Below, one piece after another: positions 1 through 64,000 of a stretch of 64,000 bases of DNA (position 1 is its first letter; each line of letters opens with the position of its first letter). The notes beneath the pieces are model-generated. The model was not told where the DNA came from and did not search any database. It was given only the letters and a program-made list of their open reading frames with translations. Source of the DNA: Acetobacterium sp. (GTDB lineage Bacteria > Bacillota > Clostridia > Eubacteriales > Eubacteriaceae); NCBI GenBank assembly GCA_028692885.1, contig JAQUWM010000001.1, forward strand, positions 1 to 64,000, in the 5' to 3' direction. Made by a program: the position numbers and the translations under genes.

Positions 1-128
1 CAGAAATTTCACTTTCCTTTGACTGCGCCCTCAGTGGTCCATTTGATGTTCTGCGTTGTGCGAGGCTCTCAGCCTTCCCCGCTCTCTGTAACTGCACGAT
101 ACACCGTTATCTCCACGTCAACGGTTTA
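1..128 (-). ncRNA. Probable T-box leader, stem I region (truncated by left window edge)
   Basis: Minus strand reads AACCGTTGACGTGGAGATAACGG...CAGTTACAGAGAGCGGGGAAGGCTGAGAGCCTCGCACAAC..., the AGAGAG/GGCTGAGAGCC apical pattern typical of T-box stem I. A TTGACA-like -35 lies just upstream (rc of 174-179). The specifier, T-box sequence and regulated gene lie outside or are unassigned. Confidence 0.62.
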
Positions 129-226
129 ATTGAAGTATTAAATTAGATAAAGCTTAATCGATATTGGCGCTTTTGTCAATTTATTTTTTACTGATAACGC
201 CAACATTAAGAAAATCTCAGAACCGC

Positions 227-697
227 TTAACAAACCGTCAGTTTCATCGGCACAAAGCGAATCCCCTTGTTAACCTGTTCCGGGGCAGTAGCTTCAAAGC
301 CGAAGCGGCGGTATACGTCCACCGCATAGGGGGACGAATTGACGGTCATGACAAAGGGTTTTCCCGGCGGCTGGCTTTTTAAATCCGCCAGGACGGTGTT
401 AAATAAGGCTCGGGCAATGCCCTGGTGGTGGTGGTTCTTATCGACAAACATCAGCGAGACATGCAGCTCATCCCGGGTGCCGATGACCCCGATAATCTGG
501 TCGTCTTGATAAAAACCCCACAGTTTCTTATGGCCGCTTTCCAGATCCTCAGCCATTTCTTCGAGTTTATAGTCCAGATAATCGGTAAAGGTCTGGCGGC
601 CTTCGTCGCTGTAGCCATCGGCAATAAATTCGTGAAAAACCAGATTGGCCAGATCCACCGCCGCTGCTAAATCGCTATTTTCTATTTTTTTTATCAT
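227..697 (-). CDS. GNAT family N-acetyltransferase
   Basis: ORF with GNAT-like core (VSLMFVDKNHHHQGIARALFNTVL) and terminal YRRFGFEA motif. Confidence 0.85.
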   Translation of the reverse strand: MIKKIENSDLAAAVDLANLVFHEFIADGYSDEGRQTFTDYLDYKLEEMAEDLESGHKKLWGFYQDDQIIGVIGTRDELHVSLMFVDKNHHHQGIARALFNTVLADLKSQPPGKPFVMTVNSSPYAVDVYRRFGFEATAPEQVNKGIRFVPMKLTVC

Positions 698-860
698 CTA
701 AACCTCTCCTGGGATGTCAATCGGGAGTGACGTTCAAACCCCTAATTATTTTTCATTGAGTCGGCCAATTTCACTAAATTAATCGGCTCCGGACAAAAGC
801 CCGGGCTGCTGCTCCGCAGGGCATTCATAGTTGCTATCCTGTTGCTGACAAGCCCGTTAA

Positions 861-1937
861 TTAACGTTTGTTTTTATTCTTCGCCTGGCGCATCAGCTGT
901 TTCATTTCGCCTTTGCTGCCAAACATCTTCTTGATTTTTTCGGCTTCCAGCTGCCGGGAATTGAGTCCTTCGTAGTCCAATTCTTTTTGCAGCTTGCGAT
1001 AATTTTCAAACCGCTTTTGAGATAACTGCCCGGCTGCAATCGCGGCACGGACCGCACAGCCCGGTTCGTTGTTGTGGCTGCAGTCGCCAAAGCGGCATTG
1101 TTCGGCCAGGCTTTCAATATCCGCAAAGGAGCGGGACAGATCGGCGCTGTCCAGATGGAGTTCCCGCATCCCCGGGGTATCAATGACGACGCCGCCGCCA
1201 GGTAACAGCAGCAGCTGCCGATGGGTGGTGGTGTGCCGACCCTTGTCATCACTTCTCAGACCTTTGGTGGCCAGCACTTCGGAGCCGATCAGATGGTTGA
1301 TAATGGTCGATTTCCCGACCCCGGATGAGCCCAGAAAGACGATCGTTTTGCCCGGGGCCAGATAGCCGGCGATCTCGTCATAGCCACGGTTATCGACATT
1401 GGAGCAGACCACGACATCGGTGCCCACCCGGACCGCGGATATTTCGTTGAGCCGGGCCGCTAAATCATCACAGAGGTCGGCCTTGGTCAAAACGATCACC
1501 GGCCGGGCCATGCTGTTCCAGGCAATTGATAAATAACGCTCCAGCCGGCGCAGATTAAAATCGTTATTTAATGACATACACATAAAAACCAGATCAAAAT
1601 TGGCAGCGACAATCTGAACCCCGTTCCCCGTTCCGGCCGCTTTGCGCTCAAACAGTGACTTCCGGCTTAACACCTGATGGATCACCGCATTCCCCGAACC
1701 TTCAGCGGTCCGGTCGATCATCACCCAGTCGCCGACCACCGGAAAGCTGGTATTATCTTCGGCATTAAAGACAAACTTGCCTGACACCTCGGCCAGCAAT
1801 TCGCCCGCTTCACCGATCACCTTATAAAGCTCCCGATGCTGCTCCGTCACCCGCGCCACAAACAAGCCACTATACAAGCTGGCTTCCTGTCTAAACCGCT
1901 GATCTAAACCGTAATTTTCCAAATCGATGTTATTCAT
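861..1937 (-). CDS. rsgA: Ribosome small subunit-dependent GTPase A
   Basis: Circularly permuted GTPase: TKADLCD, GSSGVGKSTIINHL, RSDDKGRHTTTHRQL, DTPGMREL, then a zinc-binding C...C segment. Confidence 0.93.
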   Translation of the reverse strand: MNNIDLENYGLDQRFRQEASLYSGLFVARVTEQHRELYKVIGEAGELLAEVSGKFVFNAEDNTSFPVVGDWVMIDRTAEGSGNAVIHQVLSRKSLFERKAAGTGNGVQIVAANFDLVFMCMSLNNDFNLRRLERYLSIAWNSMARPVIVLTKADLCDDLAARLNEISAVRVGTDVVVCSNVDNRGYDEIAGYLAPGKTIVFLGSSGVGKSTIINHLIGSEVLATKGLRSDDKGRHTTTHRQLLLLPGGGVVIDTPGMRELHLDSADLSRSFADIESLAEQCRFGDCSHNNEPGCAVRAAIAAGQLSQKRFENYRKLQKELDYEGLNSRQLEAEKIKKMFGSKGEMKQLMRQAKNKNKR

Positions 1938-1986
1938 TTTTTTCCTCCAAATTTTAGTATTGTAAACCGTTTGGAGGGCTAAAGGC

Positions 1987-2046
1987 CTAGTATCGTTCTT
2001 TGCCCTCCGGCATCACGACACTATCCATTTTATTCATATTTTTCAT
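1987..2046 (-). CDS. Candidate 19-aa leader ORF upstream of rsgA (MKNMNKMDSVVMPEGKERY)
   Basis: Strong SD (AAGGAGA) 4-5 nt before ATG. The stop codon lies in the loop of a GGAGGGC...GCCCTCC hairpin. Confidence 0.4.
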   Translation of the reverse strand: MKNMNKMDSVVMPEGKERY

Positions 2047-2103
2047 ACTTTCTCCTTATCTATTTAAATTCAAATTCCAGCCTGTTAATTAGAGCCTATC
2101 CCA

Positions 2104-2170
2104 GTAGCAACAATTGTTACCTCATGTTGTCCGCATCGGAGCGAACAACAGATTAACAATTGATCGGTTC
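2104..2170 (+). repeat. Palindromic intergenic repeat family 1, copy 3 (short, lacks apical hairpin)
   Basis: gtagcaacaattgttacctcatgttgtccgcatcggagcgaacaacagattaacaattgatcggttc aligns with the 99-bp copies at 10522 and 40280. Confidence 0.75.
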
Positions 2171-2336
2171 GATAGCACTTCATTTCTCGATTAACACCCT
2201 GTGCTATTATTGTAAATGATTCTTTTTAATCAAGTCAAGGCAAATAAATTGCTTTTTTATGTTAATATTTCAAACTGACCAAGAAAACCAATGCATTCTT
2301 GGCTAAAATCAGATAAAATAGAAGATATACAATGAT

Positions 2337-2945
2337 TTGACAAAAACGAAAGGCTTAAACAAAATGAGAACATTAAAATATGCCATCCTGGGATTAATCA
2401 ACCGGGAAACCATGACCGGTTACGATTTGATGAAAGTATTTAATATGGAACTGGTCAATTTCTGGTATGCCAAGCACAGCCAGATCTACCCGGAGCTTAA
2501 GAAACTCACCGATGAAGGGATGATCACCTTTGAAACCTTGCCAGAAGGCGACAAGCTCCGCAAAAAAATCTATTCAATAACTGAAAAGGGAAAACAGGAT
2601 TTTCACAACTGGTTGTTACAGCAGGATTTGCTGGAACCGACGCCAAAAGATATTTTCAAACTCAAAGCGTATTTTATCGAGTCGATGACTAATGAAGAAA
2701 TCCTGGTTCACTTTCACTATCAGCTTCAGCAGCGTCAAGAAAAACTGTCAAAACTTCAGACCAATATGGAAATTCTGCTGGCTACGAAAGATATTTCAAT
2801 CATTCAGAGTCCCGAATACGGTGACTACATCGTCCTGAAGTCAGCCATCAAACGCGAAAAATCCTACCTCGAATGGCTTAACGAATGCATTGAAGAAGTC
2901 GCGACTGACACCCGCATCTTTGTCGACGAAAGGAGACCCCTATGA
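2337..2945 (+). CDS. PadR family transcriptional regulator (likely true start ATG at 2364)
   Basis: LKYAILGLINRETMTGYDLMKVFN...FWYAKHSQIYPELKKLTDEGMI winged-helix PadR signature. Confidence 0.9.
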   Translation: MTKTKGLNKMRTLKYAILGLINRETMTGYDLMKVFNMELVNFWYAKHSQIYPELKKLTDEGMITFETLPEGDKLRKKIYSITEKGKQDFHNWLLQQDLLEPTPKDIFKLKAYFIESMTNEEILVHFHYQLQQRQEKLSKLQTNMEILLATKDISIIQSPEYGDYIVLKSAIKREKSYLEWLNECIEEVATDTRIFVDERRPL

Positions 2946-3472
2946 GCCCAACGATTTGCCCTAAATGTGGCGGCACCAATACCAACCCATCAGCTCTTTT
3001 CCGATTTTATTGTCAGGACTGCCAGACCGATTTTGGCGGTGATCACCAGAAGGATCTGGCGAACACCCGCCAGATCCTCCTGAATACCTATCAAAAAGGA
3101 GCCGTTAGTCAAGATCTGACCTTTTCTAAAACTGCTGCCGGAGCGACCATCGAGGGACCATTTCTCTGTTATTATCCCGATCTCCCGGAGATTTACATCA
3201 CCCCGCAGCAGTGGCAACAGTTGCTTGATGATTTTTTTAAACTCCACGTCCTCGACTGGAAACCCGAGTATTGCGCAGTTGCTACCCGTGATGATTTTGG
3301 CTGGGAGTTAAAAATCATCATCGAAGGTCAAGAACCGGTAATTTCGCAGGGGCGAGGTCTCTATCCGCCCTATTGGAATGCCCTGATGAGTCTGTTTACC
3401 AGCATTGGTCTGCCCAATATCGGAAAGGCTCTGAAACAGAATTTTTTACAGCTCCAGATTCACAGCTCCTGA
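2942..3472 (+). CDS. Hypothetical zinc-ribbon protein, translationally coupled to the PadR gene
   Basis: ATGA overlap with upstream ORF; CPKCGG...CQDC N-terminal zinc ribbon. Confidence 0.7.
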   Translation: MSPTICPKCGGTNTNPSALFRFYCQDCQTDFGGDHQKDLANTRQILLNTYQKGAVSQDLTFSKTAAGATIEGPFLCYYPDLPEIYITPQQWQQLLDDFFKLHVLDWKPEYCAVATRDDFGWELKIIIEGQEPVISQGRGLYPPYWNALMSLFTSIGLPNIGKALKQNFLQLQIHSS

Positions 3473-3585
3473 TATCGAGTCATTTTCAACAAATATTTTA
3501 TAATTTTCGCGTTTAAAATAGGATAAAATGTGGCATAAAGTAACAAGACTTTAATAAATGCTTTAAAAATAATTCAAAGGCGGAA

Positions 3586-6573
3586 ATGATGATGAATATT
3601 TTTAACCAACACTCAATCGGAAATAAAATCACCTCCATGGTGATCATTTTTGTAGCTCTCGCTCTACTGGTGATTGGCATCACCGTTACGGCGTTAAGCA
3701 TTAACACTGAAAACAAGCAAATCGAAGAAAAGATGACTCTCCAGCTCAGTAACTCCATTAACGAGATTGAGCAGGTACTCAGCACTCACAGTAAAGCGGT
3801 CAGCAGTTTAAGCTCAACCATTGGCGTCACCGGAACCCAGATGACAGCTCCGGAGTATCGCGATCTGCTGACCCGATACGTGAGCCTCAACACCAATACT
3901 TATGGTATCGGAGTCTTTTACGACTACAATGCTTATCAACCGGATATCAAATATTTTGGCCCCTACGCCTATCGTGAAAATGCAAGTATCTCCTATTCCG
4001 AGGCCTTGTTCAGTAATGACGACTATGATTATCCCAATCAGGAATGGTATCTTGTCGGTAAAAATGCCGATGGTGAAATTGCCTGGTCACCGCCATTTAA
4101 AGATGATGCTCTGGACATCTCGATGGTCACTGTTGCATCGGCAATATATGACAGCGGCAAAAACTTCCGCGGTGTCGTCACCGGCGATATTGATCTTTCC
4201 AGTCTCCAGACAATGATCGGCGAGATCAAAGTCGGCGAAACCGGTCGGGCCTTTCTGATCGATCAAAACGGTCTCTACATTGCCGACGCTGATGCTGCCA
4301 AAGCGATGACCGTAAATCTGCTGGAAGACCCCAACACCAGTCTGGCCGCTCTGGGTGAAAACATGCTCAGTGGTGAACCCGGATCTGGGGAGTTCAGCAA
4401 TGATAGCGGTAAAAATAATATCTATTACGCCCCGATCCCTGCTACCGGATGGACCCTTGCTATTATGCAAACTCAAAGCGAACTCAATGCTCCGATTATG
4501 AGCCTGATTTTCCAGCTGATCGGCCTATTTTTATTAATCCTGATCGTGCTGAGTTTTATCATTATCAGACAGATTAAAGGCGTGGTCAATCCCATCATCA
4601 TGATTACCGAGCTCTTTCATAAGGCTGAGTTGGGTGATTTTGACAGCGACATTCCTGCTGCTATTATCAGCCGCAAGGATGAGCTCGGCAAACTGGGGCT
4701 ATCCTTCCAGAAACTATCCGAGAATATTCAAGAAAATATCGCCACCCTGGAACAGATTTCCTTGGGCAATCTCGAAGTAGCGGTCGATGTCAAATCCGAT
4801 CAGGATATTCAGTCCAAGAGTCTGTTAGAAGTGGTGAAAAACCTCAAAAACCTCGATGCTGAGGTGGAAATGTTGACCCAATCAGCCACTGATGGCCATT
4901 TATCGATCCGCAGCGATGCCAACAAGTTCCAGGGTAAGTACCAGGATATTATCGTTGGCGTCAATAATACTCTGGACGCTGTCGTCGAACCGCTAAATAT
5001 GTCCGCCAACTATGTCAATAAAATCAGCCGGGGCGACATTCCCGAAAAAATCACCGCCACCTACCATGGCGACTTTAATACCATTAAAGAAAATCTTAAC
5101 TCCTGTATCGACAATATTAATGCCCTGGTCTCTGATGTCAATATGCTGACCCAAGCGGCGACTGAAGGCCAGCTGGAAATCAAGGCCGATGCCACTCGGC
5201 ATAGCGGCGATTTCCGAAAAATAATCGAGGGCTTCAACCAGACCCTAAACTCTCTGCTGACCCCGATCAATGAGGCTCGACAGATAATGACCAAATTGTC
5301 GGTTAATGATTACAGCACTTCTATGGTCGGCCACTATAAAGGCAATATGGCCGAGTTTGCCGATGAAATTAACCAGGTACACACCCGCTTGCTCAGCGTT
5401 CAGGATGCCTTCATCCGGATTTCCCAAGCCGATACCGGTCGGCTTGACGAATTCGTTGCGGTCGGTAAGCGCTCCGAACATGATATCCTGCTGCCTGCAA
5501 TTATCGTCACCTTGACCACGATTAACAATTTGATTGAGGAATCACGAAATCTCGCTGCTGCCGGGATCAACGGCAATCTGAAAGAACGCGGTGATGTTTC
5601 TCGGTTTAAAGGCGGTTATCGGGATATCGTCGATGGCTTCAATCAAACCCTCGATGCCATCGAACAGCCCATTAACGAAGCTGCCGTAGTGCTTGAAAAA
5701 ATGGCTGCTGGAGATCTGACCTGCCGCATGGAAGGCGATTATCTAGGCAGCTATGCGATAATCAAGCATTCCTTAAATGATACCCTGAACGCCTTTAATG
5801 AAATTTTAGGCAGTATCAACGATTCGGCCGATGAGGTCGCCTCAGGATCCAAGCAGGTTTCCTTCGGTAGTCAGGCTCTGGCTCAGGGAGCCACCGAGCA
5901 GGCCAGTTCCATGGAAGAGCTCAATGCCTCCATTACCGAAGTGGCCGTGCAAACCCAGGAAAATGCCACAAACGCCAACCAGGCCAATCAGTTGACCCGC
6001 ACCGCCCAGCAAAATGCTGAGAATGGCAACACCCAGATGCAGCAGATGCTAAGATCGATGGCCGAAATCAATGCCTCCTCGGCGAAGATTTCAAATATCA
6101 TCAAGGTCATTGATGATATTGCCTTCCAGACCAATATCCTGGCCTTAAATGCGGCGGTAGAAGCTGCTCGAGCCGGACAGCAGGGCAAGGGCTTCGCTGT
6201 CGTCGCCGAAGAGGTTCGTACCCTGGCAGGTCGCAGTGCCGAAGCTGCCAAGGAAACCACCGAACTGATTGAAGGTTCCATCGCCAAGGTTTCCGAAGGT
6301 ACCGTCATTGCCAACAATACTGCTGAATCCCTCACTGAAATTGTCGATGGGGTTACCCGAGTCGCCGCCTTGGTCAGTAAAATTGACACCGCTTCCAATG
6401 AGCAAACCGTTTCGATCAATCAGATCAACACCGGTATCGATCAGGTTGCCCAGGTGGTTCAGACCAACTCGGCTACCGCCGAAGAAAGCGCTGCCGCCAG
6501 CGAAGAACTCTACAGCCAGGCGGAACTGCTCAAAAACATGGTCAGCAAATTTGAATTGACCGGATCAAAATAA
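3586..6573 (+). CDS. Methyl-accepting chemotaxis protein with Cache-type sensor and several HAMP-like repeats
   Basis: N-terminal TM plus extracytoplasmic domain, second TM, repeated HAMP-like units, MCP signalling hairpin ([37 protein letters not shown]). Confidence 0.93.
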
Positions 6574-6606
6574 GACGATTGACCACTGGCTAAACCGGTG
6601 GTCAAT

Positions 6607-6646
6607 AAAAAAAGAGCATCATCTCTTACAGATCATGCTCTTTTTT
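6607..6646. terminator. Rho-independent terminator (possibly bidirectional)
   Basis: AAAAAAAGAGCAT...ATGCTCTTTTTT stem between convergent genes. Confidence 0.8.
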
Positions 6647-6661
6647 GTATTCTTTTAAACG

Positions 6662-6782
6662 ATATAAGTTGAATTAACGAATTTTGCAAATCGAACTGGC
6701 AATTGCGCAGTGTGCGGGCGAGGGTCTGACCCCTTGGTCATCACAGATCGCCCCGACATTAACTATTCAATTCAACTTATAT
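6662..6782. repeat. Small intergenic repeat family 2, copy A (121 bp, perfect 14-bp TIRs)
   Basis: ATATAAGTTGAATT ... AATTCAACTTATAT ends; core GGCAATTGCG...GGTCTGACCCCTTGGTCATCACAGATCGC shared with copy B at about 60364-60481. Confidence 0.8.
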
Positions 6783-6793
6783 AGTTGGCTGAT

Positions 6794-7252
6794 TTAATCC
6801 AATGCCACATTGATTTCGATCTTAATGCCATCAATATCAAATTCAACGCACATGATCTTATCCCTACTCATACTCAGCTCAATGCTTTCACCCGTCAGCA
6901 TTGTTGGCGGTGAAATATCGACCGTGATATTATCGTTGGAAAAATTAATGGCCGCATTGGCGGTTAACATATTGGACAGCTCAGAAATGGCACTCTTGGC
7001 CATATCATCCAATTCATCCACGGGCATCCCCATCATCATAATCGAAGCGATCTGCTTGGCACCCTCAGTATCGATGGCGTAGGCGACATTTCCTTTTTTA
7101 TCGCCAACGATCCCCAATGTCAAGACAATTCCACTGGCCACAATTTTTTTCGATTTTTCACTTTGATCTGTTAAATTAATATTCTCAAAGCCCAATTGGG
7201 GCATCACTTCGGTAATCGAAGCAATAAAAGGATTAATAATTGCTACATCCAT
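6794..7252 (-). CDS. cheX: CheX-like chemotaxis phosphatase
   Basis: MDVAIINPFIASITEVMPQLGF...DDMAKSAISELSNMLTANAAINFS: CheX E..N motif. Confidence 0.82.
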   Translation of the reverse strand: MDVAIINPFIASITEVMPQLGFENINLTDQSEKSKKIVASGIVLTLGIVGDKKGNVAYAIDTEGAKQIASIMMMGMPVDELDDMAKSAISELSNMLTANAAINFSNDNITVDISPPTMLTGESIELSMSRDKIMCVEFDIDGIKIEINVALD

Positions 7253-8106
7253 TCCACATCCCCCTTTTGAAAGCCAACATTCATAAAAACATCACCCAAA
7301 TCGGTTTTGATCACAAACGATTCACTCATGATATCACCGATCGAAATGGTAATATCTTTACCCCGGAAAACGGTGGGGGGTGAAACCCGAAGGCCAAAGG
7401 AACGATTAAGCCCGTTTAAGAGCGAACAGGCATTACCGGCAATGACATTGGTAAATTCGCTGAGAAAATTAATGGCGTCTTCAATCTGCTGACCATCATC
7501 CTGAAGGATTTTTCGGGTCATCCCCAGAGCTGTAGCTTCAGACATATCCATGATTAAGCGGCCGTCGTGACGGCCAATACTCCCAATCGCCACGGAAATG
7601 CCCGAAGAAATCGTGGTTGTCGGATGAGCATCAATCTTTTCAACCACCACTTCCCCGCCGATTTCTCGTTTTAGAAAGCTGAAAATCGATTCTTTAAACG
7701 CTTCTTCAAAATTGTTTTTTAACACCCCATACAGTTCTTCGCCTTCAAAAAGCCGTTCAATGGCGGAATCCAGATCGGTCTGATCAACTGGTTTCTGTAA
7801 ATAGCCTTTGATACCGACTTTTTTGGCACGCTGGATAATTTCTTCATCCATCATCGCACTGATGGCAATAATTTTTGTATCTTTTAAATGTTTTAAAATC
7901 TCTTGTGAACACTCGATTCCATCACCATCCGGCAAGGTCATATCCATTGTAATTAAATCTGGTTTGATCTCCTGGGCTTTTTGGATTGCTTCGTTCATGT
8001 TCAGCGCCGTTGCTACAATCTCCAGGCCATCTTTTTGAAGCATCCGTTTGAGAACTGCTATTGAAAAACTTGAATCGTCTACGATCATCACTCTAATATT
8101 TTCCAT
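7243..8106 (-). CDS. Response regulator receiver fused to a CheC/CheX-type domain
   Basis: N-terminal receiver (VMIVDDSSFSIAVLKRML...DLITMDMTLPDGDGIE) followed by CheX-like INFLSEFTNVIAGNACSLL; overlaps cheX by 10 nt. Confidence 0.85.
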   Translation of the reverse strand: MENIRVMIVDDSSFSIAVLKRMLQKDGLEIVATALNMNEAIQKAQEIKPDLITMDMTLPDGDGIECSQEILKHLKDTKIIAISAMMDEEIIQRAKKVGIKGYLQKPVDQTDLDSAIERLFEGEELYGVLKNNFEEAFKESIFSFLKREIGGEVVVEKIDAHPTTTISSGISVAIGSIGRHDGRLIMDMSEATALGMTRKILQDDGQQIEDAINFLSEFTNVIAGNACSLLNGLNRSFGLRVSPPTVFRGKDITISIGDIMSESFVIKTDLGDVFMNVGFQKGDVEWM

Positions 8107-8240
8107 AAATCCACCGCCTTTTTAATAGAATCGAAAAATTGCTGTTTATTAATTCTAATTGCTACCATAAGCATTCGTCAAGTAATATTTAAATCATAAT
8201 TAAACTTTTAATACCCCAATTGACCTTTACTATTCAGACT

Positions 8241-9587
8241 TTACAGATTATCTTTTTTCTTGTTTTTTGAATACAAACGATCCCGGTCTTTTTTTCCACC
8301 AGTTTTTTTGCCGCTGCTGTTACCATTTCCCCGGTAGTTCTTTGGTGCTGTCGCCTTATATGCCGTAGAACGTCGCGAAGACGGTACTTTCAGCTCTTCG
8401 GGCACTGCCACCAGGGGAAAGGGATGAACCTCAACCACTGGGATTGATTTTAATACCAGTTTTTCAATACCTTCCAGTAATGGTATTTCTTCCTGGTCAC
8501 AAAAGGCAATCGCAATACCGTCAAGACCAGCTCGACCAGTCCGGCCGATCCGATGCACATAGGTTTCCGGCACCTCAGGCAAATCATAATTAAAGACATG
8601 AGAAAGTTCTTCAATATCGATTCCCCGAGCCGCAATATCGGTTGCCACCAGGATCCGCGTTTTTCGTTCTTTAAAGTTATTCAATGCTAATTGCCGGGCA
8701 TTCTGAGATTTGTTGCCATGAATCGCCTGAGCCTTAAACCCCGAACGCTCGAGGTGTTTGACAATTTTATCGGCGCCATGTTTGGTTCGCGAAAAAACCA
8801 GCGCCGAGACAATTTCTTTATTCTTCAGCAAATGGAGCAGCAGATTGATCTTATTGTTTTTATTAACATAATAAACATTCTGCTCAATCACTTCAACGGT
8901 CGACGAAACCGGGGTGATGGTGACCTTGATCGGATCTTTTAGGATGGTACCGGCCAGTTTAGCTATTTCCATCGGCATGGTGGCCGAAAATAGCATATTC
9001 TGACGCTCGGCCGGCATATACTTGATGATTTTTCGGACATCCTGTAGCATCCCCATATCCAGCATCATGTCGGCTTCATCCAAAACAAAAGACTTGATCT
9101 GACCCAGTTTAATATATTTCTGATTAATCAAATCCAACAGCCGTCCCGGGGTTGCTACCAGAATATCAACTCCAGCAGATAAGGCCTTGGTTTGAGGATT
9201 TTGCGATACGCCCCCATAAATAACCAGGGTTCGCAGACCTAAAAATTTGCCATAGGCTTTAAACGAATCGCTGATCTGTAGCGCCAGCTCGCGGGTTGGT
9301 GCCAGCACCAGCGCCTTAATCGGTCGGTTTCCTTTGAGATTGCGTTGCTCATAGGAAAGCTGCTGTAAAATCGGAATGGCAAAGGCGGCGGTTTTTCCGG
9401 TACCGGTTTGGGCACATCCCAATAAATCTCGCCCCTCCAACAAAGACGGAATAGCCTTTTCCTGAATCGGCGTGGCCTCGGTGTATCCTTCAGCTATTAA
9501 TGCCTTCTGAATTGGCTGGATAATATTTAAATTTTCAAATTGCAATAGGTTCTCCTTTATTTTAAAAATGCTGTATCGGTTGATCAA
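8241..9587 (-). CDS. DEAD-box ATP-dependent RNA helicase (probable TTG start just inside the ORF)
   Basis: AQTGTGKT, PTRELA, DEAD, SAT, HRIGRTGR motifs; basic C-terminal tail. Confidence 0.93.
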   Translation of the reverse strand: MINRYSIFKIKENLLQFENLNIIQPIQKALIAEGYTEATPIQEKAIPSLLEGRDLLGCAQTGTGKTAAFAIPILQQLSYEQRNLKGNRPIKALVLAPTRELALQISDSFKAYGKFLGLRTLVIYGGVSQNPQTKALSAGVDILVATPGRLLDLINQKYIKLGQIKSFVLDEADMMLDMGMLQDVRKIIKYMPAERQNMLFSATMPMEIAKLAGTILKDPIKVTITPVSSTVEVIEQNVYYVNKNNKINLLLHLLKNKEIVSALVFSRTKHGADKIVKHLERSGFKAQAIHGNKSQNARQLALNNFKERKTRILVATDIAARGIDIEELSHVFNYDLPEVPETYVHRIGRTGRAGLDGIAIAFCDQEEIPLLEGIEKLVLKSIPVVEVHPFPLVAVPEELKVPSSRRSTAYKATAPKNYRGNGNSSGKKTGGKKDRDRLYSKNKKKDNL

Positions 9588-9613
9588 TTTAACGGATCAA
9601 CCCTTATCATAAA

Positions 9614-9638
9614 TAAGGAACGCCGACAGCGTTCCTTA
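9614..9638 (-). terminator. Hairpin between the small basic ORF and the DEAD-box helicase (weak terminator or processing site)
   Basis: TAAGGAACGC-CGACA-GCGTTCCTTA perfect 10-bp stem, weak U-run. Confidence 0.5.
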
Positions 9639-9648
9639 GAAAATTGAT

Positions 9649-9807
9649 TTATTTATCGAAAAATCCGCCTCGTTTTGTTGTTTTAAACGCTTTTCGATGA
9701 CTAACCTTGTTTTGACTCGGTTTGTCAGCTTTTATTCCCTGCTGTGCACTTAGCTTTTTCTTCGCTTCGATTAATTTTTTCATTCCTTCAATATTGTTCG
9801 TTGACAT
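9649..9807 (-). CDS. Small basic protein, 52 aa, between csp and DEAD-box helicase
   Basis: MSTNNIEGMKKLIEAKKKLSAQQGIKADKPSQNKVSHRKAFKTTKRGGFFDK; strong SD (AAGGAGGGG) upstream; below the ORF-track length cutoff. Confidence 0.7.
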   Translation of the reverse strand: MSTNNIEGMKKLIEAKKKLSAQQGIKADKPSQNKVSHRKAFKTTKRGGFFDK

Positions 9808-9920
9808 AAAATCCCCTCCTTTTCCCTATAAAACCCCAGCAACCCCTGAACATCACTGGGGTTGATCAAAGGATCAGTGCTGTCAATTTTTATGATCGTC
9901 TTTTATGACAGGATAAAAAA

Positions 9921-9948
9921 AAACTTATGCCCTTTCAGGCATAAGTTT
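9921..9948 (-). terminator. Rho-independent terminator of cold shock gene
   Basis: AAACTTATGCC-CTTTCA-GGCATAAGTTT perfect 11-bp stem followed on the minus strand by a T run. Confidence 0.88.
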
Positions 9949-9962
9949 AAATGTTCGTGTTA

Positions 9963-10160
9963 TTAGATAACTTGAATATTTTCGGCTTGTGGGCCTTTAG
10001 GTCCTTGAGTGATTTCAAAAGAAACTTCTTGGCCTTCTTCTAAAGACTTATAACCGCTTGATTGAATTTGTGAAAAATGTGCAAATACATCTTTACCATC
10101 TTCCCCTGTAATAAAACCAAAACCTTTTTCCGAGTTAAACCATTTCACTGTACCATTCAT
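9963..10160 (-). CDS. Cold shock protein, CspA family
   Basis: [33 protein letters not shown]...[21 protein letters not shown]. Confidence 0.97.
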
Positions 10161-10521
10161 TGATGAGTACCTCCTAATTTTATTCCCTAAATCCTTGTAA
10201 TACGGATAACAACTACATTTCTAAATTAGGATAATACTGTAAAGCATACTACCAATTAAAAAATAATACTGTTAAATTCATTTACTATCAATTTAAGTTC
10301 TTGTTAATCATAACACGATCCATTGGATTATGCAATCATTTAAATATATATTTTAATGTTTTCTTAAGACTCTTAATTAAAGATCTACTGATTCCTTTAT
10401 TTTTTTTGTTGAAAGGATGGAAAATCTTTATCTTAAATGGTACAATATAAAAACTGTTTCTAAATTCTTACTGATCTTAACAGCCTGGAGGGCTTAAGAC
10501 TATCGACATTCGGATAAAGTA

Positions 10522-10620
10522 GTACCGACAATTGTTAGATCATGTTGTTTGCATCAAGGCGGACACGGCGATAGCCTGTCCGAGCTTGCAGCAAACAACA
10601 GATTAACAATTGGTCGGTAC
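10522..10620 (+). repeat. Palindromic intergenic repeat family 1, copy 1 (99 bp)
   Basis: GTACCGACAATTGTTA...TAACAATTGGTCGGTAC arms, inner GTTGTTTGC/GCAAACAAC, apical CGGACACGG-CGATAG-CCTGTCCG. Confidence 0.9.
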
Positions 10621-10702
10621 GGTAGTTTGTCGTCAACCTGCAACCCAGAGGGTTTAAATTTTAGGTGGCATTTAGCTATTATTTTTTCTTAGGAGGTTTC
10701 AT

Positions 10703-11614
10703 ATGCGTTTAGTTACTCGTTCGGATTTTGACGGTTTAATCTGTGGCATGCTGTTAAAAGAAGCCGGCATCATTGACGACTGGATTTTTGTTCATCCCAA
10801 AGACTTGCAGGACGGGCTGTTTTCCCCCACTGAAAATGATGTACTGGCTAATGTTCCCTATGTACCCGGTTGCGGGATGTGGTTTGATCACCATTCGTCG
10901 GAACATGATCGGGTCGGCTGGTACGCCGGGGTAAAGGGCGAAAGCCGTCTGGCTCCTTCAGCCGCCCGGATTATTTATGAGTATTACGGCGGTGCCGACA
11001 AATTTCCCCATTATGAAGAGATGATTCTTTCAGTAGATAAGGTAGACTCTGGGAATCTTTCCCGAGATGAGATCTTAAAACCCAGTGGCTGGATCCTGCT
11101 GGGCTTTATTTCTGACCCGCGCACCGGATTGGGACGATTCCGGGATTTTCGAATCAGTAATTACCAATTAATGGCAGAACTGATTAATCTTTTTAGAAAC
11201 CTGTCAATTGAAGAGATTCTTGCATTACCGGACGTCAAAGAACGGGTCGAACTTTACCACGATCAGACCCAACGCTTTACCGAAATGGTCAAAGCCCATA
11301 CTAATACCGTTGCAAACGTGATTGTCACCGATTTGCGTGATGTCGAAACCATCTTCACTGGCAATCGTTTTATGATTTATAGCCTTTACCCCGACCAGAA
11401 TGTTTCGCTCTGGATTGTCGATGGGAAACAAAAGCAGAATGTCTCGATTGCCTGCGGTTACAGCATTTTAAATCGCACCTGCACAGCCGACATTGGCAAA
11501 CTGATGCTCAAATACGGTGGCGGTGGCCATCACATGGTCGGCACCTGCCAGATCCCCTATGATGACGCCAACACGGCTATTGAAGAAATCATTGCGGTGC
11601 TAAAAAGCGCATAA
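10703..11614 (+). CDS. DHH-family phosphoesterase (exopolyphosphatase-like)
   Basis: RSDFDGLICGMLL, WFDHHSSE, KYGGGGHHMVGTCQ motifs. Confidence 0.85.
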   Translation: MRLVTRSDFDGLICGMLLKEAGIIDDWIFVHPKDLQDGLFSPTENDVLANVPYVPGCGMWFDHHSSEHDRVGWYAGVKGESRLAPSAARIIYEYYGGADKFPHYEEMILSVDKVDSGNLSRDEILKPSGWILLGFISDPRTGLGRFRDFRISNYQLMAELINLFRNLSIEEILALPDVKERVELYHDQTQRFTEMVKAHTNTVANVIVTDLRDVETIFTGNRFMIYSLYPDQNVSLWIVDGKQKQNVSIACGYSILNRTCTADIGKLMLKYGGGGHHMVGTCQIPYDDANTAIEEIIAVLKSA

Positions 11615-11645
11615 AAAAGAGCAACCATCACTGGTTGCTCTTTTT
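11613..11645 (+). terminator. Rho-independent terminator
   Basis: AAAAAAGAGCAACCA-tcac-TGGTTGCTCTTTTT. Confidence 0.88.
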
Positions 11646-12246
11646 ATTCGCCCGGGCGGAATTCAAAAACCTTGACCGTACCCTGATAACCCAGAAACGT
11701 AATATAGGCCACCGATCGGTCGGGATTAAACCAAGCCATCACCGTATAGGGATTGGCAGCATCCTTTTTATTATAGGCCGAGTTGATTTCGGTACCATCC
11801 ACCCCGCCTAAAATGGTTTTAACTTCCTCATAGGGCATCCCTTCTGTCAGGGAATTAACCTGCTCCGCTGTCACATTGGCGTTGACCAGACCATCCAGAT
11901 AGGTATTGTCAGGGACATAGAGTTGTTTAAATACCACCACCTCGGCAGCTTCTTCTGCATCCGTTTCGGCCGTAGCTTCCTCAGCAGCTGTGGCAACGGT
12001 ATCGTAGCTCAACGTTACTCCATAACCAGTGTTTTCATCCACATAGTTAAAGCCCTTTCCTTTGGCTGAACCTTCAACCGCTAAAATTTTTTCTGCTTCC
12101 TCCTTGGGCATGCCCACCAGCACCATATTGTAAAAGTTTAATGGATCAGTACTAACCTCCTTTTTACTGCAGCCCGAAATCACCAGAACCATTCCCATAA
12201 AAAAAATAGCTCCGATCCAAATACGCATTAAAATCTTTTCTTTCAT
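11644..12246 (-). CDS. Lipoprotein with two BamE/SmpA-like repeats
   Basis: Signal peptide plus lipobox (VISGCSKK); two 'GMPKEEAEKIL/GMPYEEVKTIL' repeats. Confidence 0.75.
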   Translation of the reverse strand: MKEKILMRIWIGAIFFMGMVLVISGCSKKEVSTDPLNFYNMVLVGMPKEEAEKILAVEGSAKGKGFNYVDENTGYGVTLSYDTVATAAEEATAETDAEEAAEVVVFKQLYVPDNTYLDGLVNANVTAEQVNSLTEGMPYEEVKTILGGVDGTEINSAYNKKDAANPYTVMAWFNPDRSVAYITFLGYQGTVKVFEFRPGE

Positions 12247-12330
12247 TTACTCTTCTCCTGTTTATTTCTTAATCATCATACCAATCCTGGGGCTAAACCG
12301 CGTCAATTTGTCAGCGATTAAATTAACTGG

Positions 12331-13098
12331 TTATAACTGCAATCCAAAATATGCTTTTAAGGTCTTTTTTATCGCCATATCTCCGACAATCATTTCTTCG
12401 GTTTGGTTGTCCCCAGCCGTAATCTTTAATTGTCCGTCAAGAAAGGTGATCTTTCCGACTTCGGTGACAATGGCACACATCATCAGTTGGGTAAAAAAAG
12501 ACCCTGGGTAGGTGGCCGTGTAATGGTTAGCAATAAGATAATCCGCGGGACAGCATTTCTCCAGAGTAAACGCATAAATGGGCTGAAACTGATCTGCTAT
12601 TTTAAACTCCAACCGATACCCGTAATCGTCATCCCTCATGATTCGATGGGTTCTTAAAAAATGCTCCTGCTCCAGGCCCTCTTCAAGTAAAATCGGTGCA
12701 GTCAGACCGTTTCCGCCAAATCCGACATCGCAAACCCACGTTTTTTGATCTACTTCAACCAGCAGTACCATATGCGTTTTACCCGAATTCTCAAAGCCGT
12801 TACGATAGACCCGTGCCAAATGGTTAGTAACTTGATAGCCCATTTCTTCCAGCACAGCGGAAAAAAGGCCATTCATCTCAAAACAATAGCCGCCTCGGTG
12901 ATTGAGGACAATTTTATTAAAAAGATCCTCCCGTTCCAGAGAAATGTTTTTTTTATGAAAAATGTCCAGATTTTCAAAGGGAATCCTCATCACATGGGCG
13001 GTATGAAGTTGCTTTAGGGTTTCAGCCGAAACCGTTCTTTTCCCAGTATACTGAATCCTTTCAAAATAAGCATCAAGATTAAATAATTGTTCTGTCAT
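12331..13098 (-). CDS. Arylamine N-acetyltransferase
   Basis: RIPFENLDIFHKK...NHRGGYCFEMNGLF catalytic Cys motif, KTHMVLLV. Confidence 0.9.
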   Translation of the reverse strand: MTEQLFNLDAYFERIQYTGKRTVSAETLKQLHTAHVMRIPFENLDIFHKKNISLEREDLFNKIVLNHRGGYCFEMNGLFSAVLEEMGYQVTNHLARVYRNGFENSGKTHMVLLVEVDQKTWVCDVGFGGNGLTAPILLEEGLEQEHFLRTHRIMRDDDYGYRLEFKIADQFQPIYAFTLEKCCPADYLIANHYTATYPGSFFTQLMMCAIVTEVGKITFLDGQLKITAGDNQTEEMIVGDMAIKKTLKAYFGLQL

Positions 13099-13148
13099 TA
13101 CATTTTCCTTTCTAAGTGATCAGTTTTATCAGCCACTAATTGGTTGAG

Positions 13149-13253
13149 GTGTCAAAACTCAAATCAATTCATCAAGCATATAAGATATTGATTTTAAATC
13201 ACACTTTCATTCGACATATTGTATGTTGAATCGACTAAAATTACTTTTGACAC
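13149..13253. repeat. Small intergenic repeat family 3, copy A (about 105 bp, GTGTCAAAA/TTTTGACAC ends)
   Basis: Aligns along its length with 52769-52869 (shared TTGATTTT..., ATTACTTTTGACAC); both copies lie directly upstream of a minus-strand start codon. Confidence 0.75.
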
Positions 13254-13315
13254 TTTAAGCAAAATTGATTTTTAGTTCATTTCTTCTCTTACACTCCGCA
13301 CGTTTTAATCCGAAA

Positions 13316-14089
13316 TTAAAAAAATAAATTGCCGATAAAAAACAACACCACAATGTGCAGCGGATAAAAGACGTAAAACAGATATTTAAGTCCCTGTCCC
13401 TTTTCGCCATTGTAGGCCAACATCAGTGGTAGCGAAGCAATCATCATCCACTGGTAATTAGTGTAAAGCAGGGCAGAGGGTCGTGGATCCACGACCCACT
13501 CCAGAGCGAAAAAACCAAGGCAGAAAAGCCCATAGGCCAGGATCAACCGTTTTTTGTCGGTCCGGTTAAAGTAGACCAGTAGCCCCAGAAAAACAAAGAT
13601 AAAACTACCCTCATTAAAAATCAGATTGCCAGTAATGGCCCCCACAAAACTCATCATACCAGTCAAGGGAAGCACTTGGCCAGCCAGGATGCAGAGCATC
13701 GTAGTCAGAATTTGATAGACAGCGAACAGGGCGAGGTATTTGTTACCTCTGGACTTATCTGTTTTTCTGATTTCAATTAACCAGACAATCACCCCGACTA
13801 GTAACAGGGTCACAAAAATATTGTTAGACATCATCGCGTAGGGGTCGACAACGATATTATTGCTGATCAGACCAATCAGGCCCATCCCCAGGCCGAAGAG
13901 GTACATCCGCAAGAGATATTTTTTGCGGTCACGGGTGTAATAAAAGCCCCAGGCCATACAAAACATGAAAACTGGAGCCGAAATCCGTCCCACCCAGTGC
14001 AACCACAACGGGGTACCTGGGATAAACTGCCCCAGATGATCCAGGAACATCAAAATCAGGGCGATTAATTTTAAGGTCGTCGAGGTCAT
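13316..14089 (-). CDS. TraX family membrane protein
   Basis: TLKLIALILMFLDHLGQFI...WLHWVGRISAPVFMFCMAWGFYYTRDRKKYLLRM. Confidence 0.88.
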   Translation of the reverse strand: MTSTTLKLIALILMFLDHLGQFIPGTPLWLHWVGRISAPVFMFCMAWGFYYTRDRKKYLLRMYLFGLGMGLIGLISNNIVVDPYAMMSNNIFVTLLLVGVIVWLIEIRKTDKSRGNKYLALFAVYQILTTMLCILAGQVLPLTGMMSFVGAITGNLIFNEGSFIFVFLGLLVYFNRTDKKRLILAYGLFCLGFFALEWVVDPRPSALLYTNYQWMMIASLPLMLAYNGEKGQGLKYLFYVFYPLHIVVLFFIGNLFF

Positions 14090-14101
14090 CTTTTCTCCAT
14101 T

Positions 14102-16294
14102 CTAACGTAAATCATTTTTATGGATAACGATCTTTATGTCTGCATAGGAGCAGGTCGCAGGCAGCGCTTCCTTGATCGGGCGCAGCGCTTCTAGTCCAAC
14201 GGTGCCAATGGCATTGATGATTTCAACTTCTTTTTCGACATCGACAAAATCAGACCAGTCGATCGCTTTCCCTTCCTGATCGCAACGAATTAAATGGCTC
14301 AGCACGGTATTTTCGGTCAGTTCCCGCTGTTTGGCGATGTCAGAAACCGTCAAACCTTGTTTAAACAAATCATAGCTGAGTTCCCAGGAGGGCGTCTTGG
14401 TTATTCTTTCCTCCCGATCTTTCTGACGAATTCTGGTTTCCAGCGGATCAGCCTCGGCTTCCAGCCGGGGTCTGATGGCAATCGGGTTATTCTGAGCAAA
14501 ATCGGTAATCGCTTCGATAAAAACCTCACCGTAATGATCGTAGCGGGTCTGCCCGACCCCATTGATTTTCAAAAATTCAGCTTGCGACCGGGGAAAATAG
14601 GCTGCCATTTCCTTCAGAGTCGCATCGGGAAAAATCACATAGGGGGGCAATCCCTTTTCCTGAGCGATGCTGCGTCTGAGGGTTCGCAGTTCTTCAAATA
14701 AGGCTTCATCACAATCGATCAGCGATTTAGCTTTATCCGGGGTTTTTGTTTTGGCGGCCTTGATATTCAGCAAGTGTTTTTTATGAAACACAGTTTCACT
14801 GCCTTTTAGAATCCCGCTGGCCGCAGGGGTGAGCTTGAGAACTGGATACTCATCGGCCGTGACAACGATATAGCCCTTGGCTACCAGGGTCATGATGATT
14901 TCCCGGAGACTTTCGGCACTCTGTGCCTGCATCAGGCCATAGGTTGACAACTGATCAAAGCCCATTTCCAGGACTTTCTTATTTTTTGAGCCCCGGAGTA
15001 CTGATATCACCATATTCAGGCCAAAGCGGTTTTTCATCCGATAAATGCAGGAAAGGATCTTTTGCGCATCGAGGGTGATATCGACCATTTCGGACTGATC
15101 CAGACAGTTACCGCAGTTGCCGCAACGCTGATAGTCGGCGGATTCGCCAAAATACTGGAGGATGCTTTTTCTGAGACAATCATTGGTGTGGCAATAATCG
15201 ACCAGATACTGGAGGTTCTCAAACAGTAGCCGCTCCCGCTCCGGGGAAGTCTGATTCAACTGGATCAGCTGTTTCTGTTTGACAATATCGGCTGGTGAAT
15301 AGAGGATCGTACAGTGGCTGGGTTCACCATCTCGACCGCCACGACCGGCTTCCTGATAATAAGCCTCCATATTTTGGGGCATGTTGTAGTGGATGATAAA
15401 ACGTACATCCGGCTTGTTGATCCCCATCCCAAAAGCATTGGTAGCCACCATAATATGAAGACGATCGTTGATGAAATCCTGCTGGTTTTGCTCCCGAGCC
15501 TCAGGACTCATACCACCATGATAGGATCCAGCCAAAAAACCCAGACTTTTTAGCTTCTCAGTAACGCTTTCCACAGTTTTTCTGGTGGCGCAGTAGATAA
15601 TGCCGGACTGCTCCGGGAATTGATGGCTGATGGTATTCTTGACATAACCCAGTTTGTCGCCAGTTTTGACCACCTGATAAAGCAAATTGGGTCGGTCAAA
15701 GCCGATGATCGATTCGACCGGATCTTGTAGCGCCAGCAAGACTTTAATTTCCTGAATAACCTTAACCGTAGCAGTGGCTGTGTAGGCAGCAACCACTGGT
15801 CGGGGCGAGATATTACTGATAAAATCAGGAATCTCCCGATAATGGGGGCGGAAATCATGACCCCACTGGCTGATACAATGAGCCTCATCGACCGCCACCA
15901 TCGAAACCTCCAATTGTTGGACAAGATCCACAAAAGCTGGCGCACAAAGCCTTTCCGGAGCGATATAAAGGAGCTTGTACTGATTGTCCCGAATCTTTTC
16001 CAACCGTTTTTGATAGCTGACATCATCCAGACTGCTGTTTAAAAAGGTCGCTGGAATCCCCATTTCACCGAGAGCATCGACCTGATCTTTCATCAATGAA
16101 ATTAGCGGTGAGATCACCAGGGTAAGCCCTGGCAGCTGAATAGCTGGCAGCTGATAGCAAAGCGATTTCCCGCCGCCGGTGGGCATGATCCCCAGCACAT
16201 CCTGACCCTTTACCACGGCCGTGATGATTTTTTCCTGCCCCTCCTTAAATGTATCATAGCCAAAATACTGGCTCAGATTTTTTTTTAGTGTCAC
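14102..16294 (-). CDS. recQ: ATP-dependent DNA helicase RecQ
   Basis: MPTGGGKSLCYQLPA, DEAHCISQWGHDFRP, RGGRDG, zinc-binding C..C, HRDC domain. Confidence 0.95.
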   Translation of the reverse strand: MTLKKNLSQYFGYDTFKEGQEKIITAVVKGQDVLGIMPTGGGKSLCYQLPAIQLPGLTLVISPLISLMKDQVDALGEMGIPATFLNSSLDDVSYQKRLEKIRDNQYKLLYIAPERLCAPAFVDLVQQLEVSMVAVDEAHCISQWGHDFRPHYREIPDFISNISPRPVVAAYTATATVKVIQEIKVLLALQDPVESIIGFDRPNLLYQVVKTGDKLGYVKNTISHQFPEQSGIIYCATRKTVESVTEKLKSLGFLAGSYHGGMSPEAREQNQQDFINDRLHIMVATNAFGMGINKPDVRFIIHYNMPQNMEAYYQEAGRGGRDGEPSHCTILYSPADIVKQKQLIQLNQTSPERERLLFENLQYLVDYCHTNDCLRKSILQYFGESADYQRCGNCGNCLDQSEMVDITLDAQKILSCIYRMKNRFGLNMVISVLRGSKNKKVLEMGFDQLSTYGLMQAQSAESLREIIMTLVAKGYIVVTADEYPVLKLTPAASGILKGSETVFHKKHLLNIKAAKTKTPDKAKSLIDCDEALFEELRTLRRSIAQEKGLPPYVIFPDATLKEMAAYFPRSQAEFLKINGVGQTRYDHYGEVFIEAITDFAQNNPIAIRPRLEAEADPLETRIRQKDREERITKTPSWELSYDLFKQGLTVSDIAKQRELTENTVLSHLIRCDQEGKAIDWSDFVDVEKEVEIINAIGTVGLEALRPIKEALPATCSYADIKIVIHKNDLR

Positions 16295-16701
16295 GATGGA
16301 CCTCCTTGTAAATCCTTGTCTACCGATTAGATCTTTCCGCTGATAACTCTGTAATTGTTATTTTCTTTATTATAAGATAAAAAACCGCCGCTGACAAGGA
16401 AAGGACACGGTCAAAAATCCGATTCATTTGATCCGGGTTTAATTTCTCGGGCCATTCTTCCAATCTTCACAAAAACTTAACATTTTGTTCAAAAGTCCTT
16501 AACAAATTTAGTCTATACTAAGATTAGATCAACGGTTAAGCTTATACGAGACAAACCGGAATCTAAAGCGATGGATTTTTGTACGATTAGAATGTTCATC
16601 AGTATCGAACGCGATGATTGCATGGTGCTAAATTAATCGTAAAGCTCATGGCAGTTAGCAATAAAATAACCAATAAATTTGTTTAACGAAAGGAAATAAC
16701 A

Positions 16702-16953
16702 ATGGTACAGTCAAGATTTGCAACCTATTATGAAAACCATCCAGAGACTAATGATATTTCACTGATTCTCGAAACAAGCAACAATACAATTAAATCCTCA
16801 CTCCGATCCAACACACCCTCAAAAAAAGAAATCGCTTTAGAGAAAAAGCAGCGGGCAGATGAATGGGATTACCTTAAACAGAGCATTGAAATGAAACTGG
16901 AATTGGCATTGCTGTACCTCAATCGTTCCAACGCACATCTCCAGTATCTATAA
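16702..16953 (+). CDS. Uncharacterised small protein, 83 aa
   Basis: SD (GAAAGGA), terminator downstream; N-terminus MVQSRFATYYENHPETNDIS is echoed by a fragment at 38454. Confidence 0.7.
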   Translation: MVQSRFATYYENHPETNDISLILETSNNTIKSSLRSNTPSKKEIALEKKQRADEWDYLKQSIEMKLELALLYLNRSNAHLQYL

Positions 16954-16997
16954 AAAGGGGCTTTTGCACATCGTTTCCGATGGCAAAAGCCCTTTTA
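16952..16997 (+). terminator. Rho-independent terminator
   Basis: aaaaaGGGGCTTTTGC...GCAAAAGCCCtttt. Confidence 0.82.
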
Positions 16998-17028
16998 AAT
17001 TTACCAGTTATCTTATAATACTACTATT

Positions 17029-17904
17029 TTACAGGTTGAAATGAGCAACCTGACGATATTCAGTGTTGTCCGAATCATCGTTGACAAAATGCCAATTGGA
17101 CGGGAAGCTCAGTTCTTTTGCCAATCCCTCCAAAATGAATAACATAATCCCAGCATCAGTATAATTTTGTTCTCGTTCTGGGTTAACGACACACATTTCT
17201 GCATAACCATCCTTGAGGATCAGTCGACAGGGCTGACCATTTTGATAAGAGGGCGAATTTCTGACATAATAAAGCAAATCCAAAACCCCTCTTTTTTCCA
17301 TTTCATGGTATGGTGCCACATTGCCCCAGGTTTGGAAAAAAACGGTGTCAACCACTGAAAGTCGCGCCTCATCATTAGTTTTAATAATTGTGATCCCGTA
17401 GGGATTTTGTTCGTATTTAGTACCACTATTGATAATGGTCTTATTTTGGTCTGTTTTCCCTTCTTTTTTTACAGCTTTTCCAAATACCAGAAGATACTGA
17501 ATTGTTCCAGATTGCCCAGCCAATAATTTTTCTTTCTGTAACGGAGTTATTTCTTTAAGCGTGATCCAGCAGCTTCCCAGACCCAAATCATAAATCTTTT
17601 TTACTACCGACTGCAGATAAAAAGCGCCAAAGACTTCGATTTCAGGTTCGACTTTATCGAGCCGCAAACCGATATAGTGAGGCCCTTTGATCATTACGCC
17701 GCAATACCCGCCGGAGCCATCCAAATCCTTGTAAACATCGACACCATCTTCCATCAGAATCAGGGAAAAGCCCTTTTCCTTACCAACCGTACTGTTTAGC
17801 TCATTGAGATATGCTTTTATTTCATTCATATCCCGTTGTTCCACACCAGTATCAACAAATTCTCTAGTTGAGTGACTATTCACTGTAAATTCTCTAAATT
17901 TCAT
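17029..17904 (-). CDS. Nitroreductase family protein
   Basis: SHSTREF..., DLGLGSCWITL, second-half nitroreductase features (FSLILMEDG, GIMLFILEGLAKEL). Confidence 0.75.
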   Translation of the reverse strand: MKFREFTVNSHSTREFVDTGVEQRDMNEIKAYLNELNSTVGKEKGFSLILMEDGVDVYKDLDGSGGYCGVMIKGPHYIGLRLDKVEPEIEVFGAFYLQSVVKKIYDLGLGSCWITLKEITPLQKEKLLAGQSGTIQYLLVFGKAVKKEGKTDQNKTIINSGTKYEQNPYGITIIKTNDEARLSVVDTVFFQTWGNVAPYHEMEKRGVLDLLYYVRNSPSYQNGQPCRLILKDGYAEMCVVNPEREQNYTDAGIMLFILEGLAKELSFPSNWHFVNDDSDNTEYRQVAHFNL

Positions 17905-17972
17905 AAGTTACTACCTCCTCGTATGATTGTTTCTTTTATACCCCATTTAGTTGGGATTAATCGGACTTTAAC

Positions 17973-18467
17973 CTAAAGTCGCCGGGAAACCCGATTAGTG
18001 ACAATTTTTGTGAGCAAAATTCCGAGAATTGCTCCAGCTGTGTCGATGAGCACATCCCGTAACTGACCAGAGCGTCCCGGCACAAATAATTGATGAAATT
18101 CGTCAGATATGGCATAAAGCATGCAGATGAGCAGCGCCAAATTAACCGGTTTTTGCGCCTTGCTTTGAATAAGTAACGAAAGGATCAGGACACCTAAAAT
18201 AAAATAAGCGATGAAATGGGCATTTTTTCGGACATAAAAATTGAAACTGCCGATCTCCAAATTTTCGATTCCCGGCAGCAAGTACATCAGAACCGACAAT
18301 AATCCATTTTTTAACCCATTACTGAGTTGATCTGACTGGGCGGCCGGTTGACTGGAGAGATAAAAGATAACCCCCATCCAGATCAGGGTGCATATCCAGA
18401 TCAATATGAGTACTAATCGCTTTTTTTCCACTTCTTCACCTGTTCGAGACCCGACAATTACCCTCAT
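17973..18467 (-). CDS. VanZ family membrane protein
   Basis: YFLSSQPA...RKNAHFIAYFILGVLIL...YAISDEFHQLFVPGRSGQLRDVLIDTAGAILG. Confidence 0.93.
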   Translation of the reverse strand: MRVIVGSRTGEEVEKKRLVLILIWICTLIWMGVIFYLSSQPAAQSDQLSNGLKNGLLSVLMYLLPGIENLEIGSFNFYVRKNAHFIAYFILGVLILSLLIQSKAQKPVNLALLICMLYAISDEFHQLFVPGRSGQLRDVLIDTAGAILGILLTKIVTNRVSRRL

Positions 18468-18605
18468 TTATCATTTTTTATAGAGTTTTGATTTATTATT
18501 CTCAGTTCTTTTTCATAAAAAACCATCTAACGCTTTGATTTTATCCGAGACATCTCCACTTTTCAATAGAATTATGGTAAACTAAAGAAAAAACTGGAGA
18601 ATGCG

Positions 18606-19091
18606 ATGAAACGACATGATTATATTACCTGGGAAGAATATTTTATGGGGATTGCCTTGTTATCAGCTCGGCGCAGCAAAGATCCCAATACCCAGGTTGG
18701 CGCCTGCATTGTCAATAAAGACAATATTATTCTATCCACCGGCTATAACGGCATGCCGAAAGGCTGCAGCGATGACGATCTACCCTGGGAGCGGGAAGGA
18801 TCTTTTCAGGCTACCAAATACGCCTATGTCTGTCACGCCGAGTTAAATGCCATTTTAAATTCGGATGGACGTTCACTGGCTGATTCCATTTTGTATGTCA
18901 CCTGTTTTCCCTGCAACGAATGCGCCAAAGCGATTATTCAGGCCGGGATAAAAAAGGTGGTCTATCTGGAAGACAAATATCCTGACTCTGACGCCACCCA
19001 GGTTTCCCGACGCCTCTTTAAAATGGCTAACATTACCCTAAAAGAATTTCCAAATCCGACCTTTTACAGTCAGTTATCGCTGTATCAATGA
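18606..19091 (+). CDS. dCMP deaminase (ComEB-like)
   Basis: SKDPNTQVGACIV, CHAELNAI, CFPCNECAKAII. Confidence 0.93.
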   Translation: MKRHDYITWEEYFMGIALLSARRSKDPNTQVGACIVNKDNIILSTGYNGMPKGCSDDDLPWEREGSFQATKYAYVCHAELNAILNSDGRSLADSILYVTCFPCNECAKAIIQAGIKKVVYLEDKYPDSDATQVSRRLFKMANITLKEFPNPTFYSQLSLYQ

Positions 19092-19156
19092 AAAATCTTA
19101 TATCCCTCACATAACAAAGAGATGCTTTCTTCGATGAGCTGCAGATGGCCTATCTT

Positions 19157-19792
19157 TTACTGATTGGTGATCTGCGCAAGCATTTTGCCGAGTCGCTTAT
19201 TGAGTTTGGCAATCGGCAACCCGACAATATTATTGTAGTCGCCCTTAATCCACTTAACCCAGAGGCCGGCTTCTTCCTGGATGCCATAGGCCCCGGCTTT
19301 GTCCATGGCCTTTCCAGAGGCCACATAATCTGCCACCTCCCGCTGCATCTGATGATCCCATTCATAAAACTTAATCGTGGAAGTCGCAACAAACCGTTCT
19401 TCCTGATCCCGATAGCGGATGTTGACACCAGTGAAAACCTGATGGGTATTTCCGGCCAACTGTTTAATCATGTTATAGGCGTCCATTTCATCCGCTGGTT
19501 TGCCGAGAATCTGTTCTTCGAGCACCACAATCGTGTCCGCTCCCACCACCAATGCCCGAGGATTGATCTTTTGTACAACTCGGGCTTTCCTTACGGCCAG
19601 TTCTTCAACAAGTATTTTTACCACGTCCTGAAAATCCCCGTCACTATTTACCAGAATATCCGCTTCAATCCGTTTTTCATCGATTTCTGCCGCCTGAATG
19701 ATAAAATCGTTGATACCATGGCTTTTAACTACCAGCTTAAACAGCTCCTGTCGGCGGGGAGACTTACTGGCAAGAATTATTTGTGGTTGCAA
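19157..19792 (-). CDS. maf: Maf-like nucleoside triphosphate pyrophosphatase
   Basis: IILASKSPRRQELF, VVGADTIVVL, GAYGIQEEAGLWV. Confidence 0.93.
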   Translation of the reverse strand: MQPQIILASKSPRRQELFKLVVKSHGINDFIIQAAEIDEKRIEADILVNSDGDFQDVVKILVEELAVRKARVVQKINPRALVVGADTIVVLEEQILGKPADEMDAYNMIKQLAGNTHQVFTGVNIRYRDQEERFVATSTIKFYEWDHQMQREVADYVASGKAMDKAGAYGIQEEAGLWVKWIKGDYNNIVGLPIAKLNKRLGKMLAQITNQ

Positions 19793-19825
19793 GGTGTACC
19801 TCCGGTTTTATAATTGGTATAATCG

Positions 19826-20590
19826 TTAGCTTGTTTTTAAATACTCTTCAAAAGTCAGATTGTTTTTAAAGATTTCCTCGGCTACATCCTTCCCCACGTA
19901 ACGCAGGTGCCAGGGTTCGTAAGCATATCCGGTGATGGCTGTTTTGTCCTCAGGATAACGAATAATAAAGCCATACTGATGGGCATTATTCTTAATAAAT
20001 TCCCCCTCCGCGGTTTGGCCGAAGCTTTCTAGAAGATCAAAATTAACAGATTCGGCCGTGACATCCATGGCCAGTCCAGTCTGATGCTCACTCTGACCCG
20101 GTTTTGCGCTGACCAGATCGGCCTCTTTCTGACCATAGCTTTTGACGTTCTCAGAATAGAGCTCTTTCTGGGTTTGATAGGATCGATAGCCGGAACAACA
20201 ATACAGCGACAGGTTTTTTAGCTCAGCTGCGTCAAAGAGATCTTCCAGTGGCGCAGCCGCTTCTTTTCGCAATTGGGTTTCCCTGACCCCCGGCAGATCG
20301 AGCCATACCAGATCGGATGGCAGATAATCTTCATCTAAATTGGTAGTTTTATTGACTAAGACCAGAGTATCATTGGGATCGGCGATAACCTGACTGGCAG
20401 TTGTATCGGTACGGTTTCCCTGGGTCGAGTTAGTGGCGGCTGGATTAGCTGCATCGCTGGTGGTTTGCACCGGCGCATTGCTTGATGAAATAGCGTTCCA
20501 GATCATATAGATGGATAAACCCAACAGGATGATAAGCACTCCCAGCAGTCCCATCATTAAATAGAATCTCTTTTTATTTTGAATATGCAT
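19826..20590 (-). CDS. VanY-type D-alanyl-D-alanine carboxypeptidase (M15)
   Basis: N-terminal TM; SEHQTGLAMDVT and YEPWHLRYVG zinc ligands. Confidence 0.93.
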   Translation of the reverse strand: MHIQNKKRFYLMMGLLGVLIILLGLSIYMIWNAISSSNAPVQTTSDAANPAATNSTQGNRTDTTASQVIADPNDTLVLVNKTTNLDEDYLPSDLVWLDLPGVRETQLRKEAAAPLEDLFDAAELKNLSLYCCSGYRSYQTQKELYSENVKSYGQKEADLVSAKPGQSEHQTGLAMDVTAESVNFDLLESFGQTAEGEFIKNNAHQYGFIIRYPEDKTAITGYAYEPWHLRYVGKDVAEEIFKNNLTFEEYLKTS

Positions 20591-20615
20591 GGTGTTCTCC
20601 TTTTCTAATTTACGA

Positions 20616-22166
20616 TCATGGACTATAGTTATAACCCCGGGTATTGATCGATATCATATTATCTCCCAGGGGCTCGCAATTAATGTTGAGGGTACTGGGA
20701 ATCGAATATCCGGTTACATTGAAAACAGAAAGGGTCCCGATCGTTCCGTTAGGATTAACCCCGACGATCTGATAATTTCCGGTCGAGGAGTAGGAACTGC
20801 CATTGCCATAACTATAGGAATAAGTAACGTAACCGTTGCTAAAGTAATACTGATAAAAATACGATCCGGAACGCGATGTCCATGAACCCGAAAGATTGTT
20901 TTCCAGAATGGCTTCACTGCTAGCCGAAATGATGTATTTTCCTTCAATGGTTCGACTGGGATAACCATTTGCACCCACTTCAATGGCTTTAATCGTCTTT
21001 TCTCCCGGCGTCAGTTCGATGACCGTGGTATATTCCGGAGAGGCGGTGGTTGGCTGTGAACCGTCGGTAGTAAAGTAAATCTTATCGGCCGGATCTCCTT
21101 TGATAATATCCACCGCCTGAGTTCCCTGGTAAGAGCCGGGATTTAAATTAAAGGAAGGTGCTTTAACCATAAACTCACCTTTTCGTTTAATATATCCCTC
21201 GTCTCCAGTATCCTTTGCAGCCCGATCCATCAGGGTAAAGAGGGCTTCTTCTCCGACTTTGGCGTTCACCTCTGAATCAATATAAGCATTATATACCTGT
21301 TTCATTTTCTCAAGATCAGTGATTCGTTTCAAGGTATCTTCAAAATAGGTTCTAGCATTGCCATAGTCTCCCAGACCGGCATATGCCTTAGCTTTTCCGA
21401 AAACAGCATCGGCATTATCTGAATCCAGGATGCCCACTGCTTCAAAAGCTTTGATTGCTTCATCGAATTTGGCTTCGGTCAGTAGTGTTTCTCCATTTTT
21501 CAGGTCGGCACTGATTTCTGTGCTGCGCTGGTAGTTTAAATAACCAGCCACCCCGCCGCCAACCAGTAGCAATCCTAGGATAACCGAGCTGGCAATAATC
21601 ACCGGTTTTTTATGCTTGAATGGTTTATGCTGTTTAAAAACCAGGGACTCCGTATTTTCGATGACATAGGGTTCAGTCATCACTTCCACCAGAGCTTCGG
21701 TTTTTTCATCTATTAAGGCTTCCGTTTGTTCCAGCATCAGGGCTTCGGTCTCTTCACTGATCAGTGCCTCAGTTTCTTCGATAATTAAGGCTTCGGTTTT
21801 TTCTTCGTCGTCAATGACCTCTTCTGCTGCCGTTATCTCCTCTGCCGCGACCAGAGCCTCCGTTTGTTCTTCCAGTTCTTCATTTGCGGGATCGGCCACA
21901 GCTTCCGTTTCATTACCTACCAGCGCCTCCGTCTGCTCTGCTGCTGTAGCAATCTTCTGATCCTCCCGATCCACATTGAGATCATTGTCTGCTGCCTTGG
22001 CCAGGACTTCGGTTTTTTCTTGCTCTGGCTGCTTGATCAGAGTTTCTGCCACTGTTTTGTTTTCAGCGGCTACCAATGCGTCGTTATTACCCTCAATTGC
22101 CGCCATCTTTCCATTGATTGGCCTTTTGTTTCTTCGTGATTTTGATTTCATAAGTACCCCTTTCAA
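20616..22166 (-). CDS. Membrane protein: N-terminal TEAL-repeat segment, TM, TPR, chitobiase/hexosaminidase C-terminal-like domain
   Basis: aa 124-175 8-residue repeats, KHKKP then TM aa ~189-212, TPR-like region, FTTDGSQPTTASPEYT domain. Confidence 0.85.
   Translation of the reverse strand: MKGVLMKSKSRRNKRPINGKMAAIEGNNDALVAAENKTVAETLIKQPEQEKTEVLAKAADNDLNVDREDQKIATAAEQTEALVGNETEAVADPANEELEEQTEALVAAEEITAAEEVIDDEEKTEALIIEETEALISEETEALMLEQTEALIDEKTEALVEVMTEPYVIENTESLVFKQHKPFKHKKPVIIASSVILGLLLVGGGVAGYLNYQRSTEISADLKNGETLLTEAKFDEAIKAFEAVGILDSDNADAVFGKAKAYAGLGDYGNARTYFEDTLKRITDLEKMKQVYNAYIDSEVNAKVGEEALFTLMDRAAKDTGDEGYIKRKGEFMVKAPSFNLNPGSYQGTQAVDIIKGDPADKIYFTTDGSQPTTASPEYTTVIELTPGEKTIKAIEVGANGYPSRTIEGKYIISASSEAILENNLSGSWTSRSGSYFYQYYFSNGYVTYSYSYGNGSSYSSTGNYQIVGVNPNGTIGTLSVFNVTGYSIPSTLNINCEPLGDNMISINTRGYNYSP
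21642..21797 (-). repeat. In-frame tandem 8-residue repeat, consensus TEAL[IVM]xEx (7 units)
   Basis: TEALIIEE TEALISEE TEALMLEQ TEALIDEK TEALVEVM TEPYVIEN TESL; Thr at aa 124, 132, 140, 148, 156, 164, 172. Confidence 0.95.
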
Positions 22167-22212
22167 ATGTGTTGATTTCAGTAAAGGCTGATCTTAGCCT
22201 TTACAACTGCTA

Positions 22213-23307
22213 TTAGATTTCTACATAAAATTGATTGACGCCAAAACTGACGCTATCGCCATTTTTTATCACATAATTATCATTTGGTTTCAATTGTTTT
22301 TTATTTAATAAGATCCCATTCGTCGAACCAAGATCTGAAATATGGTAGGAGCCAGCATGATAACTGACCAAACAATGGGAGCGACTGATCCCTGTTGCCC
22401 GCAACACAAAATCAACATTATCCGGACCTCTGCCGATAGTAAAGGGAATTTTCGACACGGGTATTTCAATCCAGTCCCCTTCAACCTTAACCGGATGAAA
22501 CACTGGTATTTTTGCAGTTCCATGATGAGCCACTCCAGTCGTTAATGTTTCCTGACTTTTTTGAATCTTTGCTTTAACCTGAGGCGCCTTCTCCTCCGCA
22601 ACGGATTCCACAGTTGATCCATAAGATAGTGGCTTTTTCACACCCTCAGTCATAATTTCATCAATCATGCTTTTGAAAATTGTTTCCTCTAGCGGCAATC
22701 GCTGAGCCAGCTCAATGATTTTTTTTAATCGACTGATGGCTTTCTGATCAAGATTATTCTCATTTAAAAACTGCCGCAAGGTTGACTTGAAATGATTCAT
22801 CTCCCGGAACCCATCGTCCTTTTTCAAAACCCGACTAGAACCACTTCCCTCAGATCCACTGTGATTTTTAAAACTCTGCTTTCCCTGGATTCGCTTCATT
22901 TGCTTTTCCGTTTTAATTTCCACTTGTTCCTGACTGTCGGGATACTCGTCTTCATTTGCTTTGCCCGAGGGCTGAGTGTTGACAGACAATACATCCAGAA
23001 TTACTGCGGACAGTTCCAGGCAATCACCAGCAACGATCTGATACTTTCTTGACGGCTCAATTTCCACCCCATTAAGAATGGTGCCGGAACTGGAATTCAG
23101 ATCCTCAAGGTACCAACTGCCATCCGTTTGGGTTAACTGCCCATGATTTCGGCTGACTGTTTTATTGTTGATATAAAAATCACTGGAATTGGGATCCCGC
23201 CCAATAATAAATGGGCTCACGTTCAATTCATAAATCTTGCCATCATACATCAGTACCAAATCACTTTTTATCTTGTCCTGTTTTTTTTCCTTCATGTCTT
23301 CCTCCAT
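22213..23307 (-). CDS. Double FHA-domain protein
   Basis: FHA1 FIIGRDPN...VSRNHGQL...DLNSSSGTILN; FHA2 FTIGRGPDNVDF...ISRSHCLV...DLGSTNGILLN. Confidence 0.93.
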   Translation of the reverse strand: MEEDMKEKKQDKIKSDLVLMYDGKIYELNVSPFIIGRDPNSSDFYINNKTVSRNHGQLTQTDGSWYLEDLNSSSGTILNGVEIEPSRKYQIVAGDCLELSAVILDVLSVNTQPSGKANEDEYPDSQEQVEIKTEKQMKRIQGKQSFKNHSGSEGSGSSRVLKKDDGFREMNHFKSTLRQFLNENNLDQKAISRLKKIIELAQRLPLEETIFKSMIDEIMTEGVKKPLSYGSTVESVAEEKAPQVKAKIQKSQETLTTGVAHHGTAKIPVFHPVKVEGDWIEIPVSKIPFTIGRGPDNVDFVLRATGISRSHCLVSYHAGSYHISDLGSTNGILLNKKQLKPNDNYVIKNGDSVSFGVNQFYVEI

Positions 23308-23323
23308 AACCTTCTCTTCTCTA

Positions 23324-24244
23324 TTAATAAGCTGATATTAACGCGATTAAAAAAAGCATTGCCAGTATTAATAACACATTGCTGGCTTGTATCTGACGCT
23401 CTTCAAATTCCACATCCTTAATCTGATTTCCTGAGGCCAGATCGCCGAGGATCTCTTCAAAACTGCTGTAACGCAGATGGGGTTTAACCGCAATCGCTTT
23501 CATCAGGATCTGAGTAATTTCCTGCGGAGCTGTTTCATTTAATTTTTTCTCCATAATCGCATAACTTTCGAACGGACTAGTTTTCATATTTTCCGGTTTT
23601 TTGCCCGTAGTGACGTAATACATGGTGACTCCAAAGCCATAAATATCAGTTTGTACCGTTCCCACTTTCTTGGTAAACCGCTCCGGCGCGGTAAAGGACA
23701 AGGTTCCAAAAACATTTTTATCCGCCTGATCGATTTGTTCTTTTTTCCGGGCCAGACCAAAATCGATTATTTTTATTTCACAATCATCGGTCAGCATCAT
23801 ATTATCCGGCTTGATATCCCGATGAATCAGCCCCTGCTGATGGAGATAATCGAAAGTTGCTGCTATGCTTTTCATCCATATTTTCAGATACTCTTCCCTG
23901 ATTTTGCCACACTTTCGGATGATTAGACTGAGGGACTCCCCACGGATATATTCCTGAACCATATAAACATACTCCTGATCCTCGGTGACCTCGATGATCT
24001 TGGGAATTCCCGGGTGATCCAGACCCTTCATAACATCCGCCTCGCGCATGAAATCTAACTTATTATCGAAATAAGCTTCCTTATCGAGCACTTTCAAGGC
24101 AAAGTCAGCGGTTTCGATAGCATTACTTTGGACATGAAAAACACAGCCCATTCCGCCATTACCCAGCATTTTTATGATCTGGTATTCCTGGTCAAACACG
24201 CTTCTGATTTTTTCTTCAATTCTTGCAATTTTCTCTTTTTTCAT
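23324..24244 (-). CDS. Hanks-type Ser/Thr protein kinase with C-terminal TM
   Basis: LGNGGMGCVF, FALKVL, HRDIKPDNMML, DFGLA, APE; C-terminal hydrophobic VLLILAMLFLIALISAY. Confidence 0.95.
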   Translation of the reverse strand: MKKEKIARIEEKIRSVFDQEYQIIKMLGNGGMGCVFHVQSNAIETADFALKVLDKEAYFDNKLDFMREADVMKGLDHPGIPKIIEVTEDQEYVYMVQEYIRGESLSLIIRKCGKIREEYLKIWMKSIAATFDYLHQQGLIHRDIKPDNMMLTDDCEIKIIDFGLARKKEQIDQADKNVFGTLSFTAPERFTKKVGTVQTDIYGFGVTMYYVTTGKKPENMKTSPFESYAIMEKKLNETAPQEITQILMKAIAVKPHLRYSSFEEILGDLASGNQIKDVEFEERQIQASNVLLILAMLFLIALISAY

Positions 24245-24600
24245 CGTCCCTGCCGACCTATCCGATTATTCCTCTATACCTACTCTAAAAGTTATTGAAT
24301 TTAATCACTACCTTCAAAGCCTGTATTGCAGACGTTTTCTCTATGTTTTTATGACCAAGTAAATAAACTGTTTTTATTTACTTCTTATATTGTAACTTTT
24401 ATACCCAAACGTAGCAAGATGTGGCAACTTGTGTGCCAGATTTTTTTTGCAAAAAATAAAAATCATGCTTTGTCCGGTATTCAGCGATTGATAAAAATTG
24501 AAATTATAACTTTAAATGAACTACTCCAACGTCATTTCATGACAATATCCATTGTTTCCGGAAGATTTCCTCATCTCGATGTTTAAAAAAAGTTGGAACG

Positions 24601-24709
24601 GGTATGATAATTTTATTACCGGCACCTAACTCAGATATTTTTTGAGGACGTGCCTTGTCTTTCGCTCTTTTGAGCTTAGGACAACGGTGTTTCTAAAAAC
24701 ACCTAAATC
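24601..24709 (+). promoter_or_regulatory. Structured 5' leader of the ChW/SGNH gene (unassigned class)
   Basis: Consecutive stems by eye: GGTA..TACC, GGCAC..GTGCC, TTGTC..GACAA (with GCTC/GAGC), GGTGTTT-CTAA-AAACACC. Confidence 0.4.
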
Positions 24710-24730
24710 GAACCAGAGAAAGGAAATAAA

Positions 24731-26065
24731 ATGAAAAAAAGTATTTTCAAATCCGTCACCGGTCGTCTTCTGATTCTCCTGCTGATGCTATCAATGATTT
24801 TTTCAACCGGCGTTTTTGCGGCTGTCGAATCAGAAAGTTCAGCAGCAGATAACATCCTTGACACCCAGGCAAATGGGGACATTGGCGTCCAATATCGGGG
24901 ACATGTGCAGAATAAAGGGGATATGCCGCTGCCAGTAGGCGACTTCGTTACCGGTCCCGCTGAACTGGGCAGCCACGGCGAGGGGCTTCGCCTGGAAGGA
25001 ATCCGGATTGAACTCACCGGCGATATTCCTGTTGGAGCAGGAGTCAGCTATGAGGTCCATGTCCAGAATAAAGGCTGGATGGGAACGGTGGAAAACGGCG
25101 ATTTTTCCGGAACCACGGGAGAAGGACTGCGGATTGAAGCGATCAAAATTAATCTGACTGGTCTTGATGGTTATGAAGTCTATTACCGTGGCCACGTCCA
25201 GAACAAAGGCGATATCCCCGTTGTCGACAACGCCTGGGGCTGGGTTAAAAACGGGGCTGAGCTGGGAACAACTGGTGAAAGCCTGCGCCTGGAATCGATC
25301 CAGATAAAAATCGTTAAAACTGAAACCTTTACTGCGCTGGGAGATTCCATTGCCTATGGGATGAGTGCAACCCCCGGCTCCGGTTATGTCGATCTTTTTT
25401 ATAACCATTTCAAAGAATCTAGTTCATTTGAAGATATGTCGCTGGTTAATTTGAGCGTCCCAGGTTATACATCCAGTCAGCTCCTGTATCAGCTTCAGAA
25501 CGATCCGGCAACCAGTGCCTCACTGAGCAAGGCGAAGGTTGTTACCATCAGTGTTGGGGGCAACAATATCCTCGCACCGGTTATTGCCAGTCTGGCCGCT
25601 GCTTTTCAGCTGGATCCTACCTCACCGACCTTCCCGGCTGATCTGGCGACTGCTTTAGCCCAACCCGGTGCCCAGGATATCATTACCGCTGCCCTGCCGG
25701 AGATCCAGACTAATGTCACGGCCAGTGTCACACAATTTGCCACCGATTGGCCGCAAATTATTGGAACCATCAAAACTCTGGCGCCCCAGGCCAATATTGT
25801 TGTGGCAACCCTATACGATCCGATCAGTAGCCAGGATCCTCTTTTTGCCATTTTCGAGCCATCCATTCAGACCATTAATACCGCCATCAAGACACCTGAC
25901 AGCGGTTATATGGTGGCGGATGTCTACACTGCTTTTGCAACCTATCAGGGTATCGAGCCACTGGTTAATTTCAACTGGTACACCGGTAATCTTGATCCTC
26001 ACCCTACCACCGCCGGTCATGAGCTGATTTATCAGTGCCACCTGAATGCCGGATTTATCAACTAG
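24731..26065 (+). CDS. Secreted SGNH/GDSL hydrolase with three ChW repeats
   Basis: Signal peptide; three GHVQNKG...GEGLRLE-type ChW repeats; GDSIAYG, GGNNI, HPTTAGH. Confidence 0.92.
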   Translation: MKKSIFKSVTGRLLILLLMLSMIFSTGVFAAVESESSAADNILDTQANGDIGVQYRGHVQNKGDMPLPVGDFVTGPAELGSHGEGLRLEGIRIELTGDIPVGAGVSYEVHVQNKGWMGTVENGDFSGTTGEGLRIEAIKINLTGLDGYEVYYRGHVQNKGDIPVVDNAWGWVKNGAELGTTGESLRLESIQIKIVKTETFTALGDSIAYGMSATPGSGYVDLFYNHFKESSSFEDMSLVNLSVPGYTSSQLLYQLQNDPATSASLSKAKVVTISVGGNNILAPVIASLAAAFQLDPTSPTFPADLATALAQPGAQDIITAALPEIQTNVTASVTQFATDWPQIIGTIKTLAPQANIVVATLYDPISSQDPLFAIFEPSIQTINTAIKTPDSGYMVADVYTAFATYQGIEPLVNFNWYTGNLDPHPTTAGHELIYQCHLNAGFIN

Positions 26066-26156
26066 AATACATAATTAAAGCGATTTCAATTTCCTGATAA
26101 ATCATCGTTGTATCAGGCAAATATCAATTTGAACTAAATAAAAAATACCCATATAA

Positions 26157-26200
26157 GCGCAATGGAAGTTAAGTGGTTTAACTTCCATTGCACTTTTTTG
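26157..26200. terminator. Rho-independent terminator
   Basis: GCGCAATGGAAGTTAA-gtgg-TTTAACTTCCATTGCAC then TTTTTT. Confidence 0.85.
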
Positions 26201-26262
26201 TTAACAGGATTTCATTTAGTAAGTCAAAACTATTTGAATACTCTATACGATCGAAAACTGGG

Positions 26263-27426
26263 CTATAATTTCATAAAACGTTTAATCAAAAACCGGGTTG
26301 GTTTATAGTAAAAACCTTCCATGGTTTTGGCTACTGTTGCTAACTCAGCTCTGATTTCAATATTCTGCGGGCAATGACTTTCACATTTACCGCATTTTGA
26401 ACAAAGAGAGGCATTGCTCGTCTGACTTTTAACACTGGTTTGCATAATGTACTTGCTGAGGGCTGCCGTTTTACCTTCGATCTCGCGATCGTTGTAACAT
26501 GAAAAGCAGGTTGGAATATCAACACCCATGGGACATGGCAGGCAATAATTACATCCGGTACAGGAAATTTTGATCTTTTCGCTTAATATTTGTGTGACTT
26601 GATTAAAAAGTTCAAAATCAGCAGCTGTAAAGGATTTTGCTTCGGCCTGCGAAGCCACCTTGATATTTTCTTCAACCATCGCCTGAGAATTCATTCCTGA
26701 TAGGATCACGGTAACTTCCGGGTGATTCCAAATCCATCGGAAGGCCCACTCCGCTGGCGAGCGCTTCACTTCAGCCTTATCCCAGACCTGGTAGACTTCC
26801 TTGGGCAGATTGGTGACCAGCTTGCCGCCTCTTAAGGGTTCCATGACCATCACTGGCAACCCTTTGGCGGCGGCATATTCCAACCCCTCTTTTCCTGCTT
26901 GTTTGCTTTCATCCAGAAAATTATATTGGATCATGCAAAATTCCCAATCATATGCATCTACCAACTTTTTGAATTCATCCCGGCCACCGTGGTATGAAAA
27001 GCCGATATTGATAATCTGTCCCGCCTGTTTCTTTTCCTCGATCCATTTCAGAATTCCTAAATTGACCAATCGGGTCCAGATGTTAACATCTGTCAGCATA
27101 TGCAGGAAATAATAATCGATATGGTCGGTTTGCAGCCGCTCCAATTCGGCATTGAAAATCTTGTCCAGATCTTCATATTTCTTCACTAAATATGGGGGCA
27201 TCTTGGTGGCAATTTTTACCCGGTCACGATAACCTTTTGCCAGAATCCGACCTAATATAACCTCACTTTTGGGATAAATATAGGCGGTGTCAAAATAATT
27301 TACCCCATTTTCAATGGCATAAATAATTTGTTTTTCCACTTCTTTTTCATCTTTAGCAAAACGCATACAGCCAAATCCTAAGGCTGAAAGCTTGTCACCA
27401 TTTTTAGGATTGATCCGATAATTCAT
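26263..27426 (-). CDS. Aldo/keto reductase with C-terminal 4Fe-4S domain
   Basis: LGFGCMRF, DTAYIYPKSE; CTGCNYCLPCPMGVDIP, CSKCGKCESHCPQ. Confidence 0.92.
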   Translation of the reverse strand: MNYRINPKNGDKLSALGFGCMRFAKDEKEVEKQIIYAIENGVNYFDTAYIYPKSEVILGRILAKGYRDRVKIATKMPPYLVKKYEDLDKIFNAELERLQTDHIDYYFLHMLTDVNIWTRLVNLGILKWIEEKKQAGQIINIGFSYHGGRDEFKKLVDAYDWEFCMIQYNFLDESKQAGKEGLEYAAAKGLPVMVMEPLRGGKLVTNLPKEVYQVWDKAEVKRSPAEWAFRWIWNHPEVTVILSGMNSQAMVEENIKVASQAEAKSFTAADFELFNQVTQILSEKIKISCTGCNYCLPCPMGVDIPTCFSCYNDREIEGKTAALSKYIMQTSVKSQTSNASLCSKCGKCESHCPQNIEIRAELATVAKTMEGFYYKPTRFLIKRFMKL

Positions 27427-27563
27427 ATTCGTAGCTCCTTCTTAAATTAGTTATATTAGCCGCTGAGCGATTCGCTCATCCATATCCGTGAATTGCCTTT
27501 AGCCCTTGCTTGGCTGGTACAAATCCGCCAAACTGACTGATTAGTCATTCATTTGTAAAAAAA

Positions 27564-28124
27564 TTATTTTTTGATGCTATCCCATAAAAAATTAAACGAT
27601 GTTTCCAGAAAAACCTCATCATCAGCCAGACTGGGATTATCAATAAAATAATAAGTGTTTGCATTGAGAATGGCCATGAGCAGAGTGCTCATATAATCCA
27701 AATTGACATTTTTAATAATTTCCTGATCAATCCCATCAGAAATTAACTCCATGATGTTATTGAATTTGCTTAACCCTTCTTTCCGGGTGGTTTCACCAAT
27801 ACAGGAAGCATTACAGAACTGCTGAAAAAACAGGAACTCCTCGGTGTGATCAAGGCTCCAACCAATATAATTACGATAAATTCTTTTGATCTTGCTTCTG
27901 AAGGTGGTTTCCTGATCTAGCCCAAAGGATACCCACCGGGTCAGGGATTCTTTGCAGGTCAAATAAAGCACATTGATCAGTTCTTCTTTACTTCTAAAGT
28001 AGTTAAACAATGTCCCGGTGGCCACCCCGGCCTCTTTTGTGATCCGCGCCGTCGGGGTATTATCGAAACCATAGCGATTAAAAAGTTTTAACGCTGTCTT
28101 TAATATTTTTTCTCGTTTATCCAA
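27564..28124 (-). CDS. TetR family transcriptional regulator
   Basis: ILKTALKLFNRYGFDNTPTARITKEAGVATGTLFNYFRSKEELI. Confidence 0.93.
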   Translation of the reverse strand: MDKREKILKTALKLFNRYGFDNTPTARITKEAGVATGTLFNYFRSKEELINVLYLTCKESLTRWVSFGLDQETTFRSKIKRIYRNYIGWSLDHTEEFLFFQQFCNASCIGETTRKEGLSKFNNIMELISDGIDQEIIKNVNLDYMSTLLMAILNANTYYFIDNPSLADDEVFLETSFNFLWDSIKK

Positions 28125-28317
28125 TCGTTATCTCCTGATCATCTTATTACGAGTCTTACAGCTATTGATTATAAAGCAAATTGACTAATTAGTCAATTTT
28201 ATTATTTTCGACGCCAATCAGGATCGGTTGATTTCCAACGGGTATTTTTCATCCATTTCTTTGTATATAAATTCATTCTATGCTATAATACATTGAATTT
28301 ATTTTAGGAGGAAAAGA

Positions 28318-29877
28318 ATGAGTACTGATAACATCCAAATACTGATCGCCATGATTATTTACATCGCGGCGATACTCGGTATCGGCGTCTATTTTCTAAA
28401 GATTGCCAACGAAAACAGTGACAATTATTTTATCGGCGGCCGTTCCCTGGGACCCTGGGTTGCGGCAATGAGTGCAGAAGCATCCGACATGAGCGGTTGG
28501 CTTTTGATGGGTTTACCCGGTGTAGCCTACTGGTGTGGCTGGAGCGATGCCTTCTGGACCGCTTTGGGTCTAGCTTTGGGAACCTACCTGAACTGGAAGA
28601 TTACCGCCAAACGACTACGAAACTATTCCGCCATTGCTGGTGATGCCATCACCATCCCCGAGTATTTCAGTAATCGTTTTAAAGAAAACAAAAAGATCAT
28701 CATGCTGATTGCTTCGGTGTTTATTCTGGTTTTCTTTACCGTTTATGCCGCCAGCTGTTTTGTTACGGTCGGTAAGCTGTTTAATTCGCTGTTTGGTATT
28801 CAATACCAGGTCGTGATGATCGCCGGTGCTTTTTTTGTTATTTTATATACCTTATTAGGCGGCTTTCTAGCTGAAAGTGTTTCGGACTTTATGCAGGGCA
28901 TTATTATGATCCTGGCGTTAGCATTGGTGCTTGTTATGGGTACTGCTGCTGCCGGCGGATTTAATGCGATTATGGAAAATATCCAGAGCATTCCCGGTTT
29001 CTTTGATTTCTTCGGCATTGCCAATCCCACCGTGGTCGACGGAACTCAACAGGTATGGGCCGGTTACCCGGTCTTTGGCGAAGCCCTGCCCTATACCTTT
29101 TTAACCATCATCTCGACGATGTCCTGGGGTCTTGGTTATTTCGGTGTTCCTCAGGTATTACTGCGGTTTATCGCCATCCGGGATGCCGCCGAAATTCCCA
29201 AGGCTCGCCGAATTGCCACCACCTGGTGTGTAATTTCGCTGTTTGCCGCCGTTTTCATCGGTCTGATCGGTCGGGTGTTATTCCCAACGGAACTGCTGAC
29301 ACCAAGCGGAGCAGAAAGTATTTTTATCGTAATGTCAACCAACCTGCTGCCACCATTGATCGCCGGATTTGTAATGGCCGGAATCTTGGCGGCAACGATG
29401 AGTTCATCAGATTCCTACCTGCTGATTGCCGCATCGGCTTTTTCGAAAAACATTTATGAGGGCATTCTCAAAAAAGATGCGACTGATAAAGAAATCATGC
29501 GGGTTTCCCATATCACTCTGATTGCCGTTTCAGTAATTGGTATTCTGCTGGCTCTGGATGAAACCAGCGTGATCTTTAATATCGTATCCTTTGCCTGGGC
29601 CGGTTTTGGAGCCACCTTTGGTCCCCTGATGATCTTCTCACTGTTCTGGAAACGAACCAACCGCGAAGGCGCCATTGCCGGAATGCTTGCCGGCGCCGGC
29701 ATGGTCTTTATCTGGCGGCTTTTCATCAAACCATTAGGCGGTGTTTTCGGGATTTACGAATTGCTGCCAGCTTTCTTAGTATCCTGCGCCTTTATCGTGG
29801 TAATTTCACTGATGACCAAAGAACCCTCTCAGGAAATCCAGGATGAATTTGAACAGGCTAAGGCCGCTTCAATTTAA
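28318..29877 (+). CDS. putP: Sodium/proline symporter
   Basis: SSS family: NSDNYFIGGRSLGPWVAAMSAEASDMSGWLLMGLPG; about 13 TM. Confidence 0.92.
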   Translation: MSTDNIQILIAMIIYIAAILGIGVYFLKIANENSDNYFIGGRSLGPWVAAMSAEASDMSGWLLMGLPGVAYWCGWSDAFWTALGLALGTYLNWKITAKRLRNYSAIAGDAITIPEYFSNRFKENKKIIMLIASVFILVFFTVYAASCFVTVGKLFNSLFGIQYQVVMIAGAFFVILYTLLGGFLAESVSDFMQGIIMILALALVLVMGTAAAGGFNAIMENIQSIPGFFDFFGIANPTVVDGTQQVWAGYPVFGEALPYTFLTIISTMSWGLGYFGVPQVLLRFIAIRDAAEIPKARRIATTWCVISLFAAVFIGLIGRVLFPTELLTPSGAESIFIVMSTNLLPPLIAGFVMAGILAATMSSSDSYLLIAASAFSKNIYEGILKKDATDKEIMRVSHITLIAVSVIGILLALDETSVIFNIVSFAWAGFGATFGPLMIFSLFWKRTNREGAIAGMLAGAGMVFIWRLFIKPLGGVFGIYELLPAFLVSCAFIVVISLMTKEPSQEIQDEFEQAKAASI

Positions 29878-29905
29878 TTCAAATTAATTTAATGATTTAG
29901 AAACT

Positions 29906-29936
29906 AAAAGCCAGCTTTTCAGCTGGCTTTTGTTTT
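29906..29936 (+). terminator. Rho-independent terminator
   Basis: AAAAGCCAGCT-ttt-CAGCTGGCTTTTGTTTTT. Confidence 0.85.
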
Positions 29937-30022
29937 TACATCCTTTGTCATAAAATAATATTTTTGCGACAAAAGATAGATGAAGTATTTATTCAAAAAA
30001 AGATTTAAACTTAATCCTGGTT

Positions 30023-30439
30023 TTAAACACCTGACTTCTGCTCAATCTCGGTAACACAGGTGGTTTTAATTGTTTCCACCAGAAACTGCAGAGCATCAAT
30101 CACATGAGGTCGGATATCACCGCCGATGAGAACAAACATAATATCATCGCCCAACTCCAGCTGACCCTCATTGAGCCAAACTCTGGCATGGAAAATACCA
30201 TCCATTTTTTTGGTTTTGGCAATGGCTGCCTCCACCTTTTCGGCATCGTAAAAGAACTCCATCCCGGTGACCAGCGAGCCATCATCGACACCCTGCCGAA
30301 CCTTGGCTTTAGGGGTTTGACGGACGGTACCGTTATGAACCAGATACATCCCTTCCTGTAATGCCTCTGGATCATTTTTGGCTTCTTTGAGCCATGCATC
30401 AATGGATGGTGCCGTTTTTTTCATTTTTTCGTTTTTCAT
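30023..30439 (-). CDS. MoaE-like (molybdopterin synthase large subunit-like) protein
   Basis: Overall resemblance to clostridial MoaE-like proteins (VEAAIAKTKKMDGIFHARVWLNEGQLELGDDIMFVLIGGDIRPHVIDAL). Confidence 0.6.
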   Translation of the reverse strand: MKNEKMKKTAPSIDAWLKEAKNDPEALQEGMYLVHNGTVRQTPKAKVRQGVDDGSLVTGMEFFYDAEKVEAAIAKTKKMDGIFHARVWLNEGQLELGDDIMFVLIGGDIRPHVIDALQFLVETIKTTCVTEIEQKSGV

Positions 30440-30728
30440 TGAATTATCTACTCCTTTAGTCTTATCGCTTTAATTTTTTAGTGAATTCTTAGACCACAAT
30501 TACCAAACAATCATCCCGACTTCGTATTCTTCAGCTTATTCTTACCAAAACATCAATCAGTAAAATCATCTTGACTGTTATGACTATTCTATCATACCTT
30601 GATAGAATTTCACAAGAGCAGCATTTCCCCATTAATCTTTCTTTTTTTGCAGATTTGCTTTTATAACAAGGTAAGCGGTCACTTTTTCCCATCGAGGATC
30701 TTTGCTTTTACTTCGACCTAATTTCTTT

Positions 30729-31211
30729 TCACCCCCGGCGCTCAATAATCCTTGCAATCCGCGGCCGATTATACCGCTGGGCAATCACACAAGGCAGATT
30801 GATAGCCAGGGCGTAAATCAGCATATAGAAAATCACGATTGGCGGGGTAAAAAAGCCGAAGACCCAGAAGGGCAGAATGGCCAGCCAGTGAATCAATTCC
30901 GCCCGGCAGGATTCCAGCAGATATTTGTCCAGATTGTCTTTTGAAAAACTGACCAGCTTTTTCTTTTCAAACCCACCCTTGACCAGCGAGCCGCCATCGG
31001 GCAGATATTTTTTCCAGCGCCGTACTCGCAACCATTTCTGATAGATCTCGCCGTCCCTTTCCCAGTGATGGGCTCGGTAGAAAAAGCTGTTATAATCAAA
31101 AAAGCGATCCGGCAAGTGGGTGCAGATCAGGGCGGCACTTACCATTAAAATCGGCCAGGCCACAAAACATAGGAGAATTGTCAGTACCTGGGGCAGAAAA
31201 ATTACTTGCAT
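30729..31211 (-). CDS. CrtO-like glycosyl-carotenoid acyltransferase family protein
   Basis: YRAHHWERDGEIYQKWLRVRRWKKYLPDGG; adjacent CrtQ-like gene. Confidence 0.7.
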   Translation of the reverse strand: MQVIFLPQVLTILLCFVAWPILMVSAALICTHLPDRFFDYNSFFYRAHHWERDGEIYQKWLRVRRWKKYLPDGGSLVKGGFEKKKLVSFSKDNLDKYLLESCRAELIHWLAILPFWVFGFFTPPIVIFYMLIYALAINLPCVIAQRYNRPRIARIIERRG

Positions 31212-31225
31212 TATATTCTCCTCTC

Positions 31226-32377
31226 TTATTTCTCCAAGCGAATTTTCCGGTCTTTCCAGATAACCGGGAGACCCAAGATTTTTTTGATCATCGAACGCAA
31301 AAAAATGATCAGATAAAAAATTAGCAGCACCGGATAAAAGACGATACTAATCACTGAAAAATTGCCAATATGCCGGACAATGCGGATCAGCTCCAGCACC
31401 CAGATCCCATAAAACACCGCCAGTATCGCGACCCAGAGCCACTGGTTCCCGACCAGATTGAGGGTCAGATAAAGCGGTGCCGATGCGACAGCGGTGATCC
31501 AGAAAAAGACCAACACTAAAACTACTCGCGGAGTTTTTACCACCCCAGTGGCCTGATTCTTAGTCCAGCCCTGCACCAGATCGCGTAATCCGCCACTATA
31601 CATCCGATAGGAAACGTCCTGATCTCCCAGAAACAGGGCAAAGGGAATGGCTTTTTCCCGGAGTTTTTCCCCCAGCGCCATATCATCGACAATACTGCCT
31701 TTAATGGCGGCATGACCGCCTACCGCCTGATAATCCCTCTGACTGATTAAGATCACCGGGCCGTAGAGGCCAATCTCATGATCATTACTGGTATGATTAT
31801 TTTTATCACGACCCATCGCCAAGCCCATCCCATTGGCTCCCATTTGGATGCAATTAAAAAACAGCGAAAAGGCCTCGGTTTTTTTCTCAATCTGATGATA
31901 CGGCATCACCGATATCACGCAACCGGCACTTTCATAAGCCTTTAATAGCTTACTAATGCCCGCCGGACTTAGCCGCACATCGGCATCCAGAAATAAAAAC
32001 AGCTCTCCGGTCGCCGCCTCACCACCCTGCTGACAGGCCCAGGACTTGCCCAGCCAACCGACTGGTTTCCGATCAGAAGTGATCAGCGTGGCCCCTAAGG
32101 CAGTGGCGATCTTGGCGGTTTGATCCGTGGAGCCGTCATCGACGCAGATAATTTCGTAAAAATCAGCCTGCTGATTTTTTAAATCCCCCAACAGTAAGGC
32201 GAGGTTTTTTTCTTCGTTACGAGCGGGAATAATAATCGAAAGCCGGGCGTTTTTGTTGTCCGATTCTTTCAGGTCCTTTTGATCTTTCGAATGGACCTTA
32301 TCCAGCCCTGGAAAGCGATAAAAAAGAATCCGACTGGCTACCAACCCCAGTATAATCATGCCGCAGACGATAACCAT
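31226..32377 (-). CDS. CrtQ-like family 2 glycosyltransferase
   Basis: LSIIIPARNEEKNL...CVDDGSTDQTA...LFLDADVRLSP; C-terminal TMs. Confidence 0.8.
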   Translation of the reverse strand: MVIVCGMIILGLVASRILFYRFPGLDKVHSKDQKDLKESDNKNARLSIIIPARNEEKNLALLLGDLKNQQADFYEIICVDDGSTDQTAKIATALGATLITSDRKPVGWLGKSWACQQGGEAATGELFLFLDADVRLSPAGISKLLKAYESAGCVISVMPYHQIEKKTEAFSLFFNCIQMGANGMGLAMGRDKNNHTSNDHEIGLYGPVILISQRDYQAVGGHAAIKGSIVDDMALGEKLREKAIPFALFLGDQDVSYRMYSGGLRDLVQGWTKNQATGVVKTPRVVLVLVFFWITAVASAPLYLTLNLVGNQWLWVAILAVFYGIWVLELIRIVRHIGNFSVISIVFYPVLLIFYLIIFLRSMIKKILGLPVIWKDRKIRLEK

Positions 32378-34089
32378 CAGCTTGCTCCCTGTGTATCTCT
32401 GGGCTGACCCTTGCGACCCTGTTTTTCCAGCCTTCTGATCACTCTATCCGCTGCCAGTTTACCGGTGAGTATCGACACTGGTAACCCCGAGGGACTAAAG
32501 GTCCATTGCCCGGCCTGATAAATATGGGGGAGCGGGGTTTCAATGGTTTTGGCAATTTTTCGAAAAACACTGACCGCCGGTAATTTTCCGGCTTTAGAAT
32601 CACCGGGAAAGGCCCAGCCGGTGATGGCTCCTTCAGAATTACCAGTGAGCCGCTCAATTGTTAAGGGGGTTGAGCTGAACCGCTCCTCAACCTGCTCAAT
32701 TAATCCCGGAAAAATGCTGTGCTCCAACACCGCTAGGATCTGCTCTTCACATAAGACTTTAAAAGCCGGATACCAGGCCGCCTCAGCGATGGCTTTGACC
32801 AACCGGTAATCCATTAAGGTGCTGATGATGATCCCGGTTTTGCCGGGCGGTGCCAGAGCCGGATCGCGGAGCGCCGGGATGGAAATCTCGTAGGTGGTCA
32901 GCGCCAGATATTCCCGCACCCAAGCTTGCAGGGCGGTCTGCTGATCGGCCTCCGACCGAGCCTGATCCGCCAGCACCGCTTGCCAGTTTTCTGACTGGAT
33001 GGCCGAAAGTCCGGCCTTACTGGGGGTGTAAAAACAATGGGGACCACAGCGCTGATTAAAATAAGGCTGATCCAAATTAACCCCGAGGTAGAGCGTAAAA
33101 ATGGAATCACCGCCCCGATTTTCCTGGATCCGTTTCTTCTGTTCCCGGACCTGGTTGTTGGGTTCCTCCCCATCAACGGCAGAATAAAGAGCCTTCATAT
33201 CGCCGCACCAGATCAGTTCGCCATAGCCGAAACGCTGGCCGTTGCTAGTAACCACTTGTTGCGCTTTGACATTGATTTGGATGATTTCGGTGCCCAAGGC
33301 CAGCTCACCCCGATGAGCGGCAATAAAATCGGTCAGCGCTGTGACCAGCATCCCGGTTCCACCGATGGGATAGCTGTAATCACTGTATAAACCAAAATAG
33401 CTCAGCGCAAAAAAAGTCGGCATCTTTTCAAAAAAATGCTGGATAATCACATCAATCAGAGCCTGATTTTGGGTAAAGTGCAGCAGATAGATTTCAATCG
33501 GTTCGCTAAGCTTCTGGGCTTTACGGATATTGACTTGATATTTGATCAGCCAGGGCAGCAGGGTTTTAAACAGATACTCCCGATTGATGGTTAAATCGAT
33601 AAATAGCGGGTTTTCGATGCCGTACAGCACCTCCATATAACCGGTCACTTTACGGATTTCGCTGATAATAGCCGCAATTTCGGCTTGATTATCAGGAAAT
33701 TTTTGAGTCAGCATACCGGCGTAATCGGCTAGGCTTTCGACCCCTTTTAAGGTCATCTGCTCGTCTTCAATGCCAATCGTTACCGGGTTTTTGACAAAGT
33801 CCATCACAATTCCCAACTGCGTCAGCATCGGAAAAACAATCCCCGAGTTTTCAAAAGCGCGGATGCCGGCGTCAAAGGTAAAGCCACTGCGACTAAAGCT
33901 TCCCACCAGGCCGCCAGGTTTTTCGCTTTTTTCACAGAGCAGAGTGGTATAGCCGGCTTTGGCCGTATAGGCGGCACTGGTCAAACCGGCAATTCCGGCT
34001 CCCACCACAATTACATCGTAGAACTCCCCGGCTTGCACCGTTCCTCTTGCCGCTGTTTTTTTTAAATCCTTCATTTCAACCGCCTCCAT
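32377..34089 (-). CDS. Phytoene desaturase-like FAD oxidoreductase
   Basis: VIVVGAGIAGLTSAAYTAKAGYTTLLCEKSEKPGG; C-terminal IYQAGQWTFSPSGLPVSILTGKLAA. Confidence 0.82.
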   Translation of the reverse strand: MEAVEMKDLKKTAARGTVQAGEFYDVIVVGAGIAGLTSAAYTAKAGYTTLLCEKSEKPGGLVGSFSRSGFTFDAGIRAFENSGIVFPMLTQLGIVMDFVKNPVTIGIEDEQMTLKGVESLADYAGMLTQKFPDNQAEIAAIISEIRKVTGYMEVLYGIENPLFIDLTINREYLFKTLLPWLIKYQVNIRKAQKLSEPIEIYLLHFTQNQALIDVIIQHFFEKMPTFFALSYFGLYSDYSYPIGGTGMLVTALTDFIAAHRGELALGTEIIQINVKAQQVVTSNGQRFGYGELIWCGDMKALYSAVDGEEPNNQVREQKKRIQENRGGDSIFTLYLGVNLDQPYFNQRCGPHCFYTPSKAGLSAIQSENWQAVLADQARSEADQQTALQAWVREYLALTTYEISIPALRDPALAPPGKTGIIISTLMDYRLVKAIAEAAWYPAFKVLCEEQILAVLEHSIFPGLIEQVEERFSSTPLTIERLTGNSEGAITGWAFPGDSKAGKLPAVSVFRKIAKTIETPLPHIYQAGQWTFSPSGLPVSILTGKLAADRVIRRLEKQGRKGQPRDTQGAS

Positions 34090-35964
34090 TTAATCCCACA
34101 ACCGATCGATTACGGCTTGGATTTCAACTGGCTTGCCGTTTCTCGTGTTCTGAATACAGCGGGTTTCGCAAAGGGCCAAATCCAGCGGCTCTGTTTCAAT
34201 CTTGATCTGGTTTATCTGACAATAGGCTTCAACCCGTTTTCGGGCTCCCACCAGATTTCCCACCGCTATCCGGCGCATGATTCCCCGGACATCCAGATCC
34301 AGCCCCTTGGGCTGCATCCCGATTGAACAGTAGGGATGCTCGCAATATTCACACCGAGACGCCTGCTGCATCAAAGCTCTGATTTCGGCTGGAACATCCG
34401 TATAAAGTTTTTCGGCGGTCACCGGCTTATCGATAATCCTTACCATATTCTTTCGCTCCGGTTGATAAACATAGGGCCGCAGTCCTCGTTTCTTTAGCAC
34501 CGCATTGGCCGCACTGATCCCGGAGGTGGTCACGGTTGGAGTGCCGGTGCCCATCACTGTCGATTCGCCGCAGCAAAACAGGTTGTCCCATTCGGTCCGG
34601 GTATGGAGCCGCTTGAACATATGCTGACCCAGCATTTGTTTGGGGCCGGCCACCGCCCCACCATTTTTATTGGTATAACGCTCAATGGTTCGGGGGGTGG
34701 CTAGTTCGGTGTAGCGGATCGCTTTTCTAAATCCCTGAAAGCGTTTTTCCAGCACGTCGATCAACCGATCTTTTTCCCGCTCTTTTCTGGCCAGATAATC
34801 CGCTGCGTCCCCCTGTTCCCAGTTTTCAAAGCTGGGGCCGATGGCCAGCACCACATGGCTGGTTTCATCACAGAGGGACTGGTCGTCAATACTGGAAATA
34901 TAGACGGTGACCTCGCTTTCATCCAAACGATCCGGGTTTCCCACCAGCATTTCCACCGGCTGGGTATCCGCAGTGATCACCGCTTTGTTCACCTGAGCAT
35001 AGAGCACCACACTGGGATAGGTAGGCACCTGTCTAGCCGCCCAGCGAGCCCGATCCAAAGTCAGGTATCGCCGATCAATGAGCTTGTCGTATAAATTCCA
35101 GACCGTTCCTGAATAAATCAGATCCCGACTGAATATTTTTTTCCTGCTGGTCAGTTGCACCCCGACTGGCTTATTATTTTCAAAAATAATTCCGATAACT
35201 TCTTGTTCAAGCAACATCGTGCCGCCGTTTTCTTCAATCACCTGCTCAAGTTTGCCGGGTAGAAAAATGGTTGAACCGGCGGGATAATAGCTACCGCCGA
35301 CATGGTTGTCAACAAACATTACCGCTGCCAGCACCGCCGGGGATTCTTCCAGGGTAGCATAGCAGTAGGTCGAGGTAATCTTATCAAAAAACTTGAAAAT
35401 ATCGGGATCGCTGAAATAATTCTCCAGCAAACTGCGAGCACTTTTATTTAAATATCCCATAAACCGGGCATAGGACAGCGGATGTTTGATCAGACTTTTC
35501 AGAGCACCCCGGGCTTCAGTTTCATCCGGAGTGGTATAATTCGGATTTGCCACCATCACATCCGTATACATTTTCTCAAGATCGCGATAAAATCGCCGGA
35601 TATTGTCCCGCTCCGATGGAAACACCATTCCCAGCTGCTCCGCAAAGTCATTGATATCGTCCCCAAAGCGAATCCGATGTCCCTTAAAATGCATACAGTA
35701 AAGCAGATCGTGCTTCACCACCTCAATCGGTTTTTCCAGACAATCAAAAACAAAGCGATGAGCGTTGAAGCCTTTGTCACCAAACCCGAACAGCATCGCT
35801 GCACCAATATCAAAGGTCGCCCCATTGCGTTTAAAAACCCCGCAGGAACCGCCGGGATTATAACTTTTTTCAATCACCGCAATCTTTAATCCGCTTTTCG
35901 CGAGCAGACTCCCCGCAGTCAGGCCAGACAATCCTCCGCCAATAATAATCACATCAAAATCCAT
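34090..35964 (-). CDS. Phytoene desaturase-like FAD oxidoreductase with C-terminal Cys-rich (GltD N-terminal-like) domain
   Basis: DVIIIGGGLSGLTAGSLLAKSGLKIAVIEKSYNPGGSCG; tail RCEYCEHPYCSIGMQPKGLDLDVRGIMRRIAVGNLVGARKRVE...CETRCIQN. Confidence 0.8.
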   Translation of the reverse strand: MDFDVIIIGGGLSGLTAGSLLAKSGLKIAVIEKSYNPGGSCGVFKRNGATFDIGAAMLFGFGDKGFNAHRFVFDCLEKPIEVVKHDLLYCMHFKGHRIRFGDDINDFAEQLGMVFPSERDNIRRFYRDLEKMYTDVMVANPNYTTPDETEARGALKSLIKHPLSYARFMGYLNKSARSLLENYFSDPDIFKFFDKITSTYCYATLEESPAVLAAVMFVDNHVGGSYYPAGSTIFLPGKLEQVIEENGGTMLLEQEVIGIIFENNKPVGVQLTSRKKIFSRDLIYSGTVWNLYDKLIDRRYLTLDRARWAARQVPTYPSVVLYAQVNKAVITADTQPVEMLVGNPDRLDESEVTVYISSIDDQSLCDETSHVVLAIGPSFENWEQGDAADYLARKEREKDRLIDVLEKRFQGFRKAIRYTELATPRTIERYTNKNGGAVAGPKQMLGQHMFKRLHTRTEWDNLFCCGESTVMGTGTPTVTTSGISAANAVLKKRGLRPYVYQPERKNMVRIIDKPVTAEKLYTDVPAEIRALMQQASRCEYCEHPYCSIGMQPKGLDLDVRGIMRRIAVGNLVGARKRVEAYCQINQIKIETEPLDLALCETRCIQNTRNGKPVEIQAVIDRLWD

Positions 35965-36135
35965 AACTATTCCCTCTTTTGCGCTCGTTTTTTGTTATCG
36001 TTATTACTCAATTATACCCCGAATCATTATAATTACACCCGGAGAACTGATCAATTTTTGTCGTTATGATCAACAGTTTTTCTGGCCGTCAGCCGATCAT
36101 CAAAAATACCAACACGCAAAAAAGAAAACACCTGT

Positions 36136-37059
36136 TCAATAGGTGCTTTCCAACGCTCTGATTGCCTCATATAAATATCTGTTCACCGGAGTATCAATGC
36201 CATGTTTCTCGCCCAGGCGGTTCACTGTGCCGGAAAAAAGTTCCACCTCGCTGGGTCGCCGGGCTTCCACATCCTGCCGCATCGAGGGTTTTCCCTGAGG
36301 ACTCAATGAGTCCACCACTCCCAGCCAGTAAGTGATGTCCGCCATAGTCAGCTCGATCCCTTCTTTTCGAGCCACCGGGATCACCTCAGCCATGGCGGCA
36401 ATCATCAGTTCCCGCGATTTACCCGGCTTTTGAACACTACCAAAATTTTCACCAAAAACCGAAACCACCTGGTTAACACCAACATTTAGCATAAACTTGG
36501 CCCAGATCTTCCGATCCATCTGGTGATCAATCTGATAGGCAATACCAACCTGATCAAAAAACGCCTGAACCCGGTTTACCTTGTCTGCGGGTCCATCGCC
36601 GTTCCGGTTGCCAAAACAGATAATCCCCGGGTTGGTATAAATCAGCTGATTGCCAACTTTGACCGTATCCATCCCCTGAGCCACTGACCAGATTAAATGC
36701 TCTTCTCCAAAAGCCTCTCCAATAATGGCTTCACTGGTAATACCATTAAGCAGCGACATAAAAAGGGTATCCGGCCCGACATGATTTCGGATCTCGCTAA
36801 TGGCTGCTTCCAGCCCATTGATTTTTACGGTCAATAGAATCAGATCGGCCACCTCATCGTCGGCCGGGGTCTGGTAGTAAAAATCACAATCTCTCCCATT
36901 GCAGAAAATTCCCTGGCTCTGGTATTTTTTTATCCGTTTTTCATCCGCAATCACCGAAAAATCTGAGCCGATCTTCTGGGCAATCTGGTGGCCAAAGAGA
37001 ATCCCTAACGCTCCCAGACCAATGACTGATACCTTTTTTATTTTCATCTGTTGCCTCAC
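36136..37059 (-). CDS. 2-dehydropantoate 2-reductase family protein
   Basis: VIGLGALGILFGHQIAQ; LLTVKINGLEAAI; KIWAKFMLNVGVNQV. Confidence 0.9.
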   Translation of the reverse strand: MRQQMKIKKVSVIGLGALGILFGHQIAQKIGSDFSVIADEKRIKKYQSQGIFCNGRDCDFYYQTPADDEVADLILLTVKINGLEAAISEIRNHVGPDTLFMSLLNGITSEAIIGEAFGEEHLIWSVAQGMDTVKVGNQLIYTNPGIICFGNRNGDGPADKVNRVQAFFDQVGIAYQIDHQMDRKIWAKFMLNVGVNQVVSVFGENFGSVQKPGKSRELMIAAMAEVIPVARKEGIELTMADITYWLGVVDSLSPQGKPSMRQDVEARRPSEVELFSGTVNRLGEKHGIDTPVNRYLYEAIRALESTY

Positions 37060-37151
37060 TTTATCCTTTCATTGATATTCATTTTCGCTTTAAATCACCG
37101 ATCGAGTTATTATATCGCTACCCTTGATTTCAAAGCCGATCATTTAGCCGC

Positions 37152-38150
37152 TTAAAACCCTAGCAGATCCAGCACCTTTTCATCGACATGCCGATTTTCG
37201 CCTACAAATGGATAATTATGAATATGTAATGCCGGGTTGAAGTTTAGTTCGATGATGCTGTAATTCCCGGCATCAGGTTTTTTTTGAATATCGCGGATGA
37301 TGATATCGGCTCCACAGATCCTGGCGCCCACTGCCTGAGCCGCTTTTACGGCGATGGTTTTATAATCATCGATGATCTCATCAGTAAAGTCAATGCTGTC
37401 ACCGCCGGTGCTGATGTTAGAATTTTCTCTGAGATAGACGGTTTCGCCATCCTCAGGAATAGTCTGAATGGATTTGTGCTGCTCACTGAGAAACGCTATT
37501 TCGGTTTTATCCAGCCGGATCTTCTCCAGCGGTGATACATAACCCTTTCCCCGTAGCGGATTCCGATTTTTTTCAGCGACCAGCGCTTCGATGGTTTGAA
37601 TCCCATCCCCCACCACATTGGCCGGCACCCGGTGAAGAATTCCCACCACCGCATCGCCAATAACCAGAAACCGATACTCCTTGCCAGGAATAAATTCTTC
37701 AATCAGCACCGATCGATCATGGCTAAATGCCTGGCTTACCGCCGTCTGATAGCACTCTTCACACTGGAGATTTTTAAAAATCTCTATGCCAAGGCCAAAA
37801 TTGGAAGACTTGGGTTTCACCACAATATCTTTGCCCCGGAATGTTTCATAGTAAGCCCTGGCTTCGGTCACTGATTTAACCATAATCCCCGCCGGAACGT
37901 TGATACCTTTTTCTCGTAGAATCAGCTTAGTGACTTCTTTATTTTCCATGATCAGCGGCGCAATATAGGTATCGGCCGATGTTCGGGTTGCCTGTTTGAT
38001 ATACTCGATTTTGCTGTCTTTTTTAAGCCGGATAAAATTATCCTCAGCATCCAGAATCTCCACCGCGATTCCTCTTTGCTCTGCCGCATTAATCAACATC
38101 GCCGTCGACAATTCCAATCCGTCATGATTATTTATAAACATAGTGACCAC
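37152..38150 (-). CDS. ATP-grasp protein resembling the C-terminal glutathione synthetase module of GshF
   Basis: VTKLILREKGINVPAGIMV...IVVKPKSSNFGLGIEIF...VLIEEFIPGKEYRFLVIGD...ICGADIIIRD. Confidence 0.8.
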   Translation of the reverse strand: MVTMFINNHDGLELSTAMLINAAEQRGIAVEILDAEDNFIRLKKDSKIEYIKQATRTSADTYIAPLIMENKEVTKLILREKGINVPAGIMVKSVTEARAYYETFRGKDIVVKPKSSNFGLGIEIFKNLQCEECYQTAVSQAFSHDRSVLIEEFIPGKEYRFLVIGDAVVGILHRVPANVVGDGIQTIEALVAEKNRNPLRGKGYVSPLEKIRLDKTEIAFLSEQHKSIQTIPEDGETVYLRENSNISTGGDSIDFTDEIIDDYKTIAVKAAQAVGARICGADIIIRDIQKKPDAGNYSIIELNFNPALHIHNYPFVGENRHVDEKVLDLLGF

Positions 38151-38453
38151 CTTCTGAAAGTGATGATGCTGAATTTACCAGATTTCTGTCGATTGACATC
38201 GAACGACTTAATCGATCTTTTCATCCAGACGATTCGTCTTTGTCTAAAAATCTGCTTATCAAAATCGATACTAGACCATTCAGATCAATGATTCTATCAG
38301 ACACTCATCATTTCGCTTTAATTTATTAGTTATTATCACATACGATCACTATTTTCAGCTTAAAAAAACACGACACTTAAATATCGCCCTCAATGATATC
38401 ATAAAAATAATTTCTGATTTAATATTACTTGACAAAAAATAATTGAAATAACT

Positions 38454-38609
38454 ATGATACGTTCACGATTTTCAGCCTATTACCGAAACCATCCTGAAGC
38501 CTATGATCTCAGCGTCTTAACCAATAACTTCACCGATTTATATTTAACCCCAAATATTGTCTTCTTTCAGCCCTCAATATTGATAATATGCTCGGCCCAG
38601 TCTTCATAA
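38454..38609 (+). pseudogene. Truncated relative of the 16702 small protein
   Basis: MIRSRFSAYYRNHPEAYDLSVLTNNF matches MVQSRFATYYENHPETNDIS; reading frame then runs into the 3' end of the opposite-strand ABC-F gene; weak RBS. Confidence 0.55.
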
Positions 38610-40099
38610 AACGAAGCTTCATGAGAAACCAGAATCAGTGTCCCGGTCCACTTGATCAGTTCGCCCTTTAACACCTCTTTGGCATCAGCATCGAGATGGT
38701 TGGTCGGTTCATCAAGAATCAGAAAATTGGCACTGGTCAGCATCAGAATACAGATTTTAACCTTGGCCTGTTCCCCACCACTGAGGGTCGCTACCCCCTG
38801 AAGCATGCTTTTTGCTTTTAAACCGCACTGGGCCAGATAGCGCCGCAGTTGACTCTGGGACAGTTTGGGGTAGACCTCGGACACCACCTGAATGGGAGTC
38901 ATGGTAGGGTTGTCCCAATTGAGATCCTGCTCAAAATAAGCGATTTTGATGTTGTCGGCAAACTTGAATTTCCCCGAAATAGGGGGAATCTGTTTGACCA
39001 GAGTTTTTAGCAGCGTTGATTTCCCAATCCCGTTAAAGCCGGTGATCACCGTTTTCTGGCCCGACTCGATTTTAAAATTCATTTTCGACAGCAGCGGGTA
39101 ATCATAGCCGATCTCCAGATCCTTGACGCTTAAGGAACGCTGGGCAGAAATATGGGTCGCGGTCAATCGGAAATTGGGTTTTGGCACCAGTTCTGGTGGT
39201 GGAATCCGGTCGATCCGATCCAATTGTTTCTGCCTGCTCTTGGCCATGCTGGCGGTGGATGCCCGGGCCTTGTTTTTGGAAATATAGTCTTCGAATTTTT
39301 TAATCTCTTTTTTCTGGGCTTCAAATTCGCGGATATAGCTTTCCCGTCGCAGCCCTTTTAAGGTGATAAACTTGGTGATGTTGCCACTGTATTTTTTGAT
39401 CGTGGAAAACTCGATGTCGCAGACACAGGTGGTGATCTTGTCCAAAAATTCAAAGTCATGGGAAATTACCAGAAAGGTGCCCTCATAAGCTTTTAAATAA
39501 TCGGTAAGCCATTCCACATGTTCCTTATCGAGAAAGTTGGTGGGCTCATCCAGAAGCAGTACGTTGGGTTCTTCCAGCAGCAGCTTGGCCAGAATAACCT
39601 TGGCCCGCTGGCCACCGCTGAGTTGTTCCAGAATGCTGTCCATTCCCAGCGCCGTAATCCCCAGACCATCGGCAATTTTCAAGATCCGGCTTTCCAGTTC
39701 ATAAAAGCCGGAATTTTCCAGCAAACTCTGCAGGTCTGAGGCTCTGTTCATGGCTTTCTCACTGCAATCGCTGCCCATGTCTTCATAAATTCTAGTCAGC
39801 TGTGCTTCTATTTCATAGAGCTCGTGAAACGATGTTTTCAGATAGTCAAACACCGTCACATCCTGATCAATTTTGGCATGCTGGTCCAGATACCCAACCT
39901 TAATCCCTTTTTGCCAGCGGATCTCCCCGCCATCGGGAATAAGTTCGCCGATTAGGGTATTTAAAAGGGTGGTCTTCCCGGTGCCGTTACGCCCGACAAT
40001 CCCCATGTGCTCGCCTTTGAATAATTCAAAGGAAGCCTCCTGATATAAAATTTTATCACCAAACGAATGTGATAGATTTATGACGTCCAATAGTCCCAT
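38567..40099 (-). CDS. ABC-F family ATPase
   Basis: Two ABC modules (GRNGTGKTTLL, LSGGQRAKVILA, LLLDEPTNFLD; GFNGIGKSTLL, LSGGEQAKVKI, LILDEPTNHLD) with interdomain linker. Confidence 0.93.
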   Translation of the reverse strand: MGLLDVINLSHSFGDKILYQEASFELFKGEHMGIVGRNGTGKTTLLNTLIGELIPDGGEIRWQKGIKVGYLDQHAKIDQDVTVFDYLKTSFHELYEIEAQLTRIYEDMGSDCSEKAMNRASDLQSLLENSGFYELESRILKIADGLGITALGMDSILEQLSGGQRAKVILAKLLLEEPNVLLLDEPTNFLDKEHVEWLTDYLKAYEGTFLVISHDFEFLDKITTCVCDIEFSTIKKYSGNITKFITLKGLRRESYIREFEAQKKEIKKFEDYISKNKARASTASMAKSRQKQLDRIDRIPPPELVPKPNFRLTATHISAQRSLSVKDLEIGYDYPLLSKMNFKIESGQKTVITGFNGIGKSTLLKTLVKQIPPISGKFKFADNIKIAYFEQDLNWDNPTMTPIQVVSEVYPKLSQSQLRRYLAQCGLKAKSMLQGVATLSGGEQAKVKICILMLTSANFLILDEPTNHLDADAKEVLKGELIKWTGTLILVSHEASFYEDWAEHIINIEG

Positions 40100-40140
40100 T
40101 ATTTTTCTCCTGGTTGTTAAGAATTTTTAGCAAAAATAAA

Positions 40141-40170
40141 ACAGAGAGCCATTTTATACTGACTCTCTGT
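40141..40170 (-). terminator. Intrinsic terminator/attenuator in ABC-F leader
   Basis: ACAGAGAG...CTCTCTGT followed on the minus strand by TTTTATTTTT, about 40 nt upstream of the ABC-F ATG. Confidence 0.75.
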
Positions 40171-40195
40171 CATTATAAAAGGCCATAACGAACAT
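40154..40195 (-). CDS. Candidate 13-aa uORF (MFVMAFYNDRESV) overlapping both leader hairpins
   Basis: ATG TTC GTT ATG GCC TTT TAT AAT GAC AGA GAG TCA GTA TAA; occupies the 5' arm of the terminator; SD weak. Confidence 0.35.
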   Translation of the reverse strand: MFVMAFYNDRESV

Positions 40196-40208
40196 TGCGT
40201 TATGGCCT
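40180..40208 (-). promoter_or_regulatory. Upstream hairpin of ABC-F leader
   Basis: AGGCCATAACG-caatgtt-CGTTATGGCCT, 11-bp perfect stem. Confidence 0.75.
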
Positions 40209-40279
40209 GAAAACTTTCCTGCTGGTTACCGGTTTAAGCGCACCACAATAAAGTATAGCATATACAAACAAATATCGTA

Positions 40280-40378
40280 GTACCGACAATTGTTACATCG
40301 TGTTGTTTGCATCAGAGCGGACACGGCGATAGCCTGTCCGATTCTGCAGCAAACAACTGATTAACAATTGGTCGGTAC
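40280..40378 (+). repeat. Palindromic intergenic repeat family 1, copy 2 (99 bp)
   Basis: Near-identical to 10522-10620 with the same length and conserved right flank (g[tg]agtttgtcgt). Confidence 0.9.
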
Positions 40379-40425
40379 GGGAGTTTGTCGTTACACTTAA
40401 AAAAGTTGCTATACCATAAAAACGC

Positions 40426-40524
40426 TTAGACCGATGAGAATAAAAGTTTTGGTTTATCTTTAGGCTCTAAACAATGTCTCATCGTATCTCTCATTGTCAG
40501 AGCTGCTTCAATGGTTAAAATCAT
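40426..40524 (-). CDS. Candidate 32-aa small ORF (MILTIEAALTMRDTMRHCLEPKDKPKLLFSSV)
   Basis: SD-like GAAGGTG upstream of ATG; no other support. Confidence 0.25.
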   Translation of the reverse strand: MILTIEAALTMRDTMRHCLEPKDKPKLLFSSV

Positions 40525-40583
40525 CTTGTTCACCTTCTGCTACTAGTTTATCAAAACAGATTGCACTTGTCAATTGACATTAA

Positions 40584-40621
40584 AAAACCAGCCCCGCCTT
40601 TTAAGGATGGTACTGGTTTTT
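40584..40621 (-). terminator. Rho-independent terminator of htpG
   Basis: AAAACCAG...CTGGTTTT just past the htpG stop. Confidence 0.6.
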
Positions 40622-40625
40622 GTTG

Positions 40626-42539
40626 TTACATCAGTTTGCTGATGTTTTTGGTAAAGGCAACGACGTCGTCAAGCGGCAATCCGGCAATCAATCGGGCCTG
40701 ATTGTAAAGCAGCTCGGTATAGAGGGCAAACTGGTCTTCATCTGCTTCGTAGAAGCTTCGCAGTTTTTCATACACCGGATGGTTTTTATTGATTTCCAAT
40801 ACTTTCTTCGCCTTGACATCACCGCCCTGGGGCATGGTGTTCAAGGTCATTTCCATTTCGATGGACAGATCCCCTTCAGTGGACAGATAAGCCACATCAT
40901 CTTTCAGGTGGGCTGTGGTTTTTACTTTCACGACCTCATCCCCGATCAGGTCTTTCATTTTGGCCAGCAGTTTTTCATCTGTTTCAGATGTTTCGGTGGC
41001 TTCATCGGTTTCATTTTCTTCCGGTGCTTCCAGTCCCAGATTCTGGCTGGAAACCGAACGAAATTCCTTTTCCATGTATTGTCGTAAGGTCTGGGTGACA
41101 AATTCATCAATGGTTTCGGTTAAATAAAGGATCTCATAGTCTTTGTTTTTGATGATCGAAACCTGGGGCAGTTTTTCCAACTGACTGACTGATGAACCGG
41201 TAGCATAATAGATGTATTTCTGGTCTTCCGGCATCCGTTCCACATATTCTTTAAGGGTAACCATCTTGCCTTCCTTTGATGAATAAAAGAGCAGGAAGTC
41301 CTGGAGTTTTTCCTTATCCTGTCCCCATTTATCATAGGTTCCCACCTTGATCTGATTGCCGAAGGCTTTGAAGAATTTTTCATAGGTTTCGCGGTCATTT
41401 TCCAGCATTTTTTTCAGCTCTTCAGAAATTCTGGTGTCGATTTTACGGCTGATCAGTCGCAGTTGTCGATCCTGCTGCAGCATTTCCCGGGAAATATTTA
41501 ATGAAATATCTTCCGAATCCACTACCCCTTTGACAAAACTGAAATAGTCCGGCAACAGCTCGCTGCATTTTTCCATAATCAGTACGCCATTGGAATACAG
41601 CTCCAGACCCTTTTCGTAGTCTCTGGTGTAATAATCAAAGGGTGCCTGACCGGGGATATAAAGAATCGCTTTATAGCTCATTGCGCCTTCAATACTCAGG
41701 TGAACATGGGCCAGGGGGGCATCAAAACCCAGCCGTTTGTCGTGATAGAAGTTGTTGTAATCCTCATCGGTCAGCTCGTTTTTATTTTTTCGCCAGATTG
41801 GGATCATCGAATTCAGGACCGCATCAGCCAGATAGGTTTCGTATTCAGGATTTTCGCTGTCTTTAGTATCTTCTTTGACCCGACTCTTTTCCTCCACCAT
41901 CTTAATCGGGTAACGGATGAAATTGGAGTAATGCTCAACCAGGTGACGGATGCGATAAGGTTCCAGATAATCGTCGTAGTTATTGTCTTCGGTATTTTCT
42001 TTGAGATGGAGGGTGATTTTTGAACCATGAGTTTTTCGGGTTCCCGGTTCAATGGTATAACCATCAGCCCCTTCAGAAACCCATAAACAGGCTTGTTCGG
42101 CATCGAGGGCTTTTGTTTCCACCTCAACCTTGTCAGCTACCATAAAGGCTGAATAGAAGCCGACCCCAAACTGGCCGATGATGTCAAAATCTTCTTCCAT
42201 TTCCTGATCGTTTTTAAAATCGCTGGAACCGCTTTTAGCAATGGTGCCCAGATTGTCTTCCAATTCTTCCGCGGTCATCCCAATCCCGGTGTCTTCGATC
42301 GTCAGGGTGCGGTTATCCTTATTGGGATGAATACGGATATAGTAGTCATCCTTATTAAAGGTTTTATCTTTGTCTGTTAATGTTTTGTAGTAAACCTTGT
42401 CGATGGCATCGGATGCATTTGAAATCAATTCTCTTAAAAATATTTCATTGTTGGTGTAAATTGAATTGATCATCAAATCCATAAGACGCTTGGATTCTGA
42501 TTTAAACTGCTTTTTTTCCATAACATACCTCTTTTTCAT
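40626..42539 (-). CDS. htpG: Hsp90 chaperone HtpG
   Basis: [38 protein letters not shown]. Confidence 0.97.
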
Positions 42540-42551
42540 GTTGTAATATTG

Positions 42552-42578
42552 TTAGCACTCTTTCTTTAAGAGTGCTAA
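42552..42578. promoter_or_regulatory. CIRCE operator (HrcA-binding)
   Basis: TTAGCACTC-TTTCTTTAA-GAGTGCTAA, perfect 9-N9-9; palindrome extends to AATATTG...CAATATT. Confidence 0.95.
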
Positions 42579-42741
42579 CAATATTGTAAGTAACTTTATT
42601 AAAAGTGTCAACCCTTTTAATGATTTTTTAAGGCTGACAAATCACGATCTATTTTTTGTATAACCAGATAAAAAGATTGAAAACAAATCTTCCTAAAAAT
42701 AAAATGCCCGGACAATCAGCGTTGCCGGGCATTTCTTTATT

Positions 42742-43977
42742 TTACAGTTTAAATTCGGTGGTAAAGCGACGGATCGCTTCTGCGGTGTTTTCTTTGCTGC
42801 CGAAAGCGGTGAGTCGGAAATAGCCTTCGCCACTGGGGCCAAACCCCACCCCGGGTGTTCCGACAATGTTGACCTCGTTGAGGAGTTTATCAAAGAAGGT
42901 CCAGGAATCCATGCCGGCTGGTGTCTTCAGCCAGATATAGGGAGCATTGACGCCGCCAAAAACTTCAATGCCGGTACTGGCAACGCCTTCACGGATCATT
43001 TTGGCGTTATTCATATAATACGCCACCAGGGCCTTGATCTGCGCTTGACCGGCTTCGGTATAAACGGCTTCCGCGCCTTTTTGGATAATATAAGGAACAC
43101 CATTGAATTTGGTACAGTGTCTGCGGTTCCACAGCTTATTGATTTCGACCGGTTCGCCGGCTTCGGTATAACCCATTACTTGTTTGGGAACGACCACGTA
43201 GGAGCAGCGGGTTCCGGTGAAGCCGGCATTTTTTGAGAAGCTACGGAATTCGATGGCTACCTCTTTGGCGCCGTCAATTTCGTAGATGCTGTGGGGCACA
43301 TCATCTTCCTGGATATAGGCTTCATAGGCGGCATCGTATAAAATAATGGCCTGATTGGCTTTGGCATAATCTACCCATTTTTTCAGTTCGGTTTTATTGA
43401 TAGTCGTTCCGGTCGGGTTATTGGGGAAACACAGATATATCAGATCCACCTTTTCGGTTGGCAATTGTGGTACAAAGCCATTTTCGGCGGTGCAGGGAAT
43501 ATAAACCATATCGCTCCACTTACCGTCGGCGCCTAATGTTCCGCTGCGACCTGCCATGACATTGCTGTCAACATAAACCGGATAAACGGGATCAGTGATG
43601 GCAATTTTGGTATTCTGACTGAATATTTCCTGAAAATTGGCGGTATCACTTTTGGAACCGTCGCTGACAAAAATCTCGTCAATGGCCAGATCGACTCCCC
43701 GGGTTTTAAAATCAAACTCGACAATTTTTTCCAGCAGGAAATCATAACCTTGTTCCGGGCCATAGCCCTTGAATGTTTTTTCGTCGGCCATTCCGTCAAC
43801 AGCAGTATGTAAGCCAGTGATGACTGCTTCAGGCAGCGGTTTGGTCACGTCGCCGATCCCCAAGCGGATGATATTAGCCTCAGGATTAGCGGTCTTATAA
43901 GCTTCCACCCGTCTCGCTATTTCTGAAAAAAGGTAGGAACCGGGTAATTTAAGATAATTTTCATTAATTAATGCCAT
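42742..43977 (-). CDS. dapL: LL-diaminopimelate aminotransferase
   Basis: [49 protein letters not shown]. Confidence 0.95.
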
Positions 43978-44038
43978 TTTATTATTTTCCTTTCGTTATT
44001 GTCTCTTGATTATTTAATAAAGGTCTCTTGCGAGAACC

Positions 44039-44136
44039 GTACCGACAAATGTTAATCTCTTGTATGCTGCAGGATCGAACAGGTCGATGACCTGTTCGCC
44101 CTGATGCATACAACATGATATAACATTTTTCGTTAC
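44039..44136 (-). repeat. Palindromic intergenic repeat family 1, copy 4 (98 bp, inverted orientation)
   Basis: Reverse complement aligns with copies 1 and 2; stems maintained with compensatory changes (TTGTATGC/GCATACAA; GAACAGGTC/GACCTGTTC). Confidence 0.85.
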
Positions 44137-44170
44137 TCAGGTTTTTTTTATATTAATGCACTATTTAAAA

Positions 44171-45424
44171 CTATTTCGTCCACTTGGAAAAATCCAGGGT
44201 CGCGAAGTAGTCGGCCGGGGTTTCGGCGCGACGAATCAGTTCGGTACTGCCGTCTTCTTTTAGCAGCACTTCGGCAGAACGTAACTTGCCGTTGTAATTG
44301 TAGCCCATGGCAAAACCGTGGGCACCGGTGTCGTGAAGAACCACCAGATCACCGATATCGATTTTAGGAAGAGGTCTGTCGATGGCAAACTTATCATTGT
44401 TTTCGCATAAGCCCCCGGTGACATCATAAACGTGATCCAGCGGGGCATCTTCCTTACCCATCACGGTGATATGGTGATAGGCACCATACATGGCCGGACG
44501 CATCAGGTTGGCAGCACAGGCATCAAGACCGATGTATTCTTTGTGGGTGTGTTTTTCATGCAAGGCGGTAGTAACCAGATGACCAAATGGTCCTAAGACA
44601 AAACGACCCAGTTCAGTGTAGATAGCAATATCGCCCATTCCTGCCGGGACCAGAATTTCTTCGAAGGCTTTTTGAACACCCCGGCCGACTTCATAAATAT
44701 CAGTCGGTTGCTGATCAGGCCGATAGGGAATCCCGACACCACCGGACAGGTTGATAAAGGCAATATGGGCGCCAGTTTCCTGATTCAGCTCCACGGCGGT
44801 CTGGAAAAGAATCCGCGCCAGGGCTGGATAATATTCATTGGCAATGGTATTGCTGGCTAAAAAGGCATGGATCCCAAAGTGTTTGACCCCTTTGCTTTTT
44901 AAAATCTTAAATCCTGCGGTCATCTGTTCCCGGGTGAACCCGTATTTGGCCACCTGGGGGGTATCCATAATAGCGTTATCGATGACAAAATCACCGCCGG
45001 GATTAAAACGGCAGCTGATGGTTTCTGGCAATCCTGCGACCTCTTCGAGAAAGTCAATATGAGTGATATCATCCAGAGTTATCAGAGCATCCAGTTTTCT
45101 GGCTAACACGAAGTCTTCTGTTGGCGTCACATTGGAGGTGAACATAATATCCTCACCAGTAAAACCAACGGTATCTGACATCATCAGTTCGGTATAAGAT
45201 GAACAGTCCACGCCACAGCCTTCTTCTTTTAAAATCTGCAGAATCGTCGGGTTGGGGGTCGCCTTAACGGCAAAGTACTCTTTATAACCTTTGTTCCAGG
45301 AAAAAGCTTCCTGCAGGTTTCGGACATTTTCGCGGATACCCTTTTCATCATAAAGATGGAAAGGGGTTGGGAATTCTTTGACTATTTCTTCTAACTTTTC
45401 TTTGTTTACAAACGTCTTTTTCAT
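44171..45424 (-). CDS. lysA: Diaminopimelate decarboxylase
   Basis: PLP decarboxylase fold III: YFAVKATPNPTIL, GCGVDCSSYTEL, HDTGAHGFAMGYNYNG. Confidence 0.93.
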   Translation of the reverse strand: MKKTFVNKEKLEEIVKEFPTPFHLYDEKGIRENVRNLQEAFSWNKGYKEYFAVKATPNPTILQILKEEGCGVDCSSYTELMMSDTVGFTGEDIMFTSNVTPTEDFVLARKLDALITLDDITHIDFLEEVAGLPETISCRFNPGGDFVIDNAIMDTPQVAKYGFTREQMTAGFKILKSKGVKHFGIHAFLASNTIANEYYPALARILFQTAVELNQETGAHIAFINLSGGVGIPYRPDQQPTDIYEVGRGVQKAFEEILVPAGMGDIAIYTELGRFVLGPFGHLVTTALHEKHTHKEYIGLDACAANLMRPAMYGAYHHITVMGKEDAPLDHVYDVTGGLCENNDKFAIDRPLPKIDIGDLVVLHDTGAHGFAMGYNYNGKLRSAEVLLKEDGSTELIRRAETPADYFATLDFSKWTK

Positions 45425-45426
45425 AT

Positions 45427-46128
45427 TTAATTTCCTTTCGTCATTTCAATCAGCTTTATTTCATTTTTCATGGAGTCTTTAAATAAATCCACCAGATTCC
45501 GCTTCCGCGAATAAAGGCAGGTAGAATGTTCACCATTATTGACATCGCCAGTGAGCACATTGGTTGAATCGGCAATCAGCCGAATCTGCTGGAGCGGTTG
45601 CGCAGCGATATAAACAGTGGCTCCTGCCAGGGCAAATGATCCATTGGTGATGATGACCATCTTGATATCGCGATTGATGGCTGCTTCAATATCCGGTAGC
45701 ACGGTTTCCAGAATCTGACCGGGCACTGAAATATATACCCGTTCCCGGGCTTCCAGAATCATGTTCCGCAGTTTATTGAGAATGTTGTTTTCCCCTTTGA
45801 TGGTGATATAGCCTTCCACTGCGTCCCGCTTACTGGGGATGGTGGCGATCAAATCCTGCTTGGCTTGCTGCAGTTTTCTGATCTTATTCTCGCAGAATTC
45901 GGCAATCGCCACCGGGGTATAGCGGATGGTTGCTTCCTCAATCACATAGGCTCCCCCCTTTTCCACCAGGGACGCCAGCGATGTGTAGGCATTGGATCTC
46001 GAAATGCCAGTTGTCTTTGCCACCTCGTAGCCATTTAGATCACCTTCAGCAAGTAGGGTTAAATAAATAGCCGCCTCATGCCTTGTCAGTCCAAATTGTG
46101 TCAGTCGTTCAACGATATCCATAGTCAT
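45427..46128 (-). CDS. TrmB family transcriptional regulator
   Basis: LTQFGLTRHEAAIYLTLLAEGDLNGYEVAKTTGISRSNAYTSLASLVEKGGAYV. Confidence 0.88.
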   Translation of the reverse strand: MTMDIVERLTQFGLTRHEAAIYLTLLAEGDLNGYEVAKTTGISRSNAYTSLASLVEKGGAYVIEEATIRYTPVAIAEFCENKIRKLQQAKQDLIATIPSKRDAVEGYITIKGENNILNKLRNMILEARERVYISVPGQILETVLPDIEAAINRDIKMVIITNGSFALAGATVYIAAQPLQQIRLIADSTNVLTGDVNNGEHSTCLYSRKRNLVDLFKDSMKNEIKLIEMTKGN

Positions 46129-46225
46129 CAGTCCTTATTTTTAAAAATCTGTACATTGTCAACCCGATCCGCCACAACCGCAGTCGTTTTGAACCGCCGC
46201 TACTTCAGATCGACCACCTCGCAAA

Positions 46226-46273
46226 ATAGTGTTCCTGTTTAGTAAGTCTACACTATGTTTGATGTTTTGTCAA
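46226..46273 (-). promoter_or_regulatory. Promoter of trmB-lysA-dapL with candidate operator
   Basis: Minus strand TTGACA-N17-TAGACT; inverted repeat ATAGTGT-N17-ACACTAT overlapping the -10. Confidence 0.6.
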
Positions 46274-46286
46274 GAATGATTATAAA

Positions 46287-46315
46287 AAGACAGTATGAAA
46301 AATTCATACTGTCTT
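46287..46315. terminator. Rho-independent terminator downstream of MORN lipoprotein
   Basis: AAGACAGTATGAA-aaa-TTCATACTGTCTT, perfect 13-bp stem, T run on minus strand. Confidence 0.85.
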
Positions 46316-46335
46316 ATAAATCATAGATCTGTTCT

Positions 46336-46806
46336 TTACGGGCCAACGTACTGATCGTTGGCGAAGGTTCCCACATAGGTGGTCCCATCGGCCATGGTCA
46401 GGGTTCCTTTGCCATGCATTAAGCCCTCTTTAAATTCCCCCACATAGGTATTTCCATTGTCGATCTTTGTCCCATAACCATCAAGCTTACCGTATTTCCA
46501 TTCGCCTTCAAATCTTGTTCCTTCATATCCGATAGCGACTCCCTGGCCATGAAGTTTGCCATCCTTCCATTCGCCCTCGTAAATTACATCCTCCGAGTAA
46601 ACAAACTTACCATAACCATTGGGCTCGCCATTTTTCCATTCGCCTGTATACACCCCACCACCATAGGTATGCGTGCGGATACAGCCACTGGTTGATAATA
46701 ATAGGCTTGTCACTATTAATATCGCAAATAATTTTAATATTGTCCTTTTGTTCATACGATCCCCCCTGTATATTTCTGCATCCTTTTCATATGCCTGAGT
46801 TTGCAA
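46336..46806 (-). CDS. MORN-repeat lipoprotein
   Basis: Lipobox LSTSGC; repeated YxGEWKxGxxxGxG units. Confidence 0.9.
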   Translation of the reverse strand: MQTQAYEKDAEIYRGDRMNKRTILKLFAILIVTSLLLSTSGCIRTHTYGGGVYTGEWKNGEPNGYGKFVYSEDVIYEGEWKDGKLHGQGVAIGYEGTRFEGEWKYGKLDGYGTKIDNGNTYVGEFKEGLMHGKGTLTMADGTTYVGTFANDQYVGP

Positions 46807-46923
46807 AGAACTGTGATTTTATTATACCGCATTAGTTGGATATAATAAATATTAAAACAGTAAAGATCAACAATTTTTTAAAACCATTCTAAAACTGACA
46901 AATAAGCAAGACTTTCTAGATAT

Positions 46924-47085
46924 TCAACTTCCAATCATAAACAAGGTTCGTATTAACACCATATAAAGTCCGGTTCCAGCAATGATGCTGAAAAAAATGT
47001 TTCTTTTAATACGATGAATAAGGATCACCATAGCAACACTTAACAACTCTGGCAAACCAAAAGGATAGGCGATCAGGCCTATCCT
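46924..47085 (-). pseudogene. azlD-like C-terminal remnant
   Basis: Open frame without start: RIGLIAYPFGLPELLSVAMVILIHRIKRNIFFSIIAGTGLYMVLIRTLFMIGS*, resembling the AzlD C-terminus; truncated at an upstream stop. Confidence 0.5.
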
Positions 47086-47086
47086 T
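47061..47086 (-). terminator. Hairpin downstream of the MBL-fold gene
   Basis: AAGGATAGGC-CTGATC-GCCTATCCTT then TTTT on minus strand. Confidence 0.65.
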
Positions 47087-47119
47087 CACAGGTATTTTAT
47101 CAACTATCGATCAATTTTT

Positions 47120-48757
47120 TCATTTTTTGATGATCGTCTTGAGTTTTTGGCAGGTGTCTTCCAGATCCCTAGTCAATGCAGCGATATCATCCAGTTTCTC
47201 ATCCGGGAATGCATCTGTTATCCCGATCCCGGGAATGGCCAGCAGGTCATCCAGCTCATCATGGATGTCGCCCAGATTGTCTTTTAATTTATTGATCTGG
47301 TTTTTGGTATCAATCCGATTTTTAATGCCCTCCACCATCACGACTTCATCACCCAGACTGTATTCAGAAACATCTTCCACCACGGTGCAATCTAATCCCA
47401 GGATGTTTTTAGCGGTGATGGCAAAACTTTTCTTGGCCTCTTCTTCCCCATGAACCAGAAAGATCTTCTTTGGTTTTTCTTTAAATCCGGCCAACCACTT
47501 CAATAGATCATTCTTATCGGCATGAGCAGAGAAACCCTCAAGAAAATAGATTTCAGCATTCACACGAATCCGTTCCCGGAGGATCCGGACATATTTTTCG
47601 CCGCTGGTAATCGCCCGCCCAGTGGTGCCCTCTGCTTGATAGCCAGCAAAAACAATGCTGGATTTCGGTTTCCAGAGGTAGTGTTTGAGATGGTGTTGAA
47701 CCCGCCCGGCATCAGCCATGCCACTGGACGAAATAATGACCTTGGGTGATGTATTATCATTTAAGGCCTTGGATTGCTCAATACTCTTGGTGAAATTCAA
47801 ATTTCTGAAATAAAAAAGCTCATCGCCTTTTTTGATCCGTTCTTTTATATAGTCATTAAAATAATGGGCATTTTTGCGGAAAATTTCGGTCGCGTCAGTA
47901 GCTAGTGGACTGTCAACATAAACCTTGACCTTATCAAGCTGATTCTGATATAATTCGTGGTTATCATAAAACACTTCCAGCACATGGATCAGATCCTGGG
48001 TTCTTCCCAAAGCAAAAGCAGGTGCCACCACGGTTCCGCCCCGAGCAACTGTCTTGAAAATGATGTCCATAAAACGTTTTGCACTTTCCTGCTGGTTTTC
48101 ATGGACACGATCCCCATAGGTCGTTTCCATAATCAAATAATCCGCCGCTGCGATCAGAGTCGGATCATTGAGCATCCGCTGATTGGCCGCCCCAATATCG
48201 CCTGAGTAAACTAACTTAGTCGTTTTTCCATCATCCTGAGCCCAAATTTCAACAATTGCCGCCCCTAATATATGACCGGCTTCATTGAGCCGGATCTTGA
48301 TCTGAGAATTGATCTCAAAAATTTGTCCATATGCCACCGGAAAAAAGTATTGGGCACAGCGGGCTGCATCTTCCTGGGTGTAAAGCGGGTCAATCTGCCG
48401 CTGTCCCGAACGGGTAGTGCGTTTGTTGATCCACTTAGCGTCCATTTCATGAATATTGCCACTATCCTGGAGCATAATATCAGCAATCTCAGCAGTTGCT
48501 CCGGTACAGTAAATCTTCCCTTTAAATCCCTGTTTAACCAGTAAGGGAATCCGTCCGCAATGATCCACATGAGCATGACTTAAAATCATAAAATCAATTT
48601 CAGCCGGGTTAAAATCAAACGCCTGATCGTTTAACTCTTCCAGGGCTTCACTGCCCTGAAACAAACCGCAGTCCAGGAGGAATTTATAGTGATCAGTGGT
48701 CACCAGATGGCAGGAACCAGTAACGGATAGTGCCGCTCCTAAAAATTTAATTTTCAT
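47120..48757 (-). CDS. MBL-fold / beta-CASP RNA-specific endonuclease family protein
   Basis: LSHAHVDHCGRIPLL, METTYGDR, SSSGMADAGRVQHHL, GFSAHADKNDLL. Confidence 0.93.
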   Translation of the reverse strand: MKIKFLGAALSVTGSCHLVTTDHYKFLLDCGLFQGSEALEELNDQAFDFNPAEIDFMILSHAHVDHCGRIPLLVKQGFKGKIYCTGATAEIADIMLQDSGNIHEMDAKWINKRTTRSGQRQIDPLYTQEDAARCAQYFFPVAYGQIFEINSQIKIRLNEAGHILGAAIVEIWAQDDGKTTKLVYSGDIGAANQRMLNDPTLIAAADYLIMETTYGDRVHENQQESAKRFMDIIFKTVARGGTVVAPAFALGRTQDLIHVLEVFYDNHELYQNQLDKVKVYVDSPLATDATEIFRKNAHYFNDYIKERIKKGDELFYFRNLNFTKSIEQSKALNDNTSPKVIISSSGMADAGRVQHHLKHYLWKPKSSIVFAGYQAEGTTGRAITSGEKYVRILRERIRVNAEIYFLEGFSAHADKNDLLKWLAGFKEKPKKIFLVHGEEEAKKSFAITAKNILGLDCTVVEDVSEYSLGDEVVMVEGIKNRIDTKNQINKLKDNLGDIHDELDDLLAIPGIGITDAFPDEKLDDIAALTRDLEDTCQKLKTIIKK

Positions 48758-48932
48758 TTTCTTTCTCCTGTTCTTTCAATTTCCAATTGAAACAATCGCA
48801 AATCTTTTAAGCTCAACAGCCTTTTGTATAGCCAGCCATCAATCTTGATCATTTAATTTTTTTATCTTTATACTCTTTACTTTATAGATATCCAAATTAC
48901 TAAAATTTACGCAGATTATGACGATAAAAATA

Positions 48933-48961
48933 CACCTGGGACAAAATTAGTCCCAGGTGTT
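48933..48961 (-). terminator. Rho-independent terminator
   Basis: ACACCTGGGAC...GTCCCAGGTGT then TTTTT on minus strand. Confidence 0.85.
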
Positions 48962-49032
48962 ACCGTTTTTCTGACCCGATCTTCTTAAATCAGATTTTTA
49001 AGCCATGCCGAAGTAAGCTGACTCTGATCGGT

Positions 49033-50352
49033 TTAATCATCTTTTGCACTGACCGAAAGCAAATGATTAATGAATTGCTGGGCAGTTCGGCCAGAAATCC
49101 CGCCATGCTGCAGTTCCCATTTATTGGCTTCCTGAGAAAGAATTTCTTCTGATATGTTCAGACCTTCCCGCTTGGCCAACTCTGCCACAATTTTAAAATA
49201 CTGTTTTTGACTGGGACGTTCGTAAAAAATGCTGACCCCAAAACGATTCACCAGCGATAGCTTTTCTTGCATCGTGTCTGACCGGTGGATGTCCCCGTTT
49301 GCTTCCATATCATTTCGGTCGTTCCAGGTTTCCCGAATCAAATGGCGGCGGTTTGAAGTGGCATAAATCAAAATATTATCCGGTTTAGTTTCCACACCGC
49401 CTTCGATAACCGCTTTGAGAAACTTGTATTCGATCTCAAATTCCTCAAAGGAAAGATCATCCATGTAAATAATAAACCGATAGTTCCGGTTTTTTATCTG
49501 GGCAATGACATTTGATAAGTCTCGAAATTGATGCTTGTAGATTTCAATCATCCGCAGTCCCTGATGATAGAATTCGTTGACGATCGCTTTGATACTGGTG
49601 GACTTTCCGGTGCCGCTATCCCCGAACAACAACACATTGTTTGCTTTTCGCCCTTCGACAAAGGCTTTGGTATTTTCGACAAGCTTTTGTTTCTGGCTTT
49701 CATATCCAACTAAATCTGCCAGCATGACCTTATCCATGTTATTGATCGGATTAAAGATGACTCCGGTGTTATCGGCTTTAGGAGTAATCCGGAAGGCTTT
49801 ATTTAAGCCAAACATACCCACCCCAAATTCTTGATAAAACCGGGTGATCTCATCAAAAAATAGCTGCTCGTTTGCTGCCGCCGCCAATTTCAGACTCAGT
49901 CCTTTCACTTTTTCACTGACATTCTGATTATACATAAATTCCGGCTTTTGGATGGCCTGATAATCTGAAATCCGGGTGAAACAATCGATTCCCAACACGG
50001 ATTCCAGTTCAGTGAAATCAAAATCAAAAAGATCTTTAAAAACCTTACAGTCGTTCTGAGCAAAAAAATTAACACTGCCTTCTTTTTTCCCCACCTTTTC
50101 ACACGTTAAACTGAATGGATTTTCATTGGTAATCAGCAAAAAAGTCAGATAGTGATGCCAAAGGTTGCGATCAAACCCAAAATCAGTCGCTATTTCCAGC
50201 AGTGTTTTTATCTGGCGATAGCTTTCGGCAATCAGTTCTTCCTTGGAATCTCCCTCTTTGTAAAAACGCTCATAGAGTTGCCCGATCTGCTTAAGCAGAT
50301 TCTTCTGGTTTGAGTCGGTAAAAAGTATCAGTTTTGCGATCAATCGATTCAT
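49033..50352 (-). CDS. DUF815 family ATPase
   Basis: NNVLLFGDSGTGKSTSIKAIVNE, FIIYMDDLSFE, YATSNRRHLI. Confidence 0.9.
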   Translation of the reverse strand: MNRLIAKLILFTDSNQKNLLKQIGQLYERFYKEGDSKEELIAESYRQIKTLLEIATDFGFDRNLWHHYLTFLLITNENPFSLTCEKVGKKEGSVNFFAQNDCKVFKDLFDFDFTELESVLGIDCFTRISDYQAIQKPEFMYNQNVSEKVKGLSLKLAAAANEQLFFDEITRFYQEFGVGMFGLNKAFRITPKADNTGVIFNPINNMDKVMLADLVGYESQKQKLVENTKAFVEGRKANNVLLFGDSGTGKSTSIKAIVNEFYHQGLRMIEIYKHQFRDLSNVIAQIKNRNYRFIIYMDDLSFEEFEIEYKFLKAVIEGGVETKPDNILIYATSNRRHLIRETWNDRNDMEANGDIHRSDTMQEKLSLVNRFGVSIFYERPSQKQYFKIVAELAKREGLNISEEILSQEANKWELQHGGISGRTAQQFINHLLSVSAKDD

Positions 50353-50371
50353 GCCGATCTCCCTTCTGTAA

Positions 50372-50402
50372 AAAGGCCACCTCTATTACAAGGTGGTCCT
50401 TT
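50372..50402 (-). terminator. Hairpin between DUF815 and MCP genes
   Basis: AAAGGCCACCT...AGGTGGTCCTTT; downstream of DUF815 it would fall upstream of its start, so it most likely terminates the upstream MCP transcript. Confidence 0.65.
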
Positions 50403-50421
50403 AATCATTTATTTGTTTAAT

Positions 50422-52761
50422 TTAGCGCAGCTGAAACTGATCGATCATCTGTTTTAACAAAATCGATTGACCGGAAAGTTCCTCACTGGCAGCGGCACTC
50501 TCTTCGGCGGTTGCTGAGTTTTGCTGAACGACCTGGGCAACCTGTTCAACGCCCATATTAATCTGAGCGATGCCGGTTGCCTGTTCATTCGATGCGGTGG
50601 CAATGTTACCGATTAAATCATTGACTCTGGTAATTCCGCCGACAATTTCTTCCAGCGCACTGGCGGTTTCATCGGCAATTTTTGTGCCTTCCGCCACCTT
50701 ACTGATGGAGCCTTCAATTAATCCGGTTGTTTCCTTGGCAGCATCGGCACTGCGGGCCGCCAGCGTACGTACTTCTTCGGCTACCACGGCAAAGCCTTTG
50801 CCATGCTGTCCGGCCCGGGCAGCTTCTACTGCGGCGTTAAGTGCCAAAATATTGGTCTGGAAAGCGATATCGTCGATGACCTTGATAATCTTGGAAATAT
50901 CTTCAGATGACTTATTGATTTCGACCATCGACTGCTGCATTTCGGTCATCTGTTGGTTTCCTTTGTCAGCATTGGCCATCACATCGGTTGTCAGTTCTCG
51001 CGCTTTATTGGCATTGACAGCGTTGTTTTTAGTCTGATCAGCTATTTCGGCAATCGAAGCGGTTAGTTCCTGAATGGAACTGGCCTGTTCAGTTGACCCC
51101 TGAGCCAGCGCTTGACTGCTGTCAGAGACCTGATTCGCCCCAGCGTTAACCTGTTCGGAGGCATGATTGATATCGCCTAACAGCGTATTTAAAGTTGCAA
51201 TTATCGCATTAATAGCCTCAGAAATCGCATTGAAATCGCCGCCGAAAGCGTTGATATTGTCTAAATTAAGATTTCCATTGCTGATTTCGCCAGTAACGGT
51301 AGATATTTCTGCCACAATGCTTTTAAAATGGCTACCCATATTATTGACAGCCTGCTTTAAGACATCAAAACTACCCTGATAATAGCCATCAACCGTTACG
51401 CTCAGGTTACCATTGGCAATGGCATCCATCACATTTGCAACCTCTTCCATCGGTTTAGCCATAACCCCAAGAATGCCATTCATGCCGCTGATCAGCTCCT
51501 GCCAGGAGCCGCTAAATTTTGTCTCATCAGCCCGGACATCTAAATCACCCTGCATCGCTGCTGTTGTTAAAATGATCGCATCACCAATGAGGCTATCGAT
51601 GGAATTTTTTACTTCTCGCAAATTTGTTTCGATACCTCTAAACTGCTCATAAACTTCGCCGGTATACTCGTCTGGTTCCTGAATATCAATATCAAAGTCC
51701 AGATCACCGACTGATAAACGTCTTAAATTATCAGCTAGGCGGTTGATCTCCGTTTCTGAATATTTATTAACGCTCATGGTTGCAGTCGTGTTAAATGAGG
51801 TTTCAACATAACCAATGGTTTGGCCTTGTTTATCGATAATCGGCGTAGTATCCATACGATAATACCCGCCGCGATATGCAAATGGAAATTCAATTCGGCC
51901 CGTTTTGCGATAAGCCTTGACGCCGCAATCCTCATTTTTGCACATGTCCAAATTTGATTTACAGCAATCATCACCGTAAATTGATTCGCGGCTGCCTTCT
52001 CGACCAGTTGCTACTCTCAAATCTTGAAGGGTTTTATTAATGAATGTCCACTTCAAATCAGTATCGACAACGGTAATCCGGTATGGCATCGCGTCAAGAA
52101 TCGCCTGAAAGAAATCTCGTTTATCAGCCACCGTTTGGATCGCCCGATTGACCTGTTCAATCCCTTTTTTATAGTCACCACCCACTTTGGCTCCAAGATT
52201 TTTATCGAGATCCGCTTCTTTTCCGACCAGTTCAGGCAACTGCATCAGGTAATCATTCACCATCTTTATGGACGACTTGATTTCTTGCAGACTGTTACCC
52301 AGCACATCCTTGTCTGATGACGGTGAAATCTCCACCGTCAGGTCACCCTTAGCCAATTTGACCGCCGTTTCTGACTGTAACCGTATATTCTCAGCAATAC
52401 CTGAAAGGGCATAAGCAACTTCACCCAGCTGATCCTGGGGTTTTTCAGCGTTGAGATCGACTTCAAAATCTCCATCAGCCAGTCGATTGACCGCTTCGAC
52501 GAGACTGGTTAAGCGGTTCGATATCGCCTTCACACCGAGGACACTTACCCCGACCATTACAGCTAAACCGATCGTGTAAATCAGCAACAGACTATTTTGG
52601 ATATCTCCAAACTGGCCATAATTCTGACTAACCGTAACCATTGAAATACCTGCCGTCACACAAAAAATCAGGGCAACTGGCAGGATCACTGTCATCAAGA
52701 TTTTTGACAGCAAACTTTTTTCATGTTCCATTCTTTCCTCCATTGATTTGATTAAATTCAT
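50422..52761 (-). CDS. Methyl-accepting chemotaxis protein with PAS and HAMP-like repeats
   Basis: Two TMs, PAS (ILDAMPYRITVVDTDLKWTFIN), MCP hairpin [37 protein letters not shown]. Confidence 0.93.
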   Translation of the reverse strand: MNLIKSMEERMEHEKSLLSKILMTVILPVALIFCVTAGISMVTVSQNYGQFGDIQNSLLLIYTIGLAVMVGVSVLGVKAISNRLTSLVEAVNRLADGDFEVDLNAEKPQDQLGEVAYALSGIAENIRLQSETAVKLAKGDLTVEISPSSDKDVLGNSLQEIKSSIKMVNDYLMQLPELVGKEADLDKNLGAKVGGDYKKGIEQVNRAIQTVADKRDFFQAILDAMPYRITVVDTDLKWTFINKTLQDLRVATGREGSRESIYGDDCCKSNLDMCKNEDCGVKAYRKTGRIEFPFAYRGGYYRMDTTPIIDKQGQTIGYVETSFNTTATMSVNKYSETEINRLADNLRRLSVGDLDFDIDIQEPDEYTGEVYEQFRGIETNLREVKNSIDSLIGDAIILTTAAMQGDLDVRADETKFSGSWQELISGMNGILGVMAKPMEEVANVMDAIANGNLSVTVDGYYQGSFDVLKQAVNNMGSHFKSIVAEISTVTGEISNGNLNLDNINAFGGDFNAISEAINAIIATLNTLLGDINHASEQVNAGANQVSDSSQALAQGSTEQASSIQELTASIAEIADQTKNNAVNANKARELTTDVMANADKGNQQMTEMQQSMVEINKSSEDISKIIKVIDDIAFQTNILALNAAVEAARAGQHGKGFAVVAEEVRTLAARSADAAKETTGLIEGSISKVAEGTKIADETASALEEIVGGITRVNDLIGNIATASNEQATGIAQINMGVEQVAQVVQQNSATAEESAAASEELSGQSILLKQMIDQFQLR

Positions 52762-52768
52762 GGTTAAA

Positions 52769-52869
52769 GTGTTAAATTAAAACTAGCCGATCAAATCTAC
52801 ATTACATTGATTTTATAATGCACTTCCGTTTGACTGATTGCATGTAACGGCAACAATTACTTTTGACAC
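52769..52869. repeat. Small intergenic repeat family 3, copy B (about 101 bp)
   Basis: Aligns with 13149-13253; ends at TTTTGACAC. Confidence 0.75.
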
Positions 52870-53197
52870 CCTAACCATTCTTATGAAAAACCATTCTTTT
52901 TTTAGCTCCACCACTTTTCTTTTGAAAGATTATACCCAAAACTCCATCATTCTGGATGCTGTTACTCTTCACAGCCGGGCATTCAATTCATTCGCTACTA
53001 TGATGAACATTATATCGGATTATACTCGTAATTTCAATCTTTTTAGTAATTTTAAATGTTTTTATTAATTTCATTTGACCTTCGCTTTTTACTGACCCGG
53101 CACTTGATTCTAGCTCCGATCGTTTCTGCAAAAAAATAAGCCAGCTAAAGCTTTCTTCAGCCGGCTCTGCCCTAAATCAAAGGGTCTGATGATCCCC

Positions 53198-53626
53198 CTA
53201 ATGGGAACTGCTATAGACCAATTCATTTTTTTCAAAGTCAAGGGTGTTATTGATGTGCCCCAGAATGATCAGCACCTTGCTCAGATTTTCAAAATAAACC
53301 GCATCGTATTTGGCTCCACCAATATCAAACCCTTTAAGCGTGGGTAATAATTCTTCGGCTCGTTGGGGGTTACTGTCCACAGTAGTACACAGTTTATAGA
53401 GTTTTTTAAACTGATCTTCGGCCACCAGATAGAAGCGACCATCGTCAACCCCATTTTGAATATTCTCTAAAAACCAGCGATGAATTTGGTTGGCTTTTTT
53501 AAACCGTCCCATCACCTCCGAAGCCACTGCCCACGGTTTTAGTCGCAATTGTTTGAGGTCGACACCTTTTTCACATTTATATAAAACACTTTCTAATCCC
53601 ATCTTAAAATTCCTCTCCTTAATCAA
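53198..53626 (-). CDS. Hypothetical protein, 142 aa
   Basis: Complete ORF with terminator-like hairpin downstream; no family recognised. Confidence 0.6.
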   Translation of the reverse strand: MIKERNFKMGLESVLYKCEKGVDLKQLRLKPWAVASEVMGRFKKANQIHRWFLENIQNGVDDGRFYLVAEDQFKKLYKLCTTVDSNPQRAEELLPTLKGFDIGGAKYDAVYFENLSKVLIILGHINNTLDFEKNELVYSSSH

Positions 53627-53855
53627 TAAGCCTTCATTTCGCTCTTGATTTTATTTTTTATAAAAAATACGCTCTCTTTGAAGCATTGACGGATATTGAT
53701 TGTTTATCTACCATTTTACCCACCCGGTTTCATTTAGTCAATTATAATAAATCATCCGATCAATTTTATTTTCACTTAGAAATTAATCGCGGAAGAATTT
53801 TCATTTTTGCTGATACGTGGTATAATAAGGCAAATTTAAAAATAAGGAGAGCGAA

Positions 53856-54533
53856 ATGAGAAATCGATTAGGTAACCTGTTATGGGGGCTTTTATTGGTC
53901 GTGATCGGCCTGGGTTTTGCCGGAAATGTCTTTGGTCTGTGGAATTTTGAATTATTTTTTGCCGGCTGGTGGACCTTGTTCATCATTATTCCCTGCACCA
54001 TCAGCATCGTTCAGAACGGCATCCAGCTCTGGAACACCATCGGTCTCGGTATTGGGGTGTTATTATTTATTTCTGCTCAAGGCTATTTTAACAGCGCATT
54101 GCTGGGTGATCTGATCTTTCCAATCATAATTATAGCCATCGGTTTGAGCATTATCTTCAAGGATCGACTCAGTAAAAATGCCAAACTGATTCAGGGCATG
54201 ACGAAGGATGGGCTTCCCGATTACTCAGCAATTTTTGGTGGCCAGGAAATTAACTTTCCTGGTGAAGAATTTCACGGCGCCAGCTTGACTGCCGTTTTTG
54301 GCAGTGTTTCCCTTGATTTGCGGCAGGCCATCATCAGCGAAGATATTTATATCTCGGCTACCGCTGTCTTTGGCGGTATTGACATGCTAATGCCCAGCAA
54401 TGTTCGGGTGGAGATGTCAACTACGCCGATTTTTGGCGGGGCATCAAATAAAACCAACCGACCACTAGGCGAAAATCCACCGACTGTTTACATCAACAGC
54501 ACCAATATCTTTGGGGGGACTGAAGTCAAATGA
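53856..54533 (+). CDS. LiaF-like membrane protein
   Basis: Four TM-like N-terminal region plus FGGQEINF...FGSVSLDLRQA...FGGIDMLMP repeats. Confidence 0.8.
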   Translation: MRNRLGNLLWGLLLVVIGLGFAGNVFGLWNFELFFAGWWTLFIIIPCTISIVQNGIQLWNTIGLGIGVLLFISAQGYFNSALLGDLIFPIIIIAIGLSIIFKDRLSKNAKLIQGMTKDGLPDYSAIFGGQEINFPGEEFHGASLTAVFGSVSLDLRQAIISEDIYISATAVFGGIDMLMPSNVRVEMSTTPIFGGASNKTNRPLGENPPTVYINSTNIFGGTEVK

Positions 54534-55375
54534 ATACTAATCAAAGTTGGATCAAATACCTGGCCATTGCCTTTGGTCTGGTGCTGGCATTGGGGATCAT
54601 CGCCAGCATTGTCAATGGCGGCGTTGCCATCATGAGAGGGTTTGGTCTGATTGAAAACACCAGCAGAATCACTGAACAAGGCGACGAAAACTTTCGACAA
54701 GATTTTAGCGGTGATTTAAAAGCAATCTATATTGACTTTAATGCCGGCAGTATTTCCCTTCAAAGTGGCGATGGCTTTAGGGTTGAAGGAACGAATATCC
54801 CCAAAAGTCTAAGTGCCACCCTTGATAATGGCAAGCTTGTCATTGAGGATAAAGAGAGTTCCACTATCTTGCCAAACCTGATCGGCAAGGATCGCATGCC
54901 TGATCTTGTGATTACCATTCCCCGGAATACCGCCTTGGAAAAACTGGAACTTGAGATCGGCGCTGGTCGCGGTGAATTGTCGCAGCTGATCACCGATGAA
55001 CTGACCATCAAACAAGGTGCTGGCGAAATTGTCGCCGACCAGCTTCAGGCAAATTCCGGCAAACTTAGCGGCGGCGCTGGTGCAGTTCATTTTACCGACG
55101 TCCAACTCAATGATTTTAAGATCAATGGCGGTGTCGGACTCATTAATATCCAGGGGATCGTTACTGGCGATCTGGAAATCGACTGTGGCGTTGGCCAGAC
55201 TAGTCTGGATATCAATGCCCCTGTCGATGATTACTTTGTCACCGCAGACCAAGGTCTCGGACCGATTACCATCAACGGCCAGAGTATTTCCGAAACCGGA
55301 ACCGGATCTAAAGCTGCCCCCCATCGGATCGATATTGACGGTGGTGTTGGACCGGTTTTTATGACCTTTAAATAA
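54530..55375 (+). CDS. DUF4097-like adhesin/beta-helix protein, coupled to LiaF-like gene
   Basis: ATGA overlap; N-terminal TM; regular GAGRGELSQL/GAGEIVADQL/GGAGAVHFTDV repeats. Confidence 0.75.
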   Translation: MNTNQSWIKYLAIAFGLVLALGIIASIVNGGVAIMRGFGLIENTSRITEQGDENFRQDFSGDLKAIYIDFNAGSISLQSGDGFRVEGTNIPKSLSATLDNGKLVIEDKESSTILPNLIGKDRMPDLVITIPRNTALEKLELEIGAGRGELSQLITDELTIKQGAGEIVADQLQANSGKLSGGAGAVHFTDVQLNDFKINGGVGLINIQGIVTGDLEIDCGVGQTSLDINAPVDDYFVTADQGLGPITINGQSISETGTGSKAAPHRIDIDGGVGPVFMTFK

Positions 55376-55381
55376 GCCAAT

Positions 55382-55410
55382 AAAAAAACACGTTTAACGT
55401 GTTTTTTTAT
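55382..55410. terminator. Rho-independent terminator (bidirectional)
   Basis: AAAAAAACACGTTTAACGTGTTTTTTT. Confidence 0.85.
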
Positions 55411-55427
55411 TGGCTTAAACGATCTGC

Positions 55428-56063
55428 CTATCTGACAAAATGCATGTATACTTTTTTATAAGGATGTGGTTCGGCAACCACACCTTTACCGTTTTCAATC
55501 AGCCGCATCAGCCAAACCATATTAGCAGCGGTAACCTCTATCGTCTGAGCACCTTCAGTATCCTGGGACGCTTCTCCGGCGGTACGGCCATGAATAACAT
55601 TCCAATAGTTGCCGGTTGCCATCACCATTTCTGAGTAGGTAATGTAGTGATTCAATTGATCAATACTTGCCACCCCGCCAGAACGTCTAACCGCCACTAG
55701 AGCACCAGCTACCTTATGACGAAACATTCCGCCATTGGCACCGGCCACATAAAAGGCCCGATCCAAAAATGACTTCATGTTTCCGCCGATGCCCGAAAAA
55801 TGAACGGGACTGGCAAAAATAACACCATCAGCGGCTTTGATTTTTTGAATCCCTTCATTGACAACATCTTTAGTAAAGATACACTGCTCATTTTTATTTT
55901 TACCGCAGGCATTGCAGCCAGTACAACCCTGTACTGCTTTCATACCGACATTGAAAATTTCAAAATCAATGCTATCCTGAGCAAAAATTTCACCAGCAAT
56001 GCTCAGCGCCGTAAATGTATTGCCTTCACCATGAGGACTTCCGTTAATACCGATTACTTTCAT
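55428..56063 (-). CDS. NADPH-dependent FMN reductase / flavodoxin family protein
   Basis: VIGINGSPHGEGNTFTAL; GCTGCNACGKN; GVIFASPVHFSGIGGNMKSFLDR. Confidence 0.9.
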   Translation of the reverse strand: MKVIGINGSPHGEGNTFTALSIAGEIFAQDSIDFEIFNVGMKAVQGCTGCNACGKNKNEQCIFTKDVVNEGIQKIKAADGVIFASPVHFSGIGGNMKSFLDRAFYVAGANGGMFRHKVAGALVAVRRSGGVASIDQLNHYITYSEMVMATGNYWNVIHGRTAGEASQDTEGAQTIEVTAANMVWLMRLIENGKGVVAEPHPYKKVYMHFVR

Positions 56064-56250
56064 CTCTTACCTCCTGAAGCATCTGCTCCAATTGTTCTAT
56101 ATTTACTATTTTTAGTATACCACATTTTTAAAATGTTAAACCTCTAATCAACCAATTCATAAACTTTAGGCCATTTGTGATTCATCCTTTTATGGCTATT
56201 GATTTTGTGTTATACTGGCATCATTATTCATTAAGGAGGATCGCGATCGC

Positions 56251-56907
56251 ATGACGAGCTATATTTTACGCTTTTTTAAACTTAATCTTGGGCTCTTTCT
56301 TTATGGATTGGGCATTATTGTAACGATGCGGGCAAACGTCGGTTATGCGCCCTGGGAGGTATTGCACAGTGGAATCAGCCAAACCCTTGGGGTCAGTATC
56401 GGTCTGGTGAATACGGCGGTGGGAGCCATCATTGTTGCGATTGTTTTTCTCTTCGGTGAAAAATTGGGCCTGGGTACCATTTTTAACATGTTTATGATCG
56501 GTCTGTTTATGGACCTTATCCTTTTTTTAGACTTCATCCCGCTGTTTAGTAATTTCTGGATCGGAACCCTGGTGCTCATTCTCGGTCTCTTTATCATTTC
56601 CCTAGGGACCTATTTCTATATTTCCTCGGCCTTTGGTGCCGGACCCCGAGACAGCCTGATGGTGGCGATAACCCGCAGCACAGGGCTGCCGGTCGGCCTG
56701 TGCCGCGGCATTCTGGAAGTCAGCGTTGTTCTGATTGGCTGGCTACTGGGCGGGATGGTTGGTTTAGGCACAGTGATCTCAGCTTTTGCCATCGGTTTTT
56801 GTGTGCAGATCACGTTTAGGCTTGTAAAATTTGATCCAACCCAGGTCGAGCACGAAACCTTCGGGGTGATGTTTCACAATCTTCACAATCTCAAAAAACA
56901 CAATTAA
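56251..56907 (+). CDS. YczE/YitT-like integral membrane protein
   Basis: LGLFLYGLGIIVTMRANVGYAPWEVLHSGIS...FGAGPRDSLMVAI. Confidence 0.85.
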   Translation: MTSYILRFFKLNLGLFLYGLGIIVTMRANVGYAPWEVLHSGISQTLGVSIGLVNTAVGAIIVAIVFLFGEKLGLGTIFNMFMIGLFMDLILFLDFIPLFSNFWIGTLVLILGLFIISLGTYFYISSAFGAGPRDSLMVAITRSTGLPVGLCRGILEVSVVLIGWLLGGMVGLGTVISAFAIGFCVQITFRLVKFDPTQVEHETFGVMFHNLHNLKKHN

Positions 56908-56940
56908 CCCGGTCACCATTAATGGATCGCCGGGTTAATT
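56902..56940. terminator. Rho-independent terminator
   Basis: AATTAACCCGG...CCGGGTTAATT. Confidence 0.75.
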
Positions 56941-56956
56941 TCGGGCGGAATCTGGA

Positions 56957-59254
56957 TCAATTCTCATCTTCAATCATATCGATAAAAACACTGGCAATTT
57001 CGGGATCGAATTGGGTGCCGGAACAGCGAATGATTTCTTCAATGGCCTCTTCAACTGTAAGATCATCCATATGCAGACGCATCTTTGTCATCGCATCATA
57101 GGCATCAGCGATGGCAATAATCCGGGCTTCCAGTGATATTTCTTCACCCTTTAGCCCTTTGGGATAGCCGCTGCCGTCCCAGTGCTCATGGTGTTCTAAA
57201 ATATGATCGGCTATTTCGGCAAATTCATTGGCGGAGTTTAAAATACGGTAGCCAATTTCGGGATGACGCCGTATTTCGGTCCAATCCTGTTCACTCAGTT
57301 TTTCTGACTTATCAAGAATCCCATCGGCAATCCCGATCTTGCCAATATCATGCATCAGTCCGGCGGTCTGAAGATCATGGGAATCCTTGGAATTTAGTCC
57401 AATTTTACTGCCGACCTCGGCTGATAGTCTGCTGACCCGTTCTGAATGGAACATCTCCTTCTGGTATTTATCAAATAAAGTCTCGATCACCATGCCAACC
57501 GTTTTGTTGCGCATACCCAGACTTTCGGTCAGTTTACGACGATACATATAGTCTTCGGCTCGTTTAAAAATCTGCTGAATATCGTCTTCCTCATTAAGCT
57601 TTGTTTCAAAACCAAATGAAATGGACAGTTCGACGGTTCCCACTTTTTCTGTTTTGGCCAGATCTTCAATGCGAGCAATGATCTCTTCCGCTTCAACCTG
57701 ATTTGTTTTTGGTAGCAGCACGACAAATTCATCGCCGCCCAATCGTGCCACCACATCATCAGCACGACAGGCTCTGGTAATCGTCGCCGCGGCTTTTTTT
57801 AATAATTCATCCCCCATGACATGGCCAAAACTGTCATTAACCAGTTTCAGCCCATTAACGTCACCCATAATCAACGATAAGGGAAGATTTCTGGCCGTGT
57901 CCATCCGTCGCAGTTCTTCTTCATAAAAGCGCCGATTGTAAAGACCGGTGAGCTGATCATGATAGCTCAAATACTCAATCTGATCCAGTTTTTGCTTTTT
58001 CTCGGTATAATCGCGAAACACCAGCACAACCCCGAGGACCTCGCCATGTTCGTCAATAATCGGAGCGGCACTGTCTTCGATGTGTCGTTCGTTGCCGTCT
58101 CGGGCAATTAGCAGGGTATGATTATCGAGTTCCCGGAGTTCTTTCGTATGAATAACTTCTACAACGATATTTCCAGCTTTTTCACGGTTACTATCATTAA
58201 TAATGTTAAATACGGTTTCAATTGGTTGACCAAGTGCCTCATTTTTTGTCCAACCGGTTAATTCTTCAGCAACCCGATTAATAAACAAAACATGGCCATC
58301 TTTATCACAGGAGATGACCCCATCCCCGACTGAAACCAGCGTCGTCTCAAGCAGTTTACTTTCTTTTACCAGTTCTGCTTCCAGGCGTTTACTTTCAGTA
58401 ATATCAATTCCCACACCGGTAAAATATTTTTTTCCATCAAGGATCATGACCACCCCGTTGGAACGAATGAGCAGTTTTTCTCCGCCTTTGGTAATCAGAT
58501 TAGCCTCGACCTCAGCATAACCGTTTTTAAACACTGTATCCACTGCTGCCATGACGCTAACCAGATCCTCGCCTTCAAACCACTGATCGAGGGTCATATG
58601 AGCCAGCTCTTCAGCCGAATAGCCAGTCATTTCTTCATGTTTTTTATTCCATTTGATTAGTTTTCCCGCTTCGTCGTAGACGTAAAGATAACCCGGGATG
58701 CTTTCGAACAGTGCCTTGATAAAAAGCATTTCCCGTTCCAACTCAGCTTTAGCAGTAATCAGCTGATCATTCAGCGCCTTCAGAGCATAGGTACGTTCGG
58801 AAACCCGTTTTTCGAGGATCGTATTTTCCTTTCGCAGCATCTCACTATCGAGCTGCAGTCCGGTAATATCGACAACAATTGAGAGTAAATAATTCCGCCC
58901 CTCCAAAGCGACTGGACTTGAGCGCACCTCGACATCTCTCATCCGTCCATTGGCGCAACGATGCTTAAAATAAAATTGATTGCGTTCGCTATTTTTTGCC
59001 TGCGCCACTTCTTTTCTAAGCTGATCTTCACTAAGACAATTGAAGCGAGTGATTTTATAGGTAACCATTTGTTCATAGGTTTTCCCATAGAACAAACAGG
59101 CTGAACGATTACAGTCTTCAATTTTAAGTGTGTCCGGATCAATCAGCAGCATAATTTCATGATTATTGCGAAAGAGCTTTTCAAAAAATGATTCGGTTTC
59201 TTTTAACGGCCCTGCTTTTTGATGATCCAATTTCCTCACCCCACTTATATTCAA
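56957..59254 (-). CDS. PAS-GGDEF-HD-GYP multidomain c-di-GMP signalling protein
   Basis: Three PAS-like regions, LGGDEFVVLL, HDIGKIG, HHEHWDGSGYPKGLKG. Confidence 0.94.
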   Translation of the reverse strand: MNISGVRKLDHQKAGPLKETESFFEKLFRNNHEIMLLIDPDTLKIEDCNRSACLFYGKTYEQMVTYKITRFNCLSEDQLRKEVAQAKNSERNQFYFKHRCANGRMRDVEVRSSPVALEGRNYLLSIVVDITGLQLDSEMLRKENTILEKRVSERTYALKALNDQLITAKAELEREMLFIKALFESIPGYLYVYDEAGKLIKWNKKHEEMTGYSAEELAHMTLDQWFEGEDLVSVMAAVDTVFKNGYAEVEANLITKGGEKLLIRSNGVVMILDGKKYFTGVGIDITESKRLEAELVKESKLLETTLVSVGDGVISCDKDGHVLFINRVAEELTGWTKNEALGQPIETVFNIINDSNREKAGNIVVEVIHTKELRELDNHTLLIARDGNERHIEDSAAPIIDEHGEVLGVVLVFRDYTEKKQKLDQIEYLSYHDQLTGLYNRRFYEEELRRMDTARNLPLSLIMGDVNGLKLVNDSFGHVMGDELLKKAAATITRACRADDVVARLGGDEFVVLLPKTNQVEAEEIIARIEDLAKTEKVGTVELSISFGFETKLNEEDDIQQIFKRAEDYMYRRKLTESLGMRNKTVGMVIETLFDKYQKEMFHSERVSRLSAEVGSKIGLNSKDSHDLQTAGLMHDIGKIGIADGILDKSEKLSEQDWTEIRRHPEIGYRILNSANEFAEIADHILEHHEHWDGSGYPKGLKGEEISLEARIIAIADAYDAMTKMRLHMDDLTVEEAIEEIIRCSGTQFDPEIASVFIDMIEDEN

Positions 59255-59417
59255 TTTATTCTAACCTGGGATTAACCCTTTTTAATTCAAGCTTTTTTCA
59301 AAATGAGATCGCCTTTTTTTTGTATTTACCCCAAAGGCAGTCCTGCAATCACGACTGTGGTTTTGGAACTAAGATTTTCTAATTACAACGATTTTTCTTG
59401 TGTCTGAGCCGCATTAA

Positions 59418-60254
59418 CTATTGATTTCGGGCGGGAATACCACTTTCACAGGGTACCTTGACCTGACATTTGCCACAGCCATACCGAGGAGCAAATTTTT
59501 GTGCTGTTTTATCGAGAAAAATGCTACACCGCTGGTGGTCTTTTCCTTTTTCAATGGAGATGCCGTTCACCGGGCATTGTTTAACACAAGCGCCACACTG
59601 AGTACAATAGGCATTATAACTTTGATAAGGACGCTGATTGGGCTCTAACTGGAGCTCCGTGACCAGACTGCCAAATCTGCCAGCAATTCCTTTTTCGGTG
59701 ATCAGCCCCTTGGATAGACCAAAGGTCCCCAATCCGCAGAGATAAGCAATATGGCGTTCTGACCAGTTACTGGTAAACGCCAGAGGTTCGCCGCAGTGTT
59801 CTTCAATCGGTTCAGTAATGCTAAAGAATTTTTTATCCATGGTTGGTATGATTGTCGCATAGCCCGCTTTTTTCAAACGCATTTGGAGTTCCAATAATAG
59901 GGCTTGCAATAATATGTGGCCTTCCACCCGTCCTACCAACCATCCCCATGATGGCCAGATTTTCTGTTCCCGGTTGCTGGCTTTAACAGCCTCGCTATAG
60001 GGCAGAAAAAATGAGATCACGGTTTGCGCTGTTGGTAGCCACTCATGGGGCTTCCGGAAATGACAGCCAATCACTTTCGGCTGTTTGAGAATCGCAAAAA
60101 CTTCGTCACGAGCCTCACAAAAACCAAAAATTGGGGCATCATAGATTCGCTTTCCAACTAATTCAGGGGGCGCTTGACTATCCACTTTTATCCGGTTATC
60201 CGCTGAATTAGCAATAAAATCTATCGCCAGTTCAATTACTTCTTTTTTGTCCAT
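59418..60254 (-). CDS. 4Fe-4S double-cluster protein, epoxyqueuosine reductase-like
   Basis: CTQCGACVKQCPVNGI; C-terminal YGCGKCQVKVPCESGIP. Confidence 0.8.
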   Translation of the reverse strand: MDKKEVIELAIDFIANSADNRIKVDSQAPPELVGKRIYDAPIFGFCEARDEVFAILKQPKVIGCHFRKPHEWLPTAQTVISFFLPYSEAVKASNREQKIWPSWGWLVGRVEGHILLQALLLELQMRLKKAGYATIIPTMDKKFFSITEPIEEHCGEPLAFTSNWSERHIAYLCGLGTFGLSKGLITEKGIAGRFGSLVTELQLEPNQRPYQSYNAYCTQCGACVKQCPVNGISIEKGKDHQRCSIFLDKTAQKFAPRYGCGKCQVKVPCESGIPARNQ

Positions 60255-60363
60255 GTTTCGCCTCTCATTCAGATTTATCTCATTGTTTCAATAATAAACC
60301 AGGCTCCTGGCTTTGTAAATCTTCTGGTTTTCAACCACCATAATAATTGTTGAAAAATAAACT

Positions 60364-60481
60364 ATATGAGTCAAAAAAACTGTTATAAATTATGCCGGCA
60401 ATTGCGATGGCCGGACGAAGGTCTGACCTCTTGGTCATCACAGATCGCTCTTATGTCACAATCTCTAAATTCAACTTATAT
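60364..60481. repeat. Small intergenic repeat family 2, copy B (about 118 bp, degenerate TIRs)
   Basis: GGCAATTGCGATG-GCCGGACGAAGGTCTGACCTCTTGGTCATCACAGATCGC matches 6662-6782 core; right end AATTCAACTTATAT identical. Confidence 0.8.
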
Positions 60482-60540
60482 GAATACCCTTATTGATGCT
60501 AACAAGAATTATTTTAAAAATTTTGACCTAACGGAATGTT

Positions 60541-63500
60541 TCAGCCCTGTTGCTTCAGAATTTCTCCAATCGCCACAGCATCAAGCGGTTTGTAATAATA
60601 ATAGCCCTGGATCAGGTCACACTGAGATGTTTTTAAAAAGGAAACCTGCTTCTCGTCCTCAACCCCTTCTGCTACCACCGACAGACCAAGGCTTTTGCCG
60701 AGTTGGATAATCGCCTTGGCAATGGCCTGATCCTTATGATTAGCGCCAATCCCATCAACGAACTGCTTGTCCATTTTTAGCCGATCCAGCGGCAACATTT
60801 TCAGCCGACCCAGAGACGAATACTCGGTTCCGAAATCATCGATGGCAATGGAAACCCCAATTTCTTTCAGGCCATTAAGTTTTCCGATAATTTCATTCAA
60901 CTCTAAAATAGCGGTACTTTCAGTAATTTCCACTTCCAGATACTCAGGCTTAAGACCGGTTTTTTTTAGAATTCCCTCGATCTGACTAACGAGATTGGGG
61001 TTTTTAAACTGACTGGCCGAAATATTAACCGCCATCAAAATCGGTTCGATGCCGCTATCCTGCCAAGCCTTGTTTTGCCGACAAGCTGTTTCAAGCACCC
61101 ATTCACCGATCGGATTAATCAAACTGGTCTTTTCAGCCAGCGGAATCACGATCCCTGGAGAAATCAGCCCCAACTTCGGATGCTGCCAACGCAAGAGCGA
61201 TTCGACACCGGTCACCTTGCCGGTGCGCAGGCATACCTGCGGTTGATAATGAATAAATAATTCACCATTTTCGAGAGCCCGATAGAGAAAATTGGTCAGC
61301 TGATTCTGACGATTCACAGCTTCTTTCATATCGGCCGAACATAGCAGATATTGATTCCGTCCTTTTTCTTTGGCTTTGAACTTGGCAATGTCGGCATTCA
61401 TGATCAATGCTTCGGGATCTCCACCATCCATCGGATAAAGTGCAATCCCGGCACTGGCGGTCATAAAAAACTCCTGCCCCTTGAGAATAAAGGGTTCATT
61501 AAAAATGTTCATCAGTTTTTCAGCAATCCCGGCCATTTCGTCTTTGTTTTTTACGTGACTGATCATGATTAAGAATTCATCGCCACTGAAACGAGAAACC
61601 AGATCTGTTTTAGCTACCACATGCTTGATCTTTTCTGCGACCAGATAGAGCAGTTCATCGCCCATTTCATGACCGACTGTATTGTTAACCGTTTTAAACG
61701 AATCCAGATCCAGAAAGATTATCCCTAAATAGGTGTCAGTAAACTCCTGTTTGATGATGTTAAAATACAGGTAGTTCGTAAATAAATTCCGATTGGCCAA
61801 CTTGGTGATCTCATCGTAATGCGCCAGGTAACTCAGTTCCTTTTCCGAGTCTATTCGGGAAAGCGTATCGCCAAGAATATTCGCAATGATTTTGGCGAAA
61901 TTGAGGTGGTCATCCTGCCATTCCTGGATCCTTGTCTCTGTATCAAAGCCCCAGAATCCAATAATTTTTTCTTTACTGGCAATGGGGGCAATAATCTGAG
62001 ATTTTGGCAAATTAATTTTCCCACTAGTAAGCTCGACATTGACAAATTGGGGAAGCTTACTGATATCTGATGCGATAAATAATTCATTTCCGAGAATTTT
62101 CTCCATGCGCCAGTGACTGGGGTCAATGGGCTGATTTTGAAGCCGCTCTTGAGCTGATTCAATCCCTGGACGACAATAATCCTGAAGGCAGGAAAATGTT
62201 TCACGTTCCAGGTCAAACAGACAGATATAGGCACGATCGAGCGAAAAGAACTCGCAGCTTGTTTTTAATAAATAATCGATATTTTCGGTAAAATTCTGCT
62301 GATTGATCCCGACGCAATCTGATGAAATTTGGGTAATCAGTTCCTGAAGCCTCATTTTTTCGGCTGTTTCATCAAGTCTCAATAAAAACAATTTATTGAT
62401 ATAGTAACATAACCAGATACCAATAATAAACATCCCGATTCTTACTGAATAATCACCGCCGCTGATTTTTACATAGGTTAACGGCACCATCACCCAGACA
62501 ATAATCTGCGTTAAAATGATCGAGACGGCCATAATTCCCAGCAGGATTTTCTCTTTGAAGACTAAAAAAGCGATAATCAGGATAAATGGAAACGGCCAGA
62601 TCGTAACAGCGCCAAATTCACTAAACTGCAAAGTTACAATGGGAATCACCACCGCCAACAACAATACACTGATAAAATCCTTACGCTGATCTGACAGCTT
62701 CAGCCGCTGTACCATTTGAATCATCAAGCCACAAGTGACTAAGATACCGCTTAAAATCAGAACTTTCCCAAGGCTTGATTCCTTGCTGATAAGATACTGG
62801 GTCACAAAATTAAGGATCCCACCAAAAACCATCGCCATCGAAAGATAGCGGTATACTTTTTTTGTTGAAATAATACTAATAATCCAACTTTCCTGTTTTT
62901 CCGATTCAGTACTGATCACGCCGAAATAGTTTTTGGCATAAACCATGCTTAAGACCGGCAACAGCAGAAAAACCGGCGCCATCTGCGGTATCGCGATGCC
63001 CAGATAGGTATTGCTGAGGGTATCCGTCAGCGTTGCCAACAGTAGCGCCAGAAAATAGGAACCGGTAATAAGATGCGCTTGTTTTTTTAGTTTGGGTTCT
63101 TCATGCTGACAGCCCCATCGCCAGATCATCACCACACTGAGCAGTGAATAACCAAGATAATAGCCGGTATGAAACAAATCCCAGGCCGTATTTTGGGCCT
63201 GGTTGATCCAACCCCACTCCGTTTCTATCAGGCTGTACAGCGTCGGTGCCAAATTATTTGAAACGGCAAACGCAAAAATAACCAGCCCTGCCGGTAAATA
63301 GATCAGCAGATAACTCCACCAGCGTTTGAGAAAACCGTTCTTTTCGGTCAGCAACAAGGAAAAATGTAACAACAAAGCGAAAAAAGATCCCCAGCCGAGG
63401 GCTGAAAAACGCCGCCAGAATAAACAGGTCTCGTAATCACTGGCCGAAATTGCAATTGTAAAACCAAACGTCCATAAACTCAGTGATACCAGCGCAGCCA

Positions 63501-63630
63501 CTAAAACCCGACTAATCACTTCTTGGGGTGATTTGAAAAAAACGTACAGTGCTGATAATGTATAAAAGATAAAGAAAACAAAAAAGACGATTGAAAATAA
63601 AAACATCATGTTTTCCATGAAGCACCTCAA
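60541..63630 (-). CDS. 7TM-GAF-GGDEF-EAL c-di-GMP signalling protein
   Basis: N-terminal multi-TM sensor, FSGDEFLIMI, ESLLRW, EITES, IDDFGTEYSSL, VVAEGVE. Confidence 0.93.
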   Translation of the reverse strand: MRCFMENMMFLFSIVFFVFFIFYTLSALYVFFKSPQEVISRVLVAALVSLSLWTFGFTIAISASDYETCLFWRRFSALGWGSFFALLLHFSLLLTEKNGFLKRWWSYLLIYLPAGLVIFAFAVSNNLAPTLYSLIETEWGWINQAQNTAWDLFHTGYYLGYSLLSVVMIWRWGCQHEEPKLKKQAHLITGSYFLALLLATLTDTLSNTYLGIAIPQMAPVFLLLPVLSMVYAKNYFGVISTESEKQESWIISIISTKKVYRYLSMAMVFGGILNFVTQYLISKESSLGKVLILSGILVTCGLMIQMVQRLKLSDQRKDFISVLLLAVVIPIVTLQFSEFGAVTIWPFPFILIIAFLVFKEKILLGIMAVSIILTQIIVWVMVPLTYVKISGGDYSVRIGMFIIGIWLCYYINKLFLLRLDETAEKMRLQELITQISSDCVGINQQNFTENIDYLLKTSCEFFSLDRAYICLFDLERETFSCLQDYCRPGIESAQERLQNQPIDPSHWRMEKILGNELFIASDISKLPQFVNVELTSGKINLPKSQIIAPIASKEKIIGFWGFDTETRIQEWQDDHLNFAKIIANILGDTLSRIDSEKELSYLAHYDEITKLANRNLFTNYLYFNIIKQEFTDTYLGIIFLDLDSFKTVNNTVGHEMGDELLYLVAEKIKHVVAKTDLVSRFSGDEFLIMISHVKNKDEMAGIAEKLMNIFNEPFILKGQEFFMTASAGIALYPMDGGDPEALIMNADIAKFKAKEKGRNQYLLCSADMKEAVNRQNQLTNFLYRALENGELFIHYQPQVCLRTGKVTGVESLLRWQHPKLGLISPGIVIPLAEKTSLINPIGEWVLETACRQNKAWQDSGIEPILMAVNISASQFKNPNLVSQIEGILKKTGLKPEYLEVEITESTAILELNEIIGKLNGLKEIGVSIAIDDFGTEYSSLGRLKMLPLDRLKMDKQFVDGIGANHKDQAIAKAIIQLGKSLGLSVVAEGVEDEKQVSFLKTSQCDLIQGYYYYKPLDAVAIGEILKQQG

Positions 63631-63712
63631 GTCATTTGAATGATTAACTGAATTATACCACTTTTTTATTTCATTGTCAGAAAAAAGAATAACCGATTAC
63701 ATCAATTAAAAA

Positions 63713-63758
63713 AGCGCGCCATCAAATGACAGATTTTCCTGTCATTTGATGGCGCGCT
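63713..63758 (-). terminator. Strong Rho-independent terminator
   Basis: AGCGCGCCATCAAATGACAG-attttc-CTGTCATTTGATGGCGCGCT, perfect 20-bp stem, T run on minus strand. Confidence 0.93.
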
Positions 63759-63769
63759 CGCTACTGATC

Positions 63770-63991
63770 CTAAACCAGCTTTTTCTTATACTCGATGAAT
63801 TCATCATAGCTCGATAAACGATCGATGATACCTTCTGCTCCGATTTCAATAATTCGATTGGCCACGGTTTGCATAAACTGATGATCATGACTAGCAAATA
63901 GTAAGATACCCTTAAAATCAATCAGACCATTGTTGACGGCAGTGATCGATTCCAGATCAAGATGATTGGTAGGTTGATCAAGAACCAGCAC
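63770..63991 (-). CDS. ABC-F family ATPase, C-terminal part (truncated by window end)
   Basis: LVLDQPTNHLDLESITAVNNGLIDFKGILLFASHDHQFMQTVANRIIEI. Confidence 0.88.
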   Translation of the reverse strand: MLVLDQPTNHLDLESITAVNNGLIDFKGILLFASHDHQFMQTVANRIIEIGAEGIIDRLSSYDEFIEYKKKLV

Positions 63992-64000
63992 GTTTGAGCC

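Follow-up and report, generated by a model that had tools for sequence, protein, structure and literature searches.

A candidate kinase, FHA and threonine-array cassette in Acetobacterium and a putative FHA docking tag in related Eubacteriaceae

Introduction

What might a Ser/Thr kinase, a protein with two FHA domains, a membrane protein with a repeated threonine motif and a VanY-type peptidase have to do with each other when their genes lie side by side? The question is raised by a locus in a 64,000-nucleotide stretch of Acetobacterium DNA (the window), for which the original prediction had proposed a phospho-relay. According to this proposal, the kinase would phosphorylate threonines on the cytosolic part of the membrane protein, the FHA protein would read them, and the output would reach the envelope through the extracellular domain of the membrane protein and through VanY.

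To our knowledge, the ligand is known for only few bacterial FHA readers, and in the Clostridia almost none of them has been matched to a tag. FHA domains bind phosphothreonine and discriminate against phosphoserine, with the threonine methyl group filling a small cavity, and some of them, though not all, have a preference for the residue at pT+3 (PMC4037201). For the pneumococcal kinase StkP, a target motif with acidic residues upstream and a defined residue class at +3 has been given (PMC12077195), in symbols that are ambiguous in the source, such that we do not lean on it here.

Genes of the cassette

All four genes are present and uninterrupted on the minus strand, in the order kinase, double-FHA protein, single-pass membrane protein and VanY peptidase (Table 1), and both the inspection of the open reading frames and Pfam matches above cut-off agree with the original prediction in this respect. 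The small spacings between them are real as well, though the exact values need correction from 17, 47 and 26 bp to 16, 46 and 25 bp. Furthermore, the membrane protein more likely starts at the ATG at 22151, which is preceded by AAAGGGG, giving a protein of 511 residues and a gap of 61 bp to the FHA gene. That the four genes are probably co-transcribed, as had been proposed, we infer from the tight spacing and the synteny described below.

Table 1. Coordinates of the cassette genes and their parts in the window, and of FHA-like proteins at two other loci
Feature	Position	Strand	Basis or remark
Hanks-type Ser/Thr kinase, 306 aa	23324..24244	-	Pfam Pkinase 8.8e-50
Kinase catalytic domain	23450-24184	-	Pfam Pkinase
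Kinase predicted C-terminal TM segment	about 23333-23395	-	tail-anchored, without ectodomain
Soluble double-FHA protein, 364 aa	22213..23307	-	Pfam FHA 4e-35, two stretches
FHA1	about 22984-23259	-	helical linker separates FHA1 from FHA2
FHA2	about 22216-22470	-	Pfam FHA
Single-pass array membrane protein, 511 aa	20616..22151	-	Pfam, AlphaFold, Foldseek TPR matches
ExT[E/A]AL array, residues 116-172	21636..21806	-	invariant Thr 119, 127, 135, 143, 151, 159, 167
Array protein predicted TM segment	21537..21605	-	sequence; helix in AlphaFold model
Array protein predicted extracellular part	20619..21485	-	Pfam, AlphaFold, Foldseek
TPR	about 21174-21485	-	within predicted extracellular part of array protein
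CHB_HEX_C_1-like domain	about 20934-21128	-	within predicted extracellular part of array protein
Terminal beta domain	about 20619-20894	-	within predicted extracellular part of array protein
VanY/YodJ-like M15 carboxypeptidase, 254 aa	19826..20590	-	Pfam VanY 4.8e-45
Eroded-pocket FHA-like proteins beside untagged Zn-ribbon membrane proteins	L232 9906-10877, L233 9601-10572		

The kinase carries the motifs GGMGCVF, ALKVLDK, HRDIKPDN, DFG and APE, which make it a Hanks-type Ser/Thr kinase, and its one C-terminal TM segment is followed by almost no sequence. It is thus the intact, tail-anchored enzyme that had been described. Six orthologs are 51-84% identical, with invariant catalytic motifs, and a C-terminal TM segment is also predicted in them. 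It does not belong to the PASTA kinases (PrkC/PknB/StkP) as defined by NCBIfam NF033483, for which it scores 193.6 bits against a cut-off of 450. The genome from which the window is taken has two further kinase matches; a search of the same genome found no FHA gene besides that of the cassette.

In the FHA protein, the claim of two domains proved right, and both have intact binding pockets, the residues G-R, S-R-x-H and N-G being conserved in the six aligned orthologs. The AlphaFold model matches solved FHA domains, including FhaA/Rv3910 (3oun, one of the best matches) and DgcB/phosphopeptide complexes, such that pocket residues and fold predict a phosphothreonine-binding protein. The last gene encodes an M15 peptidase with intact SxHxxGxAxD and EPWH motifs (Pfam VanY 153 bits, cut-off 25), which scores under every NCBIfam vanY cut-off and whose nearest solved homologs are 4mph, 4jid and YodJ (4ox3).

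Two observations concern the surroundings of these genes. The FHA/array intergene (22180-22206, minus strand) contains a perfect 9-bp inverted repeat, GTAAAGGCT-AAGATC-AGCCTTTAC; an RNA hairpin at this place was considered and rejected, the z value of -1.46 against shuffles not being significant. Upstream of the cassette, a divergent gene on the plus strand (24731-26065) encodes a GDSL lipase with three ChW (clostridial hydrophobic) repeats.

Conservation of the cassette in Acetobacterium

The gene neighbourhood was searched in all 19 genomes of the genus, and kinase, FHA and array genes were found together and in synteny in six genomes of the Acetobacterium group (G000, which is the window genome, G001, G003, G010, G016 and G005). 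Among the close relatives picked up by scanning for FHA proteins are Acetobacterium dehalogenans DSM 11527 and A. fimetarium DSM 8238, with contigs matching G001 and G016. Cassette-type FHA homologs occur in only seven of the 19 genomes, and the full array protein in only six of these seven. The seventh is G015, where kinase and FHA genes lie at a contig end and the array gene was not found in the assembly; no other genome has such an FHA gene but no detected array. The reverse case, an array without an FHA gene, was not found among the 19 genomes, and wherever contigs permit a test, a genome has either both FHA and array or neither. We also looked for loci that keep kinase and FHA while the array lacks its threonines, which the original prediction had named as a refutation, and found none.

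Two genomes, G008 and G017, have kept the kinase and have neither FHA protein nor array. In G017 the kinase is an orphan. In G008 it is intact, and the loss of FHA and array has left a scar (L164 7853-9221) in which the C-terminal 33 residues of the array protein can still be read, together with a VanY that is shortened internally. Since the kinase persists here without its presumed partners, it either has other work to do or is decaying.

The threonine array

The array protein begins with an acidic segment (residues 1-181) that is modelled as disordered (AlphaFold pLDDT under 50), apart from a low-confidence helix at residues 133-158, and the model continues with a TM helix, TPR helices and two beta domains. 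CHB_HEX_C_1 lies above the Pfam cut-off (1.4e-14) and TPR_16 just below it; together with the AlphaFold model and Foldseek matches to TPR proteins, this bears out the single-pass protein with a TPR/chitobiase-like part that had been predicted. Because of the basic stretch KQHKPFKHKKP before the TM segment, the array is predicted to lie in the cytosol.

In the window protein, seven threonines follow each other at a distance of exactly 8 residues, and two of the orthologs show small indels within the array. T[EDA]x[LIVM] motifs occur 10 times in 180 residues, as compared to 1.37 times in shuffles of the same residues, a count that was reached in none of 20,000 shuffles. When the test was extended over six orthologs, the respective count was never reached in five of them, and once in 20,000 shuffles in the sixth. 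All seven threonines are identical in the six orthologs, the most distant of which is 58% identical overall, and serine does not occur at any of these positions. This holds even in G005, where serine (15) is nearly as common in the segment as threonine (20), yet is absent from the array positions. All seven threonine codons vary silently at the third base between orthologs. The surrounding positions are also constrained: glutamate at -2 is fixed in six repeats and leucine at +3 in six, and -2, +2 and +3 are nearly fixed overall. For the three closest pairs, pN/pS values of 0.08-0.16 were obtained for the array, as opposed to 0.45-0.50 for the stretch upstream of it. On this sequence evidence, the threonine array is real and under selection. 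In a search of the class, a 62-residue array query matched two of 391 genomes, both of them Acetobacterium.

T-E-x-L sequences at other FHA loci

In other genera of the family, a similar motif occurs in single copy at FHA loci. It was first noticed in L062 and L063 (the latter identical to L163), so that the loci examined later serve as the test, and the loci were gathered without use of the motif, either with FHA queries or through homology with the array protein. At these family loci, 14 tails of single-pass proteins are predicted to be cytosolic, and 12 of them have T[ED]xL, where 0.7 would be expected (Poisson 1e-11). Homologous pairs, several of them between G021 and G063, enter this count separately, which leaves about nine independent cases. 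The tails read VTEDLT, ETEDLL, ETEELE, KTEELLD, NTEELLD, KTEPLVP, VTEQLLD, VTEDLLN and PTEDLN, and the two untagged ones belong to an antisense ORF and to a protein with a lipoprotein-like leader. A simpler distance-based test within the family gave p = 0.01, with some linked proteins on the other strand or next to weak FHA matches among its controls. In a class-wide survey of 40 FHA loci, the tag was not enriched (1/28).

Two small membrane proteins, at L163 (7214-7510; without a Pfam match) and L156 (7108-7428), end exactly in KTEKL and QTEKL, respectively. That the tag can stand at the very C-terminus of small proteins supports the idea that it is portable.

There are also loci where reader and tag are altered. 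In G028 and G033, an FHA-like protein has lost its pocket residues, and the Zn-ribbon membrane proteins next to it carry no tag (Table 1); these look like natural loss-of-function cases. In G020 and G027, the FHA pocket has G-K instead of G-R, and the adjoining tails are untagged. In G023, the tag is present, but the FHA domains found lack the canonical arginine of G-R. These three genomes, like the missing enrichment across the class, count against T-E-x-L as an FHA docking tag. Within Acetobacterium, there are paralogs of the array protein with Zn-ribbon, TPR and CHB domains. Of three such paralogs in FHA-positive genomes, two (L044, L049) have a single PEKTESLVP before the TM segment, whereas FHA-negative genomes have KTDSL, KIDSG or KIESG at this site or lack it, isoleucine having replaced the threonine in G007 and G012. 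The cases are too few to count, and we regard this association between paralog tag and FHA presence as suggestive.

TEPID-type matches close to kinase and FHA genes at L200-L202 were discarded, as they lie in a soluble protein, which we take to be isochorismatase-like, and not in a tail.

Discussion

With moderate confidence, we propose that the cassette encodes a scaffold in which writer, tag and reader are combined. The kinase, tethered to the membrane, would phosphorylate the threonine of T-E-x-L in the cytosolic tail of the single-pass protein encoded next to it, and the soluble double-FHA protein would bind to the phosphorylated sites. With seven to ten tags on a tail and two FHA domains per reader, phosphorylation could cross-link the membrane protein in many copies into a membrane patch, which would gather the extracellular TPR/chitobiase-like domain together with anything bound to the linker of the FHA protein. 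The clustering step is argued from the valency read in the sequences and by analogy to Rv1747 (see below). As compared to the original reading, the unit of kinase, FHA protein and array has gained comparative evidence, and the output via VanY is not supported. The term phospho-relay was loose, and a scaffold of writer, tag and reader is the better description. Of the proposed link to the envelope, what is left is the part that follows from the predicted topology of the array protein.

The writer could conceivably be another enzyme. In this scenario, a housekeeping PrkC-type kinase would phosphorylate the tails, and the targets of the cassette kinase would lie elsewhere or be the FHA protein itself, while docking of phosphorylated T-E-x-L to FHA domains would remain as proposed. 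A long PrkC-like kinase is indeed also encoded in the cassette-bearing genomes, and G023, despite its tagged tails and FHA genes, yielded only a PrkC-type kinase with the query used. The retention of the cassette kinase in G008 and G017 points in the same direction. However, this kinase lies directly upstream of FHA and array genes in all six complete loci, and a dedicated kinase is also encoded inside the FHA clusters of G021 and G063, which makes a PrkC-type writer less likely.

As to the tag, the array might instead be a structural or interaction repeat, for instance a transient amphipathic helix in which threonine is kept for packing. The low-confidence AlphaFold helix and the fact that the residues at -2 and at +2/+3 are about as invariant as the threonine would fit with this. 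However, the remainder of the segment is modelled as disordered, and a helix explains neither the exclusive use of threonine nor the single T-E-x-L in unrelated tails at FHA loci, such that we consider a purely structural role improbable and keep to the array as a set of putative docking sites.

For the output, one could think of VanY as the effector, with the phospho-signal switching cell-wall trimming. The gene order ends with VanY in the window, where it follows the array gene after 25 bp, and likewise at four orthologous loci, and its remnant still follows the scar in G008. However, one of the six loci, that of G005, lacks it, and the family is represented in all 19 genomes searched, so that a role of VanY in the relay is unsupported. 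It would furthermore be located outside the cell, with no visible link to the tail. We therefore give a VanY effector little credence; the peptidase is probably a passenger or neighbour of the cassette. Finally, the tandem structure of the array, with 24/48-bp periods in Tandem Repeats Finder, might suggest that a functionless 24-bp repeat has recently expanded under neutrality. We reject this as hardly credible in view of the silent codon variation and pN/pS, the DNA units matching at only 68-73% under a nearly fixed protein motif and purifying selection being strong over orthologs down to 57-58% identity.

The components of the proposed scaffold and its logic have precedents. The closest is the type VI secretion system of Agrobacterium, which reportedly involves PpkA, TssL and Fha and a single site on TssL. 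Common to both would be the path from a membrane kinase via a membrane protein to FHA binding, but the cassette has an array in place of the single site. In Agrobacterium, phosphorylation of the secretion system's membrane protein by the membrane kinase promotes binding of the FHA protein (Lin et al. 2014, as cited in PMC11217815). The cassette itself is not a type VI system by the genes looked for, its FHA protein scoring 76.1 bits against a TagH cut-off of 120.25, and no type VI gene was seen among the window proteins scanned. In mycobacteria, FhaA reads phosphothreonine on the membrane protein MviN (Rv3910), a target of the kinase PknB, and thereby controls cell-wall synthesis. The site in MviN lies in a pseudokinase region, whereas the array protein has seven to ten evenly spaced candidate sites in a disordered tail.

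A precedent for clustering is found in Mycobacterium tuberculosis, where the kinase PknF is encoded in one operon with Rv1747, a membrane protein with two FHA domains and a disordered linker (PMC9312465, PMC7761784), and where phosphorylation by PknF causes the FHA/linker module to cluster and to form condensates (PMC9312465). In Rv1747, FHA domains and linker are part of the transporter, whereas reader and tagged protein are separate in the cassette. An FHA-ABC protein does occur in the cluster of G021. At L163 (347-2706), such a protein, with FHA and ABC ATPase domains, and a separate ABC-2 permease are encoded upstream of FHA and kinase genes, and L156 (191-2541) has a counterpart by similarity only; this arrangement resembles a split relative of Rv1747.

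A membrane kinase and a separate FHA protein are also shared with the kinase, phosphatase and FHA genes of type VII secretion variants of the Bacillota, and further points of resemblance are TPRs in some of the kinases and, in one subtype, a DUF5050 protein (PMC11217815). Among the 16 window proteins scanned by Pfam, there was no homolog of WXG100, EssC or YukD. In the part of the literature that our searches covered, no paper described the present system and none dealt with FHA domains in Acetobacterium, and combining FHA with DUF5050 or Eubacterium brought up only papers on type VII secretion and on archaea. Thus, parts and logic are already known, while neither the multi-site array with its even spacing nor the T-E-x-L tag across the family appears to have been described.

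For the Eubacteriaceae as a whole, we tentatively suggest that T-E-x-L in an acidic context may be a portable FHA docking tag on the tails of otherwise unrelated membrane proteins. Acetobacterium might have amplified this tag to an array of 7-10 sites and so obtained a phospho-switchable scaffold with a bivalent reader, a possible bacterial counterpart of eukaryotic assemblies of multiple phosphothreonines and FHA domains. A tag that can be read in the sequence would allow membrane proteins recruited by FHA domains to be predicted directly from genomes, and an evenly spaced array with a two-domain adaptor would serve as a simple model, in bacteria, of phosphorylation-driven membrane clustering.
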